DNA from: Sandaracinus amylolyticus
GTDB lineage: Bacteria; Myxococcota_A; Polyangia; Polyangiales; Sandaracinaceae
Assembly (NCBI RefSeq): GCF_000737325.1
Contig: NZ_CP011125.1
Location: 7,626,001 to 7,690,000, forward strand
Reading direction: 5' to 3'
Length of the DNA: 64,000 bases
Part shown: piece after piece, positions 1 to 64,000 of the stretch
Numbering within the stretch: the stretch's first letter is position 1
How the letters are laid out: each line of letters starts with the position of its first letter
Notes under the pieces: model-generated
The model's database searches: none
Seen by the model: only the letters and a program-made list of their open reading frames with translations
What the model was told of the DNA's origin: nothing
Made by a program: the position numbers and the translations under genes

Positions 1-2
1 CG

Positions 3-68
3 TCGCGCAAGGATCAGGCGTGGATCCGCACGGCGCGCGACCCCCGCCCGGCCGCGACCGCGGGCTGA
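3..68 (+). CDS. C-terminal end of an upstream gene (partial)
   Basis: A 21-codon open frame enters from the left edge and stops at the TGA at 66-68. Its third positions are mostly G/C and the residues look like an ordinary hydrophilic tail (ends RDPRPAATAG). Too short to assign a function. It could be chance, since stop codons are rare at this GC. The 118 bases to the next gene show nothing else recognisable. Confidence 0.4.
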   Translation, partial: SRKDQAWIRTARDPRPAATAG

Positions 69-186
69 TCGCACATCGCGCCCCAGCGAGCGCCACCGCG
101 CCGCACCCGCACCCGCGGTACCCGCCGCACCCGCCGCCGCTCCGGGAGTGGCCGCCCCGGCGCGCGTCCTGCTAGGGTCCGCGGCC

Positions 187-1116
187 ATGCGAATCCTCAT
201 CACCGGCGGCGCGGGCTTCATCGGGAGCCACGTCGCGGATGCGTGCCTCGCCGCGAAGCACGAGGTGCTGATCGTCGACGACCTCTCGAGCGGACGCCGC
301 GAGAACGTGCCGAGCGGCGCGAAGCTCGTGGAGGTCGACATCCGCGACGCCGAGGCGCTCGAAGACGTCGTCAGCACGTTCAAGCCCGACGCGGTGAGCC
401 ATCAAGCGGCGCAGGTCAGCGTCTCGGTCAGCACGCGCGAGCCGCAGCGCGACGCGCGCACCAACGTCGAGGGCTCGCTCAACCTGCTCGAGTCGTGCGT
501 GCGCGCGGGCGTCGCGCACCTCGTCTTCGCGAGCACCGGCGGCGCGATCTACGGCGAGATCCCGGAGCCCGAGCGCGGGGCGGTGGGACGCACGCCGGTC
601 CCGCTCAGCCCGTACGCGTGCAGCAAGCTCTCGGTCGAGGCCTACCTCAACTACTACCGCCACCAGCACGGCCTGAAGTCGACGATCCTGCGCTACGCGA
701 ACGTCTACGGCCCGCGCCAGGATCCGCACGGCGAGGCCGGCGTCGTCGCGATCTTCACGCAGCGCCTGCTCGCCGGTCAGGGCATCCAGGTGAACGCGCG
801 GAAGGAGCCGGGCGATCCCGGGTGCGTGCGCGACTACGTGATGGTCGACGACGTGGTGCGCGCGAACGTGCTCGCGCTCTCGGGCGAGATCGGCGAGACG
901 GTCGTGAACGTCGGGACCGGCGTGGCGACGACGACGCTCGATCTCGCGCGCGAGATCGAGACGGCGCTCGGGGTGAAGGCGGATCTGAAGTTCGGTCCGA
1001 AGCGCTCGGGCGACGTCGAGCGGTCGGTGCTCGAGCCGTGGCAGGGCCTGGGCGCGACGGTGCCGCTCGCCGAGGGGATCCGGCGCACGGCGTCGTGGTT
1101 CGCGCAGCGACGGTGA
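187..1116 (+). CDS. NAD-dependent epimerase/dehydratase (UDP-glucose 4-epimerase-like)
   Basis: A 309-residue extended short-chain dehydrogenase, likely a nucleotide-sugar 4-epimerase or dehydratase acting in the cytoplasm in polysaccharide precursor synthesis. The N-terminal Rossmann motif is GGAGFIGS (residues 7-14), the catalytic Ser is in STGGAIYGE (about 116) and the YxxxK pair is Y143/K147 in SPYACSK. The length matches the GalE/RfbB superfamily. The frame is open from 148, but ATG 187 starts exactly at the usual MRILITGG, so it is preferred. The gene stands alone here; the exact sugar cannot be read from the sequence. Confidence 0.88.
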   Translation: MRILITGGAGFIGSHVADACLAAKHEVLIVDDLSSGRRENVPSGAKLVEVDIRDAEALEDVVSTFKPDAVSHQAAQVSVSVSTREPQRDARTNVEGSLNLLESCVRAGVAHLVFASTGGAIYGEIPEPERGAVGRTPVPLSPYACSKLSVEAYLNYYRHQHGLKSTILRYANVYGPRQDPHGEAGVVAIFTQRLLAGQGIQVNARKEPGDPGCVRDYVMVDDVVRANVLALSGEIGETVVNVGTGVATTTLDLAREIETALGVKADLKFGPKRSGDVERSVLEPWQGLGATVPLAEGIRRTASWFAQRR

Positions 1117-1172
1117 GGAAAAGCGTTCCACCCCCGGTGCGATGATCCGCCTTTCCCGGATACCATCCGGGA

Positions 1173-3698
1173 ATGCTACGCCGCGTCCCGCGCTCGATCG
1201 TCCCCGCGCTCGCTGCTCTGCTCGCGATCGCGATCGCGTCACCGGGGTGCGGTGGCGGCGGCGATCCGGGCGGCGCGGACGCGGGGATGGACGGCGCGCT
1301 CCCACGCCAGGACGGCGGATCGCTCGACGGCGGACACGTCGCCGATCCGCCCGACAGCGGCGATCCCGACGCCGGCTGCACCGGCACGACGTGCGGCGAG
1401 GCCTGCGTCGACGTGCAGACCGACGTGCACCACTGCGGTGGATGCGACGTCGACTGCACCGCGCTGCCGGGCGTCGACGGCGACGCGGTGCAGTGCGTCG
1501 AGGGCGCCTGCGTGCTCGACGGTGCGTGCGAGCCCGGGCTCGGCGACTGCAGCGACGAGCCCGGCTGCGAGACCGACGTGACGACCGCCGAGCACTGCGG
1601 GACGTGCGGCACCGTGTGCGCCGAGCCGACGCCGCTCTGCGCGTCGACGGACGAAGGCGCGTCGTGCGTGAGCGGCTGCGAGGGCGCGACCCCGACGCGC
1701 TGCGACTCGAGCTGCGTCGACACCACGACCGACGAGCTGCACTGCGGCGAGTGCGGCACCGCGTGCCCGGTGCCCGACAACGGCGCGCCGAGCTGCGTCG
1801 ACTCGGCGTGCAGCGTCGCGTGCGACACCGGCTACCACGCGTGCGGCGACGAGCGCTGCGCGGCGGACGACGACGTGACCTCGTGCGGCGCGTCGTGCGA
1901 GACGTGCGTGGTGCCGCCCAACGCGGCGGCGACGTGCATCGACGGAGCATGCGGGTTCGTGTGCCTTCCGTCGTTCGCGGACTGCGACGGCGAGGCGAGC
2001 AACGGCTGCGAGATCGACACCCGCACGGACGCGGCGCACTGCGGCGCGTGCGACGACGCGTGCACCGTCGCGAACGGAACGCCGGCGTGCGTCGACGGCG
2101 CGTGCACCATCGGCGCGTGCGATCCGCTCTTCGACGACTGCAACGCCATGCCCGAGGACGGCTGCGAGGTCGACATCGGCACGACCGTGAGCGACTGCGG
2201 TGCGTGCGGCGACGTGTGCACGACCGAGCACGCGACGGCGGCGTGCGTCGGCGGCGCGTGCTCGGTGGGGACCTGCGACGCGACCTACGGCGACTGCAAC
2301 ACGCTGCCCACCGACGGCTGCGAGGTCGACCTCGACACGACCGTCGATCATTGCGGGACGTGCGGCAACGTGTGCTCGCTCGCGAACGCGACTCCGTCGT
2401 GCGTCGGCGGCGCGTGCGCGGTCGCAGGGTGCGATCCCGGCTTCGCCGACTGCGACAGCGCGCCGGGCAACGGGTGCGAGATCGACACGCGCACGACGCT
2501 CGAGCACTGCGGCGGCTGCGGCGACGTGTGCGAGATCGCGAACGGATCCGAGGCGTGCGTGAACGGCGCGTGCGCCGTCGCGGCGTGCGACCCCGGCTTC
2601 GGCGACTGCGACGGCAACGCGGAGAACGGCTGCGAGACGAACGTGCTCACGAGCGTCACGAGCTGCGGATCCTGCGGGAACGCGTGCGATCTGCCCAACG
2701 CGGTCGAGGTGTGCGTGAACGGCGGATGCGCGATCGGCGCGTGCGAGCCGGGCTTCATGGACTGCGACGGGCTGCCGACCAACGGCTGCGAGACGAACAC
2801 GCAGAGCTCGGTGGATCACTGCGGTGGCTGCGGCAACGTGTGCGACCTCGCGAACGCGGGCGAGGTCTGCGTCGCCGGCAGCTGCCAGATCGCGGTGTGC
2901 ACGCCGGGCTTCGGCAACTGCGACGGCCAGGCGTCGACCGGATGCGAGACCAGCACGCAGACGTCGCTCGCGCACTGCGGTGGGTGCAACAACTCGTGCT
3001 CGGTCGCGAACGGCGCGCCGGGCTGCACCAACGGCACGTGCACGGTCCTCGGGTGCAACCCGGGGTTCGCCGACTGCGACGGAGCGGCGGGCACGGGCTG
3101 CGAGCGCAACCTGACGAGCGACCCGCAGCACTGCGGAACGTGCGGGCGCTCGTGCGCGACCCAGTGCGTCGGCAACGTCGTCGCGACGAGCTGCGGCGGC
3201 GGGAACTGCGCGATCACCGCGTGCGCGCCGGGCTTCCAGAACGTCGACGGCGCGTGCTCGAACGGCTGCGAGTGCCCGGTGTCGACGGCCAGCCAGGCGT
3301 GCGGCGCGCCGACCGCGCTGGGCGTGCTGAACCTCGCTCAGTCGTTCAACACCAGCGCGAACATCGCGATCGCGGGCACCGAGCTCTGGTACACGGTCGG
3401 GTTCGCCGGCAACACGAGCGCGGCCTACCACCCGCGCATCCGCTTCACGTCGAACCCGGGCGATCAGTTCCGCTTCGACGTGCGTACCAACTGCAGCGGC
3501 GTCGCGCTCTCGTGCGGCAACGAGGGCGGCGTCTCGAACGGCGTCACGGACTGGGAGACGTTCGTGGGGACGGGCACGCCCGGTTACTACAACCCGATCC
3601 CGCCGGTCGGGAACAACGGCACCGTGCTCGTGCGCGTCTACCGACGCGCCGGGCTCCCGGTGTCGTGCGCGCAGTTCACGCTGGTGATCAGCAACTGA
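1173..3698 (+). CDS. Cysteine-rich repeat lipoprotein
   Basis: An 841-residue exported protein. The N-terminus is a lipoprotein signal (hydrophobic stretch LAALLAIAIAS, then PGC followed by glycines), so it probably sits at the outer membrane or surface. From about residue 70 to 700 it is a tandem series of roughly 45-50-residue modules with the core DCD..G.NGCE..T.T...HCG.CG..C...N....C..G.C, about 8 cysteines per module. This pattern is frequent in large secreted myxobacterial proteins and probably forms disulfide-bonded rods. The last ~140 residues are a different, Cys-poor domain beginning ECPVSTASQACG that looks like a beta-sandwich. Function unknown; a surface adhesion or matrix role is inference. 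Confidence 0.85.
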   Translation: MLRRVPRSIVPALAALLAIAIASPGCGGGGDPGGADAGMDGALPRQDGGSLDGGHVADPPDSGDPDAGCTGTTCGEACVDVQTDVHHCGGCDVDCTALPGVDGDAVQCVEGACVLDGACEPGLGDCSDEPGCETDVTTAEHCGTCGTVCAEPTPLCASTDEGASCVSGCEGATPTRCDSSCVDTTTDELHCGECGTACPVPDNGAPSCVDSACSVACDTGYHACGDERCAADDDVTSCGASCETCVVPPNAAATCIDGACGFVCLPSFADCDGEASNGCEIDTRTDAAHCGACDDACTVANGTPACVDGACTIGACDPLFDDCNAMPEDGCEVDIGTTVSDCGACGDVCTTEHATAACVGGACSVGTCDATYGDCNTLPTDGCEVDLDTTVDHCGTCGNVCSLANATPSCVGGACAVAGCDPGFADCDSAPGNGCEIDTRTTLEHCGGCGDVCEIANGSEACVNGACAVAACDPGFGDCDGNAENGCETNVLTSVTSCGSCGNACDLPNAVEVCVNGGCAIGACEPGFMDCDGLPTNGCETNTQSSVDHCGGCGNVCDLANAGEVCVAGSCQIAVCTPGFGNCDGQASTGCETSTQTSLAHCGGCNNSCSVANGAPGCTNGTCTVLGCNPGFADCDGAAGTGCERNLTSDPQHCGTCGRSCATQCVGNVVATSCGGGNCAITACAPGFQNVDGACSNGCECPVSTASQACGAPTALGVLNLAQSFNTSANIAIAGTELWYTVGFAGNTSAAYHPRIRFTSNPGDQFRFDVRTNCSGVALSCGNEGGVSNGVTDWETFVGTGTPGYYNPIPPVGNNGTVLVRVYRRAGLPVSCAQFTLVISN

Positions 3699-3701
3699 CG
3701 A

Positions 3702-4799
3702 TCAGAAGCGCAGCTCGTCGGGGTGGACGCCGTGGATGCATCCCGGCGCGGCCCAGATGCGGCGCTCGCTCAGGTTCATCAGCACGCCGGCGCAGGTGAG
3801 CATCGCGTGCGGTGCGCGCTCGCTCGCGAGGTGCGTGCACACGCTGCGCGGGTAGCCCTCGTGCGAGCCGAGGCGCGACCAGAGATCGCGCGCGCTCTCG
3901 ATCGTGTGATCGCGCAGGCTCGCGTCGAGGAACGCGAAGCGCTCGCGCGTGGTGCTCGTGCTCGCGATCGAGCTGACCTTCGCGACCTCGGTGCCGAGGC
4001 AGTGGTTCTCGTGGTGGAACGCGCCGCCGGGCTTCGAGACGTCGAGCTCGGCCCACACCTCGGCGAGGCGGCCCGACGTCTCGATGCCGAACGCGCGCTG
4101 CGCATCGGCCACGAGGTAGTGATGTCCCGAGCCGAGCGGCGCGCCGACCACGACGTCGCGCGCGGCATCGGCGCGGCGCTCGGCGAGCGCGCGGCGCACC
4201 AGCGCGGGCCACACGAGCCCGACACGCGCGTCGTGGCTCTTGAGGTTGTTGATCGTCATGCCGACGCCGGCGTCGTTCATGCCGGCCATGCCGAGGCATC
4301 CGGTGATCGTGAGCAGCCACGCGGCCGGGCGGTCCTGCCACGCAGGCACGTGCAGCATGAGCACGTAGGGCGCGGCCGAGCCGTGCATGTCCCAGGTCTG
4401 CCCGAGGATCGCCCCCTCGCGCGTGCCGGCGACGATCGCGCTGCACTCGTCGTCGCGATCGGGATCGGCGCCGCGGCGCGCGCCGCCGAGGACGGTGCTC
4501 GGATCGAGATCCTTGAGGTCGGTGTAGTGGTTCAGGACGACGATGCGCGCGGGCGGGAGCGACGCGCCCTCGGCGATCCCGAGCAGCTCCTGGTGGAGCG
4601 CGGCGTCGAACGCCTCGAGGACGGGCAGGTGTCGTTCGGCGACGGCGAGGAGCTCCGCGTCACTCCGGAAGAGGCCCTGCTGCTGCGCCAGCTCGCTCCG
4701 GATCGCGGCGATCTCCGCGATCTCGCGGGCGAAGGCTCGACCGTGGGCGACACCGCGCTCGAAGGGACCGGCCGCGGCGGGGAGGTGGAACGTGCGCAT
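3702..4799 (-). CDS. C45-family peptidase / acyl-CoA:6-APA acyltransferase-like hydrolase
   Basis: A 365-residue N-terminal-nucleophile hydrolase-like protein resembling the acyl-coenzyme A:6-aminopenicillanic acid acyltransferase (C45) family. The likely nucleophile is Cys119 in DDECSAIVAG, followed by GQTWDMHG, the usual block after the nucleophile. Members self-cleave before this Cys and then hydrolyse or transfer acyl amides. Later blocks N-x-x-G (GMNDAGVGMTINNL) and the C-terminal IHGVHP also fit. The frame extends to 4889, but the extra residues look non-coding; ATG 4799 precedes the conserved RTFHLPAAAGPFERG start. It converges on the preceding gene with a 3-base gap. Substrate unknown. 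Confidence 0.78.
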   Translation of the reverse strand: MRTFHLPAAAGPFERGVAHGRAFAREIAEIAAIRSELAQQQGLFRSDAELLAVAERHLPVLEAFDAALHQELLGIAEGASLPPARIVVLNHYTDLKDLDPSTVLGGARRGADPDRDDECSAIVAGTREGAILGQTWDMHGSAAPYVLMLHVPAWQDRPAAWLLTITGCLGMAGMNDAGVGMTINNLKSHDARVGLVWPALVRRALAERRADAARDVVVGAPLGSGHHYLVADAQRAFGIETSGRLAEVWAELDVSKPGGAFHHENHCLGTEVAKVSSIASTSTTRERFAFLDASLRDHTIESARDLWSRLGSHEGYPRSVCTHLASERAPHAMLTCAGVLMNLSERRIWAAPGCIHGVHPDELRF

Positions 4800-4900
4800 C
4801 GTCACCCGGGCTACCGCGGTCCGCGCGCGGGAGCAAACGTCGCTCTTCTCGTGCCCCTCGCGTTCACGTAGGCTCGTACGTCGCAACACGGACCAACACC

Positions 4901-5182
4901 ATGCTGACGTTCATCCTCATCGTGATCGGGCTCATCGTCTCCTGCACCGGCTTCGCGCTGATCGGCAGCCGCATCGGCTCGAAGATCGAGGAGAAGAACC
5001 TCGGATCGGGCACGGTCGAGACGAGCATCAACGAGGGCATGAGCGCCAGCGTGCTCGGCGGGGCGCTGGGGATCATCCCGTTCCTCGTGTTCGTCGTCGC
5101 GCTCGTCGTGCTCGTGATCACGAACCCGGCGCACCCGGAAGAGCACGGGTCGTCGTCGGAGAGCGCGGAAGCGGCGCACTGA
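4901..5182 (+). CDS. Small two-span membrane protein
   Basis: A 93-residue protein with two hydrophobic segments, about 3-24 (TFILIVIGLIVSCTGFALIG) and 52-73 (GALGIIPFLVFVVALVVLVI). They are joined by a hydrophilic loop containing SKIEEKNLGSG, and the tail is acidic and Ser/Glu-rich. It is divergent from the C45 hydrolase with about 100 bases between start codons. No family recognised; codon use fits a real gene. Confidence 0.65.
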   Translation: MLTFILIVIGLIVSCTGFALIGSRIGSKIEEKNLGSGTVETSINEGMSASVLGGALGIIPFLVFVVALVVLVITNPAHPEEHGSSSESAEAAH

Positions 5183-5373
5183 TCGTCGGCGCGTAGCGCG
5201 CGGGGGTACGACCGAGTACGCGCGGTGATGCGCGCAGTCGGCGGGATCGACCGGCCGCGTGCGGCGGACGGTCGAGCACGCGCAGGTGGCACGTGGACGA
5301 GCACGTGCACGAGCACGGTGCGGCCGGCTCCGCGCAGTCGGCGTGATCGCTCCGGTGAGCGCGTCGGCGCACG

Positions 5374-5464
5374 CGCGCTGATTCGCGGGACGCGCTGATC
5401 TCGCAGGACGCGCGGACTTCGCCGGACGCGCGCTGATCTCGCCGGACGCGCGGATTTCGCCGGA
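5374..5464. repeat. Five tandem ~18-bp repeats
   Basis: Five imperfect head-to-tail units of 17-20 bp, consensus CGCGCkGAyyTCGCCGGA, begin at 5374, 5391, 5409, 5427 and 5447, with a partial sixth unit after 5464. Differences between units are mostly single substitutions. The gap is convergent and nothing suggests the repeats are translated. Confidence 0.7.
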
Positions 5465-5488
5465 CGTGCGTGCGCCATCGGGGGCGAG

Positions 5489-5571
5489 GCGCGAAGCGCG
5501 AGCCCGTCCAATTCGTCCACGATGCCCGAAGGGCGAGTCGGTCCGCGTGATGACGCGAGCGCGCGAAGCGC
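5489..5571. repeat. Three regularly spaced GAA-loop mini-hairpins
   Basis: Three 11-base hairpins with 4-bp stems and GAA loops sit at 5489-5499 (GCGC-GAA-GCGC), 5524-5534 (GCCC-GAA-GGGC) and 5561-5571 (GCGC-GAA-GCGC). They start 35 and 37 bases apart. Each is followed a few bases later by a sequence ending GTCC. The second has a different stem sequence that still pairs, which suggests structure rather than sequence is kept. Could be chance at this GC content. Confidence 0.45.
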
Positions 5572-5717
5572 ACTCGCGTCCATCACGCGTCCCCACAACA
5601 CACCGAGCGGCGTCGACCCCCCGCGCGCCGCCGAAGCCTCACCAGCCGGGGCGCGGGGTGGGGGCCCGCGCGCAGTTCCGCAGCGCCATCCAGCCTCCGC
5701 GAGCCCCCCGAATGCGA

Positions 5718-5748
5718 GTCAGCGCGGCCGCGAAGCGCCCGCGCTGAC
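5718..5748. terminator. Strong 10-bp inverted repeat (possible terminator)
   Basis: The arms GTCAGCGCGG (5718-5727) and CCGCGCTGAC (5739-5748) pair perfectly around an 11-base loop. It lies in the convergent gap, about 115 bases beyond the stop of the SGNH lipoprotein gene. No U-tract follows on either strand, so it is a candidate transcript-end hairpin, not a classic intrinsic terminator. Confidence 0.4.
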
Positions 5749-5864
5749 GAGAACCCCGGCCATCGATCGCCGAGACCGCAGCAGGACGCCATCGCGAGGA
5801 CTGTCCGAGCACGGGCCCCCACCCCGCGCCCCACACCGACGCCTCTCCCCGCGCGGCCTCCCGC

Positions 5865-6827
5865 CTACTGCCCCACCCCGCTCAGTGGATCCGAAGCCAC
5901 GACCTCCCAGGCGATCGTCTGCATGATCCGCGCGACCTCCGCCGAAGGCCCACCCTGCACCGGAGCCCCGTATCGATCGACGATCCGCTCGCTCAGCCCC
6001 ACCGGGCTCATCCGGTAGATCGTCGCGAAGTGCACGCACGCGACGAAGTAGAAGAGCGCGGGCGTCGGGTGGATGTCGTCGACGAACAGATCCTGCGCGC
6101 TGTCGTAGCCCGGCACCTGCCCCGCCGTGATGCGATCCACCAGCCGCGCGAGCGCCGTGCCCGCCGGGATCATCCGCATGTCGGGCCCCGAGCGCGTCGC
6201 GTTCACGCCGTCGACGATCTGCTCCCACAGGGCGCGATCCGACGTCAGCCGCGCGCGGAAGTCGGGGAGCGTCACCTGGTGCCACGTCTCGTACAGGTAC
6301 ACGCGCGTGCCCGGCCGCGACTGCTGCGCGAGGTCGTAGTAGTTCCCCGCGTACTGCACGCTGTTCGCGAACTCGATCTGCGTCTCGAGCGGGATCGCCT
6401 CGGTCACGACCAGCACGTCGAAGCGCCCGGTCGGCAGCGTCTCGCGCGCGTTCACGCCCTCGGGCGCGCCGCGATCCCACTGCCACTGCAGGTTCGCGCC
6501 GATGCCGAGCTGCATGCTCCACGCGTGCGTGCGGTCCGCATCGTCGGCGAGCGCGCCGAGGATCGGCGGCATGCCCCAGCCGATGAGCGAGTGACCGACG
6601 AACATCACGTTCGCTTCCGCGAGCGGATCGCCCGGCGGCGGCGGATCGACCGGAGGCCCACCGCCGTCGGTCGGGCCGGGCACGACCGACGCGTCCTGGG
6701 GCTGCGGCGTCGGATCGCCCGGGTCCGTGGGATCCGGCGCGCTGCCGCTCAGCGTGCCCGAGCACGCGGCCAGGAAGAGCGGCGCGAGCAGCAGCGCCGA
6801 GCGAAGGCGAGAGGCGTCTCGAGGCAT
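5865..6827 (-). CDS. SGNH/GDSL-type hydrolase lipoprotein
   Basis: A 320-residue lipoprotein. The signal peptide ends in a lipobox LAAC (Cys22) and is followed by a Pro/Asp-rich linker to about residue 70. The catalytic-type blocks of SGNH esterases are present: block I with Ser80 in VMFVGHSLIGWG, and block V Asp250/His253 in VDDIHPTP. Such enzymes deacylate lipids or sugars in the cell envelope. The substrate is unknown and the usual Gly/Asn blocks are weak, so activity is inferred. The frame runs back to 6905, but ATG 6827 directly precedes the signal peptide and is chosen. Confidence 0.72.
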   Translation of the reverse strand: MPRDASRLRSALLLAPLFLAACSGTLSGSAPDPTDPGDPTPQPQDASVVPGPTDGGGPPVDPPPPGDPLAEANVMFVGHSLIGWGMPPILGALADDADRTHAWSMQLGIGANLQWQWDRGAPEGVNARETLPTGRFDVLVVTEAIPLETQIEFANSVQYAGNYYDLAQQSRPGTRVYLYETWHQVTLPDFRARLTSDRALWEQIVDGVNATRSGPDMRMIPAGTALARLVDRITAGQVPGYDSAQDLFVDDIHPTPALFYFVACVHFATIYRMSPVGLSERIVDRYGAPVQGGPSAEVARIMQTIAWEVVASDPLSGVGQ

Positions 6828-6924
6828 ACGACCGAGCTCGTGGCGTCTGGTCCCGGGGTCCGCTTCGATGTGACCACGAGAACGAAAGCGGAGTCGATAG
6901 CACACGTGTCGCCTTCGTGACCAC

Positions 6925-8802
6925 TCACGGCGTGTCGTCGCTCGCGCGCGCGCCGCTGCGGAGCGCGGGCAGCGGTCGCTGGTAGAGCTCCTCCCAGAGC
7001 GCGCGCGCCTCGCGCTGGACGTCGTCGTCGGAGCGCGCGGTGATCGCGGCGTGGATGCGCGCGGCCTCGGCGCGATCGATGCGGCGCGCGACGACGAGCG
7101 TGCCGCGCGGGATCGCGAGCCGATCGGCGAGCCCCTCGAGGATCACCAGCGCGGCGTGGCACTCCGCGGTGCCCCACAGGCGTCGATCGAACACGTGCCG
7201 CAGCAAGAGCGCGAGGCTCGCGCGCACCAGCGTCGCGTCGCGCGCGAGCTCGCTCAGGTACGCGCTGAGCTCGGCGTTCGAGCGCTCGGCGAGCAGGTTC
7301 ACGACGTCGCCCATGCGCAGCGGGCCCACCATCGCCTCGAGGCGCGGCGGCAGCGTCCCGAGCGTCCCCATGAGAAAGTCGAGCCGGTGCTGCACCTCGT
7401 GGCGCTCGATCGACGCGAGGAAGCGCGCCTCGATCGCGCGGTACGTGCGCTGGTGCCGCTCGTCCTCGAGCGCCCCGACGAGCGCCTCGAGCTCGCGACG
7501 CTCGTGCGCGACGAGCGCGCCGGTGAACGCCGTGTAGGGCTCGAGGTCGACCACGTATCCGTCGGGCTCGCGCAGCACGATGCCGCGCTCCGACAGACGC
7601 TCCGACCACGCGACGAAGAGCGCGTGTCGTCGCGCGAAGATCGCGCCGAGCTCGCTCGCCGCCGCCGCGTCTCCGCCGAGCCATCGCGGCGCCTCGTCGC
7701 GCACGCCGGCCGCGGCCACACGCGCGGTCTCGTCGCGCAGCGCGAGATCGTCGTCGCCCGAGAGCGCGAGCGCACCGTCCGGAGCGAGCGCCGGCACGAT
7801 CGCCTGCACGAGGTGCTCCTCGACGCGCTCGCCGAGCACCAGCGCGTCGCGCACCTGCGGCCGCGTGAAGCCGAGCACGGCGCGCGCGAAGTTGAGCCGA
7901 TCGAGCCGGCGCAGGCGCAGCGCGCGCACGGTGCGTCCCTCGGCCTCGTAGATCGCGACGTTGTCGACGGTGAACGACGAGAGGTACACGCGGCTCGCGC
8001 CGGTCGCGCGCTCGGTGAGCACCTCCGCGTCGACGTAGTACGCGAGCCCTTCGCTCTGGATCGCGGCGTCGAGCGCGTCGACGGAGCGCACGTGGCTCTC
8101 CGCGGCATGACGATCGACGCCGCCTTCGACGACCGCGATCGACTGCGTGAGCACCGCGTCGAGGAACGACACCGTGTCGGCGCCGAGCGCGCCGCGCGCC
8201 GCGCCGAGCGTCGCGTCGCGCTCGGCGTCCACCGCGGCGCGCGCGTTCGGATCGCGCGACGCGCGCCATCGATCGAGGGCGATCGTGAACGCAGGCAGGC
8301 GCACCTCGAACACCGCGCGCTGCGCCGCGGTGCCGGGATCGGGGCGCCCGCCCTCGACGTACGCGCCGCGCGACGGCGGGAGCGCCTCGCTCAGCGCGGC
8401 GTACGGATCGTGCGGCCAGAGCCACCACGTCGTGATCGCGATCGGCACCGCGAGCATCACCACGCCGAGCATCAGCGCGCGCGCCGTGCTCGGTCTCTCG
8501 CGCTCCGGGCGCGCCGCGCGGGCCTCGTCGAACACCGCGCGCACCGCGGCGACGTCGTCGCCCTGCGGCGGGTCGCGCCCGATCACCGCGAGGTACGCGA
8601 GGCGATGCACGTGCGCCTCGTCGTCGCCGTGCTGGGTCGCGAAGATCGCGTCGGACACGGCGCGCGTCACGCGCGTGCGCACCGGGCCACGCAGCCCGAC
8701 GGGCACACGCCGGTACGCCGCGACGCGCGCATCGCGGATGGCCGAAGCGTCCTCGGTGGTGGCGATCGCGGCGAGCACCGCGAGGACGTGGGCCTGGAGC
8801 AC
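6925..8802 (-). CDS. Membrane protein with HEVQH zinc-protease-like motif
   Basis: A 625-residue protein starting with GTG. A cytoplasmic N-terminal region of about 105 residues precedes one membrane span (about 109-128, LMLGVVMLAVPIAITTWWLW). A large, probably periplasmic domain follows. Its residues 468-472 read HEVQH in IERHEVQHRLDF, an HExxH motif. About 40 residues later come ERSNAELSAYLSELA, whose Glu (511 or 518) could be the third zinc ligand of a gluzincin-type metallopeptidase. I recognise no named family. The gene is just upstream of the SGNH lipoprotein on the same strand (97-base gap). Confidence 0.7.
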   Translation of the reverse strand: MLQAHVLAVLAAIATTEDASAIRDARVAAYRRVPVGLRGPVRTRVTRAVSDAIFATQHGDDEAHVHRLAYLAVIGRDPPQGDDVAAVRAVFDEARAARPERERPSTARALMLGVVMLAVPIAITTWWLWPHDPYAALSEALPPSRGAYVEGGRPDPGTAAQRAVFEVRLPAFTIALDRWRASRDPNARAAVDAERDATLGAARGALGADTVSFLDAVLTQSIAVVEGGVDRHAAESHVRSVDALDAAIQSEGLAYYVDAEVLTERATGASRVYLSSFTVDNVAIYEAEGRTVRALRLRRLDRLNFARAVLGFTRPQVRDALVLGERVEEHLVQAIVPALAPDGALALSGDDDLALRDETARVAAAGVRDEAPRWLGGDAAAASELGAIFARRHALFVAWSERLSERGIVLREPDGYVVDLEPYTAFTGALVAHERRELEALVGALEDERHQRTYRAIEARFLASIERHEVQHRLDFLMGTLGTLPPRLEAMVGPLRMGDVVNLLAERSNAELSAYLSELARDATLVRASLALLLRHVFDRRLWGTAECHAALVILEGLADRLAIPRGTLVVARRIDRAEAARIHAAITARSDDDVQREARALWEELYQRPLPALRSGARASDDTP

Positions 8803-8876
8803 GGGATCGCCTGTACCTCCACCACGCCGACCTGGACAAGCGTCACGTGCGCGCGCGATGCTCCGCCTCGGAAAAC

Positions 8877-9344
8877 ATGACCGATTCGTCTCGACAGGCG
8901 GAGCAAGAGCGCGATCTCGCCGAGCTCCAGGTGAAGGGCACGACCAAGGCCGCGGCCGCGGTCAGCGGCATGTCCGGCGCGATCGCGGTGCTCACCGGGC
9001 TCCAGTTCACGACGAGCGCGTCGTTCCACGACGCCCTCTACAACGTCGTGCCATGGGCGCTCAGCGGGCTGGGCGCGGCGCAGCTCGGCCTGTCGCTCTT
9101 GGTGTTGCGCAACCACTTCCCCGCGAACGTCGCCGCGAGCGTCGTCGGCGGGCTCGTCGCGTGCGTCGCGCTCGGGTGGGCGGTGCTCGCGTCGACGTCG
9201 GGGTTCCTCTCGGCGTTCGCGCTGCTCGAGGTGCCGCTCGCCGGGAGCGCCGCGATCCTCGCGCCGCTCGCGCTCGGCGCCACGCGCCGCGCGTGGCAGG
9301 CGAAGAAGCGCCTCGCGGACGCAGGGCTCGAGCTCGGTTTTTGA
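8877..9344 (+). CDS. Four-span small membrane protein
   Basis: A 155-residue protein with a charged N-terminus (SSRQAEQERDLAELQVKG) and four hydrophobic segments at roughly 27-45, 55-75, 82-103 and 107-130, ending in a basic tail. It is divergent from the HEVQH protein with 74 bases between starts. The frame is open from 8847, but ATG 8877 follows a purine-rich GGAAAA. Its stop codon lies inside the 16-bp palindrome before the next gene. No family recognised. Confidence 0.65.
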   Translation: MTDSSRQAEQERDLAELQVKGTTKAAAAVSGMSGAIAVLTGLQFTTSASFHDALYNVVPWALSGLGAAQLGLSLLVLRNHFPANVAASVVGGLVACVALGWAVLASTSGFLSAFALLEVPLAGSAAILAPLALGATRRAWQAKKRLADAGLELGF

Positions 9345-9356
9345 ACGATCGTTCAA
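9341..9356. promoter_or_regulatory. Perfect 16-bp palindrome (operator-like)
   Basis: TTGAACGATCGTTCAA is a perfect palindrome. It contains the TGA of the preceding gene and overlaps the AAGGAGG ribosome-binding site (9355-9361) of the GTG-started lipoprotein gene. Its form (AACGNNCGTT core) is typical of TetR-family operators, so a bound repressor could block transcription or ribosome access. The regulator is not identified here. Confidence 0.55.
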
Positions 9357-9366
9357 GGAGGCAGCC

Positions 9367-10530
9367 GTGCGGCTTCGTTCGTCGTCGATCTCACTCGTGC
9401 TCGTCGCGCTCGCGATGGTGTCGTGCTCGTCCGAGGAGGACGCGCCGCGCTGCGCCGCCGACGATGCGCAGCGCTGTCTCGTGAACCAGCAGGGCTGCAC
9501 GCCGGACGCGGAGGGCGCGGCGGAGTGCGTGCCCTGCACGTCGGGCACCCGCGCGAACGCGGAAGGGCTCTGCGCGCGCATCCCCGGCACCGCGCAGACG
9601 CACGACTTCGACGAGGTCGTGTCGGAGCCGGGGCAGGAGCTCTCGGGTCTCTGCCGCAGCTGGACGCTCGACAACGACGAAGAGCTCTGGGTGCACGCGG
9701 TCGAGCTCGAGCAGGACGAGGCTTCGCACCACTCGAACTGGACCTTCGTGCCCGACACGCTCTACCTCGGGCCCGACGGCACCTGGCCGTGCGCGGAGCG
9801 CGACTACCATCAGCTCCAGGCGGCCGTCGCGGGTGGCGTGCTCTACGCGCAGTCGACGCAGGCGGCGCGCGAGGTGCAGCTCTTCCCCGAGGGCGCCGCG
9901 GTGCGCATCCCGCCGCGCTCGCGGATCATCAGCGACATCCACGTGCTCAACGCGACGCCGGAGACGGTGCGCGGGCACGCGCGCCTCTCGATCTACACGA
10001 TCCCGCGCGAGGACGTGACGATCGTCCTGACGCCGTTCCACATCGACTATCACGCGCTCACGATCCCGCCGCGCGCGACGTCGCGCTTCGTCACGACGTG
10101 CGATCTCGCGAGCGACTTCGAGGCCGCGACGGAACGACCGTTCCACATCCGTCTCTTCTACTCGCTGCCGCACACGCACGAGCTCGGCACGCGCGTGTTC
10201 CTCCAGGCGATCGGCGGGCCGCGCGACGGCGAGATGCTGGTCGACGTGCGCGGCTACAACGGCGAGGCGCGCGGGCTGCTCTACGAGCCGCCGGTCGACC
10301 TCGCGGGGATCACCGGGCTGCGCTTCGGCTGCGAGTTCGAGAACCCGCGCGCCGAGGAGGTCGGCTGGGGCATCGGCGATCAGGAGATGTGCGAGATGCT
10401 CGGCTTCGTCGAGAGCGCAGCCGCGTTCGAGAGCCGCGTCGCCGAGACGACGTCGATGCGGATGGACGGCGACGTGCAGGAGTTCTCCGGCGAGTGCAGC
10501 AACTTCGTGATCCCGTGGGAGGGCCGCTAA
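9367..10530 (+). CDS. Copper type II ascorbate-dependent monooxygenase-like lipoprotein
   Basis: A 387-residue lipoprotein (lipobox VSC, Cys20, then acidic residues), GTG start 6 bases after AAGGAGG. It carries all six ligands of the peptidylglycine alpha-hydroxylating/dopamine beta-monooxygenase fold: His121-His122 (ASHHSNWTF) and His192 (SDIHVLNATPET) for one copper; His269/His271 (SLPHTHELGTRVF) and Met341 (GIGDQEMCEM) for the other. Spacings (71, 77 and 70 residues) closely match rat PHM (65, 70, 70). An N-terminal Cys-rich segment (about 29-69) is extra. It probably hydroxylates an unknown substrate in the envelope; activity is inference. Confidence 0.75.
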   Translation: MRLRSSSISLVLVALAMVSCSSEEDAPRCAADDAQRCLVNQQGCTPDAEGAAECVPCTSGTRANAEGLCARIPGTAQTHDFDEVVSEPGQELSGLCRSWTLDNDEELWVHAVELEQDEASHHSNWTFVPDTLYLGPDGTWPCAERDYHQLQAAVAGGVLYAQSTQAAREVQLFPEGAAVRIPPRSRIISDIHVLNATPETVRGHARLSIYTIPREDVTIVLTPFHIDYHALTIPPRATSRFVTTCDLASDFEAATERPFHIRLFYSLPHTHELGTRVFLQAIGGPRDGEMLVDVRGYNGEARGLLYEPPVDLAGITGLRFGCEFENPRAEEVGWGIGDQEMCEMLGFVESAAAFESRVAETTSMRMDGDVQEFSGECSNFVIPWEGR

Positions 10531-10582
10531 CCAGCTCACGAGGTCGACGTTCTGCGCGGTGGACCTCAGGATCGATCGCGCG

Positions 10583-10936
10583 ATGTCCGAGCCGTTCTGG
10601 AAGGAGCTCGTCGACCGACTGAAGGACGAGGAGCGCGAGACGCACCTCGATCCGATCCGTCGCGAGATCGAGTGGCGCAACCCGCGGGCGACCGTCGAGC
10701 GCGAGCTGCTCGAGGAGATCGCGGGCGCGCTCGGGCGCTCCGAGCGGCGCGTTCAGGACGCGATCACGAAGGTCCACGCGCTGATGGACCACGAGGACGA
10801 CGAGGTGTTCGAGCGCGCGCGACGTGAGGCGATGCGCCTCAAGCGGGATCTCTCGATCCACCGCGAGGCGCTGCGCTTCCCGCGCGATCCCGAGTTCGAT
10901 CGCCGCTATCCGATCCCGCCCGCGCGACGGCGCTGA
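10583..10936 (+). CDS. Small charged protein of unknown function
   Basis: A 117-residue, strongly charged, probably alpha-helical cytoplasmic protein (SEPFWKELVDRLKDEERETH at the start, many Arg/Glu). A GTG 24 bases upstream (10559) is an alternative start. Its stop overlaps the next start as TGATG, so it is translationally coupled to the GNAT gene. No family recognised. Confidence 0.6.
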   Translation: MSEPFWKELVDRLKDEERETHLDPIRREIEWRNPRATVERELLEEIAGALGRSERRVQDAITKVHALMDHEDDEVFERARREAMRLKRDLSIHREALRFPRDPEFDRRYPIPPARRR

Positions 10937-11415
10937 TGCGCGCGAGCTTCGAGCGCGACGGTCTGCGCTACCGGCCCTGGGGCGCGCACGATCTCGATGC
11001 GCTCGCTGCGCTCGTGACCGACCCGGTGATCATGGCGCGCGCGGGCGGCGCGCTGCGCGCCGACGAGGTCGTGGGGCTGCTCGATCGGTATCTGCGCCCC
11101 GACGATCCGCGCGTGCTCGCGGCGCTCTGCGTGGAGGACGCCGCCGGCGCGTCGGTCGGGAGCGGCCTCGTCACACGCGGGGACGACGACGCGCTCGAGA
11201 TCGGGTTCCTCGTGCGGCGCGAGCACCAGGGGCGCGGTCACGGGACGCGCATCGCGCGCGCCCTCGTCGGGCTCGCGCAGACCGAGAGCGACGTCGTCGT
11301 CGCGCGCGTCGAGGTCGATCACGCCGCGTCGATCCGCGTGCTCGAGAAGGCCGGGCTGCGCATCGTCTCGCGCGCGCCCGACCAGCTCGTGATGGAGATC
11401 AGAACGTGCCGCTGA
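10936..11415 (+). CDS. GNAT-family N-acetyltransferase
   Basis: A 159-residue GNAT protein. The acetyl-CoA pyrophosphate loop is REHQGRGHGTRIARALV (about residues 95-111), preceded by the beta-4 strand ALEIGFLV and followed by the RVEVDHAASIRVLEKAGL block of RimJ/RimL-like members. It is co-translated with the small upstream protein (one-base overlap) and overlaps the end of the opposing PAP2 gene by 17 bases. The acceptor is unknown. Confidence 0.82.
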   Translation: MRASFERDGLRYRPWGAHDLDALAALVTDPVIMARAGGALRADEVVGLLDRYLRPDDPRVLAALCVEDAAGASVGSGLVTRGDDDALEIGFLVRREHQGRGHGTRIARALVGLAQTESDVVVARVEVDHAASIRVLEKAGLRIVSRAPDQLVMEIRTCR

Positions 11416-12430
11416 TCGACGCACCGAGCGTGACGCCGCTGCGGCTCGTCGTGCCCGCCATCGGGCCGGTGCCGCCCTCGTCGTCGCCCATGCCGAACAT
11501 CGGCGTGACCGACCACGTGACGCCGTAGGTCGGCGCGGGGACCTCGAGGCCGAGCGCCTCTTCTTCCGCGATCGCTTCCTGCTCGATCTCGTGCGCGACG
11601 CGCGAGCGCTTGGGCACGACCGCGAGCGGCACGAGGTAGCCGATCAGGCCGCCGAGGACCGCGCCGACGAGCACGTCGGACAGGTAGTGCGCGTCCGCGA
11701 CGACGCGCAGCGTGCCGACGAGCGCCGCGGCGGTCAGCGCGGAGCCGCACGCGACCGCGTCGGCCATCGGATCGTCGTAGAGGTTGCGCTCGAGGTGCAT
11801 CGCGCACGAGAACGCGGCGGACGTGAACGCGACGCCGGTGTGGAGGCTGAAGAAGCTGTGGTACGCGTCGGCGCTGCCGCAGCCGGGCGCGTCGGGGTTG
11901 GCCGCGCACTCCTGCTCGAACGGGCGCGCGCGGCTCGTCACGCGCTTCACGATGCTGCCCGCGGTCAGCATCGTGCCGAGGGCGAGCGAGTACGCGAACG
12001 ACGCCTGCCACGCGAGGTCGGGATCGCCCTGGACCAGCGGGATCAGCAGCGAGTCGATCAGCAGCGCGTTCGCCATGAGGCCGACCATCATCAGGTCGCT
12101 CGCGCGGCGCGCGAAGCCTTGGCCCTCGGGCGTCGACGCGCGCATCGCGTCACGGAAGTCGTCGTCGAGCAGCATCCCGCCGCGCCACACGCTCGTCGTG
12201 TCCGCGGGCGCGTCGCTCGGCGAGAAGAAGAGCCCCACGCCGAGGCCCAGCATCGCGGTGCCCGCGCCCGCCCACACGCCCGCGACGTCGCTGACCGGGG
12301 TGCGGCCGTCCGTCGGCCCGTCCTCCTGCGCGTCGGAGGACTGCGCGGAGCACTCGCTCGCGGGCCAGAGGCTCGCGATCGAACAAGCGGCGACTAGAAC
12401 GGCGATGGAAGCGCGGGCTCGGCGATGCAA
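11399..12430 (-). CDS. PAP2-superfamily phosphatase, exported
   Basis: A 343-residue type 2 phosphatidic-acid-phosphatase-like protein. The three signature blocks are present: KRVTSRARPF (KxxxxxxRP), SFFSLHTGVAF (PSGH variant in which SLH replaces SGH) and RVVADAHYLSDVLVG (RxxxxxHxxxD). It starts with a signal peptide (HRRARASIAVLVAACSIASLWP, cleavage near ECSAQ) and has several membrane spans, so it probably dephosphorylates lipid phosphates outside the inner membrane. The open frame reaches 12688, but a TTG at 12430, with GAGGG about 10 bases upstream, starts exactly at the signal peptide and is preferred. Confidence 0.78.
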   Translation of the reverse strand: MHRRARASIAVLVAACSIASLWPASECSAQSSDAQEDGPTDGRTPVSDVAGVWAGAGTAMLGLGVGLFFSPSDAPADTTSVWRGGMLLDDDFRDAMRASTPEGQGFARRASDLMMVGLMANALLIDSLLIPLVQGDPDLAWQASFAYSLALGTMLTAGSIVKRVTSRARPFEQECAANPDAPGCGSADAYHSFFSLHTGVAFTSAAFSCAMHLERNLYDDPMADAVACGSALTAAALVGTLRVVADAHYLSDVLVGAVLGGLIGYLVPLAVVPKRSRVAHEIEQEAIAEEEALGLEVPAPTYGVTWSVTPMFGMGDDEGGTGPMAGTTSRSGVTLGASISGTF

Positions 12431-12697
12431 CGTGAACAACCCTCGGTTGCGTGGGCCGGAACGAACGGCCGGCGGACCGTTCTGCGGGCCATGACGGGGC
12501 GAGGCCAGCTCTGGATTTCGCAATCTCCGCGCGTTTCCGGTGCCGTCCTGCTCGTCTGCGCGGGAGGAGATGTCGTAGAGAGCACGATGAGGTGAGCGCG
12601 GCGCACGCATCTCACGACGCAGAATCGCGAGGAACCGCACGCACCGCGAGAGGCGCGTGGACGTGCCCGCGTCGCTGACGACGAGCACGCCCGTGGA

Positions 12698-14416
12698 TTA
12701 CCGCGAGCGACGCGCGATCTGGATGCCCGACGCGAGCCAGACGTCGCGATCACCGACCCAGAGGCGCCCCGAGAAGAACGCGCTCACGGCGTGGAAGCGC
12801 GCGAGGAGCGCGTCGTCCCCCGAGACCGGCACCACCGGCGCCGATGCGTCGAAGCTGGTCGCCCAGACCGTGTCGCCGTGCGCGACGAGATCGCCGAAGC
12901 CCCACGTCTCGCTGACCGTCGCGCGCGACCACGCGACGCCGTCGAAGTGGAAGAGGACGCCGGCGCCCGGCGCGCGCGCGTTCGGGCGCTCGACGCCGAT
13001 CGCCCAGAGGTCGCCCTCGCGCGTGCCCGCGACGTCGTCGAGGTCGAGCTGCAGCGCGGGATCGGAGGGCTCCGGCTCGAGCGCGACCGACCACGCGCCG
13101 TCGTAGCGGAGCACGAGCGCGCGGCCATCGACGTGCGCGACGAAGAGCGCGAGCTGCGGCGTGACCGCGTGCACGCGCGAGACGTAGCCGTCGGTGCCGA
13201 GGATCGCGGGACGCGCGATCTCGTGAAGGCGCTCGCCGTCCCAGTGGAGCAGCGGATCTGCGACGATCCACACGCTGCGCGCGCTCGCGCCGTCGAGGTC
13301 GGCGAACGCGCCGGTCGCGAGCTCGGTCCAGGTCTCGCCGTCGTAGCGCTCGAGCACGCTCGGCGCGAAGCCCGTGGCGCTCGACGGGATGCCTGCCCGC
13401 ACGCGCCACAGATCGTCGGGCGCGCCGCCCCACGCGATGCGGCTCTCTTCTGCGAAGAATGCGGGCGGGAGCGCGCCCCACTGCGCGTCGGGCGCGCGCT
13501 CGAGGGTGCGCACGGCGCGCGGCGCGGACGCGCCGTCGTAGCGCAGCACCTGCCCCTCGAGGCCGAGGCAGAACGCTTCCGCGCCGATCCGGACGACGTC
13601 TCGTCCGCAGCCGATCGCGGAGCGCATCGAGACGACGCCGGCGTGCGCCGCGATCAGGGCGTCGTCCGCGGTCGGTACCGCACCGTCGAGGCCGGGCCAC
13701 GCGAGGACGTCGAGCGACGTGCGCGCGATCGGGCTCCACGCCGCGCCGTCGTAGCGGAGCACCTCGCCGCGCCCGACGATCACCACCTCGCCGTCGACGA
13801 CCGCGAGCCGGTGGGAGAGCGGGTCGAGGTCCTGTCCGACGTGCGCCCAGCGCGCTCCGTCGTGGCGCATGACACCGCGCAGGTCGGCGCCCTGCATCGC
13901 GAGCATCCACACCTCGCCGGGCGCGACCGCGAGCATGTCGAACACGAGCGCGCCCTCGAGCGAGCGGTCCTCCCAGCGCGCGCCGTCGAAGTGCTCGATG
14001 TCCGCGCCGTCGGCGATCCACGCGTCGGTCGCGGAGGTGGCCGCGACGAGACGCGCGCCGCGATCGGCGCGCACGGCCGACCAGCGCCCGTCCTCGGCGC
14101 GCCAGACCGCATCGAGGCTCACCACCCACGCCGTGCCGTCGCGCGCGACCGCGACGTCGAGGAGATCGTCGCGCGTCGCGAGGTCGTGCTCGCGCCAGCC
14201 GGCTCCGGTCCACTCGATGACCGAGCCCTGCTCGCCGACCGCGATGACCGACGACGGCGAGACCCCGTCGATGGCCGTGAGGTCCGCGCCCTCGACCCAG
14301 CACCAGTCGGCGCATGGCGGCAGCGGATCGGGCTCGGGCTCGGGATCACGATCGCTGGTCCCGTAGCAGCCCGACGCGACGAGGAGGCAGCAGGCGAACG
14401 AAGCATGTCGAAGCAT
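12698..14416 (-). CDS. Beta-propeller-like lipoprotein
   Basis: A 572-residue lipoprotein (lipobox VASGC, Cys17) with a Pro/Glu-rich linker. Repeated blocks of the form W..V..L..I.G......I.VG..G....WTGAGW and YDG..W follow, typical of the Trp-Asp-rich propeller repeats common in myxobacterial surface proteins. There is no catalytic motif. It is divergent from the STAND regulator with 77 bases between start codons, so the two may share control; whether the regulator senses or controls this protein is speculation. Confidence 0.7.
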   Translation of the reverse strand: MLRHASFACCLLVASGCYGTSDRDPEPEPDPLPPCADWCWVEGADLTAIDGVSPSSVIAVGEQGSVIEWTGAGWREHDLATRDDLLDVAVARDGTAWVVSLDAVWRAEDGRWSAVRADRGARLVAATSATDAWIADGADIEHFDGARWEDRSLEGALVFDMLAVAPGEVWMLAMQGADLRGVMRHDGARWAHVGQDLDPLSHRLAVVDGEVVIVGRGEVLRYDGAAWSPIARTSLDVLAWPGLDGAVPTADDALIAAHAGVVSMRSAIGCGRDVVRIGAEAFCLGLEGQVLRYDGASAPRAVRTLERAPDAQWGALPPAFFAEESRIAWGGAPDDLWRVRAGIPSSATGFAPSVLERYDGETWTELATGAFADLDGASARSVWIVADPLLHWDGERLHEIARPAILGTDGYVSRVHAVTPQLALFVAHVDGRALVLRYDGAWSVALEPEPSDPALQLDLDDVAGTREGDLWAIGVERPNARAPGAGVLFHFDGVAWSRATVSETWGFGDLVAHGDTVWATSFDASAPVVPVSGDDALLARFHAVSAFFSGRLWVGDRDVWLASGIQIARRSR

Positions 14417-14439
14417 TCGACGAGCGTGCGCGGCGCCCT

Positions 14440-14457
14440 CTTAATCGTCGACTTAAG
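14440..14457. promoter_or_regulatory. Inverted repeat in divergent promoter region
   Basis: CTTAATCGTCGACTTAAG has 5-bp arms CTTAA/TTAAG around an 8-base centre that contains TCGA. It is unusually AT-rich for this genome and sits in the middle of the 77-base gap between the propeller lipoprotein and the STAND regulator. It is a candidate operator or promoter element. Confidence 0.4.
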
Positions 14458-14493
14458 CAGCGCAGCGGTCTCCATGCGGTAGAACGTGCTCCG

Positions 14494-16920
14494 ATGCGCG
14501 TCACCGGTCCGCTCGTGGAGCTCGTGGGACGCGACGTCGAGCGCGCGCTCCTCGACGCGAGCGTGCGCGACGGTGGGCGGCGGCTCGTGACGATCCGGGG
14601 CGTCGCGGGCGTGGGCAAGACGTGCCTGGTGCGCCACCACGCCGCGAGCCAGCCACGGGCGGTGCTGTGCGACGTCACGCGCGCGGCGGACACGCGCGAC
14701 CTCTGCGCCGCGGTGGCGCGCGAGCTCGGCGTGGGCGCGAGCATCGGCGTGTCGCGCCTCGGCGAGGTGCTCGCGCGGCGGGGCACGATCTCGCTGGTGC
14801 TCGACGGCGCGGAGCGGATCGTGGACCGACTGACGCGCACGCTCGGCGCGTGGCTCGACGCGGCGCCTGCGCTGCGGATCCTCGTGACGTCGCAAGTGCG
14901 CCTGGAGCTGCCGGGCGAGCGCGTGATCGTGCTCGAGCCGCTCGCGCCGCACGACGCGGCGACGCTCTTCCGCGCGCGCGCCCACGACGCGCGCGGTCGC
15001 GCGCTGCCCGACGATCCCGACACCGAGCGCGCGATCGCCGCGATCGTGCGCGCGCTCGACGGGATCCCGAGCGACCTCGAGCGCATCGCGGCGCGGACGG
15101 TCGCGCTCACGCCGGTCGAGCTCGCGACGCGGCTCGACGAGCTCGCGGACGTGCGCGCGCTCGATCGCGCGTGGTCGCTCGCGAGCCCCGAAGCCCATCG
15201 CGCGCTCGAGGCGTGCGCGCTCTTCGAGGGCGAGCTCACCCTCGCGGCGGCCGACGCGATCCGGAGCGGGTGGAGCTCGAGCGCGATCACGCTGCAGGAG
15301 CTCTGCGATCGATCGCTGGTGCGCGCGCGCGATCACGCCGACGGGACGTCGTACGCGCTCTACGCGTCGGTGCGGCGCGGCGCGAGGGCGCGGCTCGCAT
15401 CGCGGCGCGGTGCGGCGCGCGTGCGCGCGAGGTTCGAAGAAGGTGTGCTCGCGCTCGCATCGAGCGCGGATGCCGATCTCGACGCGCCCGGCGCGGTCGC
15501 GGCGCTGGCGCGCCATCGTGGCGATCTCGAGCGCATCGCGCGCGAGGCATGCGACGCGGAGACCCGCGCGCGCGCCGTGCTCCCGCTCGCATCGCTCGCG
15601 GCGCTGCAAGGCGGAATCGAGGACACGTGGGCGCTGCTCGACGCGGCCCTCGCGGGCTCGCTCGAGGACACGCTGCACGCGCGTCTGCGCCACGCGCGCG
15701 CTCGGCTCGCGCGCAGGATGGGCCGGCCGCGCGATGCGCTCGCGGACTTCGAGGCCGCGTCGGCGCTCGCCGGCACGAGCGATCTCGCGCCGCGCATCGC
15801 GACCGACTGGGCCGGGCTGATGCGGCACCTCGGCCGGCGCGACGAGGCGCGGGCGCTCTACCAGCGAGCGCTCGATGCGTACGCCGCACGCGGGGACGCG
15901 CGTGGTCGCGGCCGGACGCTGTCGTCACTGGCGACGATGACGCACGAGCACGGAGATCTCGAGGGCGCGCGCGTGCTCTACGAGGAAGCGGTCGCCGCGC
16001 TCGTGGCCACGAACGATCGCCTCGCGCTCGCGATGGCGCGACAGAACCTCGGGCTGCTGGAGCAGGAGTCGGGCGATCTCGACGCCGCGGAGCAGACGTT
16101 CCGCCGCGCGCTCGACGCGCATCGCGCGCTCGGGAACCGGCGCTTCGAGGCGATCTCGGAGCTCGATCTCGCATGCCTCGAGCTGGAGCGTGGGCGCCCG
16201 CGCGACGCGCTGGACGGGCTCGCGCGCGCCCAGGCGATCGCGCGCGCTTCGGGGGATCGACGCGAGGTGGGCCTCGCCGCCGCGACGAGCGGTGCGTGCC
16301 ACGCGATGGCGGGCGCGCTCGCGGCGGCGGAGCGCGCCTTCGCGATCGCGCGACGCGAGCTGCGCGACGTCGACGAGCCCGCGCTGCGGCTCGCGCTCGA
16401 GGTGCACGAGCTGCACGGCGATCTCGCGGAGGCGGATCGTGCGCGCATCGCGCGCGACGCGCGCCGCAGCGCGGAGCTCCTCGCGTCGATCGACGCGCGC
16501 ATCGACGAAGCGGAGCGCGCGCGAGCCACGGGTGACGAGGTGCGCTTCGCGCTGCGCGTGCTGCGCGCCGAGCGCGCGCGTTGGGTCGCCCGTGCGCGCA
16601 GCGCGACGGTCGCGCGCGACGGGACGTGGTTCACCCCGCCCGGGCACGCGCCGGTGAGCCTCGCGCCGCGACCGGTGCTCGCCTCGATCCTGCGCGCGCT
16701 CGTCGCGCAGCACCTGCGGCGAGCCGACGTGCCGCTCGCGAACGAGGCCGTGGTGCGCGCCGGCTGGCCCGCCGAGCGCACACTCACGCGCGCGAGCCGC
16801 AATCGCCTGCACGTCGCGATCGCGACGCTGCGCAAGCTCGGGCTCGACGCGCACCTCGTCTCGCAGGGAGAGGGCTATCTGCTCGAGCGCGTGGCCGTGC
16901 ACGACCCCGCGCTCGAGTGA
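14494..16920 (+). CDS. STAND ATPase with TPR repeats and C-terminal winged helix
   Basis: An 808-residue predicted regulator. The P-loop is GVAGVGKT (36-43) and the Walker B-like strand is SLVLDGAE, together a STAND-type NTPase (MalT/AfsR style). From about 380 to 660 it is helical TPR-like repeats (LARRMGRPRDALADFEAAS; AEQTFRRALDAHRALGNR). The last ~75 residues (NRLHVAIATLRKLGL, then GEGYLL) look like the DNA-contacting half of an OmpR/SARP-type winged helix, here C-terminal rather than N-terminal. Start ATG 14494 precedes the conserved VELVGRD. Its stop abuts the opposing fusion gene. It is probably an inducer-activated transcription factor; ligand unknown. Confidence 0.75.
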   Translation: MRVTGPLVELVGRDVERALLDASVRDGGRRLVTIRGVAGVGKTCLVRHHAASQPRAVLCDVTRAADTRDLCAAVARELGVGASIGVSRLGEVLARRGTISLVLDGAERIVDRLTRTLGAWLDAAPALRILVTSQVRLELPGERVIVLEPLAPHDAATLFRARAHDARGRALPDDPDTERAIAAIVRALDGIPSDLERIAARTVALTPVELATRLDELADVRALDRAWSLASPEAHRALEACALFEGELTLAAADAIRSGWSSSAITLQELCDRSLVRARDHADGTSYALYASVRRGARARLASRRGAARVRARFEEGVLALASSADADLDAPGAVAALARHRGDLERIAREACDAETRARAVLPLASLAALQGGIEDTWALLDAALAGSLEDTLHARLRHARARLARRMGRPRDALADFEAASALAGTSDLAPRIATDWAGLMRHLGRRDEARALYQRALDAYAARGDARGRGRTLSSLATMTHEHGDLEGARVLYEEAVAALVATNDRLALAMARQNLGLLEQESGDLDAAEQTFRRALDAHRALGNRRFEAISELDLACLELERGRPRDALDGLARAQAIARASGDRREVGLAAATSGACHAMAGALAAAERAFAIARRELRDVDEPALRLALEVHELHGDLAEADRARIARDARRSAELLASIDARIDEAERARATGDEVRFALRVLRAERARWVARARSATVARDGTWFTPPGHAPVSLAPRPVLASILRALVAQHLRRADVPLANEAVVRAGWPAERTLTRASRNRLHVAIATLRKLGLDAHLVSQGEGYLLERVAVHDPALE

Positions 16921-19900
16921 TCAGCCGATGGCGCGCAGCGCCGCGCCGAGCGCCTCGCTCTGCGCGACCGCGCGGTCGAGCGCGGGCGCGATCGCGATGC
17001 GCCCACCGGGCATGCGCCGCACCACGATCCCGCGCGCGCGCAGCGCGTCGGCGATCGCGTCGCGCCGCTCACCGAGCTCGACGACGCGATAGAGCCCCGC
17101 ACCGTGCGCGCTCGTGCCCGCGAGCGCCGCGTCGAGCGCGCTCGCGCCCGCCGCGACGTCGACCTTGCGTGCCGCGCGCAGCTGATGATGCATCTGGATC
17201 AGCGAGAGCTCGTCGCCGTCCCACGTGCTCACGAACGTCATCGGCGTCGCGACCCAGAGCGACTTGCCGACGTGCACCATGCCGAGCTGCCCGCCGGTCC
17301 ACCACACGCGCGCGTCGGGCACGAGCTCCCACGACGCGCTCGCGAACGCGCCCGCGCCGCTGCGGTAGTACGCGCCCGCGGTCTCGACGCTCACGATCGG
17401 CACGCCGGTCTCGGCGCGCAGCCGCGCGAGGGCATGCACGAATGCATGGCTCAGCACCCGGCCCGTGCGCTCCTGCATGGGCTCCACCACGATGCCCAGC
17501 ACGTTCGCGGGCCCACCGGCCGCGGCGATCGCGGCGCGCAGCGCGGCCTCGCTCTCCGCGTCACCGGCGCTCGCGGGGTGGGGCACCCGCGGCCACTCGA
17601 AGAGCGCGGGCCCCATCGCGTGCACCTCGGGATCGCTGATCGATCGCGCGCACGCGCTGGTGTGACCGACGTACGCGCCCTCGAGCGAGATCACGACGCG
17701 CGCGCCCTTGCGGTGCCAGCGCAGCATCCGGATCGTCTTGTCGATTGCCTCGTCGCGCCCCGACGCGAGATAGACGTGCGGCAGATCCGGGCACAGCGCG
17801 GCGACGTGCTCGATCGCGCGCACCGCGGGCGGCGTCACGTAGTTGAGCAGCGTGATCTTGTCGACGGTCGCGCCCCACACGATGCCCTCGCGCTCCGCGC
17901 GCACCAGCGTCGCGGGCGGCGCGGCGAACGGCGCGACGAGGCCGCTCGCGAGATCGACGACGCTCTCGTTCGTCGCCGGAACGCCACCCTCGACGGCGAT
18001 CGGCCCGAGCGGCTGGCGGTAATAACGCGCGCGCGCGTCCTCGCCGTACTGGTTCTCGAGCGTCACCGCGGTGAACGCGCCGAACGAGTCGTTGAGGCGC
18101 ACCATCGCGTCCGCGTGGCCGAGCCGGTTGCGCCCGGTGCACCAGCGATAACGCGGCGAGCCGTCGGGCCGCTTCATCGCGCGCGCGTGCTCGAGCTGCG
18201 CGGCCTTGAGCCGACGCCCGATGCCCGTGCCCTGCAGCTTCGGATCGACCGTCAGCGCGAGGCTGTAGATCGTGTCGCCGCGACCGCGCGCGGGATCACG
18301 ATCGGGCCCCGACACGTCGGGCACGCGCTCGATCGGCGCCGCCATCGCGTAGCCGACGAGCGTCCACACCTCGCCGTCCTTGCGCTCCGCGAGCACCACG
18401 ACGCCATCGGCGTCCTCGAAGCCGAGGCGCAGCCGGTGCTCGGGGTCGCGGCGTGCCGGCTCGTACACCTGCTCCTCGAGCGCGAGGATCGGCGGCAGCA
18501 ACGCCTCGACCTCGTCGGGCGCGGCGCGCCGGATGCGCACCTCGGGCTGCGCGGGGCGCGGCGGCGGCGCGAGCTCGTGCCACTCCGGCGCCTTCTCGTG
18601 CGGGTGCGCGTCGAGCCACGCGAGCGACTGGTGCACGACGCGGAACACCGCGTCGACGTCGTGCTCCTCGAAGCTCGCGTTGAGGCGGTAGCGCACCGTG
18701 CGATCGCCCGCCGCGAACGCGATCGCGCCGCGCCAGAAGCGCTGCCCGAGGTACGCGTCGAGCTCCGCGGGCGTCTCGAGATCGAACGCGAACGCGAAGC
18801 CGCACGCGCGCACGCAGCGGATGCGGTGGCCCCAGCGCCGCTCGAGCTCGGGGATCCGCGCGCGCACCATCGCCTCGACGCGCGCACCGTCGCCGCCGGT
18901 CGCGAGCATCGACGCGTGGAGGCGACCGCGGATCAGCGACGCCGCGAACGCCTGCGTCGGCTCGGGATCGGCGAACCGGGTCATCACCACGCCGACCTGC
19001 GCGCGCTTCGCGAAGGTCACGCAGTCGGGCGTGTCCGCGTGCCCGTCCGCGTCGACGAGCCCGAAGCGTCGATGCCACGCGAACGAGCCGCCGAGCCCGA
19101 AGCCGCACTGCACCTCGTCCATCACGAGCGGCACGCCGAGCGCGCGCGTCACGAGCCGCAGCCCGTGATGGAAGCGCGAGGTCGCGTAGCGATCGCCGCC
19201 CTCGCTCTGCATCGGCTCGACGATCACGACGAAGTGCTCGTGCCGCAGCAGCGTGTCGACGACGACCGCGAGGGACTCGACCTCCGCGCGCAGCAGCGGG
19301 TCGTCGCTGTTGCCGAACCGAGCGCGCAGCGCCTGCGCGTCACCGCGCGCGCAGACGTCGCGCCAGCCCGCGGGCTCGTCGGGCTCGCCGTCGTTGGGCG
19401 TGCCCCAGAGCGGCCACGGCGCGAACGTCGCTTCGTACCCAGCGATCTCGAAGGGCGTGCGCTTGCTCGGCGAGTGCGTCGCGTGCAGCGCGAAGAGCGT
19501 GCGCCCGTGGAAGCTTCCGTCGAACGCGAGCACACGCGGCCCGCGATCCTTCGCGTGCAGACGCGCGAGCGCGAGCGCCTTCTCGTTCGCCTCGGCCCCG
19601 CTCCCCGCGAAGCACACCGTCGGCAGCCCGGGCACGAGCGCGCGCAGCGTCTGCGCGAAGTGCTCGGCCGCGCGCTGGCCCGCGCCGTCGAGCTCCGACG
19701 TCGGCAGCGTCACGTCGTGGGCGCGCAGCATCGTGTCGCCCCACTCGCCCTCGACGTACGCGCGCACGAGATTCTCGTGCGAGAAGCCGAACGGCATCGT
19801 CGCGGTCTGGCTCATCGCGTCGATCACCGAGAGCGGCGTGGGATCGACGCTGACCATGAACGGCCCGTGCGAGCGCACGTGATCGAACACGAGCTGCTTC

Positions 19901-21549
19901 TTCTCGCGCGGCACGCGATCGCCCGCGTAGAGCCGCTCGACCCACTTCGTGCTCTCGGGCACGGCGCCGCCCTTCGGGCGCACGATGCGCATCGGGCGCG
20001 CGTCGGCGCTCGGCGTGCGGTTCGCCTCGGCGCGCTCCTCCGCGTCGTGCATCGCCTCGAGCCGATCGAGATCGTGCGGCGGCAGCGCGCGCGCGATCGC
20101 GGCGTGGGTCGCCATCGAGAGCACCGAGTTGCTCTGCACCGCGACCGGGATCGCGAGGTTGCGCGGCGCGAACGAGCCCGCGGGGCGGAAGTTGCCGCTG
20201 CGCCCGGTGCCGCCGAACGGGAGGCGCGGCGACGCCTGGTTCGTGCTGCGGTTGCGGTTGAGGATCCCGCAGCGCGTCTCGCGGTAGTAGCGATCGAAGC
20301 GCGCGTCGCTCGACGTGAACACGCTGTTCGCGAAGCCGTACGGCGACGCGTTCAGCACCGCGATCGCCTCGTCGTCGTTCTCGACGATCTCGACCCCGAC
20401 GTCGGGCCCGAAGAGCTCGGTGTCGGTGTAGCCCGGCACGTCGTGCACGCCCTCGGGGAGCAGGTGCACCGAGCCGCTGCGATAGAGCCCGCCGGGCAGG
20501 CGCTTCCCCTCGACCACCACGTCGGCGCCCGCGCGCACCGCGCACGCCATCGCGGCCTCGAGCTTGTCGCGCCCCGCGCGCGTCGCCATGGGCCCCGCGA
20601 ACGCGCTCGCGTCGTCGGGATCGCCGAACCGCAGCGCGCTCACGATCTTGCGCAGCGCGTCGATCAGCGGCCTCGCGAGCGAGCGGTGCACGAGCACACG
20701 ATCGGTGCAGGTGCAGCGCTGACCGGTCGTGAGGTACGCGCCGACCGCGATCTCGTGCGCGGCCTGACGCACGTCCGCGTCCTCGCACACGATCACCGTG
20801 TTCTTCCCGCCCATCTCGAGCGCGACGAGCATCTCCGGCTTGTCGAGCGCGGCCTCGCTGATGCGGCGACCGACGGGCCAGCTGCCGGTGAACGCGAGCC
20901 CGTGCACGTCGGGGTGCGCGACCATCGCCGCGCCGGTCGGGCCGCGCCCCTGCACGACGTTCAGGACGCCGGGCGGGAGCCCCGCCTCGTGCGCCGCCTC
21001 GGCGTAGCGGATCCCACAGAGGGGAGCCGTCTCACTGGGCTTCATGACGACCGTGTTTCCGAGCAGGAGCGCGGGAACTACGTGTGCGTGGCAGAGATGA
21101 AGGGGGAAGTTGAAGGGGCCGATCACCCCGACGACTCCATGCGGATGCCAGCGCAGCGCCTCGTTCGGGAAGCCGGGCAGCGGCCCGTCGCGCAGATCGG
21201 ATCGGATCTGCGCCGCGACGAGATCGAAACGTCCGATCAGCGAGTCGATCTCGACCCGCGCCTCCGATCGGATCTTGCCGATCTCCTTCACCACCGCGTC
21301 GGCCAGGTGCTCCTTCTGCGCGACGATCACGGCGCGGAAGCGGTGCAGCGCGGCGAGGCGATCGTCGAACGAGCGTCGCGACCACGCGACCTGCGCGTCC
21401 TTCGCCGCCGCGACCGCGTCGGCGACGCGCTCGGCGCTCCACGCGGTCTGCACGACGGGCTCGCCGTCGCGCGCGGGGTTCTCGGAGATCAGGGGCTCGC
21501 CAGAGGGCGGAACGAAGCGTCCGCCGATGTAGTCGCCAGGGATCGGCAT
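16921..21549 (-). CDS. Four-domain fusion: aldehyde dehydrogenase - class III aminotransferase - GNAT - aminotransferase-like pseudo-domain
   Basis: A 1542-residue cytoplasmic polypeptide. Residues ~1-470: NAD(P)-dependent aldehyde dehydrogenase close to AstD (GVIGPFNFPLHL, Glu245 in ALEMGGKN, nucleophile Cys279 in TTGQRCTCTDR). ~520-990: fold-type I class III aminotransferase (FAGSGAEANEKAL, Asp811 in MDEVQCGFG, Schiff-base Lys848 in FAKRAQVG, resembling L-lysine 6-aminotransferase). ~1005-1180: GNAT (VDPKLQGTGIGRRLKAAQ). ~1210-1542: a second aminotransferase fold whose PLP sites read VETAGAYYR and WWTGGQLGM, so both the Asp and the Lys are gone. ATG 21549 is chosen over an upstream frame extension. 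It probably processes lysine/ornithine-type amino acids; divergent from the NRPS. Confidence 0.85.
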   Translation of the reverse strand: MPIPGDYIGGRFVPPSGEPLISENPARDGEPVVQTAWSAERVADAVAAAKDAQVAWSRRSFDDRLAALHRFRAVIVAQKEHLADAVVKEIGKIRSEARVEIDSLIGRFDLVAAQIRSDLRDGPLPGFPNEALRWHPHGVVGVIGPFNFPLHLCHAHVVPALLLGNTVVMKPSETAPLCGIRYAEAAHEAGLPPGVLNVVQGRGPTGAAMVAHPDVHGLAFTGSWPVGRRISEAALDKPEMLVALEMGGKNTVIVCEDADVRQAAHEIAVGAYLTTGQRCTCTDRVLVHRSLARPLIDALRKIVSALRFGDPDDASAFAGPMATRAGRDKLEAAMACAVRAGADVVVEGKRLPGGLYRSGSVHLLPEGVHDVPGYTDTELFGPDVGVEIVENDDEAIAVLNASPYGFANSVFTSSDARFDRYYRETRCGILNRNRSTNQASPRLPFGGTGRSGNFRPAGSFAPRNLAIPVAVQSNSVLSMATHAAIARALPPHDLDRLEAMHDAEERAEANRTPSADARPMRIVRPKGGAVPESTKWVERLYAGDRVPREKKQLVFDHVRSHGPFMVSVDPTPLSVIDAMSQTATMPFGFSHENLVRAYVEGEWGDTMLRAHDVTLPTSELDGAGQRAAEHFAQTLRALVPGLPTVCFAGSGAEANEKALALARLHAKDRGPRVLAFDGSFHGRTLFALHATHSPSKRTPFEIAGYEATFAPWPLWGTPNDGEPDEPAGWRDVCARGDAQALRARFGNSDDPLLRAEVESLAVVVDTLLRHEHFVVIVEPMQSEGGDRYATSRFHHGLRLVTRALGVPLVMDEVQCGFGLGGSFAWHRRFGLVDADGHADTPDCVTFAKRAQVGVVMTRFADPEPTQAFAASLIRGRLHASMLATGGDGARVEAMVRARIPELERRWGHRIRCVRACGFAFAFDLETPAELDAYLGQRFWRGAIAFAAGDRTVRYRLNASFEEHDVDAVFRVVHQSLAWLDAHPHEKAPEWHELAPPPRPAQPEVRIRRAAPDEVEALLPPILALEEQVYEPARRDPEHRLRLGFEDADGVVVLAERKDGEVWTLVGYAMAAPIERVPDVSGPDRDPARGRGDTIYSLALTVDPKLQGTGIGRRLKAAQLEHARAMKRPDGSPRYRWCTGRNRLGHADAMVRLNDSFGAFTAVTLENQYGEDARARYYRQPLGPIAVEGGVPATNESVVDLASGLVAPFAAPPATLVRAEREGIVWGATVDKITLLNYVTPPAVRAIEHVAALCPDLPHVYLASGRDEAIDKTIRMLRWHRKGARVVISLEGAYVGHTSACARSISDPEVHAMGPALFEWPRVPHPASAGDAESEAALRAAIAAAGGPANVLGIVVEPMQERTGRVLSHAFVHALARLRAETGVPIVSVETAGAYYRSGAGAFASASWELVPDARVWWTGGQLGMVHVGKSLWVATPMTFVSTWDGDELSLIQMHHQLRAARKVDVAAGASALDAALAGTSAHGAGLYRVVELGERRDAIADALRARGIVVRRMPGGRIAIAPALDRAVAQSEALGAALRAIG

Positions 21550-21644
21550 GGAGCCGCGGAGTCTACCCCCGGCGAAACGCACGGGCCCGCGATGCGAGGC
21601 GCGTCGCGAGGCATCTCTCACGGAGCGATCCAGGAGGTCGATCG
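21550..21644. promoter_or_regulatory. Divergent promoter region of fusion enzyme and NRPS
   Basis: These 95 bases separate the two start codons of the oppositely transcribed large genes and must hold both promoters. A strong ribosome-binding site AGGAGGT (21632-21638) lies 6 bases before the NRPS ATG. No clear -35/-10 or palindrome is visible. Shared control is inferred from the arrangement. Confidence 0.5.
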
Positions 21645-24600
21645 ATGAGCGCCGTCACGCTCGCCGGCGACGCCGCGCACGCGCTCGACGTCGTGCTCCG
21701 CGCACGCGAGCACGAGGCCGCGGGCGACGTCGAGTTCCCGCTGACGCCGACCCAGCACGCGATGCTGGTGCACAGCCTGCGCGCGAGCGCGGCCGGCGTG
21801 GAGATCGAGCAGCTCGTGGTGCAGCTGCCCGAGGCGATCGACGTCGCGCGCATGCGCGCGGCGTGGACCTGGGGCGTCGACCGCTTCGAGGCGCTGCGCA
21901 CGCATTTCGTGTGGCACGACGGCGAGCCGCGGCAGCGCGTGGTCGCGCGCGCGACGCTGCCCTTCGAGCACACGAGCACCGATGATCTCGTGCGCTTCCT
22001 CGCCGAGGATCGCGCGCGCGGCGTGGACCTCGGTCACGCGCCGGGCGCGCGCGTGACGCTGCTCTCCCGAGGGCCGCTCGATCACACGCTCGTCTTCACG
22101 TTCCACCACGCGCTGCTCGACGGTCGCTCGTTCACCCGCGTGCTGCGCGAGGTCATGCAGCGCTACGACGAGGGCGAGACCTACGATCCGCCCCGCCCGC
22201 CCTCGATGCGCGCGCACTGCGAGCACCTCGCGACGCGCGACCTCTCCGCGGATCGCGCCTTCTGGAGCGAGCACCTGCGCGGCTTCGGCGAGCCCACACC
22301 GCTCCCGGGGTCACGCGCGACCGCGGAGCTCGGCGCGCGACACGTCGAGCTCGAGGCGCGGCTCGGCGCGAGCACCACGTCGCGCCTCGTCGAGCTCGGC
22401 GTGCAGCACGGGTTCACGCTCGCGAACGCGGTGCAGGCGGCGTGGGCGATCGTGCTCGCGCGTCACGCGCGAGAAGACGACGTGTGCTTCGGATCCACGC
22501 GCGCCGCGCGCCACGGCACCGTGCCCGAGGCGCTCGAGGCCGTGGGCTGCCTCATCCACACCACGCCGCTCCGCGTCGCGGTCGCGCCCGATCGCGAGCT
22601 GCTCGCGGTGCTGCGTGATCTCCGCGCGTTCGGCCTCGCGGTGCGCGCGCACGAGCACGCGCCGCTCACGTCGATCCGCGAGTGGACGGGCCTGCCCGCG
22701 AGCACGCCGCTCTTCGAGAGCCTCGTCGTGTTCGAGCGCTACCTCGTCGATCGCGAGCTGCGCGCGCTCGGCGGCGCGTGGAGCGCGCGCCGGGTGAGCG
22801 TGCACGAGCAGAGCGAGCCTCCGCTCGTGCTCGCCGCCTATCAGGATCGCGACGATCTGATCCTGAAGCTCGAGCACGACCCCGCGCGCTTCGATCCCGA
22901 CGTGATCGCCTACGTGCTCGATCACGTCGTCGCGATCCTCCGCGGCATCGCGGAGCGCCCGCAGGCGCGCGTCGGCGAGCTCGTGATGATCGGCGAGGAC
23001 GAGCAGCGCGTCCTGCTCGCGCTCGCGGGCGGCGACGGCGCGCGGATGCCCTGCGACGCCACCACGATCACCGCCGCGATCGCCGACGTCGCCCGCCGTG
23101 CCCCCGACGCGCTCGCGCTCACCGGGGTGTCCTTCGCGCAGCTCGATCGCGACGCGGGCGTCCTCGCCGCGCGCCTCGCCCACGAGGGCGTCGCCCCGGG
23201 CGACGTCGTCGCGGTGTCGGTCCCTCGCGGCCGGCACCTCGCGATCGCCCTCCTCGGCGTGCTGCGCGCCGGCGCGGTCTACCTCCCGATCGATCGCGAG
23301 TGGCCGCGCGAGCGCGTCGCGATGGTGCTCGAGGATGCCGGCGCGAAGCGCGTGATCGTCGACGCCCGCACCCGCGATGCGTTCACCGCGCACCCGTGCC
23401 TCGCGATCGACGAGCCCACGTCGCTCGATCCCATCGCCCCGATCGCGCTCGACCCCGACGCGCCCGCGACGCTGATCTACACGTCGGGCTCGACGGGCCG
23501 CCCCAAGGGCGTGCTCGTCCCGCACCGCGCGCTGCTCGCCCATGCGCGCGCGATCGTCCCCGCGTACACGCTCGACGCGCGCGACCGCTGCCTGCAGTTC
23601 ACCTCGCCGAGCTTCGACGTCTCGCTCGAGGAGATGCTGCCCACCTGGCTCGCCGGCGCGTGCGTCGTGCCGCGCAGCGAGCACGCGTCCTCGTCGATCG
23701 ACGCGTTCCTCGTCGAGCTCGAGCGCCACGCGGTCACGGTCGTGAACGTGCCGAGCGCGTTCTTCACCGAGGTCGCGCTGCACCTGCGCGATCACGACCG
23801 CACGCTGCCCGCGTGCGTGCGCCTCGTGATCGTCGGCGGCGAGCGACCGAGCGCGCGCGCCTACGCCACCTGGCGCGCCCAGCACCCCGACGTGCGGTTC
23901 GTGAACGCCTACGGCCCGACCGAGGTCACGATCACCAGCACGCTGCACGATCCCGGCGCCGCGACGCCGAGCGAGCTCCCGATCGGACGCCCGCTCGGCA
24001 CCTGCCGCGCGTACGTGCTCGACGCGGGCGGACAGCTCGCACCGCGCGGCGCGATCGGCGAGCTCGCGCTCTCGGGCCCGCAGGTCGCGCTCGGCTACCA
24101 CGCGCGCCCCGAGCTCACCGCCGCGCGCTTCGTCCCCGATCCGTTCGCGCCCGGCGCGACGATGATGCGCACCGGCGATCTCGTGCGCTGGAGCGCGCGC
24201 GGCGAGCTCGAGATCCTCGGCCGCGCCGACGAGCAGCTCAAGATCCGCGGCTTCCGCATCGAGCCGGGCGAGATCGAGTCGGTGCTGCGCGCCGATGCGC
24301 GCGTGCGCGACGTCGTCGTGGGCGCGCGCCCCGATGCGTCGGGCGCCCTGCGCCTCGTCGCGTGGGTCGTGCTGCACGATCACGAGCTCGATCCCGCCCT
24401 CCTCCGCGCGACCTGCGAGGCATCGCTGCCCGGGTCGATGATCCCCTCGGCGTTCGTGCGCATCGACGCGCTCCCGATCACGCCGAGCGGAAAGGTCGAT
24501 CGCCGCGCCCTGCCCTCTCCCGAGCTCGGCACCGCGCCCCGCGCGCGCCGCGACGACCCGCCCGAGGGCGCGTTCGAGACGTGGATCGCCGCGCTCTTCT

Positions 24601-25586
24601 GCGAGCTGCTCGGGGTGCCGGAGGTCGGCGCGAACGAGAGCTTCTTCGAGCTCGGCGGGCACTCGCTGCTCGCGGTGCGCCTCCTCTCGAAGCTCTCGGC
24701 GCGCGGGCCCATCGAGCTCGGCACGATCTTCCGCGCTCCCACCGTGCGCGCCCTCGCGCGCGCCATCGAGAACGGCACGAGCAGCACCGACGCGACGCTC
24801 GTCCCGCTGAACGCGCGGGCGCGCGAGCCGCTCGATCCCGCGCGCGCGCCCTTCTTCCTGCTCTGCGGCGTGCAGCTCTACGCCGCGCTCGGCGACGCGA
24901 TGTCCGGCGATCGCGCCGTCTTCGGCGGCCTGCTCGCGTGCGAGGCCGACGTCGTCGGCCCGCCGCTCGACGTGCAGGCGATGGCGCCGGTCTACCTCGC
25001 GCGCATCCGCGCGCTCCAGCCGCACGGCCCGTACCTGCTGGGCGGCGTCTCGTTCGGCGGCGTCGTCGCGTACGAGGTCGCGCAGCGCCTGCGCGCGCTC
25101 GGCGAGCGCGTCGAGCTGCTCGTGCTCCTCGACACGATCCTCCCGCGCGGCCTGCACAGGGCCGGCGTCCTCGGCCGCGCCCGCACGCACCTCGAGCGGC
25201 TCCGCGACCCGCGCGCGTTCCTCGCGCACGTGCACGCCGCGATCACCCAGCGCCTCGTGCGTCGCACCGAGACCCCCGCCGCCGCGATCGATCCCGGCGC
25301 CCTCACGACCGAGGCCATCGACGCGATCCGCGACGAGCGCTTCCGCGCCGCCGCCGAGCGGCACGACCCGACGATGCGCCCCTACGAAGGCCCCGCGCTC
25401 GTCTTCACCGCGCGCCATCGCCGCGTGTTCCCCGGCGATCGCGTCGACCGCGACCTCGGGTGGACCTCACTCCTGCGCGGCCGCGTCGCGTACCACCCGG
25501 TCGACGGCAACCACCTCACGATCCTGCGCGAGCCCGGCGCGAGCGAGATCGCGCGCGTGCTGCGCGAGCGCCTCCAGAACATCTGA
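21645..25586 (+). CDS. Stand-alone NRPS module (C-A-T-TE)
   Basis: A 1313-residue non-ribosomal peptide synthetase. Condensation domain ~28-450 with intact HHALLDG (154-160). Adenylation domain ~470-955 with IYTSGSTGRPKGV, NAYGPTE, RTGDLVRW, GRADEQLKIRGFRIEPGEIE and Lys950 in ITPSGKVDRR. Carrier domain with phosphopantetheine Ser1007 in FFELGGHSLLAV. Thioesterase with Ser1136 in GGVSFGG and a C-terminal DGNHLTI His. My hand-aligned specificity residues are D658 V659 E662 N701 I729 G731 A755 I763 T764 K950. The acidic E662 suggests a basic amino acid. One complete module with its own release domain should make an N-acyl amino acid or short conjugate. Confidence 0.93.
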   Translation: MSAVTLAGDAAHALDVVLRAREHEAAGDVEFPLTPTQHAMLVHSLRASAAGVEIEQLVVQLPEAIDVARMRAAWTWGVDRFEALRTHFVWHDGEPRQRVVARATLPFEHTSTDDLVRFLAEDRARGVDLGHAPGARVTLLSRGPLDHTLVFTFHHALLDGRSFTRVLREVMQRYDEGETYDPPRPPSMRAHCEHLATRDLSADRAFWSEHLRGFGEPTPLPGSRATAELGARHVELEARLGASTTSRLVELGVQHGFTLANAVQAAWAIVLARHAREDDVCFGSTRAARHGTVPEALEAVGCLIHTTPLRVAVAPDRELLAVLRDLRAFGLAVRAHEHAPLTSIREWTGLPASTPLFESLVVFERYLVDRELRALGGAWSARRVSVHEQSEPPLVLAAYQDRDDLILKLEHDPARFDPDVIAYVLDHVVAILRGIAERPQARVGELVMIGEDEQRVLLALAGGDGARMPCDATTITAAIADVARRAPDALALTGVSFAQLDRDAGVLAARLAHEGVAPGDVVAVSVPRGRHLAIALLGVLRAGAVYLPIDREWPRERVAMVLEDAGAKRVIVDARTRDAFTAHPCLAIDEPTSLDPIAPIALDPDAPATLIYTSGSTGRPKGVLVPHRALLAHARAIVPAYTLDARDRCLQFTSPSFDVSLEEMLPTWLAGACVVPRSEHASSSIDAFLVELERHAVTVVNVPSAFFTEVALHLRDHDRTLPACVRLVIVGGERPSARAYATWRAQHPDVRFVNAYGPTEVTITSTLHDPGAATPSELPIGRPLGTCRAYVLDAGGQLAPRGAIGELALSGPQVALGYHARPELTAARFVPDPFAPGATMMRTGDLVRWSARGELEILGRADEQLKIRGFRIEPGEIESVLRADARVRDVVVGARPDASGALRLVAWVVLHDHELDPALLRATCEASLPGSMIPSAFVRIDALPITPSGKVDRRALPSPELGTAPRARRDDPPEGAFETWIAALFCELLGVPEVGANESFFELGGHSLLAVRLLSKLSARGPIELGTIFRAPTVRALARAIENGTSSTDATLVPLNARAREPLDPARAPFFLLCGVQLYAALGDAMSGDRAVFGGLLACEADVVGPPLDVQAMAPVYLARIRALQPHGPYLLGGVSFGGVVAYEVAQRLRALGERVELLVLLDTILPRGLHRAGVLGRARTHLERLRDPRAFLAHVHAAITQRLVRRTETPAAAIDPGALTTEAIDAIRDERFRAAAERHDPTMRPYEGPALVFTARHRRVFPGDRVDRDLGWTSLLRGRVAYHPVDGNHLTILREPGASEIARVLRERLQNI

Positions 25587-25675
25587 CCCCAGCGCACTGG
25601 GGACGACCGTCCCCGCTCTGCGCCGAGTGCGCACGGCGTTGCTGCATCGATCCATCACGATTCGTGTAGGATCGT

Positions 25676-26902
25676 GTGTCGCACACCATGGCAGTGTTGT
25701 TGCAGCCCGCCCGCAGCGTGAGCGAGAGCTTCGCGAGCACCAAGACCCGACGGCCCCTCACGAGCACACCGCGCTTCCCAGCGCTCACGCTCGATCAACG
25801 CGGCGCGATCATGGTGATCGGCGTCTTCATGTCGGCGATGCTCGTCGGCATCCTCTATTACGTCTGGGGCCTCGGCGGCGCGCTGCTCTTCCGCGAGCGC
25901 ATGCAGGACGCGGCCGACGCGTCGGCGTTCAGCGCCGCCGTCGTGCACGCGCGCGGCATGAACATCCTCGTGCTGCTCAACCTCATCATGTGCGCGCTCG
26001 CGGCCATCGAAGCGGGCCTGCACACCGCGCGTGACGGCCTGACGTACGCGTTCTACGAGGTCACCGCGACCTGCGTCGCCGGCATCGTCAGCTGGTGCTC
26101 GTGCTCGTGGTGCTGCGAGCAGTGCCAATACGTCCCGGGCTATCGCAGCTCGTCGAGCTTCGCCGAGGACGTGCACAACCTCGCGAAGCGCGCGATCGAC
26201 CCGATGATGACGTTCATGCACGGCGTCGCGGTCGCCGTGCGTCACGGCGCGCCGGCGGCCGCGCAGCTGCTCGTCATCGACTACTCGCGGCGCGACCCGT
26301 ACCACCCCACGACCCAGATGGGTCTGATGTTCCCGCTGCTGCCCGAGCTGCAGGCGGAGGACGACCCGACGAACCAGCCCTGCGACGATCGCGTCTACTG
26401 GCCCGCGATGGCGGTCGCCGGCGCGTCGTCCGCCGCGTTCCACGCGATGCGCGGCAACGGCGGATGGCTCTGGTACGCAGCGGGCATGGGCACCGCGTGG
26501 CTCCTCGATCACCGGAGCAACTCGCGCGAGTACTGCCCGGACTACTTCCAGCGCGTCCCGCCCGACTCGCACCTCGGCGAGGAGCCCTTCCAGATCCGCA
26601 CCGCGATGTACGGCGAGTCGCCCTTCGGGTGGACGCGCGGCGGCGTCGCCATCGCGGCCTGGAACACCGACGAGACCGGCGGCGGGCTGTACGAGGGGCT
26701 CGACTACGCGACGCGCATCGGTTTCGCGCAGGCCGAGTACTACTACGACAACCCGAACGACGATCCCCACGAGGACTACCTCTGGCACCAGCGCTGGCGC
26801 GCGCGCCTTCGTCGCTTCCGCGTCGGCGGCAGCGGCACCGGCGACTGCACGATCCCCGGGTGCAGCGTCCTCGGCGAGCTGCAGAACGCGGTGGTGCACT
26901 GA
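25676..26902 (+). CDS. TadG-like pilus/pseudopilin assembly protein
   Basis: A 408-residue protein opening the operon. After ~40 hydrophilic residues comes DQRGAIMVIGVFMSAMLVGILYY, the TadE/TadG-type processing-like segment with one membrane span, then RERMQDAADASAFSAAVVHARGMN, the block seen in TadG proteins. A second hydrophobic patch (~95-110) and a Cys cluster (CSCSWCCEQC) follow. The long C-terminal region is extracytoplasmic, rich in Trp/Tyr. GTG 25676 lies 5 bases after AGG; ATG 25688 is the alternative. It overlaps the next gene by one base. Role in Flp-type pilus or surface assembly is inferred. Confidence 0.7.
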   Translation: MSHTMAVLLQPARSVSESFASTKTRRPLTSTPRFPALTLDQRGAIMVIGVFMSAMLVGILYYVWGLGGALLFRERMQDAADASAFSAAVVHARGMNILVLLNLIMCALAAIEAGLHTARDGLTYAFYEVTATCVAGIVSWCSCSWCCEQCQYVPGYRSSSSFAEDVHNLAKRAIDPMMTFMHGVAVAVRHGAPAAAQLLVIDYSRRDPYHPTTQMGLMFPLLPELQAEDDPTNQPCDDRVYWPAMAVAGASSAAFHAMRGNGGWLWYAAGMGTAWLLDHRSNSREYCPDYFQRVPPDSHLGEEPFQIRTAMYGESPFGWTRGGVAIAAWNTDETGGGLYEGLDYATRIGFAQAEYYYDNPNDDPHEDYLWHQRWRARLRRFRVGGSGTGDCTIPGCSVLGELQNAVVH

Positions 26903-27402
26903 TGCGCGTCGAGGGCTCGAAGCGCGCCTCGTTCGCGCGCCGCCTGCTCGGCGATCAGCAGGGCGCGGCGATGGCCGAGGCCGTCATCATCCTCCCCGCG
27001 ATCATCTTGATCTGGGGGATCATCCTCTACATCCACTTCGGCTTCCGCGACGCGCAGCGCAACATGGCGACGCTCCGCGACCACGCGTGGTCGCACGCGT
27101 TCTCCGCGTGCAAGACCAGCGTCAGCTCGCCGACCGAGATCGCCGAGGGCGGCACCTTCGACGGCGAGTCGAGCGGCGGCATCTCGGGGCTCTCGACCGC
27201 GCTCCGCTTCGTCACGTCGACGCTCTTCCAGATCGACGAGTTCGGCGCGCGACGCGCCCGCGAGATCGCGCGCCCGCAGTCGCTCGGCGGCGGCACGCGC
27301 CGGCTCGAGTGGGAGATGCTCATTCTCTGCAACGAGGAGCAGCGGGACGATCAGGACCCGCTCTGGGAGATCTGGGCGGACCTCGGTCTGCCTGCGATCT
27401 GA
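26902..27402 (+). CDS. TadE-like pseudopilin protein
   Basis: A 166-residue protein with the TadE signature: charged leader (RRLLGDQQGAAMAE), then a hydrophobic span (AVIILPAIILIWGIILYIHFGF) beginning with the conserved Ala-Glu. A hydrophilic exported remainder follows. Its ATG overlaps the previous stop (TGATG), so it is co-translated with the TadG-like gene. Expected to be a minor pilin-like component. Confidence 0.72.
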   Translation: MRVEGSKRASFARRLLGDQQGAAMAEAVIILPAIILIWGIILYIHFGFRDAQRNMATLRDHAWSHAFSACKTSVSSPTEIAEGGTFDGESSGGISGLSTALRFVTSTLFQIDEFGARRAREIARPQSLGGGTRRLEWEMLILCNEEQRDDQDPLWEIWADLGLPAI

Positions 27403-27420
27403 GCGGCGGTGGAGACGCGC

Positions 27421-28461
27421 ATGGACACCGAGCGCACGCAGAACGAAGAGCCGACGACGACCGAGGGCGCCACGCCGCTCCCCGTCGGCGCCTCGCGCCG
27501 CAAGAACACCGAGAAGCCCGAGACGCTCGCGCCGAAGATCGCGCGGCTCACCGTCTTCACGCTCGTGCTCGCGCTCGTCGTCGGCGCGTTCACGTACGAG
27601 CGCGCGCGCGGCCAGCTCGGCGAGGCGCTCCTCGGCGCCGGCGCGCAGATGATGATGATCGCCGACGCCGATCGGCAGGACGCGCCGCGCCGCCTCTTCG
27701 TGAACGGCCAGTCGATCCACTTCAGCACCGGCGTCGCGCCGGTCGGCGTCGACGCGCTGCTCGATCGCTTCGAGACGGTCTGCGAGCGCATCGACGCGGG
27801 CCTCATGGAGCGGATGCACGAGGCGCTCGCGCGCCACCCCGACCCGGAGCGCGAGGCCTACGCCGCCTCCGCGAGCCCGGTGCTCCGCGACGAGAACGGC
27901 GGCGCCGGCTACGTCGCGTGCCTCGACCTCGGCAGCGGGAACGTCGAGCCGCGCGAGCTCCTCGCGCGCTTCGAGCGCTTCGAGCAGACCCGCGACCTCC
28001 ACGCGATCGGCGACCTCCGCTACGTGTACGCCGCGCCGATGGAGGGCGGACGCTCGCACTTCGTCGCGCTCTGGACCGAGGGCACGTTCCGCTTCGACGA
28101 GGTGTTCCCCGACGGCACCGACGCGCGCGGCACCGACCCCGAGGACATCCCGCGTCCGCCCGGCGCGCGTCGCACGCTCAGCGCCTACGAAGAGGGCGAT
28201 CCCCAGCGCGCCACGTTCTACGCGACCGACGAGCTCGACGAGGGCGGGCTCGTCTCGTTCTACCGCCGCGAGCTCGCGAGCGACGGATGGACGCTCCTCG
28301 CGCCGCCCGAGACGCTCGTCTCGAGCGCGAGCGTGCGCCCCGCGCTCGTCGCGCAGCGCGGCGATCGAATGATCTGGCTCGCGTTCACCACCGACTTCCA
28401 GGGACGCGTCAACACCGCGGTGATCGAGACCGGCGGGCTCGACGCGCCGGGCGCGAGCTGA
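27421..28461 (+). CDS. Single-span exported protein of unknown function
   Basis: A 346-residue third gene of the pseudopilin operon. A ~43-residue acidic/Thr-rich cytoplasmic leader precedes one membrane span (RLTVFTLVLALVVGAFTY), then a large extracytoplasmic domain. The last ~90 residues (RATFYATDELDEGGLVSFYRREL onward) resemble a small mixed alpha/beta domain. ATG 27421 is 7 bases from a GGTGGAG site and preferred over GTG 27409. It overlaps the next gene by one base. No family recognised. Confidence 0.65.
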   Translation: MDTERTQNEEPTTTEGATPLPVGASRRKNTEKPETLAPKIARLTVFTLVLALVVGAFTYERARGQLGEALLGAGAQMMMIADADRQDAPRRLFVNGQSIHFSTGVAPVGVDALLDRFETVCERIDAGLMERMHEALARHPDPEREAYAASASPVLRDENGGAGYVACLDLGSGNVEPRELLARFERFEQTRDLHAIGDLRYVYAAPMEGGRSHFVALWTEGTFRFDEVFPDGTDARGTDPEDIPRPPGARRTLSAYEEGDPQRATFYATDELDEGGLVSFYRRELASDGWTLLAPPETLVSSASVRPALVAQRGDRMIWLAFTTDFQGRVNTAVIETGGLDAPGAS

Positions 28462-29090
28462 TGCGCGCGCGCGGGTGGCTCGCGGCCGCGCTCGGCGGCG
28501 CGCTCGTGCTCGGTGGATGCGGAGGCGAGGGTCGCTCGCGCGGGCAGCGCGCGGGCAGCGAGCCGCTCCCCTCGTCGGGGCCCGGCGTGTCGGTGCCCGC
28601 GTCGTCGAGCGCGCCGATGTTCGCCGGCCCGGCGTCGGGCCCGCCGCGGCGCGGCGCCGGTGGCGGTGGCCCGCCGACCGGCATCGAGGCGGAGGCGCTC
28701 CGGCTCGAGGCCCAGCGTCGCGCCGCGGAGCGTCCGAACCCGCTCGAGACCCTCGACGCGCAGGGCCGTCGCATCGCGACCGAGACGATGCAGGCCGTGC
28801 AAGACGCGCAGGCCGAGGCGGCGCGCGACGAGGACGAGGTCGACGGCGATCAGGGGCCCTGCGACGACGCGTGGGATCTGCGGGTCGCGCGCGGGCTCGA
28901 TCGCGGCCGCAGCGTCAGCCGGCGCGAGCAGCGCTCGGAGTTCATGCGGCAGTGTCGCGCGCTCCCCGAGGACCAGCGCAACTGCATGAGCCCCGGCTAC
29001 CAGGGCGCGCACCTCGAGGAGTGCGCCGAGATCCAGGAGCGCGCGGGACGCCAGCTCGCGCGCCGAGCCGGCGTCGACGTCCCGCGCTGA
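28461..29090 (+). CDS. Lipoprotein, last gene of the pseudopilin operon
   Basis: A 209-residue lipoprotein with lipobox LGGC (Cys20). A Gly/Pro/Ser-rich linker (~21-75) leads to a charged helical C-terminal half with four cysteines (GPCDDAW, MRQCRAL, RNCMSPG, LEECAE) that could form two disulfides. Its start overlaps the previous stop (TGATG), so the four genes are probably one transcript. Function unknown; envelope anchoring of the upstream products is a guess. Confidence 0.7.
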   Translation: MRARGWLAAALGGALVLGGCGGEGRSRGQRAGSEPLPSSGPGVSVPASSSAPMFAGPASGPPRRGAGGGGPPTGIEAEALRLEAQRRAAERPNPLETLDAQGRRIATETMQAVQDAQAEAARDEDEVDGDQGPCDDAWDLRVARGLDRGRSVSRREQRSEFMRQCRALPEDQRNCMSPGYQGAHLEECAEIQERAGRQLARRAGVDVPR

Positions 29091-29101
29091 CGCGCGCGCG
29101 A

Positions 29102-29749
29102 CTACTCCTCCGGCTTCTCCTCGCGGCGCTTGCTCGCCTTGCGGAAGTAGCTCTTCGCGCGCCGCACGTCGCCCGGGAAGATCTCGCGCAGCGCGCCCTC
29201 GTTGCGCTGCAGCGCGCGGATGAGCTCCACGCGCGCGAGGCGCTCGGCGCCCCTCGCCGCGCTCGTCAGCCGCTCGGCCTCGAGCCACGCGCGCTCGGCG
29301 GTGGTCGCGCCGGCGGCGAGCGTCGTGAGGGCCTCACCGTGCGCGGTCGCGAGCGCGGGGAAGCGCGCGCCGAGCTCGGTGACCAGCGAGCGCACGGCGC
29401 GCTCCTGCTCCTCGCCGCGCATCGCGACGAGCTCGCTCATCCCGCGCGGCAAGCACGCGCGATAGCCCGCCGACGAGCGATCGCGACCCACCGCCGCGAG
29501 CAGCAGGAGATCGATCTCGCGGATCTGCTGATCGCTCTGGAAGTCGGCGCGCACCAGCCGCGCGTACGCCTCGACGCGCGCGTCCTCGGCGGCGTCGGTC
29601 GCGTCGGCCGCGTCGCGCAACGTCCGCTCCGCGCTCTCGATCCGCTCGGCGAGGTGCGCGGTCGCTGGGTCCGCCTTCACCGAAGCGCGGTGGTAGCGCG
29701 CGTCGCGCAGGATGATGGAGCTCGCACGATCTTCTTCGGGCATCGGCAT
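29102..29749 (-). CDS. Helical coiled-coil protein of unknown function
   Basis: A 215-residue, almost entirely alpha-helical, charged protein without signal peptide or membrane span. Heptad-like Ala/Glu/Arg stretches suggest coiled coil (AERIESAERTLRDAADATDA; ERAWLEAERLTSAARGAERL). The basic tail ends RKASKRREEKPEE. A strong AGGAGG lies 8 bases before ATG 29749. It converges on the pseudopilin operon with an 11-base gap. No family recognised. Confidence 0.65.
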   Translation of the reverse strand: MPMPEEDRASSIILRDARYHRASVKADPATAHLAERIESAERTLRDAADATDAAEDARVEAYARLVRADFQSDQQIREIDLLLLAAVGRDRSSAGYRACLPRGMSELVAMRGEEQERAVRSLVTELGARFPALATAHGEALTTLAAGATTAERAWLEAERLTSAARGAERLARVELIRALQRNEGALREIFPGDVRRAKSYFRKASKRREEKPEE

Positions 29750-30203
29750 CGGAGATCCTCCTCGTGAGCGCGCGAGCGTCCGCGCGAAGCGCCGGCACGG
29801 ACAATCGAGGCCGTGTGTTCAGCTTCGATCGCGGCCAAGCGCGCCCGGAGGGCTCCGGATCGCGTCGGGGCGAATCCGAGGCGATCCGGAGCGCCCCGGA
29901 TCGCGTCCGGCGCGCCAGAACGCGATCCGGAGATCGCCGGACGTCGTCCGGCCGAGGCCGAGCGACGCCCGGAGCGCGCGGGATGCCGTCCCGGCGCGCC
30001 AGAGCGCGATCCGGAGCGCGCCGGATCGCGTGCGGGGCGCTCGGAACGCGATCCGGAGATCGCCGGATGGCACCGGGAGCGCCGGAGCACGATCCGGAGC
30101 GCATCGAAGGCGCTCGCGCGAGACACGCGGGCGCCGCCGTGCGGCCGAGGCCTGGGGCGAGCTCGCCGCGACGATGCGCCCGCGCCGGCGGCGCGTGACG
30201 AGC
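29750..30203. other. 454-base gap with GATCCGG-rich repeats
   Basis: This gap lies between the start of the coiled-coil gene and the end of the radical SAM gene. No frame in it looks coding: all are Arg/Ser/Gly/Pro low complexity. About 29830-30115 is filled by imperfect repeats of CGATCCGGAGCGC and its reverse complement, detailed separately. The promoter of the coiled-coil gene should be in the first ~80 bases. Confidence 0.55.
29881..30067. repeat. Long imperfect direct repeat with internal inverted repeats
   Basis: A ~61-bp unit at 29881-29941 recurs at 30006-30067, about 125 bp apart, differing at a few positions. Each unit contains CGATCCGGAGCGC followed by the near-inverted CGGATCGCGT and ends AACGCGATCCGGAGATCGCCGGA-like. 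Further partial copies lie at about 29855 and 30086. The units could fold as hairpins in either strand. Confidence 0.6.
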
Positions 30204-31547
30204 TCAGCCGGGCAGCGCCGCGAGCGGGCGGATGCCCGCGGCGCCGAGCGCCTCGACGTGGGCGCGCAGGATCCCGGCGCACCGATGCCGCGCCGCGCAG
30301 CCATTGCACGCGGCGACGAAGACGCGCTGGCGATCCTGCTTCACGCGATCGTCTTCCGACCCCGGCACGATGCCGAGATCCCAGAGATGGAGCGCGCGCC
30401 CACCCTCCGCGCGGACCAGCCCCCGCACGAGGTGCGACGGCGGGAGCACGCAGACCGGCAGGTCGGTCTCGAAGCGATCAGCGTGACGCGCGACGACGCC
30501 CGCCAGCTCGTCGAAGGGGACGGCGTCGTGGAGGTGCTCGCGCTCTCCCACGCGGTTCGGCCACAGCATCCGCACGCTCACGTGGAGGCCGAATCGGCGC
30601 TGCGCGAACGCGAGGAGCTCCTCGAGACCGTCGAGGGTGCTCCGCAGCGCCAGCGTCGTGAGCACGACGCGCGGGCGCCCGAGCGCGAGCACGACGTCGA
30701 GCGCGCGGCAGAGCGTGTCGAAGCTGCCGGGCGTGCCGGTGACCGCGTCGTGCGCCTGGGCGGTCGCGCCGTAGATCGGGATCTGGACGGCGTTCAGCGG
30801 GCCCGAGGACAGCGCGCGCGCGAACGCCTCGTCGGCGAGGCGCTGTCCCGGGCTCTGCGCGACGATCGTTTGGTAGCCGAGCTCGCCCGCGCGCTCGAAC
30901 AGCTCGAGCGCGTGCTCGAAGCGCAGCACGTCGTTGCCGCCGACGTCCACCGCGTGCGCGCCGAGCGACCGCGCGGCCTCGAGCTGGTGCACGAGATCGT
31001 CGAGGTGCGTCCGCGCGTCGACCCGTGGGTCGACCTGGTGCTGCTTGTCGCGGCTGGGACAGAACGAGCACGCCATCTCGCACGCTTGGGTGACGACGAG
31101 CACCGCGTGGTCGAAGCGTCGCGCTTCGGCGCGGAGCGCCTCGATGCCCGCGTCGAACGTCGCGCGCGACCACGAGCCGCCTGGGTCGCGCTCGACCACC
31201 GCGAGCCGGCGCTGCTCACGAGGAGAGCGCTCGGGCGCCTCGAGCACGAGGCCTCCGGGATCGCGCGCCGCGAGCCGGCGTGCGAACGCAGCGACGCTCT
31301 CGATCGCCGCGCGTGGCAGCGGCGCGCCGTCGCGCGTCACGTACGAGATCGCGAAGCTGCGGGTATATGCGAGCGCCTTCACGTCCTGCGCCCGAGTCGC
31401 GATGCGGAGCTGCACGTCGCCCGCCGGCGTGGCGAGCGCGAGCTCGATCTCGGCGCGCGTCTCGCTCGGGCGGACCGACGAGATCGCGAACGGCAGGCCC
31501 GCCAGCAGCGGCTCGAGGAGCGCGCGATTGCGTCGGAGCGCCGACAT
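30204..31547 (-). CDS. Radical SAM protein with C-terminal cysteine cluster
   Basis: A 447-residue radical S-adenosylmethionine enzyme. The 4Fe-4S motif is CX3CX2C at Cys156/160/163 (QACEMACSFCPS). GGND and later beta-strands follow, as in the SAM-binding half barrel. The C-terminus has CNGCAARHRC (about 420-430), possibly binding an auxiliary cluster like SPASM-type enzymes. The N-terminal ~145 residues are extra and unassigned. No precursor peptide or pathway partner is visible nearby, so the substrate is unknown. Confidence 0.8.
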   Translation of the reverse strand: MSALRRNRALLEPLLAGLPFAISSVRPSETRAEIELALATPAGDVQLRIATRAQDVKALAYTRSFAISYVTRDGAPLPRAAIESVAAFARRLAARDPGGLVLEAPERSPREQRRLAVVERDPGGSWSRATFDAGIEALRAEARRFDHAVLVVTQACEMACSFCPSRDKQHQVDPRVDARTHLDDLVHQLEAARSLGAHAVDVGGNDVLRFEHALELFERAGELGYQTIVAQSPGQRLADEAFARALSSGPLNAVQIPIYGATAQAHDAVTGTPGSFDTLCRALDVVLALGRPRVVLTTLALRSTLDGLEELLAFAQRRFGLHVSVRMLWPNRVGEREHLHDAVPFDELAGVVARHADRFETDLPVCVLPPSHLVRGLVRAEGGRALHLWDLGIVPGSEDDRVKQDRQRVFVAACNGCAARHRCAGILRAHVEALGAAGIRPLAALPG

Positions 31548-31622
31548 CGGCGCCTGACTCTACCAGAGCGCGAGCGCGCCGCGGTCCGCACGACCGTGCC
31601 GCCCCGCGCCTCTCGCCGAGAC

Positions 31623-33011
<1,389 letters not shown>

Positions 33012-33155
33012 GGCCGCATGATGCCGCGTGTCGAACGCGAGCGGGAGAGCGGACGCATCGTCCGCGGTGCTAGCGAGTGTTGCCAGACGAGAGGAAAGCC
33101 GACTACGACGCCGACTCGGGTTGACGCGGCACAATGCGTGTGTTCGGAGTGAGGA

Positions 33156-34295
33156 ATGGACGACGTTCTCGACGACCTTGTCCGCGCAGCACGCAGGTGT
33201 GAACGCGCAGCCCGACAACTCGAGACTGACGACTTACTCGCGTTGCGAAAGCGCGTGGGCGAGGCGATCTCCCAGGTGGAACGAGCGTGGTCGGGCTCCT
33301 GGATCGGATATCAGGCGCGGGTCTACACCGATGGGCTGCAGCCGCGCCGGCCAGGCGAGAACTTCGACACTGAGTGGGGAGCGGGGATAGGATCCGGGCT
33401 GCTAAACACAACGCAAGGTGAGTGGGCGGAGTACGACCACGATTACATCGTGGGCTATATCAGCGAGGCCGCGCGAGCGTCGGACAGCGACTGGGATCGT
33501 CTTGACACAGCTGCTGCGGCGGCCGCGGCGGTCTTCGAGGCGGTTCAGGCCGAGATCGTGCCGACGCTAGACGCGATCCTTGCCGCCCACGACGACGGCT
33601 CGGTTCGAAAAGCGCGTGCCGACATCGCGAAGTTGACCAGCCATGTCTCCGGCTCGGATTTCGCGCGCGCACTCGCCCCGCGCCAGCTAATGAGTCGCGA
33701 CCGCCGCGCGATACAGGAGGGACTGCAGGTCGCGCCTCATATCCAGGTGCAAGCGCGACTCGCCGAGCAGTTCTCCTACGGCCACGAGGTAGCGGAGCTG
33801 GGCAAGCAGATCCGCTACGTCGCCACCTACCTGCAGAAGAGGCACAACATGAGAGGTAGGACAGTCGCTCGAACCGACGGGAAGATCTTCATCGGCCACG
33901 GCCGCTCGCCCGCTTGGCGTGACCTGAAGGACTTCATTCAAGATCGACTGCGCCTTCCCTGGGAGGAGTTCAATCGGGAGCCGAACGCCGGCAGATCTAC
34001 GAAGGAGCGATTGGAGGAAATGCTCGATGCGTCCTCGTTCGCCTTTCTCCTGATGACAGCCGAGGACGAAACCGCTGAAGGGAAGCTGCAGGCGCGAGCC
34101 AACGTGATCCACGAGGTCGGGCTGTTCCAAGGCCGGCTTGGGTTCGAGCGCGCGATCGTTCTGCTGGAGGAGGGCTGCGAGGAGTTCTCGAACATCAGCG
34201 GGATCACGCAGATTAGGTTTCCGCAGGGCAACGTAAAGGCGCAGTTCGAGGAGGTTCGCCGCGTCCTCGAGCGCGAGAACATCCTCCGCACGTAG
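33156..34295 (+). CDS. TIR-like nucleotide-binding protein (PF10137-type), candidate defence effector
   Basis: A 379-residue two-domain protein. The C-terminal part (~243-376) matches the TIR-like domain found in Pycsar/CBASS effectors: KIFIGHGRSPAW, NREPNAGRSTKERLEEML, AFLLMTAEDE, NVIHEVGLFQGRLGFERAIV. Glu320 is the candidate NAD-cleaving residue. The N-terminal ~240 residues are helical and begin with a conserved-looking AWSGSWIGYQARVY block; it may sense a trigger. Base and codon use are clearly less GC-rich than both neighbours (codons such as CTA, ATA, TTA, GTT). It sits opposite in direction between two response-regulator genes, which suggests horizontal insertion. No cyclase partner is adjacent. 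Confidence 0.8.
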   Translation: MDDVLDDLVRAARRCERAARQLETDDLLALRKRVGEAISQVERAWSGSWIGYQARVYTDGLQPRRPGENFDTEWGAGIGSGLLNTTQGEWAEYDHDYIVGYISEAARASDSDWDRLDTAAAAAAAVFEAVQAEIVPTLDAILAAHDDGSVRKARADIAKLTSHVSGSDFARALAPRQLMSRDRRAIQEGLQVAPHIQVQARLAEQFSYGHEVAELGKQIRYVATYLQKRHNMRGRTVARTDGKIFIGHGRSPAWRDLKDFIQDRLRLPWEEFNREPNAGRSTKERLEEMLDASSFAFLLMTAEDETAEGKLQARANVIHEVGLFQGRLGFERAIVLLEEGCEEFSNISGITQIRFPQGNVKAQFEEVRRVLERENILRT

Positions 34296-34348
34296 CGTCC
34301 GATCCGCGGACGGAGGAGGCGACGTTGCCCGTACGAAGTCCTCCTGAG

Positions 34349-35794
<1,446 letters not shown>

Positions 35795-35819
35795 CGCTTC
35801 TGTCTCTGGTCGGCCGCCG

Positions 35820-37226
35820 TCAGAGGCAGCCGCGCTCGCGACCATCCATGGGCACGTCGTCCCCGAGGCCCGAGCAGAGGAAGACCACGATCTGCTTCTC
35901 TCCGGGCGCGCCCGCCACCACTTCGCTGCGCCCGTCGCCGCGCACCGCGGCGACCGCGGCGCCGAGCTGCATGCCCTGCGTCTGCGAGGAGTGGTGGAGC
36001 GCGACGCTGCGGATGCCCAGCATGCCGAGCGCGCCGCTCTGCCCCGCGAGCACGAAGACCGCGCCGCCGCCGGCGCGACCGTCCGGGCTGGCGGCGGGCG
36101 CGCCCGCGATCAGATCGTTCGTGCCGTCGCCGTCGACGTCGCCGATCGCCAGCGCGGCGCCGAGGCCGATGCGCTCGTCGTCGCCGCACGCGACGTCGTC
36201 GGTGCCGACGTCCTGGCAGGTGATCGAGGACGCGATCTCGGGCTGCGTCGCGTCGCCCGCGCAGCTCGCGCTCGCGGGGAGCGCGGCGCCGGCGATGACG
36301 TCGATGCGCTGCGCCATCGCGTCGACGCTGGTGCCGATCGCGACGTCCGCGACGTCGTCGCCGTCGAGATCGCCGATCGCGAGCGCGCTGCCGTAGCCGC
36401 CGGGGCCTTCGAGGCAGCCGCGGATCGTCACGGTGGTGACCGCGGCGTCGTCGATGTCGATCGTGCCGATCACGACGCGATCGGTGTCGCCCTCGAGGTC
36501 GGCGCGCGTCGCGAAGAGCACCGAGCGATCGTCGAGCGGCGCGACCGCGAGCTGCGCGCCCACGTGCGCGGCGGCGGGGAGCATCGCGCCCGAGAGATCG
36601 ATGCGCACCGGCGCGCCGCCGCCGATCGGGAGGCGGTAGATCGCGCCCTCGCCGCTGCTCGCGTCGGGCGCGCCGAAGAGCGCGGCGCCGACGCGGTGCT
36701 GCACGCGCGCGATGCCCGCCGCGGAGGCGCCGAACGCCTCGCCGCTCGGCCCGGCGATCGTCTGGGTGAGCGTCAGATCCTCGCAGCGGATCTGCACGCT
36801 GCCGCTCGAGAGCGAAGGCGCGGCGATGCAGCCGTGCAGCGTGCGCCCGTCGCCGAGCGTCCACGCGGGGAACGCGGCGAGCGACGCGCCGTGGCCCTCG
36901 GCGCAGTCGCCGTCGTCGCAGCCCTGGAAGAGCAGCGAGCCCTCGAAGCGCGGCGTCGCGTCGTCGGGCAATCCGTCGTAGCCGCCGAACACGTAGAACG
37001 CCGAGCCGCCGAGCGCTCCCACGCCGCCGCTGACCGCGTAGCGCGACACGCCGCTGCCCGCGACGTCCGCCTCGTAGCCGACGACGACGCGCCCGAAGTC
37101 GCCGGCGACGCCGCCACCGGGGCCGTCGATGACGAGCACCGGCGCGTCGTTGCGCACGCCGTCCCAGACCGTCGGATCACACGCGCCGAGCACCAGCGCG
37201 ATCCCGAGCATCGTCACGGCGCGCAT
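35820..37226 (-). CDS. FG-GAP (integrin-alpha-like) repeat lipoprotein
   Basis: A 468-residue lipoprotein ([16 protein letters not shown], lipobox Cys16). Blocks such as [14 protein letters not shown] and [16 protein letters not shown] are FG-GAP repeats with Asp-rich calcium-binding loops, forming a beta-propeller outside the cell. The C-terminus is Cys-containing ([11 protein letters not shown]). Its ATG overlaps the stop of the upstream TPR/PEGA gene (TGATG), so the two are translationally coupled and probably act together at the envelope. Ligand unknown. Confidence 0.8.
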
Positions 37227-38719
37227 CAGAAACGACCTCCCGCGGCCGCACCGATCGTGCCGGTGCGCGGATCGACCATCGGTGCGAGCGCCCAGTCGCG
37301 CGCCTCGAGCACCGTTCCTTCGGAGGGCGGCAGCGGATCGTAGAGCAGGTAGTAGAGCCCCACCGCGCCGACGATCAGCGCGAGGCCGAACGCGGTGTCG
37401 GCGCCGATCGTGTAGTAGAGGCCGTGATCGAGGCGCTCGTCGTTCGTCGCGAGCGTGCCTGCGTCGCGCTCGCGCTCGAGCGTGGCGCGCAGGTCCTCGG
37501 CGACGAACGCGAGCGCGACGCCGCCGCCCGCGAGCAGCACCGCGAACGTCGACGCGACCCACGCGCCGCCGCGACCGACGTCGGGGCGCAGCCGCACGCG
37601 CACCGGCGTGAGCTGACCGCGCGCGACGGCGATGCGCTGCTCGAACGCCTTCATCCCGTCGGACTCGACGCGGAGCACGTGCTCGCCCGCCGGCACCTGG
37701 CCCTCGAAGGGCACGGTGCCGACGAGCTCGCCGTCGACGCGCACCCGCGCGCCGCGCACGTTGCCGATCACGCGCACGCGACCGAACGCGACGCGCTGCA
37801 GCTCGACGCGCACCTCGCGCTCTTCACCGACGCCGACCTCGACGTCCTGCTCGACCGTCTCGTAGCCCGCGCGCTCGATCCACACGTGGTGCGCGCCGAC
37901 CGGCACCGGGCCCTCGAAGGGCGTGCGGCCGCGAGGGCCGGCCTCGCGATCGTCGACGAAGACCTGCGCGCCCGGCACGTCGCTGACGACGCGCAGATAG
38001 CCGAGGAACTCGCCCTGGCTGAGGTTGACGATGACGACGTAGACCTTGCCGGGCTCGACCGTGACGTCCTGCTCCGCGACGTTGAAGTCGGGGTGCTCGA
38101 TGCGGACGTGGTAGCGGCCCTGATCGAGCGTGTACGAGAAGGGCGAGGAGCCGCGCGCGACCTCACGTCCCTCCTGCGTGATCGAGATGGTCGCGCCCTC
38201 GGGGTCGGTGCGCACCGAGACGAGCGACTTGAAGTCCTCGGGAAGCGCGGCGGGCGGCGGCGCGGCCTCGACGGCGGGCGCGGCGGTCTCGGCGGGCGGC
38301 GTGCCCTCGGCGGGCGGGGCGCCTTCTTCGGTCGGAGGCGGAGCCGCCTCGGCGGCAGCGCGACGACGCTCGAGCTCGGCGGTCAGGCGCGCGACGCGCT
38401 GCTCGACGGCGTCGCGATCCGACGCCGAGGGATCGCGCTGCAGGTAGCTGCGGAAGTAGTCGAGCGCGCGAGAGAGGTCGCCCGCGTTCTCGTACGCGAC
38501 GGCCGCGTTGTAGAGGAACGCGCTGAAGGGCTCGGCCTCGTAGGCGGCCTCGAACTCGGCGGCGGCCTCCCCGAAGCGTCCCTGGAGGTAATAGGCCTGG
38601 CCCTGCTCCATGTGCGCGCGGGCCGTCTCGATCGACGACCGCTCCTGCGCGCGCGCCGCGGGCACCCAGCCCGCGCTCGTCCCGAGCACCACGACAGCGA
38701 ACCCCAAGATCCAGCGCAT
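37226..38719 (-). CDS. TPR and PEGA-domain exported protein
   Basis: A 497-residue exported protein: signal peptide ending ARAQ (~25). TPR-like helices follow (AHMEQGQAYYLQGRFGEAAAEFEAAYE), then a Pro/Ala/Glu linker (~125-160) and about four PEGA-type beta repeats (DPEGATISIT; GAQVFVDDREAG; GRVRVIGNVRGARVRVDGE). Two membrane spans near the C-terminus (~385-405 and ~440-465) follow. PEGA domains are associated with surface or S-layer binding. Co-translated with the FG-GAP lipoprotein downstream; divergent from the PDZ lipoprotein. Confidence 0.78.
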   Translation of the reverse strand: MRWILGFAVVVLGTSAGWVPAARAQERSSIETARAHMEQGQAYYLQGRFGEAAAEFEAAYEAEPFSAFLYNAAVAYENAGDLSRALDYFRSYLQRDPSASDRDAVEQRVARLTAELERRRAAAEAAPPPTEEGAPPAEGTPPAETAAPAVEAAPPPAALPEDFKSLVSVRTDPEGATISITQEGREVARGSSPFSYTLDQGRYHVRIEHPDFNVAEQDVTVEPGKVYVVIVNLSQGEFLGYLRVVSDVPGAQVFVDDREAGPRGRTPFEGPVPVGAHHVWIERAGYETVEQDVEVGVGEEREVRVELQRVAFGRVRVIGNVRGARVRVDGELVGTVPFEGQVPAGEHVLRVESDGMKAFEQRIAVARGQLTPVRVRLRPDVGRGGAWVASTFAVLLAGGGVALAFVAEDLRATLERERDAGTLATNDERLDHGLYYTIGADTAFGLALIVGAVGLYYLLYDPLPPSEGTVLEARDWALAPMVDPRTGTIGAAAGGRF

Positions 38720-38813
38720 CCACCCTCCGAGCGAAGCGCCCCGATCCTACACCCCTTCTCCGGCGCGGAACGAAACTGGACGCGGCGTGGCCGTCTCGGG
38801 TACCTGCGATCCC

Positions 38814-39260
38814 ATGCGCGTCGCGGCGTCGCTGGGGATCCTGCTGCTCGTCGGGTGTGGGAGCGCACCTCCGCCCGCACCGGCGCACGCGGAGCAGGAG
38901 GCGATCGCGGGCGCGCCGCGCGCGATGCCGGAAGCGGGCGCGAGCGTGATCCGGCGCGCGATGCTCGACGAGGTGCTCGAGGCCGGGCTCGGGCAGTTCC
39001 TCCAGCGCATCGGCACGGAGCCCGATCTGCGCGACGGGCGCTTCGTCGGGTTCCGGGTGGTCGAGCTGCGCGACGAGGCGCTCTTCGCGGGCCTCGACCT
39101 CGCGCCGGGCGACACGATCGTGCAGGTGAACGGCCAGGGCATCGAGCGCCCCGAGCACGCCTACACGGTGTGGACCGGGCTGCGCGTCGCGAGCGAGCTC
39201 ACGATCGTGGTGCTGCGCGGCGAGGAGCGCCGCGAGCTGCGCTTCCCGATCGTCGACTGA
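38814..39260 (+). CDS. PDZ-domain lipoprotein resembling GspC C-terminus
   Basis: A 148-residue lipoprotein (LLLVGC, Cys14). After a short linker, residues ~42-148 match the inner part of type II secretion GspC: RRAMLDEVLEAGLGQFLQ, DGRFVGFRVVEL, GLDLAPGDTIVQVNGQGI and a final VLRGEERRELRF strand, i.e. a circularly permuted PDZ domain. It lacks the GspC membrane anchor and homology region, and no other gsp genes are near, so it is a stand-alone PDZ lipoprotein. ATG 38814 starts the signal peptide; the frame is open further upstream. Confidence 0.7.
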   Translation: MRVAASLGILLLVGCGSAPPPAPAHAEQEAIAGAPRAMPEAGASVIRRAMLDEVLEAGLGQFLQRIGTEPDLRDGRFVGFRVVELRDEALFAGLDLAPGDTIVQVNGQGIERPEHAYTVWTGLRVASELTIVVLRGEERRELRFPIVD

Positions 39261-39275
39261 CGCCGCCGCGGCGCG

Positions 39276-40154
39276 CTACGCCGCCTGCGCCGGCAGTCGC
39301 GGCGCCACGCTCGGCGCGCCCGCGTCGAGCCCCGCGACGCGCCGGAACGCCCAGTCCGTCAGCCAGCGCGGCAGCAGCGCGAGCATCACCGGGCCGAGCG
39401 CGTTGTAGAACGGCGCGACGTACCGGGCGCGCGGCCATCGCGACATCGCCGCGTGCTCGATCGCCCGCGCGACCGACTCGGGACCGACCGCGAGCGGCCC
39501 GATCGCCTCGTCGGCCTTCCCCGCCACCGCCATCGCGCGCGCGTACGGCGATCCCTCCGCCTCGTACTTGCGCAGCAGGCCCATCGTCGTCGCGGTGAAC
39601 TCCGTCTTGATGTACCCGGGCTCGATCACCGACACCCGGATCCCGAACTGACGCAGCTCCATCCGCAGCGCGTCGCTGAGCGCCTCCACCGCGTACTTCG
39701 TCGCGTGATAGACGCCGCCCAGCGGGAACACCATGCGCCCGCCGACGCTGCTCACGTTGATCACGCGCCCCGCGCCGCGCGCGCGCATCTGCGGCACGAA
39801 CGCGCGCGTCACCGCGAGCAGGCCGAACACGTTGGTGTCGAACTGCGCGCGCACGTCCGCGTCGGACAGCATCTCGACCGGCCCGAAGAGCCCGTAGCCC
39901 GCGTTGTTCACGAGCACGTCGACGCCGTGCCCGTCGGTCGTGCGATCGATCGCGTCCTTCGCGCTCCGGATCGACTCGGCGCTCGTCACGTCGAGCGCGA
40001 CCGTCTCGATCCCGAGCGCGCGCAGCTCGGCCATCGCCTTCTCGTTGCGCCCCGTCGCGATCACGCGGTGACCGCGCGCGTGCAGGTGCAGCGCGGTGTG
40101 TTTGCCGATGCCCGCGGTACCGCCGGTGATCAGGACGACCTTCTTCGCAGCCAT
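39276..40154 (-). CDS. Short-chain dehydrogenase/reductase
   Basis: A 292-residue classical SDR. Cofactor motif TGGTAGIG (10-17), NNAG (83-86), catalytic Ser in NVSSVGG (~135) and Tyr149/Lys153 in YHATKYAVE. Arg/Asn following the second strand (ATGRNEKA) suggests NADP(H). Strong GGAGG 6 bases before ATG 40154. Downstream of a TetR gene on the same strand and preceded by a palindrome that matches one in front of that TetR gene, so probably TetR-controlled. Substrate unknown; lipid or xenobiotic ketones/alcohols are typical. Confidence 0.85.
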   Translation of the reverse strand: MAAKKVVLITGGTAGIGKHTALHLHARGHRVIATGRNEKAMAELRALGIETVALDVTSAESIRSAKDAIDRTTDGHGVDVLVNNAGYGLFGPVEMLSDADVRAQFDTNVFGLLAVTRAFVPQMRARGAGRVINVSSVGGRMVFPLGGVYHATKYAVEALSDALRMELRQFGIRVSVIEPGYIKTEFTATTMGLLRKYEAEGSPYARAMAVAGKADEAIGPLAVGPESVARAIEHAAMSRWPRARYVAPFYNALGPVMLALLPRWLTDWAFRRVAGLDAGAPSVAPRLPAQAA

Positions 40155-40168
40155 GTTCGCCTCCAGGG

Positions 40169-40180
40169 ATGAACGTTCAT
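40169..40180. promoter_or_regulatory. TetR operator candidate before the SDR gene
   Basis: ATGAACGTTCAT is a perfect 12-bp palindrome 15 bases upstream of the SDR start. On the minus strand the context CGGAATGAACGTTC is shared with the site before the tetR gene (40800-40817). A run of seven T on the minus strand (40194-40200) lies between the tetR stop and this site and may end or attenuate tetR transcription. Confidence 0.6.
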
Positions 40181-40211
40181 TCCGCATTCGGGACAAAAAA
40201 AGGGACGATCC

Positions 40212-40796
40212 TCAGCGTCGGATCGCCTCCCAGCAGCACTGCTCGGCCTGCGCCACGACCGCAGGGCTCAGCTCGAGGCGTCCCTCCGACCACGCGCGCA
40301 GCAGGCCGTCGAACACGCCCCACACGATCGCCACCAGCAGCGCCGGAGGCAGATCGCGCATCGCGAGCTGGGCGATCGACGCGCGGAACGCCGCCTCGAC
40401 GAGCGCGTTGCCGTGCTCCTCGAGGGCGCGGCTCTCGGCGTCGAGATACGCGGCGTGGTGATGGAGCTCGAGGAAGCGCACCGAGATCGCGTTGCCCTTC
40501 ATGAACGCGATCGCGCGCTCGAAGAGCACGTGGAACTGCTCGCGCGGCGGCTGATCGAACGGGAATCCGTCGGCGAGCGCCGCGGTCATCCGCTGCTTCT
40601 CGCGGCGGTAGAGCGCGTTGACCAGGTGCTCCTTGCTCTCGAAGTACCGGTAGATCGTGCCCGCGCCGACCTTCGCGCGCTCCGCGACGAGCGGCACCGC
40701 GGTCCCGTGGAAGCCGCGCTCCGCGAAGAGCTCGAGCGCGGCGTCGAGGATGACGTCGCGCTTGCCGGTGTCGGGGTCGCTGCGAGGCGGGGTCAT
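40212..40796 (-). CDS. TetR-family transcriptional repressor
   Basis: A 194-residue TetR protein. The N-terminal helix-turn-helix is classic: ILDAALELFAERGFHGTAVPLVAERAKVGAGTIYRYFESKEHLV split over residues ~15-60. The C-terminal ligand domain is unspecific. A palindromic site lies immediately upstream (autoregulation) and its near-copy lies before the adjacent SDR gene 57 bases downstream, so this protein probably represses itself and the SDR until a small ligand binds. Confidence 0.88.
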   Translation of the reverse strand: MTPPRSDPDTGKRDVILDAALELFAERGFHGTAVPLVAERAKVGAGTIYRYFESKEHLVNALYRREKQRMTAALADGFPFDQPPREQFHVLFERAIAFMKGNAISVRFLELHHHAAYLDAESRALEEHGNALVEAAFRASIAQLAMRDLPPALLVAIVWGVFDGLLRAWSEGRLELSPAVVAQAEQCCWEAIRR

Positions 40797-40799
40797 GCG

Positions 40800-40817
40800 A
40801 CGGAACGTTCATTCCGT
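40800..40817. promoter_or_regulatory. TetR operator candidate before tetR
   Basis: ACGGAACGTTCATTCCGT has 6-bp arms ACGGAA/TTCCGT and lies 3 bases upstream of the tetR ATG, covering the ribosome-binding position. Its minus-strand core CGGAATGAACGTTC is identical to the site before the SDR gene, which supports autoregulation. Confidence 0.6.
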
Positions 40818-40858
40818 ACGCGACGGGGCTCGAGCGGTCAAGCGACGGCGCGCGCGCC

Positions 40859-41512
40859 TCAGTCGGGGTCGCGCCGGAGGCGCTTCACGATCGCGAGCAC
40901 GTCGGCGGCGACCTCTTCGACGTCGCGATCGGCGATGACGAACTCGATGCGCTCGCCCGGGAAGTGCTCGGCGAAGCGCCGGTAGAACGCGGCGAGCTGG
41001 GTCTGCAGCTCGTAGTCGTCGAAGAGCTCGCGGCTCGCACCGCGCGCCGCGCGCCGACGCGCCGCGACCTCGTCGGGCACGTCGAGCACGATCGTGAGGT
41101 CGGGCCGCCGCGCGTGGCGGTTGATCTCCTTCACCCACGCGACGGTCTCGGCCTCGCCGCCGCCGGTGATCGACTGGTACGCGACCGACGAGTGGTAGTA
41201 GCGGTCGCTGATCACGGTGACGCCGTCCATCAGGTTCGGCGTGATCGACGACTCGATGTGGTCCATCCGGTCGGCGGCGAAGAGCAGCGCCATCGTCGTC
41301 CACGAGGGAGGCCGCGGCCCCGTCATGCCCGGGACCACGATGCGCCCGGTGAGGATCTGCCGGATCTGCACGCCGATCGGGCCGTCGCTCGGCTCACGCG
41401 TGGTGTGCACCGGCAAGCCGCGCTCGCGCAGCGCGTCGGCGAGTCGCTTCGTGTGCGTCGTCGTGCCTGCGCCGTCGACGCCTTCGAGGACGATGAAGAG
41501 CCCCTCGATCAT
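40859..41512 (-). CDS. tmk: Thymidylate kinase (dTMP kinase)
   Basis: A 217-residue kinase making dTDP from dTMP. Family marks: LEGVDGAGTTTH (9-20, P-loop position), THTTREP-like TTREPSDG, the DRYYHSSVAYQS block and the DVPDEVAARR region. The P-loop Lys of the canonical GxxxxGK[ST] is Thr here (GAGTTTH). ATG 41512 starts directly before the P-loop strand. Lies between the VWA lipoprotein gene (34-base gap) and tetR. Confidence 0.85.
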   Translation of the reverse strand: MIEGLFIVLEGVDGAGTTTHTKRLADALRERGLPVHTTREPSDGPIGVQIRQILTGRIVVPGMTGPRPPSWTTMALLFAADRMDHIESSITPNLMDGVTVISDRYYHSSVAYQSITGGGEAETVAWVKEINRHARRPDLTIVLDVPDEVAARRRAARGASRELFDDYELQTQLAAFYRRFAEHFPGERIEFVIADRDVEEVAADVLAIVKRLRRDPD

Positions 41513-41546
41513 GCGGCGGACCCTATCACGGCGGGACGCGAGGCGA

Positions 41547-42773
41547 TCAGAGCGGCGCGTGCTCCGCGCACGCACGACGCCCGATGAGCGACACGATCGG
41601 CGCGACCGCGGGCGTGAAGTCCTCCTGGCAGATCGACTGCACGGTCCCGCGGCCCCGCCCGACGCCCGCGACCGCGCGCACCAGACGCCGCGGCGGGAAC
41701 GCGATCCCGGTGGGCCCGTTGCACGAGGGCACCAGCCGCGTCGGCATCTCGGGATCGACGCGCTCCTCCATCTCGGGGCGCGCGAGGATGCGCTCGTAGT
41801 CGTCGAGCGAGGGCAGCGGGACCGCGGCGTCCGCGGGGATGCCCGCGATCACGGCGAGCGCGAAGAGATCGGGGCGATCGGCGCGCAGCGCGAGGAGCCC
41901 ACCGACGTAGCGCTCGACCGGATGGAGCGCCTCCGGGTACGCGAAGCAGCGCAGGTTGAGATCGGTCACGTAGCGCGGCGACGAGGTGTCGAAGAGCTCC
42001 ACGTCGCGCACCGAGCAGTCCTCCTCGTCGGTGAGGACGATCACCGCGAGCAGCGATCCGTCGCGCAGGAAGCCCGCGTTCGCGCCGTCGGCGTGCCCCG
42101 ACGTGCCCGCGACGAACGTGGGCGGGACGTAGTCCGGCGCGGTGTACGGCTGCGGCGTCGACGGCGAGAGCGCCTTGAGCGCGGCCTCGAGCGGCTGCTC
42201 GAAGCCGCACCCGCCGGTGCCGACGCGCGCGACGCACGCGACGTCGTTCGCGAACGCCGCGGGGTCGTCCCCTGCGCCGAACTCGAGGATCGGCGGGTAC
42301 GTCGCGCTGCATCCGTCGGCGGACGCGACCTCGCGGAGCACGCCATCGTCGCCGAAATTCGCTTCGTCGTCGCAGCTCGGGATCGTGTAGCCCCCGACGC
42401 CGAGATCGGGCGTGATCACACCGACGTGCAGGTCGGTGATCGCGGGCCAGTCGGGCTGCGAGTCGCCGTCGCGATCGGGCGGGTCGACGAGCTCGCCGAT
42501 CAGCCGCGGGAGCTGGGCGACGAGGCTGTCCTGCTCCTCCGCCATCGAGCTCGAGGAGTCGACGACGATCAGGAGATCGACCGGCGTCGACCCCGTGCAC
42601 ATGCCGCTGGGCTCGCGCCATCCGCCGTCGCGCAGGCCTGCATCGATCGCCGCGCCTGCATCGGGACGCGAGACGGCCGCGTCACGCCACAGCGGATCGC
42701 TGAGCGTCACGTCGCGATAGCACCCGCCGATCGCCAGCGCGGCGAGCGCGATCGCGATCGCGCGGGAGCTCAC
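41547..42773 (-). CDS. VWA-domain-like lipoprotein
   Basis: A 408-residue lipoprotein: GTG start, hydrophobic signal (AIAIALAALAIGGC), Asp/Ala linker, then PVDLLIVVDSSSSMAEEQ, the MIDAS DxSxS loop of a von Willebrand A domain. VIVLTDEEDCS later could supply the second metal loop. Many Cys pairs suggest extracellular disulfides. GTG overlaps the FecR stop (GTGA), so it is co-translated with the anti-sigma-like gene and may be the surface output or sensor of the sigma system. Confidence 0.78.
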   Translation of the reverse strand: MSSRAIAIALAALAIGGCYRDVTLSDPLWRDAAVSRPDAGAAIDAGLRDGGWREPSGMCTGSTPVDLLIVVDSSSSMAEEQDSLVAQLPRLIGELVDPPDRDGDSQPDWPAITDLHVGVITPDLGVGGYTIPSCDDEANFGDDGVLREVASADGCSATYPPILEFGAGDDPAAFANDVACVARVGTGGCGFEQPLEAALKALSPSTPQPYTAPDYVPPTFVAGTSGHADGANAGFLRDGSLLAVIVLTDEEDCSVRDVELFDTSSPRYVTDLNLRCFAYPEALHPVERYVGGLLALRADRPDLFALAVIAGIPADAAVPLPSLDDYERILARPEMEERVDPEMPTRLVPSCNGPTGIAFPPRRLVRAVAGVGRGRGTVQSICQEDFTPAVAPIVSLIGRRACAEHAPL

Positions 42774-44107
42774 CGCGCGCCTCCTCCCGGACACGTGACC
42801 GACGGGTCTCCACCGAGCCGACACACCGCGGCGCGCGCGAGCTGCGCGTGGGGGCCGTGCGGTGCCTCCTGGAGATAGCGCACGTAGGTCGCGCGCGCGG
42901 CGTCGCGATCGCGCAGCGCACCCTCCTGCGCGCGCGCGAGCGCGAAGATCGCGTTCGCACCCTCGGCGCGGCCGCGTCCCAGCGTCGCCGCGCGCTCGAA
43001 CGCGTCGGCGGCCTCGCGCGCCTCGCCGGTCGCGAGGAGCGAGTCGCCGATCATCGCCTGGGCTTCGGTGCGGATGTCGATCGGCGCCGCACGATCGCGC
43101 ACGAGCTCCGCGAGCATCGCGCGAGCCCGCGGGTGATCGCGCAGGTCTTCGAGGACGTGACGCGCGGCGGCGAGCCGCTGTCGCGGCGAGACCGGGATCA
43201 CGTCGGGCGGCTGCACCACGGCGCTCGGGGCCTCGTCGGCGACGACCTCGGGCGCCTCCGGCTGCGCGGGCGGCACGCTCGTCGGGATCGGCGCGCTCGT
43301 CGTCGTCACGCGTCGCGTGATCGGCCCCGGCTCGGCGGTCTCGAGCGGCGCGGGCTCGATCGGCGCGACCACCGGCTCGATGGTCTCGAGCGCGGGCTCG
43401 CGCGCCGCCGCGGGCTCGCGCGCCGCCGCCGCCGCCTGCGCGCTCTCGATCTCGACGCTCTCGCCCGCGTGCACGAGCACCGCGCTCTCCGACGCGCTGC
43501 GCGGCACCACACGCACCGTGCCCTCGCGCACCGCGACGCGCGTCGCGCCGCCCGTGAGCCGCACCGAGAACACCGTGCCGACCACCTCGACGCGCGCGCT
43601 CGGCGTCTCGATGCTCAGCCGCTCGCGCCCGCGCTCGCGCGGATGGAACGCGACGTCCACCCCGCCGCGCGTCAGCTCCACGCGCACGTCGCGCACGTCG
43701 AGCGAGCCGAAGCGCATCGCGCTGCCGCCCTCGAGATCCAGCTCCACGCCGCCGAGGCGCACCTCGGCGCGCTCTCCCGGACCGACCTCGAGCGCTCCGC
43801 CCACGTCGAGCGTCCCGCTCGCCGTGCCCATCTCGAAGCGCGCCACCGGGCGCTCCTCACCGAGCAGCGCCGGGCGCACGATCACCGCGAGCCCGACCAC
43901 CGCCGCCACCGCGAGCGCGCCGCCCGCCGCAGCCCACGCACGCCCACCGCGGGGCTCGCGCGCCGCGTCCGCCTCGCGCGCGCGCTCGCCGCGCGACACC
44001 GCGTCGACCAGCCGCCGTTCCATTCGCGCACGCCGCAGCTCGTCGAGCGTCGGCGGCGACGTTCGGAGCGCTTCCACGGCTCGCGCGCTCGCATCACGTC
44101 GCGTCAT
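42770..44107 (-). CDS. FecR-like anti-sigma/sensor protein with TPR-like tail
   Basis: A 445-residue protein: cytoplasmic N-terminus (~60 residues), one membrane span (AAAGGALAVAAVVGLAVIV), then a FecR-type beta domain (~90-230: GTLDVGGALEVGPGERAEV, RVEVVGTVFSVRLTGG, TRVAVREGTVRVV). A long Pro/Glu linker and a C-terminal helical TPR-like region (AADAFERAATLGRGRAEGAN) follow. GGAGGAG precedes ATG 44107. The start lies within the last codons of the ECF sigma gene (14-base overlap), so it most likely binds and controls that sigma factor. Confidence 0.82.
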   Translation of the reverse strand: MTRRDASARAVEALRTSPPTLDELRRARMERRLVDAVSRGERAREADAAREPRGGRAWAAAGGALAVAAVVGLAVIVRPALLGEERPVARFEMGTASGTLDVGGALEVGPGERAEVRLGGVELDLEGGSAMRFGSLDVRDVRVELTRGGVDVAFHPRERGRERLSIETPSARVEVVGTVFSVRLTGGATRVAVREGTVRVVPRSASESAVLVHAGESVEIESAQAAAAAREPAAAREPALETIEPVVAPIEPAPLETAEPGPITRRVTTTSAPIPTSVPPAQPEAPEVVADEAPSAVVQPPDVIPVSPRQRLAAARHVLEDLRDHPRARAMLAELVRDRAAPIDIRTEAQAMIGDSLLATGEAREAADAFERAATLGRGRAEGANAIFALARAQEGALRDRDAARATYVRYLQEAPHGPHAQLARAAVCRLGGDPSVTCPGGGAR

Positions 44108-44741
44108 GATCGTCTCCTCCACCGCCCGGAAGCGAATTCGTCTCGGCGCCGATCGACGCGAGCGCCGCATCGAGCCGCTTCCGGCCCGCGACCAGGCGGG
44201 CGTGCAGCGTCGAGATGCCGGTGCCGGTCATGGCGCTCACCTCGGCGAGCGTGTGCCCCTCGACCTCGTGCAGCACGAACACCGTGCGCTGGTCCGGGGT
44301 GAGCTTCGCGAGGGCCCACTCGGCGAGCGACTTCGAGTCGTGGGTGTCGTCGGGACGCCCCGCGGCGCGCCCCAGGCCGACCCACTCGGTCACGCGCTGC
44401 CAGCGCGAGCGGCGCCAGCGATCGCGCGCCTGATCGAGCGCGCGACGGGTCGCGATGCCGATGATCCACGTCGAGAGCTTCGAGCGTCCGTCGAAGCGAT
44501 CGGCGCCGTCGAGCGCGGCCAGGAAGGTCTGCTGGACGACGTCCTCCACGTCGGGATCGCTCGAGCCGAGGATCCGCGCGACGGTGCGGAACACGCGGTC
44601 CACGTGGTCGCGGTAGAGCCGCCGGACCGCCGCGTCGTCGCCCGCGGCTGCGCGGGTCAGCAGCGCCCGTTCTTCCTGGTCCACCGGAGAGCGCGACTCC
44701 GCGCGCCCAGCGTCGGCTCCGCCCCCGTCGATGACGCGCAT
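44094..44741 (-). CDS. ECF-family RNA polymerase sigma factor
   Basis: A 215-residue ECF sigma factor: region 2 (AAVRRLYRDHVDRVFRTVARIL, DVEDVVQQTFLAAL, KLSTWIIGIATRRALDQ) and region 4 (KLTPDQRTVFVLHEVEGHTLAEVSAMTG split over the helix-turn-helix). First gene of an operon with the FecR-like and VWA genes. A GTG 18 bases upstream (44759) is an equally possible start. It redirects RNA polymerase in response to an envelope signal; the target genes are not identified. Confidence 0.9.
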   Translation of the reverse strand: MRVIDGGGADAGRAESRSPVDQEERALLTRAAAGDDAAVRRLYRDHVDRVFRTVARILGSSDPDVEDVVQQTFLAALDGADRFDGRSKLSTWIIGIATRRALDQARDRWRRSRWQRVTEWVGLGRAAGRPDDTHDSKSLAEWALAKLTPDQRTVFVLHEVEGHTLAEVSAMTGTGISTLHARLVAGRKRLDAALASIGAETNSLPGGGGDDHDAT

Positions 44742-44895
44742 CGCCACGTCCCGTCTCACGGCAGCGCCCTCTCGAGCGGCTCCAGAGCGCTCTCGCGCGT
44801 GCTCGTGGTCACGTCCATCACGCCGGGGGGTCGTCCTCGACAGCCGAGAATTCCAAGCGCCGACGGAACGGGCGCGCTCCGCATCGTCGCACGGA

Positions 44896-45942
44896 TCACG
44901 GTCGCAGCCTCACGCCGATCACGCCCCACACCGTCACCACGTCCTCGAGGAAGATCACCTCTCCTTCGCGCACGAAGCGCGCGGGATTGCTGACGAAATC
45001 GATGCCCGGCTCGAGCACGATCTCGAACGGCGCCGCGAAGATCCACGCGAGCTCGAGCGTGCCGCGCAGACCGAACGCGGTCACGGTCTGGGACGCGTCG
45101 GTCGCCTCGATCCACGCGTTTCCGAAGCGCGTCAGCACGCCGAACGTGAGCCCGGGCACGAAGTCGCCCCACCTCCAGGGGCGCACCTGGAAGCGCATGC
45201 CGACGCTGATCGGCCGGTACTGGACGATCTCGCCCAGCGACGTCGAGCGCTCCTCGGGGATCAGCGGGAGATCGCCCTCGAGCACCAGACAGCTCATGTC
45301 GATGCACAACCCGACGCCCACGCCCGGCCCGACCAGCGCGGTGTCGCGCGCGGTCGAGAAGCCGAGCAGGAGACGCAGGTAGATCGTGGGGCGCGCGATC
45401 GGCTCGATCCGACGACGCACGCCGAAGAGCCCGCCCTCCTGCTCGTAGTAGACGAAGCTCACGCGCTCACCGGGGCGCGCGCCCGGGCCCTCGGCGCGAT
45501 CGCTCGGGGGCGGTCCCTCGAGCGCGGCGTCGCGCAGGGCCTCCACCGCGAGCGCCACCGCGCGCACCGCCGCGTCGCGCGCCGGCGGGAGATCGAGGCG
45601 GCTCTGATAGAGCAGGCCCTGCGGCCCGCCGAGCGTCACGAGCACCTCGGCGCCCTCGCGGATCAGCCCGACGTGCGCGGCGGGCACCGCCTCGGGCACG
45701 CCGGGCGGCGGCGGCTCGCCGACCGTGATCGCGACCTGCGCGCGCAAAGAGAGCATCCGCGCGACGCGCTCCGCGAGCGGCCGGAGCGGGCCCTCGGGAC
45801 GCAACGTCAGCGGCGCTGCTGGATCGAGCTGCTCGGGCCGTCGTGGGGCAGCGCCCGCGGACGTCTCCTGGGCCGCGGCGAGCGAGCTCGGCGCGAGCAA
45901 GAGGAGCACGAGAGCGAAGATCCGCGCGAGGCCGCGCACCAC
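44896..45942 (-). CDS. Exported protein with probable beta-barrel end
   Basis: A 348-residue protein with a signal peptide (RGLARIFALVLLLLAPSSLAAAQE). An N-terminal half of ~150 residues contains alternating strand/helix (RAQVAITVGEPPPPG, AEVLVTLGGPQG). The C-terminal half is made of amphipathic strands ending VWGVIGVRLRP, like an outer-membrane barrel. GTG 45942 starts just before the signal; the frame is open to 46026 but that part covers a terminator hairpin. No family recognised. Confidence 0.65.
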   Translation of the reverse strand: MVRGLARIFALVLLLLAPSSLAAAQETSAGAAPRRPEQLDPAAPLTLRPEGPLRPLAERVARMLSLRAQVAITVGEPPPPGVPEAVPAAHVGLIREGAEVLVTLGGPQGLLYQSRLDLPPARDAAVRAVALAVEALRDAALEGPPPSDRAEGPGARPGERVSFVYYEQEGGLFGVRRRIEPIARPTIYLRLLLGFSTARDTALVGPGVGVGLCIDMSCLVLEGDLPLIPEERSTSLGEIVQYRPISVGMRFQVRPWRWGDFVPGLTFGVLTRFGNAWIEATDASQTVTAFGLRGTLELAWIFAAPFEIVLEPGIDFVSNPARFVREGEVIFLEDVVTVWGVIGVRLRP

Positions 45943-45977
45943 GGTGCGAACGTACCACCGGCCGCGCGCGGTGACGG

Positions 45978-45990
45978 CGTTTCCGAAACG
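45978..45990. promoter_or_regulatory. Short palindrome upstream of exported barrel gene
   Basis: CGTTTCCGAAACG is a palindrome with 6-bp arms around a single central base, 36-48 bases before the GTG of the exported protein. Its position and form fit an operator; the regulator is unknown. It also lies just past the adjacent terminator hairpin. Confidence 0.35.
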
Positions 45991-45993
45991 GAC

Positions 45994-46024
45994 GCGCCCC
46001 GGGACGAAGCTCGTCCCGGGGCGC
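45994..46024 (-). terminator. Strong terminator hairpin after the PEGA barrel gene
   Basis: A perfect 14-bp stem (arms 45994-46007 and 46011-46024, GCGCCCCGGGACGA and its complement) with an AGC loop. It starts 25 bases after the stop of the six-PEGA gene on the minus strand and is followed there by GTCCGTTT, a weak U-run. Most likely a transcription terminator. Confidence 0.65.
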
Positions 46025-46048
46025 ATCGCGAGCGTTCCGACCGCGAGG

Positions 46049-48286
46049 TCAGAACTTGTAGGTGATGCCGAGCCGCGGATAGATGCGGATGTCCAGCGCG
46101 TCCCCGATGAAGCCGCTCAGCATGCGCCGGTGATCGCTCGTCTGCGCGAGCACGCCCTCGAAGATGAACCACATGTTGAAGTTCGGGCTGAGCACGAACT
46201 CGACCGCGCCGCCGAGCCGGAAGCGCGCCATGTCCTGGCGATCGCAGTGGAGCTCGGTGCCATCGGTCACGCAGATCGCCCCGCCCTCCGCGTTGAAGTC
46301 GGCGTAGGCGCTCGAGTTGCGCGCGCTGCCCGCGTACTCGTCGCTCGTGATGTCGATGCCGAGCCACAGCGTCACCGCGGCGAGCGGCTCGAGCAGGAGC
46401 GACATCAGGCCCTCGACCGAGAAGAACGCGGTGTTCACCGGGTAGTCCCAGCGCGCCTCGCCGGGCACGCCCGGGCGGTACTCCTGGTGCAGCTCGTTCG
46501 GCAGCGGCTGGCTGCCGGGCGTGGTCGGATCGCCGTCGAACTCCGAGTAGTCGGGCGCGCCGACGCTCGAGCTCGGCCCGATGCCGCCGCCGAAGCGCGC
46601 CTGCGCGCCGAACGCGAGCTGACGCAGCACGCGACCACCGAAGCGCAGGCGACCCTCGAACTCCGTGATGCGGCCGAACGTCCGGATCCCGAAGCCCGCA
46701 TCGAAGAGCTCGTGCAGGCCGATCGAGAGCCGCAGCTCCGCGAGGTACGGCCAGCCGATCGACGCGTCGATCATCGGGTGGTTCATCGCGATCGGGAGCG
46801 CCGAGTGCGTCGTGCCCTCGGCCGCCGCCTCTTCGCTCGAGTCGCGCAGCCGCGCGTCGATCGTGATCGCGCCCTCGCCGTGGCTCACCAGCATCTGCCG
46901 GCGGAACGGCTCGTAGCCCTCGGCGCTCACCTCGAACGTGTGATCGCCCACCGGCACGCGGCCCTCGTAGGGCACCTCGCCGACCTGACGGCCGTCGATC
47001 GAGAGCACCGCGACGCCCTCGATCTCCTGCTGCAGCGTCACGCGCAGCGCGACCGCGAGGGGCTGCATGTTGATCGTGCGATCACACGCGTCACCCGCGG
47101 GTGCGCCCGGCGCGGTCGAGCACGTGAAGCTGACCTCTTCGTACCCGTCGGCGCGCACCACCACCGCGTGCGTGCCCGCCTCCGGCTGGTTCACGACGAA
47201 CGGCGCGGTGCGCTCCTCGCCGTCGACCGTGACGCGCGCGCCCGAGACGTTCGCGACCACGATGTTGATACGGCCCGGCGGTCCGAGCTCGCGCGCGAGC
47301 TGCGCGTCGACGGACGTCGTCTGCCCCGCCGTGACCGTGACCTCGCGGCGGAACGGCTGGTGGCCCTCTGCGATCACCTGGACGACGTAGTTGCCCGGCG
47401 CGAGCCCGTCGCGCGAGAACGTGCCGAGCGGCAGCGGCTGACCGTTGATGCGCACCTCGGCGTTCGGCGCGTCGGTGATCACCGCGATCGATCCGGTCGT
47501 CGGCGCGGTCTGCGCGCGGCGGAGCGTCGCGCTCACGGTCGCGCGCTGTCCCGCCTGCACCAGCACCTGCTGCGAGAACGGCTGGACGTCCTCGCCCTCC
47601 GGTCGGATCTCGATCTGGTGCATGCCCGCGGGCACGTCGTCGAGCACCGTCGTGGTCGCGCCTCGTGGCTGACCGTCGAGGAAGATCGGTGCCCCTTGGA
47701 TGTCGGCGCTGACGAGGATCGATCCCGTCGTCGGCGCCGCACGTTCGAGCATCGCGGTGACGCGGACCACCTGCCCGCCCTGCACCTCGACCCACTGCTC
47801 GAAGTTGTTGTAGCCCTCGCGCGAGATCTCGACCTGGTGCCGGCCCGGCTGGAGGCTCTCCACGCGGATCGGGAGCGATCCGAGCGTGCCTCCGCCGACG
47901 ACCTGACCGTCGATCCGCACCTGCGCGCCCCGCGCGCCCTCGTTGCCCGCGCTGACCTCGATGGTGCCGAGCGGTCGGAGGACGGCGCGGAACGTCTCGC
48001 GGCGACGACGCACCGTCACCGTGAGCCGCGCCTCCTCGAAGTTCGGCATCCGGAAGATCAGCGTGTGCGCGCCCGCGGGCACGCGAACCGCGGTGAGCGG
48101 CGTGGTGCCGAGCGGCGCGCCGTCCGGGCTGTCGAGATAGACGGTCGCGCCGGGGGGAACGGACTCGACGTTGACCGGGATGCCTCGCTGCGCCTCGGCG
48201 CGCGTCGCTGGAACTGTGAGCGAGAGGAGCGTGCCTAGCGCGGCGATCGCCACCCAGGCCAAGGAACGAAGAGTCGCTCGAGCCAT
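46049..48286 (-). CDS. Six-PEGA-domain protein with outer-membrane barrel-like C-terminus
   Basis: A 745-residue exported protein: signal peptide to TRAEAQ (~32). Six PEGA repeats of ~70-75 residues follow to ~470 (GATVYLDSPDGAPLG; GAQVRIDGQVVGGG; GAPIFLDGQPRGA; NAEVRINGQPLPLG; GARVTVDGEERTA; AVLSIDGRQVGEVPYEG). A ~260-residue region of amphipathic strands ends LGITYKF, with the C-terminal Phe typical of outer-membrane barrels. GGAGGCGGA precedes ATG 48286. It probably presents PEGA repeats at the outer membrane; partner unknown. Confidence 0.8.
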   Translation of the reverse strand: MARATLRSLAWVAIAALGTLLSLTVPATRAEAQRGIPVNVESVPPGATVYLDSPDGAPLGTTPLTAVRVPAGAHTLIFRMPNFEEARLTVTVRRRRETFRAVLRPLGTIEVSAGNEGARGAQVRIDGQVVGGGTLGSLPIRVESLQPGRHQVEISREGYNNFEQWVEVQGGQVVRVTAMLERAAPTTGSILVSADIQGAPIFLDGQPRGATTTVLDDVPAGMHQIEIRPEGEDVQPFSQQVLVQAGQRATVSATLRRAQTAPTTGSIAVITDAPNAEVRINGQPLPLGTFSRDGLAPGNYVVQVIAEGHQPFRREVTVTAGQTTSVDAQLARELGPPGRINIVVANVSGARVTVDGEERTAPFVVNQPEAGTHAVVVRADGYEEVSFTCSTAPGAPAGDACDRTINMQPLAVALRVTLQQEIEGVAVLSIDGRQVGEVPYEGRVPVGDHTFEVSAEGYEPFRRQMLVSHGEGAITIDARLRDSSEEAAAEGTTHSALPIAMNHPMIDASIGWPYLAELRLSIGLHELFDAGFGIRTFGRITEFEGRLRFGGRVLRQLAFGAQARFGGGIGPSSSVGAPDYSEFDGDPTTPGSQPLPNELHQEYRPGVPGEARWDYPVNTAFFSVEGLMSLLLEPLAAVTLWLGIDITSDEYAGSARNSSAYADFNAEGGAICVTDGTELHCDRQDMARFRLGGAVEFVLSPNFNMWFIFEGVLAQTSDHRRMLSGFIGDALDIRIYPRLGITYKF

Positions 48287-48408
48287 TCCGCCTCCGGTTT
48301 GTGCGCGAAACTGCCGACGCCAGTCCTCCATACCCGGGAGCGCGTCCGGGAATCAAGCCGGGCGGTCGACCCGGGACAGTTGCCGCGAGAACGGATTTCC
48401 GTCGAGCG

Positions 48409-48900
48409 CTACGCCGCCTCGGAGTCCGCGAGCTCTCCGTCGACCTCGAGGTCGGTGCTCGGCGCGCCGTCGGCGAACAGCGGCGCGCCGCCGTCTTCCT
48501 CGCGGATCTTGCGCGGACGACCGCGCTTCTTCGGGGCGTTCGCCGCCGCCGCCTCGTCGCGCGCCGGCTCGGCGCGGCGCACCACCGACGCGAGCGCGGC
48601 GATCGCGGTCACGCGCTCGCGCAGCTCGGGCTGGTCCTCGGTGAACACCTTCGCGTACGAGAGGCCGCGCTGGGCCTTCGCGGTCAGCGTCGCGGTCCGC
48701 TCCGCCACCACCGCGCGGGCCGCCTCGAGCGCGCGCTCTGCCGCTTCGAGCGTGCGCTGGGCCTCGATCAGCTCGGCCTCCGCGGTCTCGAGGATCGCGC
48801 GATCGAGGTCGGGAAAGCGAACGTCGGTGAGTGGACCGCGGTACAAATCGAGGATCTCGCGGGCGAGAGCGGGAACGGGATCGCGGATGTCGTCGTGCAC
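48409..48900 (-). CDS. Helical protein with AT-hook-like motif
   Basis: A 163-residue cytoplasmic protein with GTG start 7 bases after GGAGG. Residues ~38-75 form a coiled coil (AEAELIEAQRTLEAAERALE). Near residue 125 is APKKRGRPRKIREE, an AT-hook-like GRP core flanked by basic residues that could bind DNA minor grooves. The tail is acidic. No family recognised; a nucleoid- or regulator-like role is inferred from the motif only. Confidence 0.65.
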   Translation of the reverse strand: MHDDIRDPVPALAREILDLYRGPLTDVRFPDLDRAILETAEAELIEAQRTLEAAERALEAARAVVAERTATLTAKAQRGLSYAKVFTEDQPELRERVTAIAALASVVRRAEPARDEAAAANAPKKRGRPRKIREEDGGAPLFADGAPSTDLEVDGELADSEAA

Positions 48901-49125
48901 GGCCTGCCTCCGTATGCCTGAACTCGTGTTCAGGTGAACCGTGGCTTACACGACGGAGGGATCTCCGCGCAAGCTCCTGACGCGACGAATCGATCGCGAG
49001 GTGCGCGCGTCACTCCCCCGAGCGAGGCCGACGCGATCGAGCGCTGCGCGTTTCGGGTCGAGAACCGAGGCGTCGTATGCTCGCGCGCCCTTCCCCCCGA
49101 GCGGCTCCGCTCTTCGAGGATTTGC

Positions 49126-51231
49126 ATGAGACCCACGCTTCGCGCCCTCCCGTTCGTGCTCGCGCTCTTCGCCGCCCTGTTCGCGCTTCCGGCCCACGCG
49201 CAGGTCGAGCAACCGCCGCCGGTGATCGAGCGGCTCGAGCCGACCTCGGGACCCCCGGGGACCGTGGTTCAGATGGTCGGCCGTTATTTCCGGCCCGGGC
49301 AGCAGGTGCGCCTCGCCGGGCAGCCGGTCGAGGTGCTCTCGCAGATGCCGAACCGCTGGACGCTGCGCATCCCGCAGGGCGCGCAGAGTGGGCGCATCGC
49401 GGTCGAGGTCCCCGGCGTCACCACAACGATCGGCCCCGAGTTCCGGGTGCTCGCGGCCGCGCCGCCGCCGGTGATCACGGACCTTCAGCCGCGCGTCGTC
49501 GCGCCCGGCGGCGAGGTGCGGATCCTCGGAGAGAACTTCTCGCCGCGCATCACCGAGAACCTCGTAACGCTGGGGGGCGTCGGGGTCGTGGTGCGCACGG
49601 CGACGCCGACCGAGCTCGTCGTCATCGTGCCGCCGACCGCGCAGAGCGGGCGCTTCTCGGTGCGCGTCGCGGGCTCGGGGGAGACGGTCGCGCCGTTCGA
49701 TCTCCAGATCGGCGTGCCCCTGGCGATCACCGGGTTCTCGCCCGCGGTGGGCGCGCCGGGGACGCAGGTCACGGTCAGCGGCACGGGCTTCCAGAGCTCG
49801 CCGCGCGGGCAGCAGGTCTTCATCGGCAACACCGCGGTTCGCGTCGTCAGCGCGTCGCCGACCGCGCTCGTCATCGAGGTGCCGCCGTCCGCGACGAGCG
49901 GCGTGATCATGGTCGACGTGCGGCGCACCGGTCGCGCGTACTCCGCGACGCCGTTCGTGGTGCAGGCCGCGCCGGTGGTCGCGTCGTTCGATCCGCCCGC
50001 GGGGCCGCCGGGCTCGATGGTGCGGGTCCGCGGCGCCAATTTCGGCACCGACGTTCGCGTCGTGCAGGTGATCTTCGGCAACGTGCTCGGCGTCGTGCGC
50101 GGGCTGTCGCCGCAGGAGATCGTCGTCGAGGTGCCGCAGGGCGCGGGCACCGGGCCGATCTCGGTGATCATCAACGGCGTCGGCCCGGTGCGCTCGAGCG
50201 GCGTGTTCAGCGTGCTCAGCGCGCCGGCGATCGCAGATTTCCAGCCGCGCAGCGGCGGCGTGGGCACCGAGGTTGTGATCACCGGCAGCGGTTTCAGCCC
50301 GGTCGCGGCGCAGAATCGCGTCTCGATCTCGGGCGTCGCGGCCCAGGTGATCGCCGCCGCGCCGACCCAGCTCCGGGTGCGCATGCCGGCCGCGTCGAGC
50401 GGGCCGATCCAGATCGACGTGCAGAACGCGGGCACCGCGCGCTCGAGCCAGCCCTTCGTCGTCACCACGCCGCCCTTCATCGCGCGCTTCGAGCCGGCGC
50501 AGGGCCTCCCGGGCAGCGTCGTGACCATCCACGGTGCGAGCTTCGGTAACAACGCCGCGCTCGTGGAGGCGACGATCGGCGATCGCCGCATGCAGCTGCG
50601 CTCGGTGACCGATCAGCGCATCGAGGCCGTCATCCCCGCGGGCGCCACCAGCGGGCAGCTGCGCGTGACGGTGCGCCTCCAGGGCAGCGCCGTGAGCCAG
50701 CAGGTGTTCGACGTGCTCGGCGCGTTCGCGGTCACCGGCGTCGAGCCGGCGAACGCGTACCCGGGGCAGTGGCTGACGATCCGCGGCAGCGGGTTCACGG
50801 CGACGGGCATGGAGGTGCGCTTCGCGGGCGTGTCGACGCCGGTGCCCTACACGTTCGTGACCGCCTCGGAGATTCGCGTCGTGGTGCCGACGGGCGCTTC
50901 GAGCGGCGCGCTCGCCGTGCGCACCGCCGACGGTCGCGAGGCGAGCCCGCGCGTCGACGTCACGCCGCCCCCGGGCGGCATGGCGATCACCTCGGTCGAG
51001 AGCCGCGGCTGCGTCCGCCAGGGATGCACCGTGATCGTGCGCGGGCACGGCTTCGGCGCGCGCCCCAACGATCAGTGGGTGACGTTCGGCGGGCAGCGCG
51101 TGCGCGTGCGCCGCGCTTCGCCGGTCGAGCTCGAGCTGAACGTGCACCGGCGCATGATGGGCACCGCGACGTTCCGCGTTCAGACGCGCTCGGGGCAGAG
51201 CGCGGAGAGCACGCCGTTCACGCTGCAGTGA
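49126..51231 (+). CDS. Secreted protein of eight IPT/TIG repeats
   Basis: A 701-residue protein: signal peptide (LPFVLALFAALFALPAHAQ) followed by eight Ig-like IPT/TIG domains of ~80-85 residues. Each opens with a block such as PVIERLEPTSGPPGTVVQMVG, LAITGFSPAVGAPGTQVTVSG or FAVTGVEPANAYPGQWLTIRG and includes a later strand ending in SG. The eighth has two Cys (GCVRQGCTV). GAGGA lies 7 bases before ATG 49126. TIG domains are structural; this is probably a rod-like surface or secreted protein. The frame is open upstream to 48934 but without a signal peptide. Confidence 0.88.
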   Translation: MRPTLRALPFVLALFAALFALPAHAQVEQPPPVIERLEPTSGPPGTVVQMVGRYFRPGQQVRLAGQPVEVLSQMPNRWTLRIPQGAQSGRIAVEVPGVTTTIGPEFRVLAAAPPPVITDLQPRVVAPGGEVRILGENFSPRITENLVTLGGVGVVVRTATPTELVVIVPPTAQSGRFSVRVAGSGETVAPFDLQIGVPLAITGFSPAVGAPGTQVTVSGTGFQSSPRGQQVFIGNTAVRVVSASPTALVIEVPPSATSGVIMVDVRRTGRAYSATPFVVQAAPVVASFDPPAGPPGSMVRVRGANFGTDVRVVQVIFGNVLGVVRGLSPQEIVVEVPQGAGTGPISVIINGVGPVRSSGVFSVLSAPAIADFQPRSGGVGTEVVITGSGFSPVAAQNRVSISGVAAQVIAAAPTQLRVRMPAASSGPIQIDVQNAGTARSSQPFVVTTPPFIARFEPAQGLPGSVVTIHGASFGNNAALVEATIGDRRMQLRSVTDQRIEAVIPAGATSGQLRVTVRLQGSAVSQQVFDVLGAFAVTGVEPANAYPGQWLTIRGSGFTATGMEVRFAGVSTPVPYTFVTASEIRVVVPTGASSGALAVRTADGREASPRVDVTPPPGGMAITSVESRGCVRQGCTVIVRGHGFGARPNDQWVTFGGQRVRVRRASPVELELNVHRRMMGTATFRVQTRSGQSAESTPFTLQ

Positions 51232-51241
51232 GCTCTCGGGG

Positions 51242-52264
51242 TCACGCGGCGGCGGCGATCACCGCCGCGTGCTCCTCGCGCATCAACCACGTGCCGAATG
51301 GGAATGGGACGTCGCGCCGGCCGCGACGCCAGGCTTCGCGCGCGTCTCGATAGGCCGTGCGGAATGCGCGGATGCGCTCCGCGGACTCGCGCCACGCGTC
51401 GTGGTTGCCGCGCCCGACCGCGAAGGTGGGGCTCGCCTCGCGAATCGGCTCTCGCGAGGTCGCGCGGCGGAACGGCGAGAGCTTGGCGCAGCGGTCGGCG
51501 CCGAGGAACGTGCCGCCGATCTCGCGGGCGCGTGCGCGCGCGGCCGACTCGAGCGCTGCGACCTCGTGAGCGACGAGCTCGCGGAAGCGGGCGTCGGTGA
51601 CGTCGAGCTGGCGGGCGGCGCCGGGCATCTCGAGGTGCAGCTCGATGAACGGCGGCCACTTGTCGTCGTCGTGCCCGAAGTACTCGGTGGGACGTTCGAT
51701 GCGCCACGTCGCGCTGCCGAGCTCTTCCGGGCGCGTCTTGACCCCGGGCCAGTCCTTCGCGCGCGGGACGAGGCACGCGGCAACCGGGTTGGCGATCGCG
51801 TACGCGATCTTCTCGACGACGGCGTTGGGCGTGCGCAGCTCGACGACGCTCGTCGGCTCGTGGTCCCACACGGAGCCGTCCCAGCGACGGAGGACCTTCG
51901 TCGCCAGCGCGACGTGGCGGTGCAGGTAGTGGAGGAGCTCGGGGAGGCGGCCGAGCGGGTCGGACACCACGAGGTGCTCGTGCGTGCTCATCAGCACGGC
52001 GGCGTGGACTCGGACGCCGACGCGCATCGCCGCGACCGCGAGTGTGTAGAGGAAGATGCGGTTCATCCTCGGGTCGGGCGCGAAGAGGTGATGGCGGCGC
52101 ACGACGCGGCGCGTGACGAGGTAGACGGCGCCGGGCTCGATGAGGCGAGGTTGGGTCACGGCGGCGCGGATGCGCACGTCTCGTTCCGGGCGGAGCGTGG
52201 CGAAATTGAGGGAAACCTCAACGTGGGTTGGCGGAACTGGCGGCGCCGAGCTGGCGGCCGCCAT
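51242..52264 (-). CDS. RAYT-like HUH transposase (Y1 family)
   Basis: A 340-residue protein resembling REP-associated tyrosine transposases (IS200-like TnpA). Family blocks: AVYLVTRRVVRRHHLF (the YHVT.R.V.RR..F block), then LMSTHEHLVVSD with the HxH metal pair (His95/His97 from ATG 52264), LPELLHYLHRHVALATKVL with candidate catalytic Tyr113, and NAVVEKIAYAIANPV. The HUH differs from the usual MPNHVHLLV and the C-terminal ~150 residues are longer than typical. TTG 52303 is an alternative start. No flanking terminal repeats were found, so it is a domesticated-type gene rather than a clear insertion sequence. Confidence 0.75.
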   Translation of the reverse strand: MAAASSAPPVPPTHVEVSLNFATLRPERDVRIRAAVTQPRLIEPGAVYLVTRRVVRRHHLFAPDPRMNRIFLYTLAVAAMRVGVRVHAAVLMSTHEHLVVSDPLGRLPELLHYLHRHVALATKVLRRWDGSVWDHEPTSVVELRTPNAVVEKIAYAIANPVAACLVPRAKDWPGVKTRPEELGSATWRIERPTEYFGHDDDKWPPFIELHLEMPGAARQLDVTDARFRELVAHEVAALESAARARAREIGGTFLGADRCAKLSPFRRATSREPIREASPTFAVGRGNHDAWRESAERIRAFRTAYRDAREAWRRGRRDVPFPFGTWLMREEHAAVIAAAA

Positions 52265-52348
52265 GGCCGCTCGGTCGACGCCCAACAAGCCCCGAGAGCT
52301 CAACCCTAAGTGCCCCCGAACGTCACCCAGGTTGAGCCCGTCGGCCGC

Positions 52349-54313
52349 TCACTCCCCGAGCCAAGCCGCGCGCTCGCCGCGCATCACCAGACGCCGCAGC
52401 AGCTCCCGCGGCGTCTTCGCCTCGCGCACCAGCTTCGCGATCCCCTCCTCGTCGCGCCCCCGCTCCACCCGCTTTCCGTGCACGTCCTTCGCGAGCCGAT
52501 GCGCCTGCTCCGCCAGCGTCGCCAGCCCCTCGCGCCCCAGCTTCGTCACCGGGATCGGCCGCGCGCGCAGCAGCCTCCGCCGCAGCATCGCCACGTCCTC
52601 CATCGGCAGCAGCGTCGACTGCCCCTCGATCTCGTCGAGCAGCCCCGCTGCTTCCTCGCGCAGCGCGCCCAGCGTGTCGGGCGTCACCGCGAGCACCACG
52701 CACGCCCTCGGCAGCGCGCCGCCGCAGTAGAACCCGAGCGAGCGCAGCGCCGTCCTCCGCTCCGCGCGCGAAACGCCTGCGCGATACAGGTTCTCCGCCT
52801 CGTCGAGGATCAACACCGGTCCCTCGCAGCCCTCCAGCCGCGCCAGCAGATCGAGCCACAGGAGCAGCCGCCCGTACGCGTCCTTCCGGTACGACGGATT
52901 GCCCGGCTTGCTCTCCAGATCCACGGCGCCGAGCGTCTCCATCACCGCCGCGTCGTCGAGCTCGCCCGCCTCTGCGCCCCGCAGGCACCGCTCCGCCGCA
53001 CGCGCCGCGTCGCCGTCGCCCTGCGCGATCGTATCCAGCGACGCCCGCAGCCGCTTCCGGATCGCCGGGGTGCGCAGCCAGCCCTCGAGCCGATCGATCG
53101 GCGTCGCGCGCCGCCGCAGCGGCAGGGCCGCGTTCTCGATCAGCCGCCGCAGATGGCGCTGCGGGTTGCCGAGATCCTCGTCGAGCCGCTCCACCGCCAG
53201 TCGCAGCACCGGGCGCTGATCCGCGAGCGCCCGCGCCTCCATGTGCAGCAGGTGGTGCGTCTTGCCCGCGCCGTACTCGCCGACCAGCACCGCGAACACC
53301 GAACCGTCGTTCGACGCGTGCGCGAAAAGCTGCTCGATCCGCGCATCGACCTCGTCCATCCCCACGGTCAGCTCGGCGATCGCGTCGAGCGGCGGAAGCC
53401 CCTGCGCCACCCGCACCAGCGCGCGCATCGCGCCCGCGCGCTTGCCCTCGATCGCGCGCACGCTCGGCGGCTCGCGATCGATCTCGACCTGCGGCTCGAG
53501 CGAGACCCAGCTCTGGTGCGGCACCGGCAGCCCCGGCGGCAGCACCGGGACGACGCGCGACGCGAGCGCCGGATGCTCCGTGAGCGAGTGGGCGCGGCGA
53601 TCGAGCGCGCCGCTGCCCACCACCAGGATCTCGGTCGCGACGGTGCCGCGCCCTCCGTCGGCGTTGTCGACGAGCTCCCGCAGCACCGTGTACGCGACGT
53701 CGCGCCGACCTCCGCTCAGCTCCACCAGCGCGTCGGCGTCGCGCAGCACGATGCGGGTTCCGCGCGCGCCGAGCACGCGCACCAGGCGCGTCAGCTGCGC
53801 GAGCGCGCGCTTCGCGGTGCGTGCCGCGAGCGGTCGCATCGCAACGTCGGTCGGCATTTCCTTGCCGCCGAGCCACGCGTGGAGCCGCCGGGCCTCGGTG
53901 CGCCCCGTCGCCGCCGCGATGTACTGCGACGCGAGCACGCGCAGCTCGCCCGCGAGCGCCTCTTCCTCGGCCAGCGCCTCGAAGCGCTCCTCGGCGTGCT
54001 TCTTGTGCTTGGCCACGAACGCGTCGAGCGCGACCACGAGCCCGTGCCGCCGCCCCGGATCGGTCCCCGGCACCCGCAGCGACGACGCGAGCGCGCCCAC
54101 GACGACGTCGAGATCGTGCAGCCCCCCATCCGCGAGCGAGCACGTCGCGATCGCGAAGCCGCGCTCGAGCGCATCGGCGGCGAGCGCGTCGAGCGCGGGC
54201 TCGGGCGCGACGTCACCGGAGAGGATCGCGACCGTCGAGAGCCCCGCGGCCGCGACGTCCTCGAGCGTCTGGGCGCGCGACGCGACGAGATGCGCGAGCC
54301 AGCGATCGTCCAT
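52349..54313 (-). CDS. Two-lobed P-loop ATPase resembling BrxC/BrxD (DUF2791)
   Basis: A 654-residue protein. C-terminal lobe (~300-620): Walker A GEYGAGKT (345-352), a PQRHLRRLIENA block and Walker B VLILDEAENLYRAG (DEAE 504-507), the pattern of BREX BrxC/BrxD-like ATPases. N-terminal lobe (~20-270): a similar layout (GLVVALDAF; RIVLRDADALVEL; YTVLRELVDN) but no GK[ST], so it appears to be a degenerate copy. No other brx genes, methylase or PglZ are in the window. Weak ribosome-binding site. Probable role: an ATP-driven DNA-handling or defence protein, by family analogy only. Confidence 0.7.
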   Translation of the reverse strand: MDDRWLAHLVASRAQTLEDVAAAGLSTVAILSGDVAPEPALDALAADALERGFAIATCSLADGGLHDLDVVVGALASSLRVPGTDPGRRHGLVVALDAFVAKHKKHAEERFEALAEEEALAGELRVLASQYIAAATGRTEARRLHAWLGGKEMPTDVAMRPLAARTAKRALAQLTRLVRVLGARGTRIVLRDADALVELSGGRRDVAYTVLRELVDNADGGRGTVATEILVVGSGALDRRAHSLTEHPALASRVVPVLPPGLPVPHQSWVSLEPQVEIDREPPSVRAIEGKRAGAMRALVRVAQGLPPLDAIAELTVGMDEVDARIEQLFAHASNDGSVFAVLVGEYGAGKTHHLLHMEARALADQRPVLRLAVERLDEDLGNPQRHLRRLIENAALPLRRRATPIDRLEGWLRTPAIRKRLRASLDTIAQGDGDAARAAERCLRGAEAGELDDAAVMETLGAVDLESKPGNPSYRKDAYGRLLLWLDLLARLEGCEGPVLILDEAENLYRAGVSRAERRTALRSLGFYCGGALPRACVVLAVTPDTLGALREEAAGLLDEIEGQSTLLPMEDVAMLRRRLLRARPIPVTKLGREGLATLAEQAHRLAKDVHGKRVERGRDEEGIAKLVREAKTPRELLRRLVMRGERAAWLGE

Positions 54314-54397
54314 GTGCGGGAGCGTCGTCGTCGTGTGACGGTGACGTCAACCCTCGCGCGGGCGAGATGCGCTCGTTCCGCCGCGCGACCGTCGGAG

Positions 54398-54871
54398 TCA
54401 ACGTCGGTGGGTCGCGGCTTCCAGCAGCATGCGGCGGCGCGCGTCGCTGCAGGGGCCGAGCAGCTTGTAGCTGCCCCACACGACGAGCGCCGAGAAGATC
54501 GCCGCGCCGAACGAGAACGGCAGCGCGATCAGCGTCGTCCAGTCGATCACCCAGGACTGCGAGTAGTAGTCCCACCGCTGGAAGAGATGCTCGAGGCCGC
54601 CGTCGAGCATCGAGAGCGCGGTGATGATCGCGAACCCGAGGCACGCGATCGTCGCGAGCACGCCGCCGGCGCGCAGGTAGGCAGCGAGGATCGACTTGCC
54701 GCTCCACCCGAGCTTCACGCCGCGCACGCTGCGATCGTTCGAGTCGTCGGTGACCAGCATGCTGCTGATCGGAACGAGCGGGATGAACCAGATGTGCACG
54801 AACTGCGTGGCGACGTAGCCCTCGGGCATCTCGTCGACCCGTCCATACATCCGCGTGCCGTAGACGATCAT
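54398..54871 (-). CDS. Two/three-span membrane protein
   Basis: A 157-residue protein beginning MIVYGTRMYGRVDEMPEGYV, then ATQFVHIWFIPLVPISSMLV, a block I associate with small bacterial membrane proteins of unknown function. Hydrophobic spans at ~17-35, ~65-85 and ~115-135 follow; the tail is basic with one Cys. GGAGGG lies 6 bases before ATG 54871. The frame is open to 54958 but has no start context there. Function unknown. Confidence 0.68.
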   Translation of the reverse strand: MIVYGTRMYGRVDEMPEGYVATQFVHIWFIPLVPISSMLVTDDSNDRSVRGVKLGWSGKSILAAYLRAGGVLATIACLGFAIITALSMLDGGLEHLFQRWDYYSQSWVIDWTTLIALPFSFGAAIFSALVVWGSYKLLGPCSDARRRMLLEAATHRR

Positions 54872-54960
54872 CGCTCCCTCCGCCGCCGTGGATACGGAGC
54901 GAGCGTATCGCGATCTTCCCGTCGCTCCGCGTGAGCCGCCCGCCCTCTCGAGGTGCACCC

Positions 54961-55338
54961 GTGACGCGAGGACGCGTGCGCACGCATCGGATCGCTGCCG
55001 TCATCATCGTCGCGAGCGTGAGCGCCTGCGGCGCCGAGAGCAGGACCGCGGACGCGGGCCGAGAGCGAAGGTGGGTCGCCGACTGCATCGAGGTCGGGGA
55101 CGAGACGAACTACCGGCCCGTCTGCCGCGACGGCGACGTGATCGCCGTGTTGTGCGAGAGCGATGGCGGCGCCCTCGTCGTGTGCGAGAGCACCGGCACG
55201 TCGGCGGTGGAGCGCGGCCTCGAGGTCGTGCTCCCGCGCTGCCCGTCGCGCCCGGTCTGCACCGAACAATCGGCGTCGGGGCCACGGCTCGATGCGCCGG
55301 TTTGCGTCGACGGGTCGGAGCCGTCGTGTGAGCTCTAG
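54961..55338 (+). CDS. Small Cys-rich lipoprotein
   Basis: A 125-residue lipoprotein: GTG start 7 bases after GAGG, hydrophobic signal (RIAAVIIVASVSAC, lipobox SAC), then a domain with seven Cys (VADCIE, PVCRDG, AVLCES, VVCEST, PRCPSRPVC, APVCVDG, SCEL) likely forming disulfides. Divergent from the small membrane protein with 89 bases between starts. No family recognised. Confidence 0.65.
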   Translation: MTRGRVRTHRIAAVIIVASVSACGAESRTADAGRERRWVADCIEVGDETNYRPVCRDGDVIAVLCESDGGALVVCESTGTSAVERGLEVVLPRCPSRPVCTEQSASGPRLDAPVCVDGSEPSCEL

Positions 55339-55348
55339 GCCGATCGAG

Positions 55349-55575
55349 CCTCGAGGGTCGACGGAACGGGATGCGATCCCGCTTCGTCGGGGGTAGCTAC
55401 CCCCGACCACCGGGATGCGATCCCGCTCGCGGCACCCTCGAGGGTCGGCCGAACGGCACGCGTGTCGATCGCTCGGGGGTAGCTACCCCCAACCATCGGC
55501 ATGCGATCCCGTTCGGGTCACCCGTTCGGGTGAGCGAGACGGGATGCGATCCCGTTTCGCCCACCCGTTTGGGTG
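55349..55575. repeat. Array of perfect palindromes between convergent genes
   Basis: About 225 bases contain at least nine short palindromes of four types. Hairpin CGGGATGCGATCCCG at 55367-55381 and 55411-55425, extended at 55539-55555, with a half copy at about 55501. GGGGGTAGCTACCCCC at 55389-55404 (extends to a 22-bp perfect palindrome, 55386-55407) and again at 55475-55490. CCTCGAGG at 55349 and ACCCTCGAGGGT at 55434. CCCGTTCGGG at 55508 and 55522, with CACCC-GTTT-GGGTG at 55562. Both flanking genes end here, the usual place for REP/BIME-like elements. Confidence 0.75.
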
Positions 55576-55588
55576 CTCCAGCCCCCAC

Positions 55589-56338
55589 TCAGGTCGCGGC
55601 CGGATCCGCCGGGGGCGCGACCGACGTTGCCGCCGGGCGCGGCGTGGACTCCCACTCGCGCACCGGGCGCAGCAGCCGATCGGCGCGCTCGGCCGTCGCC
55701 GGGCGGTCGCGGCGCACCGTGCTCACGACCGCGACCACGTACTCGCGGATCGCGTCGAGCACGCCGTCGAGCGCCTCGCGCACCTTCGTGTCGTTCGCGA
55801 CCGGCGCCGACGCGGTGATGCCCAGCACCTCGCCATAACGCGCGTGCGCCGCGAGCAGACGATCGAGGAACAGGCCGCCGCCGAGCGCGCGCACCAGCTC
55901 CTCGTTGCGCCGGGCGCGCAGCGCGTCGACGCGCAGCTGCGAGGCCGTCCACTCCGCGTGGTACTTGAACGTGAGGAACCCGAGCCCTTCGCCGAACAGG
56001 AACCGATGGAGCTCGGCGATCTCGCTCGCGCGCGGCGCGTCGTCACCGAGCCCGTGGAACGCGCCGAGCCAGTCGCGCACCAGGCCCCACGCGTGATCGA
56101 GCGCGCGATCGGCCACGACCGCGGCCTGGAGATCGACGCCCGGCCCGGCGCGTCGGCTGACGAGCTGGGCCGAGAGCAGACCGCGCGACGCGTCGAGCGC
56201 CTCGACGTGCTCGGAGAGCACGGCCGGCGCGCGCGCGGCGCGGGCCTCGGTCGTGAGCTGCGACGCGAGGGCGAACGCGTCCTCGGCGGTGAGCGGCGGA
56301 AGTGAGATCAGATCGCGAGCAGCGAACGAGCGCGTCAT
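55589..56338 (-). CDS. Helical cytoplasmic protein of unknown function
   Basis: A 249-residue, mostly helical protein without signal peptide. Notable blocks are HGLGDDAPRASEIAELHRFL and FKYHAEWTASQLRVDALRAR. The C-terminus is Pro/Ala-rich. ATG 56338 follows a G-run ribosome-binding site; the frame extends to 56653 but that part has a Ser/Arg shadow composition. Divergent from the crotonase gene with 55 bases between starts. No family recognised. Confidence 0.65.
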   Translation of the reverse strand: MTRSFAARDLISLPPLTAEDAFALASQLTTEARAARAPAVLSEHVEALDASRGLLSAQLVSRRAGPGVDLQAAVVADRALDHAWGLVRDWLGAFHGLGDDAPRASEIAELHRFLFGEGLGFLTFKYHAEWTASQLRVDALRARRNEELVRALGGGLFLDRLLAAHARYGEVLGITASAPVANDTKVREALDGVLDAIREYVVAVVSTVRRDRPATAERADRLLRPVREWESTPRPAATSVAPPADPAAT

Positions 56339-56393
56339 CGGAGCCCCCCTTTGCGAGACGGCGGGATGGTACTCGCGTGGTATCTCCGCGCCC

Positions 56394-57185
56394 ATGAGCC
56401 ACGAGCCGAAGGTCCACCTCGAGCGCGACGAGCACGGCGTCGTCACGCTGATCCTCGACGACGCGAAGCGCCGGAACGCGATGACGCCGGAGCTCGGCGG
56501 CGCGCTCGCCGCGCGGGTGCGCGAGCTGGTGAAGGACGAGACGGTGCGCGCCGTCGTGCTCACCGGCGCGGGCGGCGCGTTCTCGGGCGGCGGCGATCTC
56601 GCGATGCTCGAGCGGCTCCGCGCCGTGAGCGCGGCGGAGGCCGAGTCGTTCATGCTCGACTTCTACGCGCGCTACCTCTCGATCACGCAGCTCGCGGTGC
56701 CGACCCTCGCCGCGATCGAGGGTCCGGCGATCGGCGCGGGGCTCTGCGTCGCGCTCGCGTGCGATCTCTGCGTGGTCGACGAGGACGCGAAGCTCGCGCT
56801 CAACTTCGCGAAGCTCGGGCTGCACCCCGGGATGGGCGCGACGTACCTCGCGCCGCTGCGCGCCGGCGCCATGCGCGGCGCCGAGCTGCTCTACACGGGG
56901 CGCCGCTTCGATGGGCGCGAGGCGGTGCGGCTCGGGCTCGCGCTCGAGGCGGTGAAGGCGAGCGACGTGCGGGCGCGCGCGGTCGCGATCGCGCGCGAGA
57001 TCGCGACCGCGGCGCCGCTCGCGATCCGCGGGCTGCACCGGGTGATGGGCATCGATCGCGGGGCGCTGATGGCCGCGCTCGCCCACGAGGCGCGCGAGCA
57101 GGCGGTGAGCTACGCGAGCGCGGATCTCGGCGAAGGGCTGCGCGCCGCGAGCGAGAAGCGCGCGGCGCGGTTCGAGGGTCGCTGA
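56394..57185 (+). CDS. Enoyl-CoA hydratase/isomerase (crotonase) family protein
   Basis: A 263-residue crotonase. Start block VTLILDDAKRRNAMTPEL, oxyanion-hole segments AFSGGGDLAML and EGPAIGAGLCVALACDL, then LNFAKLGLHPGMGATYL and GAELLYTGRRFDGREAVRLGL. Of the two catalytic Glu of rat mitochondrial enoyl-CoA hydratase, the second (Glu164 position) is kept in GAELLYTG, while the first (Glu144 position) appears to be Phe in LNFAKLG. It may therefore be an isomerase, thioesterase or other crotonase rather than a hydratase. ATG 56394 chosen over an upstream extension. Confidence 0.82.
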   Translation: MSHEPKVHLERDEHGVVTLILDDAKRRNAMTPELGGALAARVRELVKDETVRAVVLTGAGGAFSGGGDLAMLERLRAVSAAEAESFMLDFYARYLSITQLAVPTLAAIEGPAIGAGLCVALACDLCVVDEDAKLALNFAKLGLHPGMGATYLAPLRAGAMRGAELLYTGRRFDGREAVRLGLALEAVKASDVRARAVAIAREIATAAPLAIRGLHRVMGIDRGALMAALAHEAREQAVSYASADLGEGLRAASEKRAARFEGR

Positions 57186-57192
57186 CGCTTCG

Positions 57193-58686
57193 TCACGGCG
57201 CCGGGCGCGCGATGCGGACGTCGAGCGCATGCCCGGGGTCGGTGCCGGTCGCGCCGAGCCCTTCGACGTGCAGCGTGACGCTGACCGCGTCGGCGCCGTC
57301 GCCGCGCAGCTGCATCGCGGCGACGCGCGCCGGGACGTCGGCTCGATCGCGCAGGCAGCCGTCGACCTCGTCGCCCTGGTCGGCCGTGATCGTCACGTCG
57401 CGGTGGCCGCGCCCCGTCACTCGCACCGTCACGACCGGCGTCGCCTCGGGCCAGGTCGCGATGCAGTCGCCCGCGACGCGCGCGACCGAGACGCCGGCCT
57501 GCTCGAGGGCGGTGCGCGTGAGCGGGCGGAGCGCGCCCTCCACCTCCGAGCGCGCGACGTGGACCCCTTCGACGAACGGCGAGAGCGCGCGCTCGGCGCG
57601 CGTCGCCTCGAGCAGCGCGCGCACGTAGCGCACGTGCACCGCGAAGCCGAGCCCTCCGCCGCGGAGCAGCGTGTTCACGCCGATCAGGCGCCCGCGATCG
57701 TCGAAGAGCGGACCGCCCGACGAGCCCGGCGCGATCGGCGCCTGGGTCTGCACCATCGTCGTGCCGCTCTCGTCGCGGATCGCGCTGACGATGCCCTGGG
57801 TGAGCGTGTGGTCGAGCCCGAGCGGGCTGCCGATCGCGAACGTGGTCGCGCCGATCTGCACGTCCTCGTCGGCCGCGAGCGGCACCGCCGCGAGCCCTTC
57901 CGCGTCGATCGCGAGGAGCGCGAGGTCGTTGCTCGGATCGGTCGCGAGCACGCGCACGCGATCGAACGTGCGTCCGTCGCGCATCGTCACGCGCGCGCTC
58001 GTCGCGTCGCCCAGCACGTGATGGTTGGTCACGATCACGCCGCCGGCGCCCACCACGAAGCCGCTGCCGGTCACGGTCTGCGCGTCGAGCCCGAGGCGCC
58101 GGAGCACGTCGGCGAGCTCGTCCTCGTCGTCCACCGGACGATGCGCGTGGATCGTGACCACCGCGTCGGCGCGCCGCTCGAACAGCTCGCGCGCCGACCA
58201 CGCGCGATCCTCGGCGACGGGCTCCTCGACGCGCGGCGCGTCGTCGGGCGCCGGCGCCGCGGCGATCTCGGGGAGGTGCGGTGCCTCGCGCTCGACGACC
58301 GGCGCGAGCGCGCGCATCGCGCGGCGGATCGCGGCGACCTCGTGACCGGCGAGGAACCAGTCCCCGTGCGCCGCGATCACGGCGCGCGACGCGCCCGGCG
58401 CGAGCCCGATCAGCAGCGCGAGCCACGCGACGTTCAGCGCCGCGACCGCGCCGGGCACGACGCTGCGCTTCGCCTCGCCGCCCGCGACCTTCCAGCCCAC
58501 GACGACGGGCAGCACGACGCACGCGACGAGCGCCGCCGCGACCGCGGCCGCCGGCGCCACGACCGAGCCGCCCGCCAGCGCGATCACGTGCGCGCCGACG
58601 AGCACGAATGCCGCGCACCCCGCGACGATCGCGACCACCGTCGCGACCCACGAGAGCCGCGCGGCGCCTGGCTTCTCCCCCGCCAT
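57193..58686 (-). CDS. Membrane-anchored trypsin-like (HtrA/MarP-like) serine protease
   Basis: A 497-residue protease. Three or four N-terminal membrane spans (~15-105: TVVAIVAGCAAFVLVGAHV; AAALVACVVLPVVVGW; NVAWLALLIGLA) are followed by a trypsin-fold domain ~165-385 with His223 (VTNHHVLG), Asp254 (PSNDLALL) and Ser323 (PGSSGGPLFD). The C-terminal ~100 residues are beta-rich, with one Cys pair, and not a recognisable PDZ. The multi-span anchor plus protease resembles MarP-type envelope proteases. It converges on the crotonase gene with a 7-base gap. Substrate unknown. Confidence 0.82.
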   Translation of the reverse strand: MAGEKPGAARLSWVATVVAIVAGCAAFVLVGAHVIALAGGSVVAPAAAVAAALVACVVLPVVVGWKVAGGEAKRSVVPGAVAALNVAWLALLIGLAPGASRAVIAAHGDWFLAGHEVAAIRRAMRALAPVVEREAPHLPEIAAAPAPDDAPRVEEPVAEDRAWSARELFERRADAVVTIHAHRPVDDEDELADVLRRLGLDAQTVTGSGFVVGAGGVIVTNHHVLGDATSARVTMRDGRTFDRVRVLATDPSNDLALLAIDAEGLAAVPLAADEDVQIGATTFAIGSPLGLDHTLTQGIVSAIRDESGTTMVQTQAPIAPGSSGGPLFDDRGRLIGVNTLLRGGGLGFAVHVRYVRALLEATRAERALSPFVEGVHVARSEVEGALRPLTRTALEQAGVSVARVAGDCIATWPEATPVVTVRVTGRGHRDVTITADQGDEVDGCLRDRADVPARVAAMQLRGDGADAVSVTLHVEGLGATGTDPGHALDVRIARPAP

Positions 58687-58749
58687 GGCTCGCCGAACGC
58701 TACCACGGCACCCGCGATTCCACGCGTTGCCGGGTGAGCGCGCGCGTCG

Positions 58750-59004
58750 ATGATCACGTGCATGGCGCTGCACGTGGATCGCTTCATCCGCATGCCGGGC
58801 ATGCGCATCATCGTGGCCGACGGCGATCGTCGCTACGCCGAGTGGATGCTCGGAAACGACGATCCCGACCGCATCGAGCGGCGCGTGCACGAGGCGGCGC
58901 GCGCGCCCGGCGCGACGCTCGAGTCGATCGTGCTCGCGGTGCCCGGCGGGGTGATCAAGCCCGGGCGTCACGACGCGGCGGAGCACGTCGAGCGCGGCCC
59001 CTGA
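58750..59004 (+). CDS. Small conserved-looking hypothetical protein
   Basis: An 84-residue protein (ALHVDRFIRMPGMRIIVADG; ESIVLAVPGGVIKPG) with natural composition and third positions almost all G/C, unlike the shadow frames around it. It is divergent from the protease gene with 63 bases between starts. No signal or membrane span and no clear ribosome-binding site. Function unknown. Confidence 0.5.
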   Translation: MITCMALHVDRFIRMPGMRIIVADGDRRYAEWMLGNDDPDRIERRVHEAARAPGATLESIVLAVPGGVIKPGRHDAAEHVERGP

Positions 59005-59071
59005 GGCACACCACGACGCGAGGCGCAGCGCCGCGCGCGCGTGGGTCCTCGGCTTGCTCCGAACGCGCTCG

Positions 59072-60004
59072 ATGCGGCTCGCGGCGCTCGTGATGATCGT
59101 GCTGACGTCGGCGTGTGGATCGGTCGCGCGGAGCGTCGCGACCGAGGTGCCCGAGCCGCTGATCCACGAGTCGCTGCGCACGCTCGCGCAGGAGGACACG
59201 CAGGCGCTCGCGGCGGAGGTGTTCGCGTCGCCCGAGGTGCGCAGCGCGATGCGCGAGCTCGCCGCGACGATGACCGACGGAGCGCTCGACGCGCTCGGCG
59301 AGGAAGAGCGCGCGGCGCGGATGACGGAGGCGATCGAGGCGCTCGCCGCACGCATCGTGGCGGCGGTCGCGGCGGCGATGGACCGCGAGCTCGCGCCGGT
59401 CGTGGTCTCGACGGTGGAGCGCAGCGTGGACGCGGCGACGCGCGAGCTGGTGAGCGAGCAGAGCCGCGATCGCCTGGCGGCCGGGCTCTCCGACGTGACG
59501 GATCGTGTGATCGTGTCGGCGTCGGGCACGGTGCGCGAGGAGCTGCGCGACGTCCTCACGCACCCCGAGACGCAGGAGCTGCTGCGGGCGACGGTGCGGG
59601 GCATCGCCGAGGAGTCGGTGCGCGGGACCGAGCGCGCGGTGCGCGAGGCACGGCAGGCGCGCGAGGCGGAAGGGCGCGCGCCGAGCAGCGTGGTGGCCTC
59701 GTTCGAGCGCACGGTGCGGCGCAGCGCGCAGCTGCTCGATCTGCTGGTGCTCGGCGCGGCGATCGGGCTGGTCGGGCTCGTGGTGTGGATGGCGCGGAGG
59801 TCGCGGCGCATGGCGCTGCGGGAGATGCTGGCGCGGCGGCGCGAGGTCGTGACGCTCGCGCTCCTGGCGCGGCTCGCGCAGCGCGGCGAGGACGTGCCTC
59901 CCGAGCTCCGCCGCGCGCTCGAGCGCGTGCTGCGCGAGAGCGAGCCCGCGGCGCGACCGAAGCGCTGGTGGAGGCCGGCGTTCCACCGCGATCAGCCCGC
60001 ATGA
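59072..60004 (+). CDS. Lipoprotein with C-terminal membrane span
   Basis: A 310-residue protein: lipoprotein signal (RLAALVMIVLTSAC, Cys16). A long helical, Glu/Ala/Arg-rich region (~20-220) with repeated amphipathic helices follows (EVRSAMRELAATMTDGALDAL; ALAARIVAAVAAAMDRELAP). Then one membrane span (~228-250, LLDLLVLGAAIGLVGLVVWM) and a basic cytoplasmic-type tail. A lipid anchor plus a downstream span is unusual. TTG 59054 is an alternative start. No family recognised. Confidence 0.68.
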   Translation: MRLAALVMIVLTSACGSVARSVATEVPEPLIHESLRTLAQEDTQALAAEVFASPEVRSAMRELAATMTDGALDALGEEERAARMTEAIEALAARIVAAVAAAMDRELAPVVVSTVERSVDAATRELVSEQSRDRLAAGLSDVTDRVIVSASGTVREELRDVLTHPETQELLRATVRGIAEESVRGTERAVREARQAREAEGRAPSSVVASFERTVRRSAQLLDLLVLGAAIGLVGLVVWMARRSRRMALREMLARRREVVTLALLARLAQRGEDVPPELRRALERVLRESEPAARPKRWWRPAFHRDQPA

Positions 60005-60065
60005 GCGAGACACGGGGCCACGCTCGGCGATCGCGCACGCCACCGCTCGCGGGTGCGGGGGGTGA

Positions 60066-61562
<1,497 letters not shown>

Positions 61563-61564
61563 TC

Positions 61565-61582
61565 GCGGGCATACTTGCCCGC
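61565..61582. terminator. 7-bp hairpin between guaB and the zinc-ribbon gene
   Basis: GCGGGCA-TACT-TGCCCGC forms a perfect 7-bp stem with a 4-base loop, 3 bases after the guaB stop and directly abutting the ATG of the next gene. Without a U-tract it is not a clear terminator. Because it covers the ribosome-binding position, it could also limit translation of the downstream gene. Confidence 0.4.
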
Positions 61583-62212
61583 ATGGGGGGCAAGGTCTGC
61601 GACTCGTGCGGGCGGCCGATGAGCGCGACCGCGGTGCGGTGCCCGCACTGCGGCGCGTTCCAGGCTGCGAAGAAGAAGGACGCGCCGGCGCCGGCGGCGA
61701 AGAAGAGCGAGACGTATCGCGAGGCGGCGCGACCACCCGAGCCCGCGAAGCCGCGCCCGCCGATCCGCGACGTCACGAGCGACGAAGCGCGCGCGGTGGC
61801 GAAGGTCGCGGCGGTGAAGGACGGGATCGACGTTGAGGGCCCGGAGGACGAGCCCGGGATCGTCGAGGGGCTCTTCCTGCCGCACCCGCGCACGCACGGC
61901 GTCGGTCGATGGGCGGACATCGCGCTCACGGTGCTCGCGCTGCCGCTCGTGATGGCGTCGGCGCTCGCGCTCGCGTTCCTGAGCCTGCGCGCGGCGCGGT
62001 TCGGCGGGATGCGAGGGCGGCCCGCGAGCTTCCGGATCCTCGGCGTCTGCACGGGCGCGGGGCTGCTGCTCTCGCTCGTGTCGCGCTGGACCGTCGACAC
62101 GACGCTGCTTTTCGCGATCGTGGGGGCCCAGCTCGCCGCGCTCGTGGTGCGCGGCGCGCTGCGCTCCGCCGCGAAGGCGAAGCGGCGCGCCGCGTTCGAT
62201 CTCAGCCGGTGA
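61583..62212 (+). CDS. Zinc-ribbon membrane protein
   Basis: A 209-residue protein. N-terminal zinc ribbon CDSCGRPMSATAVRCPHCG (CX2C...CX2C), an Ala/Pro/Lys linker, then three hydrophobic segments at ~113-133, ~147-163 and ~169-187. The tail is basic. GTG 61559 inside the end of guaB is an alternative start, but ATG 61583 places the ribbon at the terminus as usual. Overlaps the end of the opposing RraA gene by 11 bases. Function unknown. Confidence 0.65.
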   Translation: MGGKVCDSCGRPMSATAVRCPHCGAFQAAKKKDAPAPAAKKSETYREAARPPEPAKPRPPIRDVTSDEARAVAKVAAVKDGIDVEGPEDEPGIVEGLFLPHPRTHGVGRWADIALTVLALPLVMASALALAFLSLRAARFGGMRGRPASFRILGVCTGAGLLLSLVSRWTVDTTLLFAIVGAQLAALVVRGALRSAAKAKRRAAFDLSR

Positions 62213-62687
62213 CCTCGACGCGACGCTCGGTCACGACGACGCCGTCGTGGTCGACCCACACGTGCTGGCCCGGCACGAACGTCACGCCCGCGAACGTCAC
62301 CGGCTCGTTCACCACGCCCACGCCGCGCTTGTCGCTCTTGCGCGGGTGGGTGCCCAGCGCGACGACGCCGAGCTCGATCGTCGCGATGTCCGCGCTGTCG
62401 CGGATGCAGCCGTAGACGACGACGCCCGACCACCCGTTCTTCGCGCCGAGCGCCGCGAGCTGATCGCCGACCAGCGCGCGCCGCATCGAGCCTCCGCCGT
62501 CGACCACGAGCACGCGCCCCGCGCCCGGCTCCTCGAGCGCTTTGCGGACGAGCGCGTTGTCCTCGTGGAGCTTGAGCGTCGCGATCGGTCCGTCGAACAC
62601 GACGCGCGCGCCGTACGAGCGGAAGATCGGATCGCACACGCGCACGAGCTCGGGATGGGCGTCGCAGAGATCGGTGGTCTTCGTCAT
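62202..62687 (-). CDS. rraA: RraA-family protein (RNase E regulator / oxaloacetate decarboxylase-like)
   Basis: A 161-residue RraA fold protein. Marks: TTDLCDAHPELVRVCDPIF at the start, GGGSMRRALVGDQLAALGAKNGW (active-site loop in class II HMG aldolases), then GCIRDSADI with the Arg-Asp pair and PRKSDKRGVG. This matches bacterial RraA, which binds and inhibits RNase E, and related 4-hydroxy-4-methyl-2-oxoglutarate aldolases / oxaloacetate decarboxylases. Which activity applies here is not decided by sequence. Confidence 0.88.
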   Translation of the reverse strand: MTKTTDLCDAHPELVRVCDPIFRSYGARVVFDGPIATLKLHEDNALVRKALEEPGAGRVLVVDGGGSMRRALVGDQLAALGAKNGWSGVVVYGCIRDSADIATIELGVVALGTHPRKSDKRGVGVVNEPVTFAGVTFVPGQHVWVDHDGVVVTERRVEVTG

Positions 62688-62721
62688 GGCCGACGCGACT
62701 TACCCGCCGCGCCTGGCACGA

Positions 62722-63048
62722 TCAACGCGAGCGGGAGCGACGCGCCGCCGCGCGGTGACCGCTGCGCAGCTCGCGCACCAGCTCGTCCTTCTTCTTGCGG
62801 CTCGGGGCGGCGATGCCCTTCTCGCGCGCGAGGTTCACGAGCTCCTGCTTCGTGCGGTCCTCGAGCGAGCGACGCGGGTTGCCGGTGCCCTGCGTCGTCT
62901 TGTTGGGCGTGCGCCCTTCCTCGCGGCGCTGCTTGTTCACGGTGCGCGCGGCGATCTGCTTGGCGCGCGGGGCGGGCACGCCGCGCTCCTCCTGGCTGTC
63001 CTTGATGTGCTCGTACTTGCGCTCGTCCTTCGGGCTCCAACGCGGCAT
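62722..63048 (-). CDS. Small basic protein with Rho-N/SAP-like motif (plasmid-stabilisation-type)
   Basis: A 108-residue basic protein. The N-terminal half (ERKYEHIKDSQEERG, AKQIAARTVNKQRREEGRT) resembles small proteins annotated as plasmid stabilisation proteins. The C-terminal half (SLEDRTKQELVNLAREKGI, RKKKDELVRELR) resembles a Rho N-terminal/SAP helix-extended-loop-helix nucleic-acid-binding motif. AGGAGG lies 7 bases before ATG 63048. Probably DNA- or RNA-binding; role unknown. Confidence 0.75.
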   Translation of the reverse strand: MPRWSPKDERKYEHIKDSQEERGVPAPRAKQIAARTVNKQRREEGRTPNKTTQGTGNPRRSLEDRTKQELVNLAREKGIAAPSRKKKDELVRELRSGHRAAARRSRSR

Positions 63049-63214
63049 GTCGTGCCTCCTGGCCACGCGCATTCGCATCGCGCGTGCCCATGACGGAGAG
63101 GTACGAGCCGTCGCGCGCGCCGTGGATCGCGAGGCACTCCGCCCCACACGCGTCGCGACGCCCCCTCGGGTGAACGATGGGAACGAGCGCGTCTGCTAGC
63201 CTGTTCGAGGTCTC

Positions 63215-63829
63215 ATGACCGCCCCGAAGACGAAGCGCGATCGCGAGCCGACGTTCGCCGACCTCGGGCGCGAGCTGAAGCTCCACGGCGTGGTGCTCGC
63301 GATCCTGGTGGCGGTGCTGTGGGTCGAGGAGATCGTCGACGTGTTCCTCGGCGGCGCCCTCGACGCGTTCGGCATCCGTCCGCGCGAGGTCGCGGGGCTG
63401 ATCGGCATCCCGCTCTCGCCGTTCCTCCACGCAGGGTTCCCGCACCTGATCGCGAACACGGTCCCGCTGATCGTGCTCGGCTGGTTCGTGATGCTGCGGG
63501 AGACCTGGCACTTCTTCGCGGTCAGCGCCGCGGTGATCGTGCTCGGCGGGCTCGGCGTGTGGATGTTCGGCCAGACCGGCAGCGTGCACATCGGCGCGAG
63601 CGGGCTCGTGTTCGGGTGGCTCGGGTACCTGCTGCTCGGCGGGTGGTTCGAGCGACGCGTGAGCACGATCCTCGGCTCGCTCGTGGTCGCGGTGCTCTAC
63701 GGCGGGCTCGTCTGGGGCGTGCTCCCGGGGACGCCCGGCGTGTCGTGGGAGGCCCATTTCTTCGGGTTCCTCGCGGGCGCGCTCATGGCGTGGGTGCTCG
63801 CGCGGCGCGAGAAGGCGGCGCGGGCGTGA
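63215..63829 (+). CDS. Rhomboid-family intramembrane serine protease
   Basis: A 204-residue six-span membrane protein. The rhomboid active site is complete: HLIANT (His77/Asn81 region), GASG with Ser129 in HIGASGLVFGWLG, and His181 in WEAHFFGFLAG. Such proteases cut transmembrane substrates within the lipid bilayer. The stop overlaps a 15-codon GTG frame that runs into the next start, suggesting coupling to the response regulator. Substrate unknown. Confidence 0.87.
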   Translation: MTAPKTKRDREPTFADLGRELKLHGVVLAILVAVLWVEEIVDVFLGGALDAFGIRPREVAGLIGIPLSPFLHAGFPHLIANTVPLIVLGWFVMLRETWHFFAVSAAVIVLGGLGVWMFGQTGSVHIGASGLVFGWLGYLLLGGWFERRVSTILGSLVVAVLYGGLVWGVLPGTPGVSWEAHFFGFLAGALMAWVLARREKAARA

Positions 63830-63869
63830 AGGCCTTCGAGGAGACGGACATGGAGTCGGAGCCACACGC

Positions 63870-64000
63870 ATGAGCCCACGCCACCGAGTCCTGATCGTGG
63901 AGGACGAGCCGACCTTGCGCTTGGCGTTGCGGCGGATCCTCGAGGAGGCGGGCGCCGAGGTGGTCGCGGTGGAGTGCGTCACCGACGCCTTCGCGCAGCT
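63870..64000 (+). CDS. Response regulator, N-terminal receiver (cut by window end)
   Basis: Forty-three codons are visible: RHRVLIVEDEPTLRLALRRI and onward, the first strand, acidic pair (Glu-Asp-Glu) and first helix of a CheY-type receiver. The phospho-acceptor Asp and any output domain lie beyond the window. ATG 63870 overlaps the stop of a 15-codon frame (ATGA), so translation may be coupled to the rhomboid gene. Confidence 0.85.
   Translation, partial: MSPRHRVLIVEDEPTLRLALRRILEEAGAEVVAVECVTDAFAQ

Follow-up and report, generated by a model that had tools for sequence, protein, structure and literature searches.

The window analysed here, a stretch of 64,000 nucleotides from Sandaracinus amylolyticus, belongs to a genome represented by one contig of 10,327,335 bases. 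Its minus strand carries a frame (16921-21549) of 1,542 codons plus a stop, with no internal stop, that joins an aldehyde dehydrogenase (ALDH), a class III aminotransferase (AT1), a GNAT acyltransferase and a second aminotransferase-like region (AT2) (Table 1). A sequence-only reading of this DNA had described four enzyme-sized domains in a single frame and had proposed a domain search. Searching the translation with Pfam identified Aldedh at residues 16-458 (370 bits), Aminotran_3 at residues 547-973 (144 bits) and Acetyltransf_1 at residues 1028-1125 (26 bits, above the cut-off), and the fourth region gave weak aminotransferase matches. GC content by codon position is coding-like and similar across the four domains and their linkers, and the homologue at locus L009 has its ATG start at the same place. 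The description of four domains thus holds, and Cys279 of the ALDH and Lys848 of AT1 lie at the positions that had been given.

Table 1. Features of the fusion gene and of the C45 gene in the window.
Feature	Window coordinates	Residues	Strand	Evidence
Whole fusion gene ALDH-AT1-GNAT-AT2, 1,542 aa	16921..21549		minus	ATG start at 21549; stop-free frame
Aldehyde dehydrogenase domain, AstD-like; Cys279, Glu245	20095..21549	1-485	minus	Pfam Aldedh; AstD models and structures best; invariant catalytic residues
AT1, class III aminotransferase; Asp811, Lys848, Arg683, Glu783, Arg953	18580..19989	521-990	minus	Pfam Aminotran_3; Rv3290c top fold match
GNAT acyltransferase domain	17989..18543	1003-1187	minus	Pfam Acetyltransf_1; model and GNAT structure matches; invariant columns
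AT2, aminotransferase pseudo-domain; no PLP Lys, STWDGDE with Thr1442	16924..17937	1205-1542	minus	Weak class III match; profile alignment
C45 family autoproteolytic acyltransferase/hydrolase, proposed deacylase	3702..4889		minus	NF040521; DDEC motif; directly downstream of fusion in relatives

On one side of the fusion, a single-module NRPS gene (C-A-PCP-TE, nearest the MxcG/EntF models; 21645-25586, plus strand) diverges from it over a short gap. On the other, the end of a gene for an AAA/TPR protein with a MalT-like TPR region (14314-16920, plus strand) adjoins its 3′ end. A link between the fusion and the NRPS was set aside because the NRPS neighbourhood is conserved only in the closest species.

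The whole chain was found in eight other genomes of the same family, at 57-95% identity, and also in other families and classes, which argues that the fusion is more than chance; a MAG relative labelled uncultured Sandaracinus carries the entire chain at 70% identity. Class- and phylum-level searches, read in loci taken from the genomes concerned, yielded 66 loci that encode the GNAT domain. AT1, GNAT and AT2 share one frame in 58 of these loci across the phylum, and so the domains do not occur as unrelated free-standing genes with different partners, the arrangement that the sequence-only reading had named as evidence against it. The exceptions comprise an ALDH-GNAT protein alone (L109), four loci in which the aminotransferase parts are strongly degenerate (L112, L113, L118, L119), and copies that are broken or run off a contig (L198, L200, L201). 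In most families the ALDH is either fused to AT1-GNAT-AT2 (f1, f23, f60, f65, f68, f72 and most of f67) or encoded by a separate gene immediately upstream (f59, f64 and most of f49); for most f18 loci and some of those in f4 it is located elsewhere. The sequence-only reading had raised the prospect of a chain that does not release the semialdehyde; since the ALDH gene is free-standing in several families, its fusion is not required. We conclude that ALDH-AT1-GNAT-AT2 is a real, conserved multi-enzyme protein.

Variants of the architecture were observed. In L109 (8735-10798, minus strand) the ALDH is joined straight to GNAT in a protein of 688 aa that has no aminotransferase domain; it lies near an OpuAC-type transporter, in a genome lacking the KamA-II subgroup described below. 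Such transporters also stand beside the gene in L107 and L130 and were too rare to use. In L181, L182, L187 and several f49 loci, ~100 additional residues separate AT1 from GNAT when compared with the window protein.

The ALDH domain is a full-length member of the superfamily PF00171 with catalytic Cys and Glu, and Cys279, Glu245 and Asn147 are invariant in all 37 aligned rows. Its description as AstD-like was borne out by its best matches, which are AstD models and AstD structures, though the domain falls far below the AstD equivalog cut-off (TIGR03240, 351.9 bits against 579.3). It scores 352-364 bits with AstD models and 212-268 bits with succinate-semialdehyde dehydrogenases. The GNAT domain combines a Pfam match above cut-off with an acyl-CoA loop resembling QGxGxGRxLK and with invariant Glu, Arg, Gly and Lys columns in 41 rows, and its structure model (pLDDT 95.0) is matched by GNAT structures at Z ~19. 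No AstA-type match to this domain was found among the Pfam and NCBIfam family models, and none to AblB-type beta-lysine acetyltransferases up to E 0.1; the domain may still have such an acetyltransferase activity.

AT1 has the PLP lysine, the aspartate and the carboxylate arginines of class III aminotransferases. Asp811, Lys848, Glu783 and Arg953 are kept in 59/59 homologues and Arg683 in 58/59. The sequence-only reading had likened the domain to lysine 6-aminotransferase, and its top fold match is indeed the lysine epsilon-aminotransferase Rv3290c (Z 33.7, rmsd 2.4 over 402 residues), but it reaches only 99.4 bits against the 520.8-bit cut-off of L-lysine 6-transaminase (TIGR03251). In sequence AT1 is close to GABA aminotransferases, and it carries the carboxylate arginine of the FHGR motif.

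AT2 (residues ~1205-1542) has no Pfam match above any cut-off. It weakly matches class III aminotransferases (NCBIfam, 47 bits; PDB 6fyq, E 8e-8) and can be aligned by profile to a second aminotransferase encoded in the operon described below (hhalign, 99%). AT2 lacks the PLP lysine and the aspartate, and no aligned row has a lysine at the PLP position, which places it outside the catalytic class III enzymes. These enzymes assemble each PLP site from two subunits, a threonine in a loop of one subunit binding the phosphate of the PLP in the other; PDB 2jje is the T330S variant of Rv3290c. AT2 retains a near-invariant STWDGDE motif whose Thr1442, kept in 59/62 rows, falls on the threonine of the operon's second aminotransferase in the profile alignment. 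At the corresponding loop AT1 has threonine in only 1/59 rows and otherwise Glu, Asp, Gln, Arg or Ser, the alignment being less certain here because the loop is shortened. Moreover, in the five f4 loci where AT1 has lost its lysine (L112, L113, L114, L118 and L119), the STW motif of AT2 is lost too (5/5).

AT1 thus has a cofactor site without the lent threonine and AT2 the reverse, and the losses of their motifs are correlated. This suggests that AT1 and AT2 of one chain probably form a pseudo-dimer with a single PLP site, in which AT2 would act as a pseudo-subunit lending its partner loop (Thr1442) to AT1, with GNAT between the two along the chain. The sequence support for this pseudo-dimer is good. 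The structure model of residues 503-1542 is confident overall (pLDDT 91.4, pTM 0.92). Pseudoenzyme domains can also serve as sensors or scaffolds, and AT2 might be just a structural or regulatory remnant, with AT1 pairing with the AT1 of a second chain; we consider this quite improbable, given that AT2 retains precisely the partner loop and loses it where the AT1 lysine is lost. The earlier label of a dead aminotransferase is therefore apt for the PLP site of AT2 itself but overlooks that the domain probably serves AT1 as its partner half.

In relatives, the fusion heads an operon on the same strand that continues with genes for a C45 amidohydrolase, a second class III aminotransferase and subunits A and B of a 3-oxoacid CoA-transferase. 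The C45 gene lies downstream of the fusion in 32/66 loci and CoA-transferase A in 35/66, with loci at contig ends counted. The CoA-transferase genes of L128 pass the 3-oxoacid (pcaIJ/scoAB) cut-offs, with 294.9 bits against 243.6 for TIGR02428 and 264.7 against 128.5 for TIGR02429. In S. amylolyticus the operon is loosened: the C45 protein in the window matches NF040521 with 169.8 bits (cut-off 85) and its gene is 51% identical to the operon C45 gene of a relative, and the aminotransferase and CoA-transferase genes are ~60 kb away (G000:C1:7579429-7585127). All of these genes and the fusion occupy one strand and span no more than 68 kb. A PcaF-like thiolase was present in all 21 operon-bearing genomes examined; since most f12 and f18 genomes without the operon have it as well, it was not used as a deciding marker.

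Several further arrangements were seen around the operon. At L108 (5440-8109, plus strand) the C45 hydrolase and the second aminotransferase are fused in one frame. A gene for an FHA-GAF-SpoIIE phosphatase is divergent from the fusion at L128 (12891-14741, plus strand) and in most f23 loci, its place being taken in f18 by an AraC-type regulator. Five operon-bearing genomes seem to manage without AT1. At L112, L113, L114, L118 and L119 the GNAT domain is conserved, but the aminotransferase domains on either side of it are dead or have disappeared; nearby, these loci retain the CoA-transferase genes and, in most cases, the second aminotransferase.

Taken as a set, the acyltransferase, omega-aminotransferase, AstD-like ALDH, deacylase, second transaminase and 3-oxoacid CoA-transferase point to a diamino acid with a carbon skeleton that finishes as a 3-oxoacid. 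The sequence-only reading had matched the domains to the acylation, transamination and oxidation of the arginine succinyltransferase route. That logic fits, and its steps appear to belong to one route, with AT1-GNAT-AT2 on one chain and the ALDH fused or upstream. The arginine pathway itself does not fit: the GNAT domain has no AstA-type match, the AstC and AstD cut-offs are widely missed, and the partners are a C45 hydrolase, a second aminotransferase and a 3-oxoacid CoA-transferase. The partners expected of a plain AST pathway were not found in the operons of relatives.

On chemical grounds beta-lysine fits, because its 6-semialdehyde would cyclise unless the 3-amino group were blocked and because the product would be 3-oxoadipate. 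According to this model, a KamA-type 2,3-aminomutase would convert lysine to beta-lysine, and GNAT would acylate the 3-amino group to give N3-acyl-beta-lysine, so that the later semialdehyde could not close to a five-membered pyrroline. AT1 would then transaminate the 6-amino group with 2-oxoglutarate, and the ALDH would oxidise the resulting semialdehyde to 3-acylamidoadipate. The C45 amidohydrolase would strip the acyl group to leave 3-aminoadipate, which the second aminotransferase would convert to 3-oxoadipate; the CoA-transferase would form 3-oxoadipyl-CoA, and a thiolase would split it into succinyl-CoA and acetyl-CoA. The operon order of C45, second aminotransferase and CoA-transferase A and B is the order of these proposed steps. 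In being AstD-like, the ALDH is related to enzymes that handle N-acylated amino semialdehydes, which counts in favour of the route.

The beta-lysine model predicted that an aminomutase should co-occur with the operon, and this was then checked in the genomes. The KamA family as a whole is uninformative, being universal in the class (126/126 genera); only the KamA-II subgroup separates genomes. All 31 operon-bearing genomes had KamA-II, against 12 of the 47 operon-free ones (Fisher p 3e-12, a value that treats these related genomes as independent). Within f4 the corresponding counts were 9/9 and 0/10, and within f18 13/13 and 1/9. All these contrasts probably rest on a few gains or losses. KamA-II has the PLP lysine and both aspartates that correspond to those holding the lysine ammonium in lysine 2,3-aminomutase, which makes that activity possible; it scores 256 bits against the TIGR03820 cut-off of 525. 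In S. amylolyticus the KamA-II gene is at 3.9 Mb, far from the fusion at 7.6 Mb, and the other KamA homologue occupies the C-terminal part of an open frame of 858 residues (L213, 22-2595, plus strand). A radical SAM gene in the window (30204-31547, minus strand) was rejected as a KamA candidate, being HxsC-like instead and well below the HxsC family cut-off.

Together, the operon partners and the co-occurrence of KamA-II point to beta-lysine, as a hypothesis. We tentatively propose, with somewhat less than even confidence, that the gene encodes three consecutive steps of diamino-acid catabolism, most likely of beta-lysine made from lysine, with AT2 as the pseudo-subunit of AT1; the substrate, the acyl group, the order of steps and the contact between AT1 and AT2 are our inferences. 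Counting against the proposal are the split operon of S. amylolyticus, the distance of KamA-II from the fusion there, the 12 operon-free genomes that have KamA-II, its score below the aminomutase cut-off, and the five operon-bearing genomes that seem to lack AT1. Acylation, transamination and oxidation would suit any diamine, and the top fold match of AT1 acts on lysine, so that an N-acyl route for alpha-lysine, ornithine, putrescine or cadaverine, with deacylation and a second transamination after the oxidation, was also considered. Such a route is rather unlikely: it offers no place for a 3-oxoacid CoA-transferase or a KamA homologue, and AT1 retains the FHGR arginine. Putrescine aminotransferases have a lysine in place of this arginine.

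The strongest rival keeps beta-lysine as substrate and changes the order of steps to that of the aerobic route of Pseudomonas, reportedly described by the groups of Stadtman and Barker. Here, GNAT would acetylate N6, one aminotransferase would remove the 3-amino group, and the CoA-transferase and thiolase would yield 4-acetamidobutyryl-CoA; following deacetylation and thioester cleavage by C45, the other aminotransferase would act on 4-aminobutyrate and the fused ALDH would oxidise succinate semialdehyde. This scheme gives every gene a role, agrees with the sequence proximity of AT1 to GABA aminotransferases and its FHGR arginine, and is served equally by the co-occurring KamA-II and the available thiolase. 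We nevertheless judge it unlikely: the ALDH is closer to AstD than to succinate-semialdehyde dehydrogenases, the gene order does not follow its steps, and the fusion would couple the first step with the last two. The AstD likeness and the gene order favour the version ending in 3-oxoadipate.

The literature searched yielded no description of the fusion or of 3-aminoadipate metabolism, nor any gene-level account of aerobic beta-lysine degradation. With more reserve than for the gene itself, we suggest an undescribed, phylum-wide lysine degradation pathway in which three middle steps reside on one chain, where an active domain and a dead one together make up the aminotransferase site. If so, genes would be assigned to a beta-lysine catabolic route that has no gene-level account in that literature, and a protein of ~1,500 residues common to many myxobacterial families would be explained. 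It would also be a natural case, within one chain, in which a dead domain is retained as one half of the active site of its twin and losing one half of the AT1/AT2 site accompanies losing the other.

Among known systems, the AST pathway (AstCADBE) shares with the proposed route the protection of one amino group by acylation, omega-transamination, oxidation by an AstD-like semialdehyde dehydrogenase and deacylation. It differs in that here neither an AstA-type acyltransferase nor AstB was found, the deacylase is of the C45 family, a second aminotransferase, a CoA-transferase and an aminomutase are added, and three steps are fused in one chain. Aerobic beta-lysine degradation in Pseudomonas has in common the N-acylation of beta-lysine, transaminations, a CoA-transferase and deacylation, and differs in order and end product. 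KamA-II has the radical SAM motif, PLP lysine and both ammonium-binding aspartates of lysine 2,3-aminomutase (AblA/KamA), but lies under its equivalog cut-off. AT1 has the same catalytic residues as Rv3290c (LAT) but lacks the partner loop, which AT2 of that chain seems to provide. In the S-adenosylmethionine decarboxylase of trypanosomes, a dead paralogue is likewise needed by the active copy (PMC5201418); there it relieves autoinhibition, whereas here the two domains lie on one chain with another enzyme between them and would share an active site.
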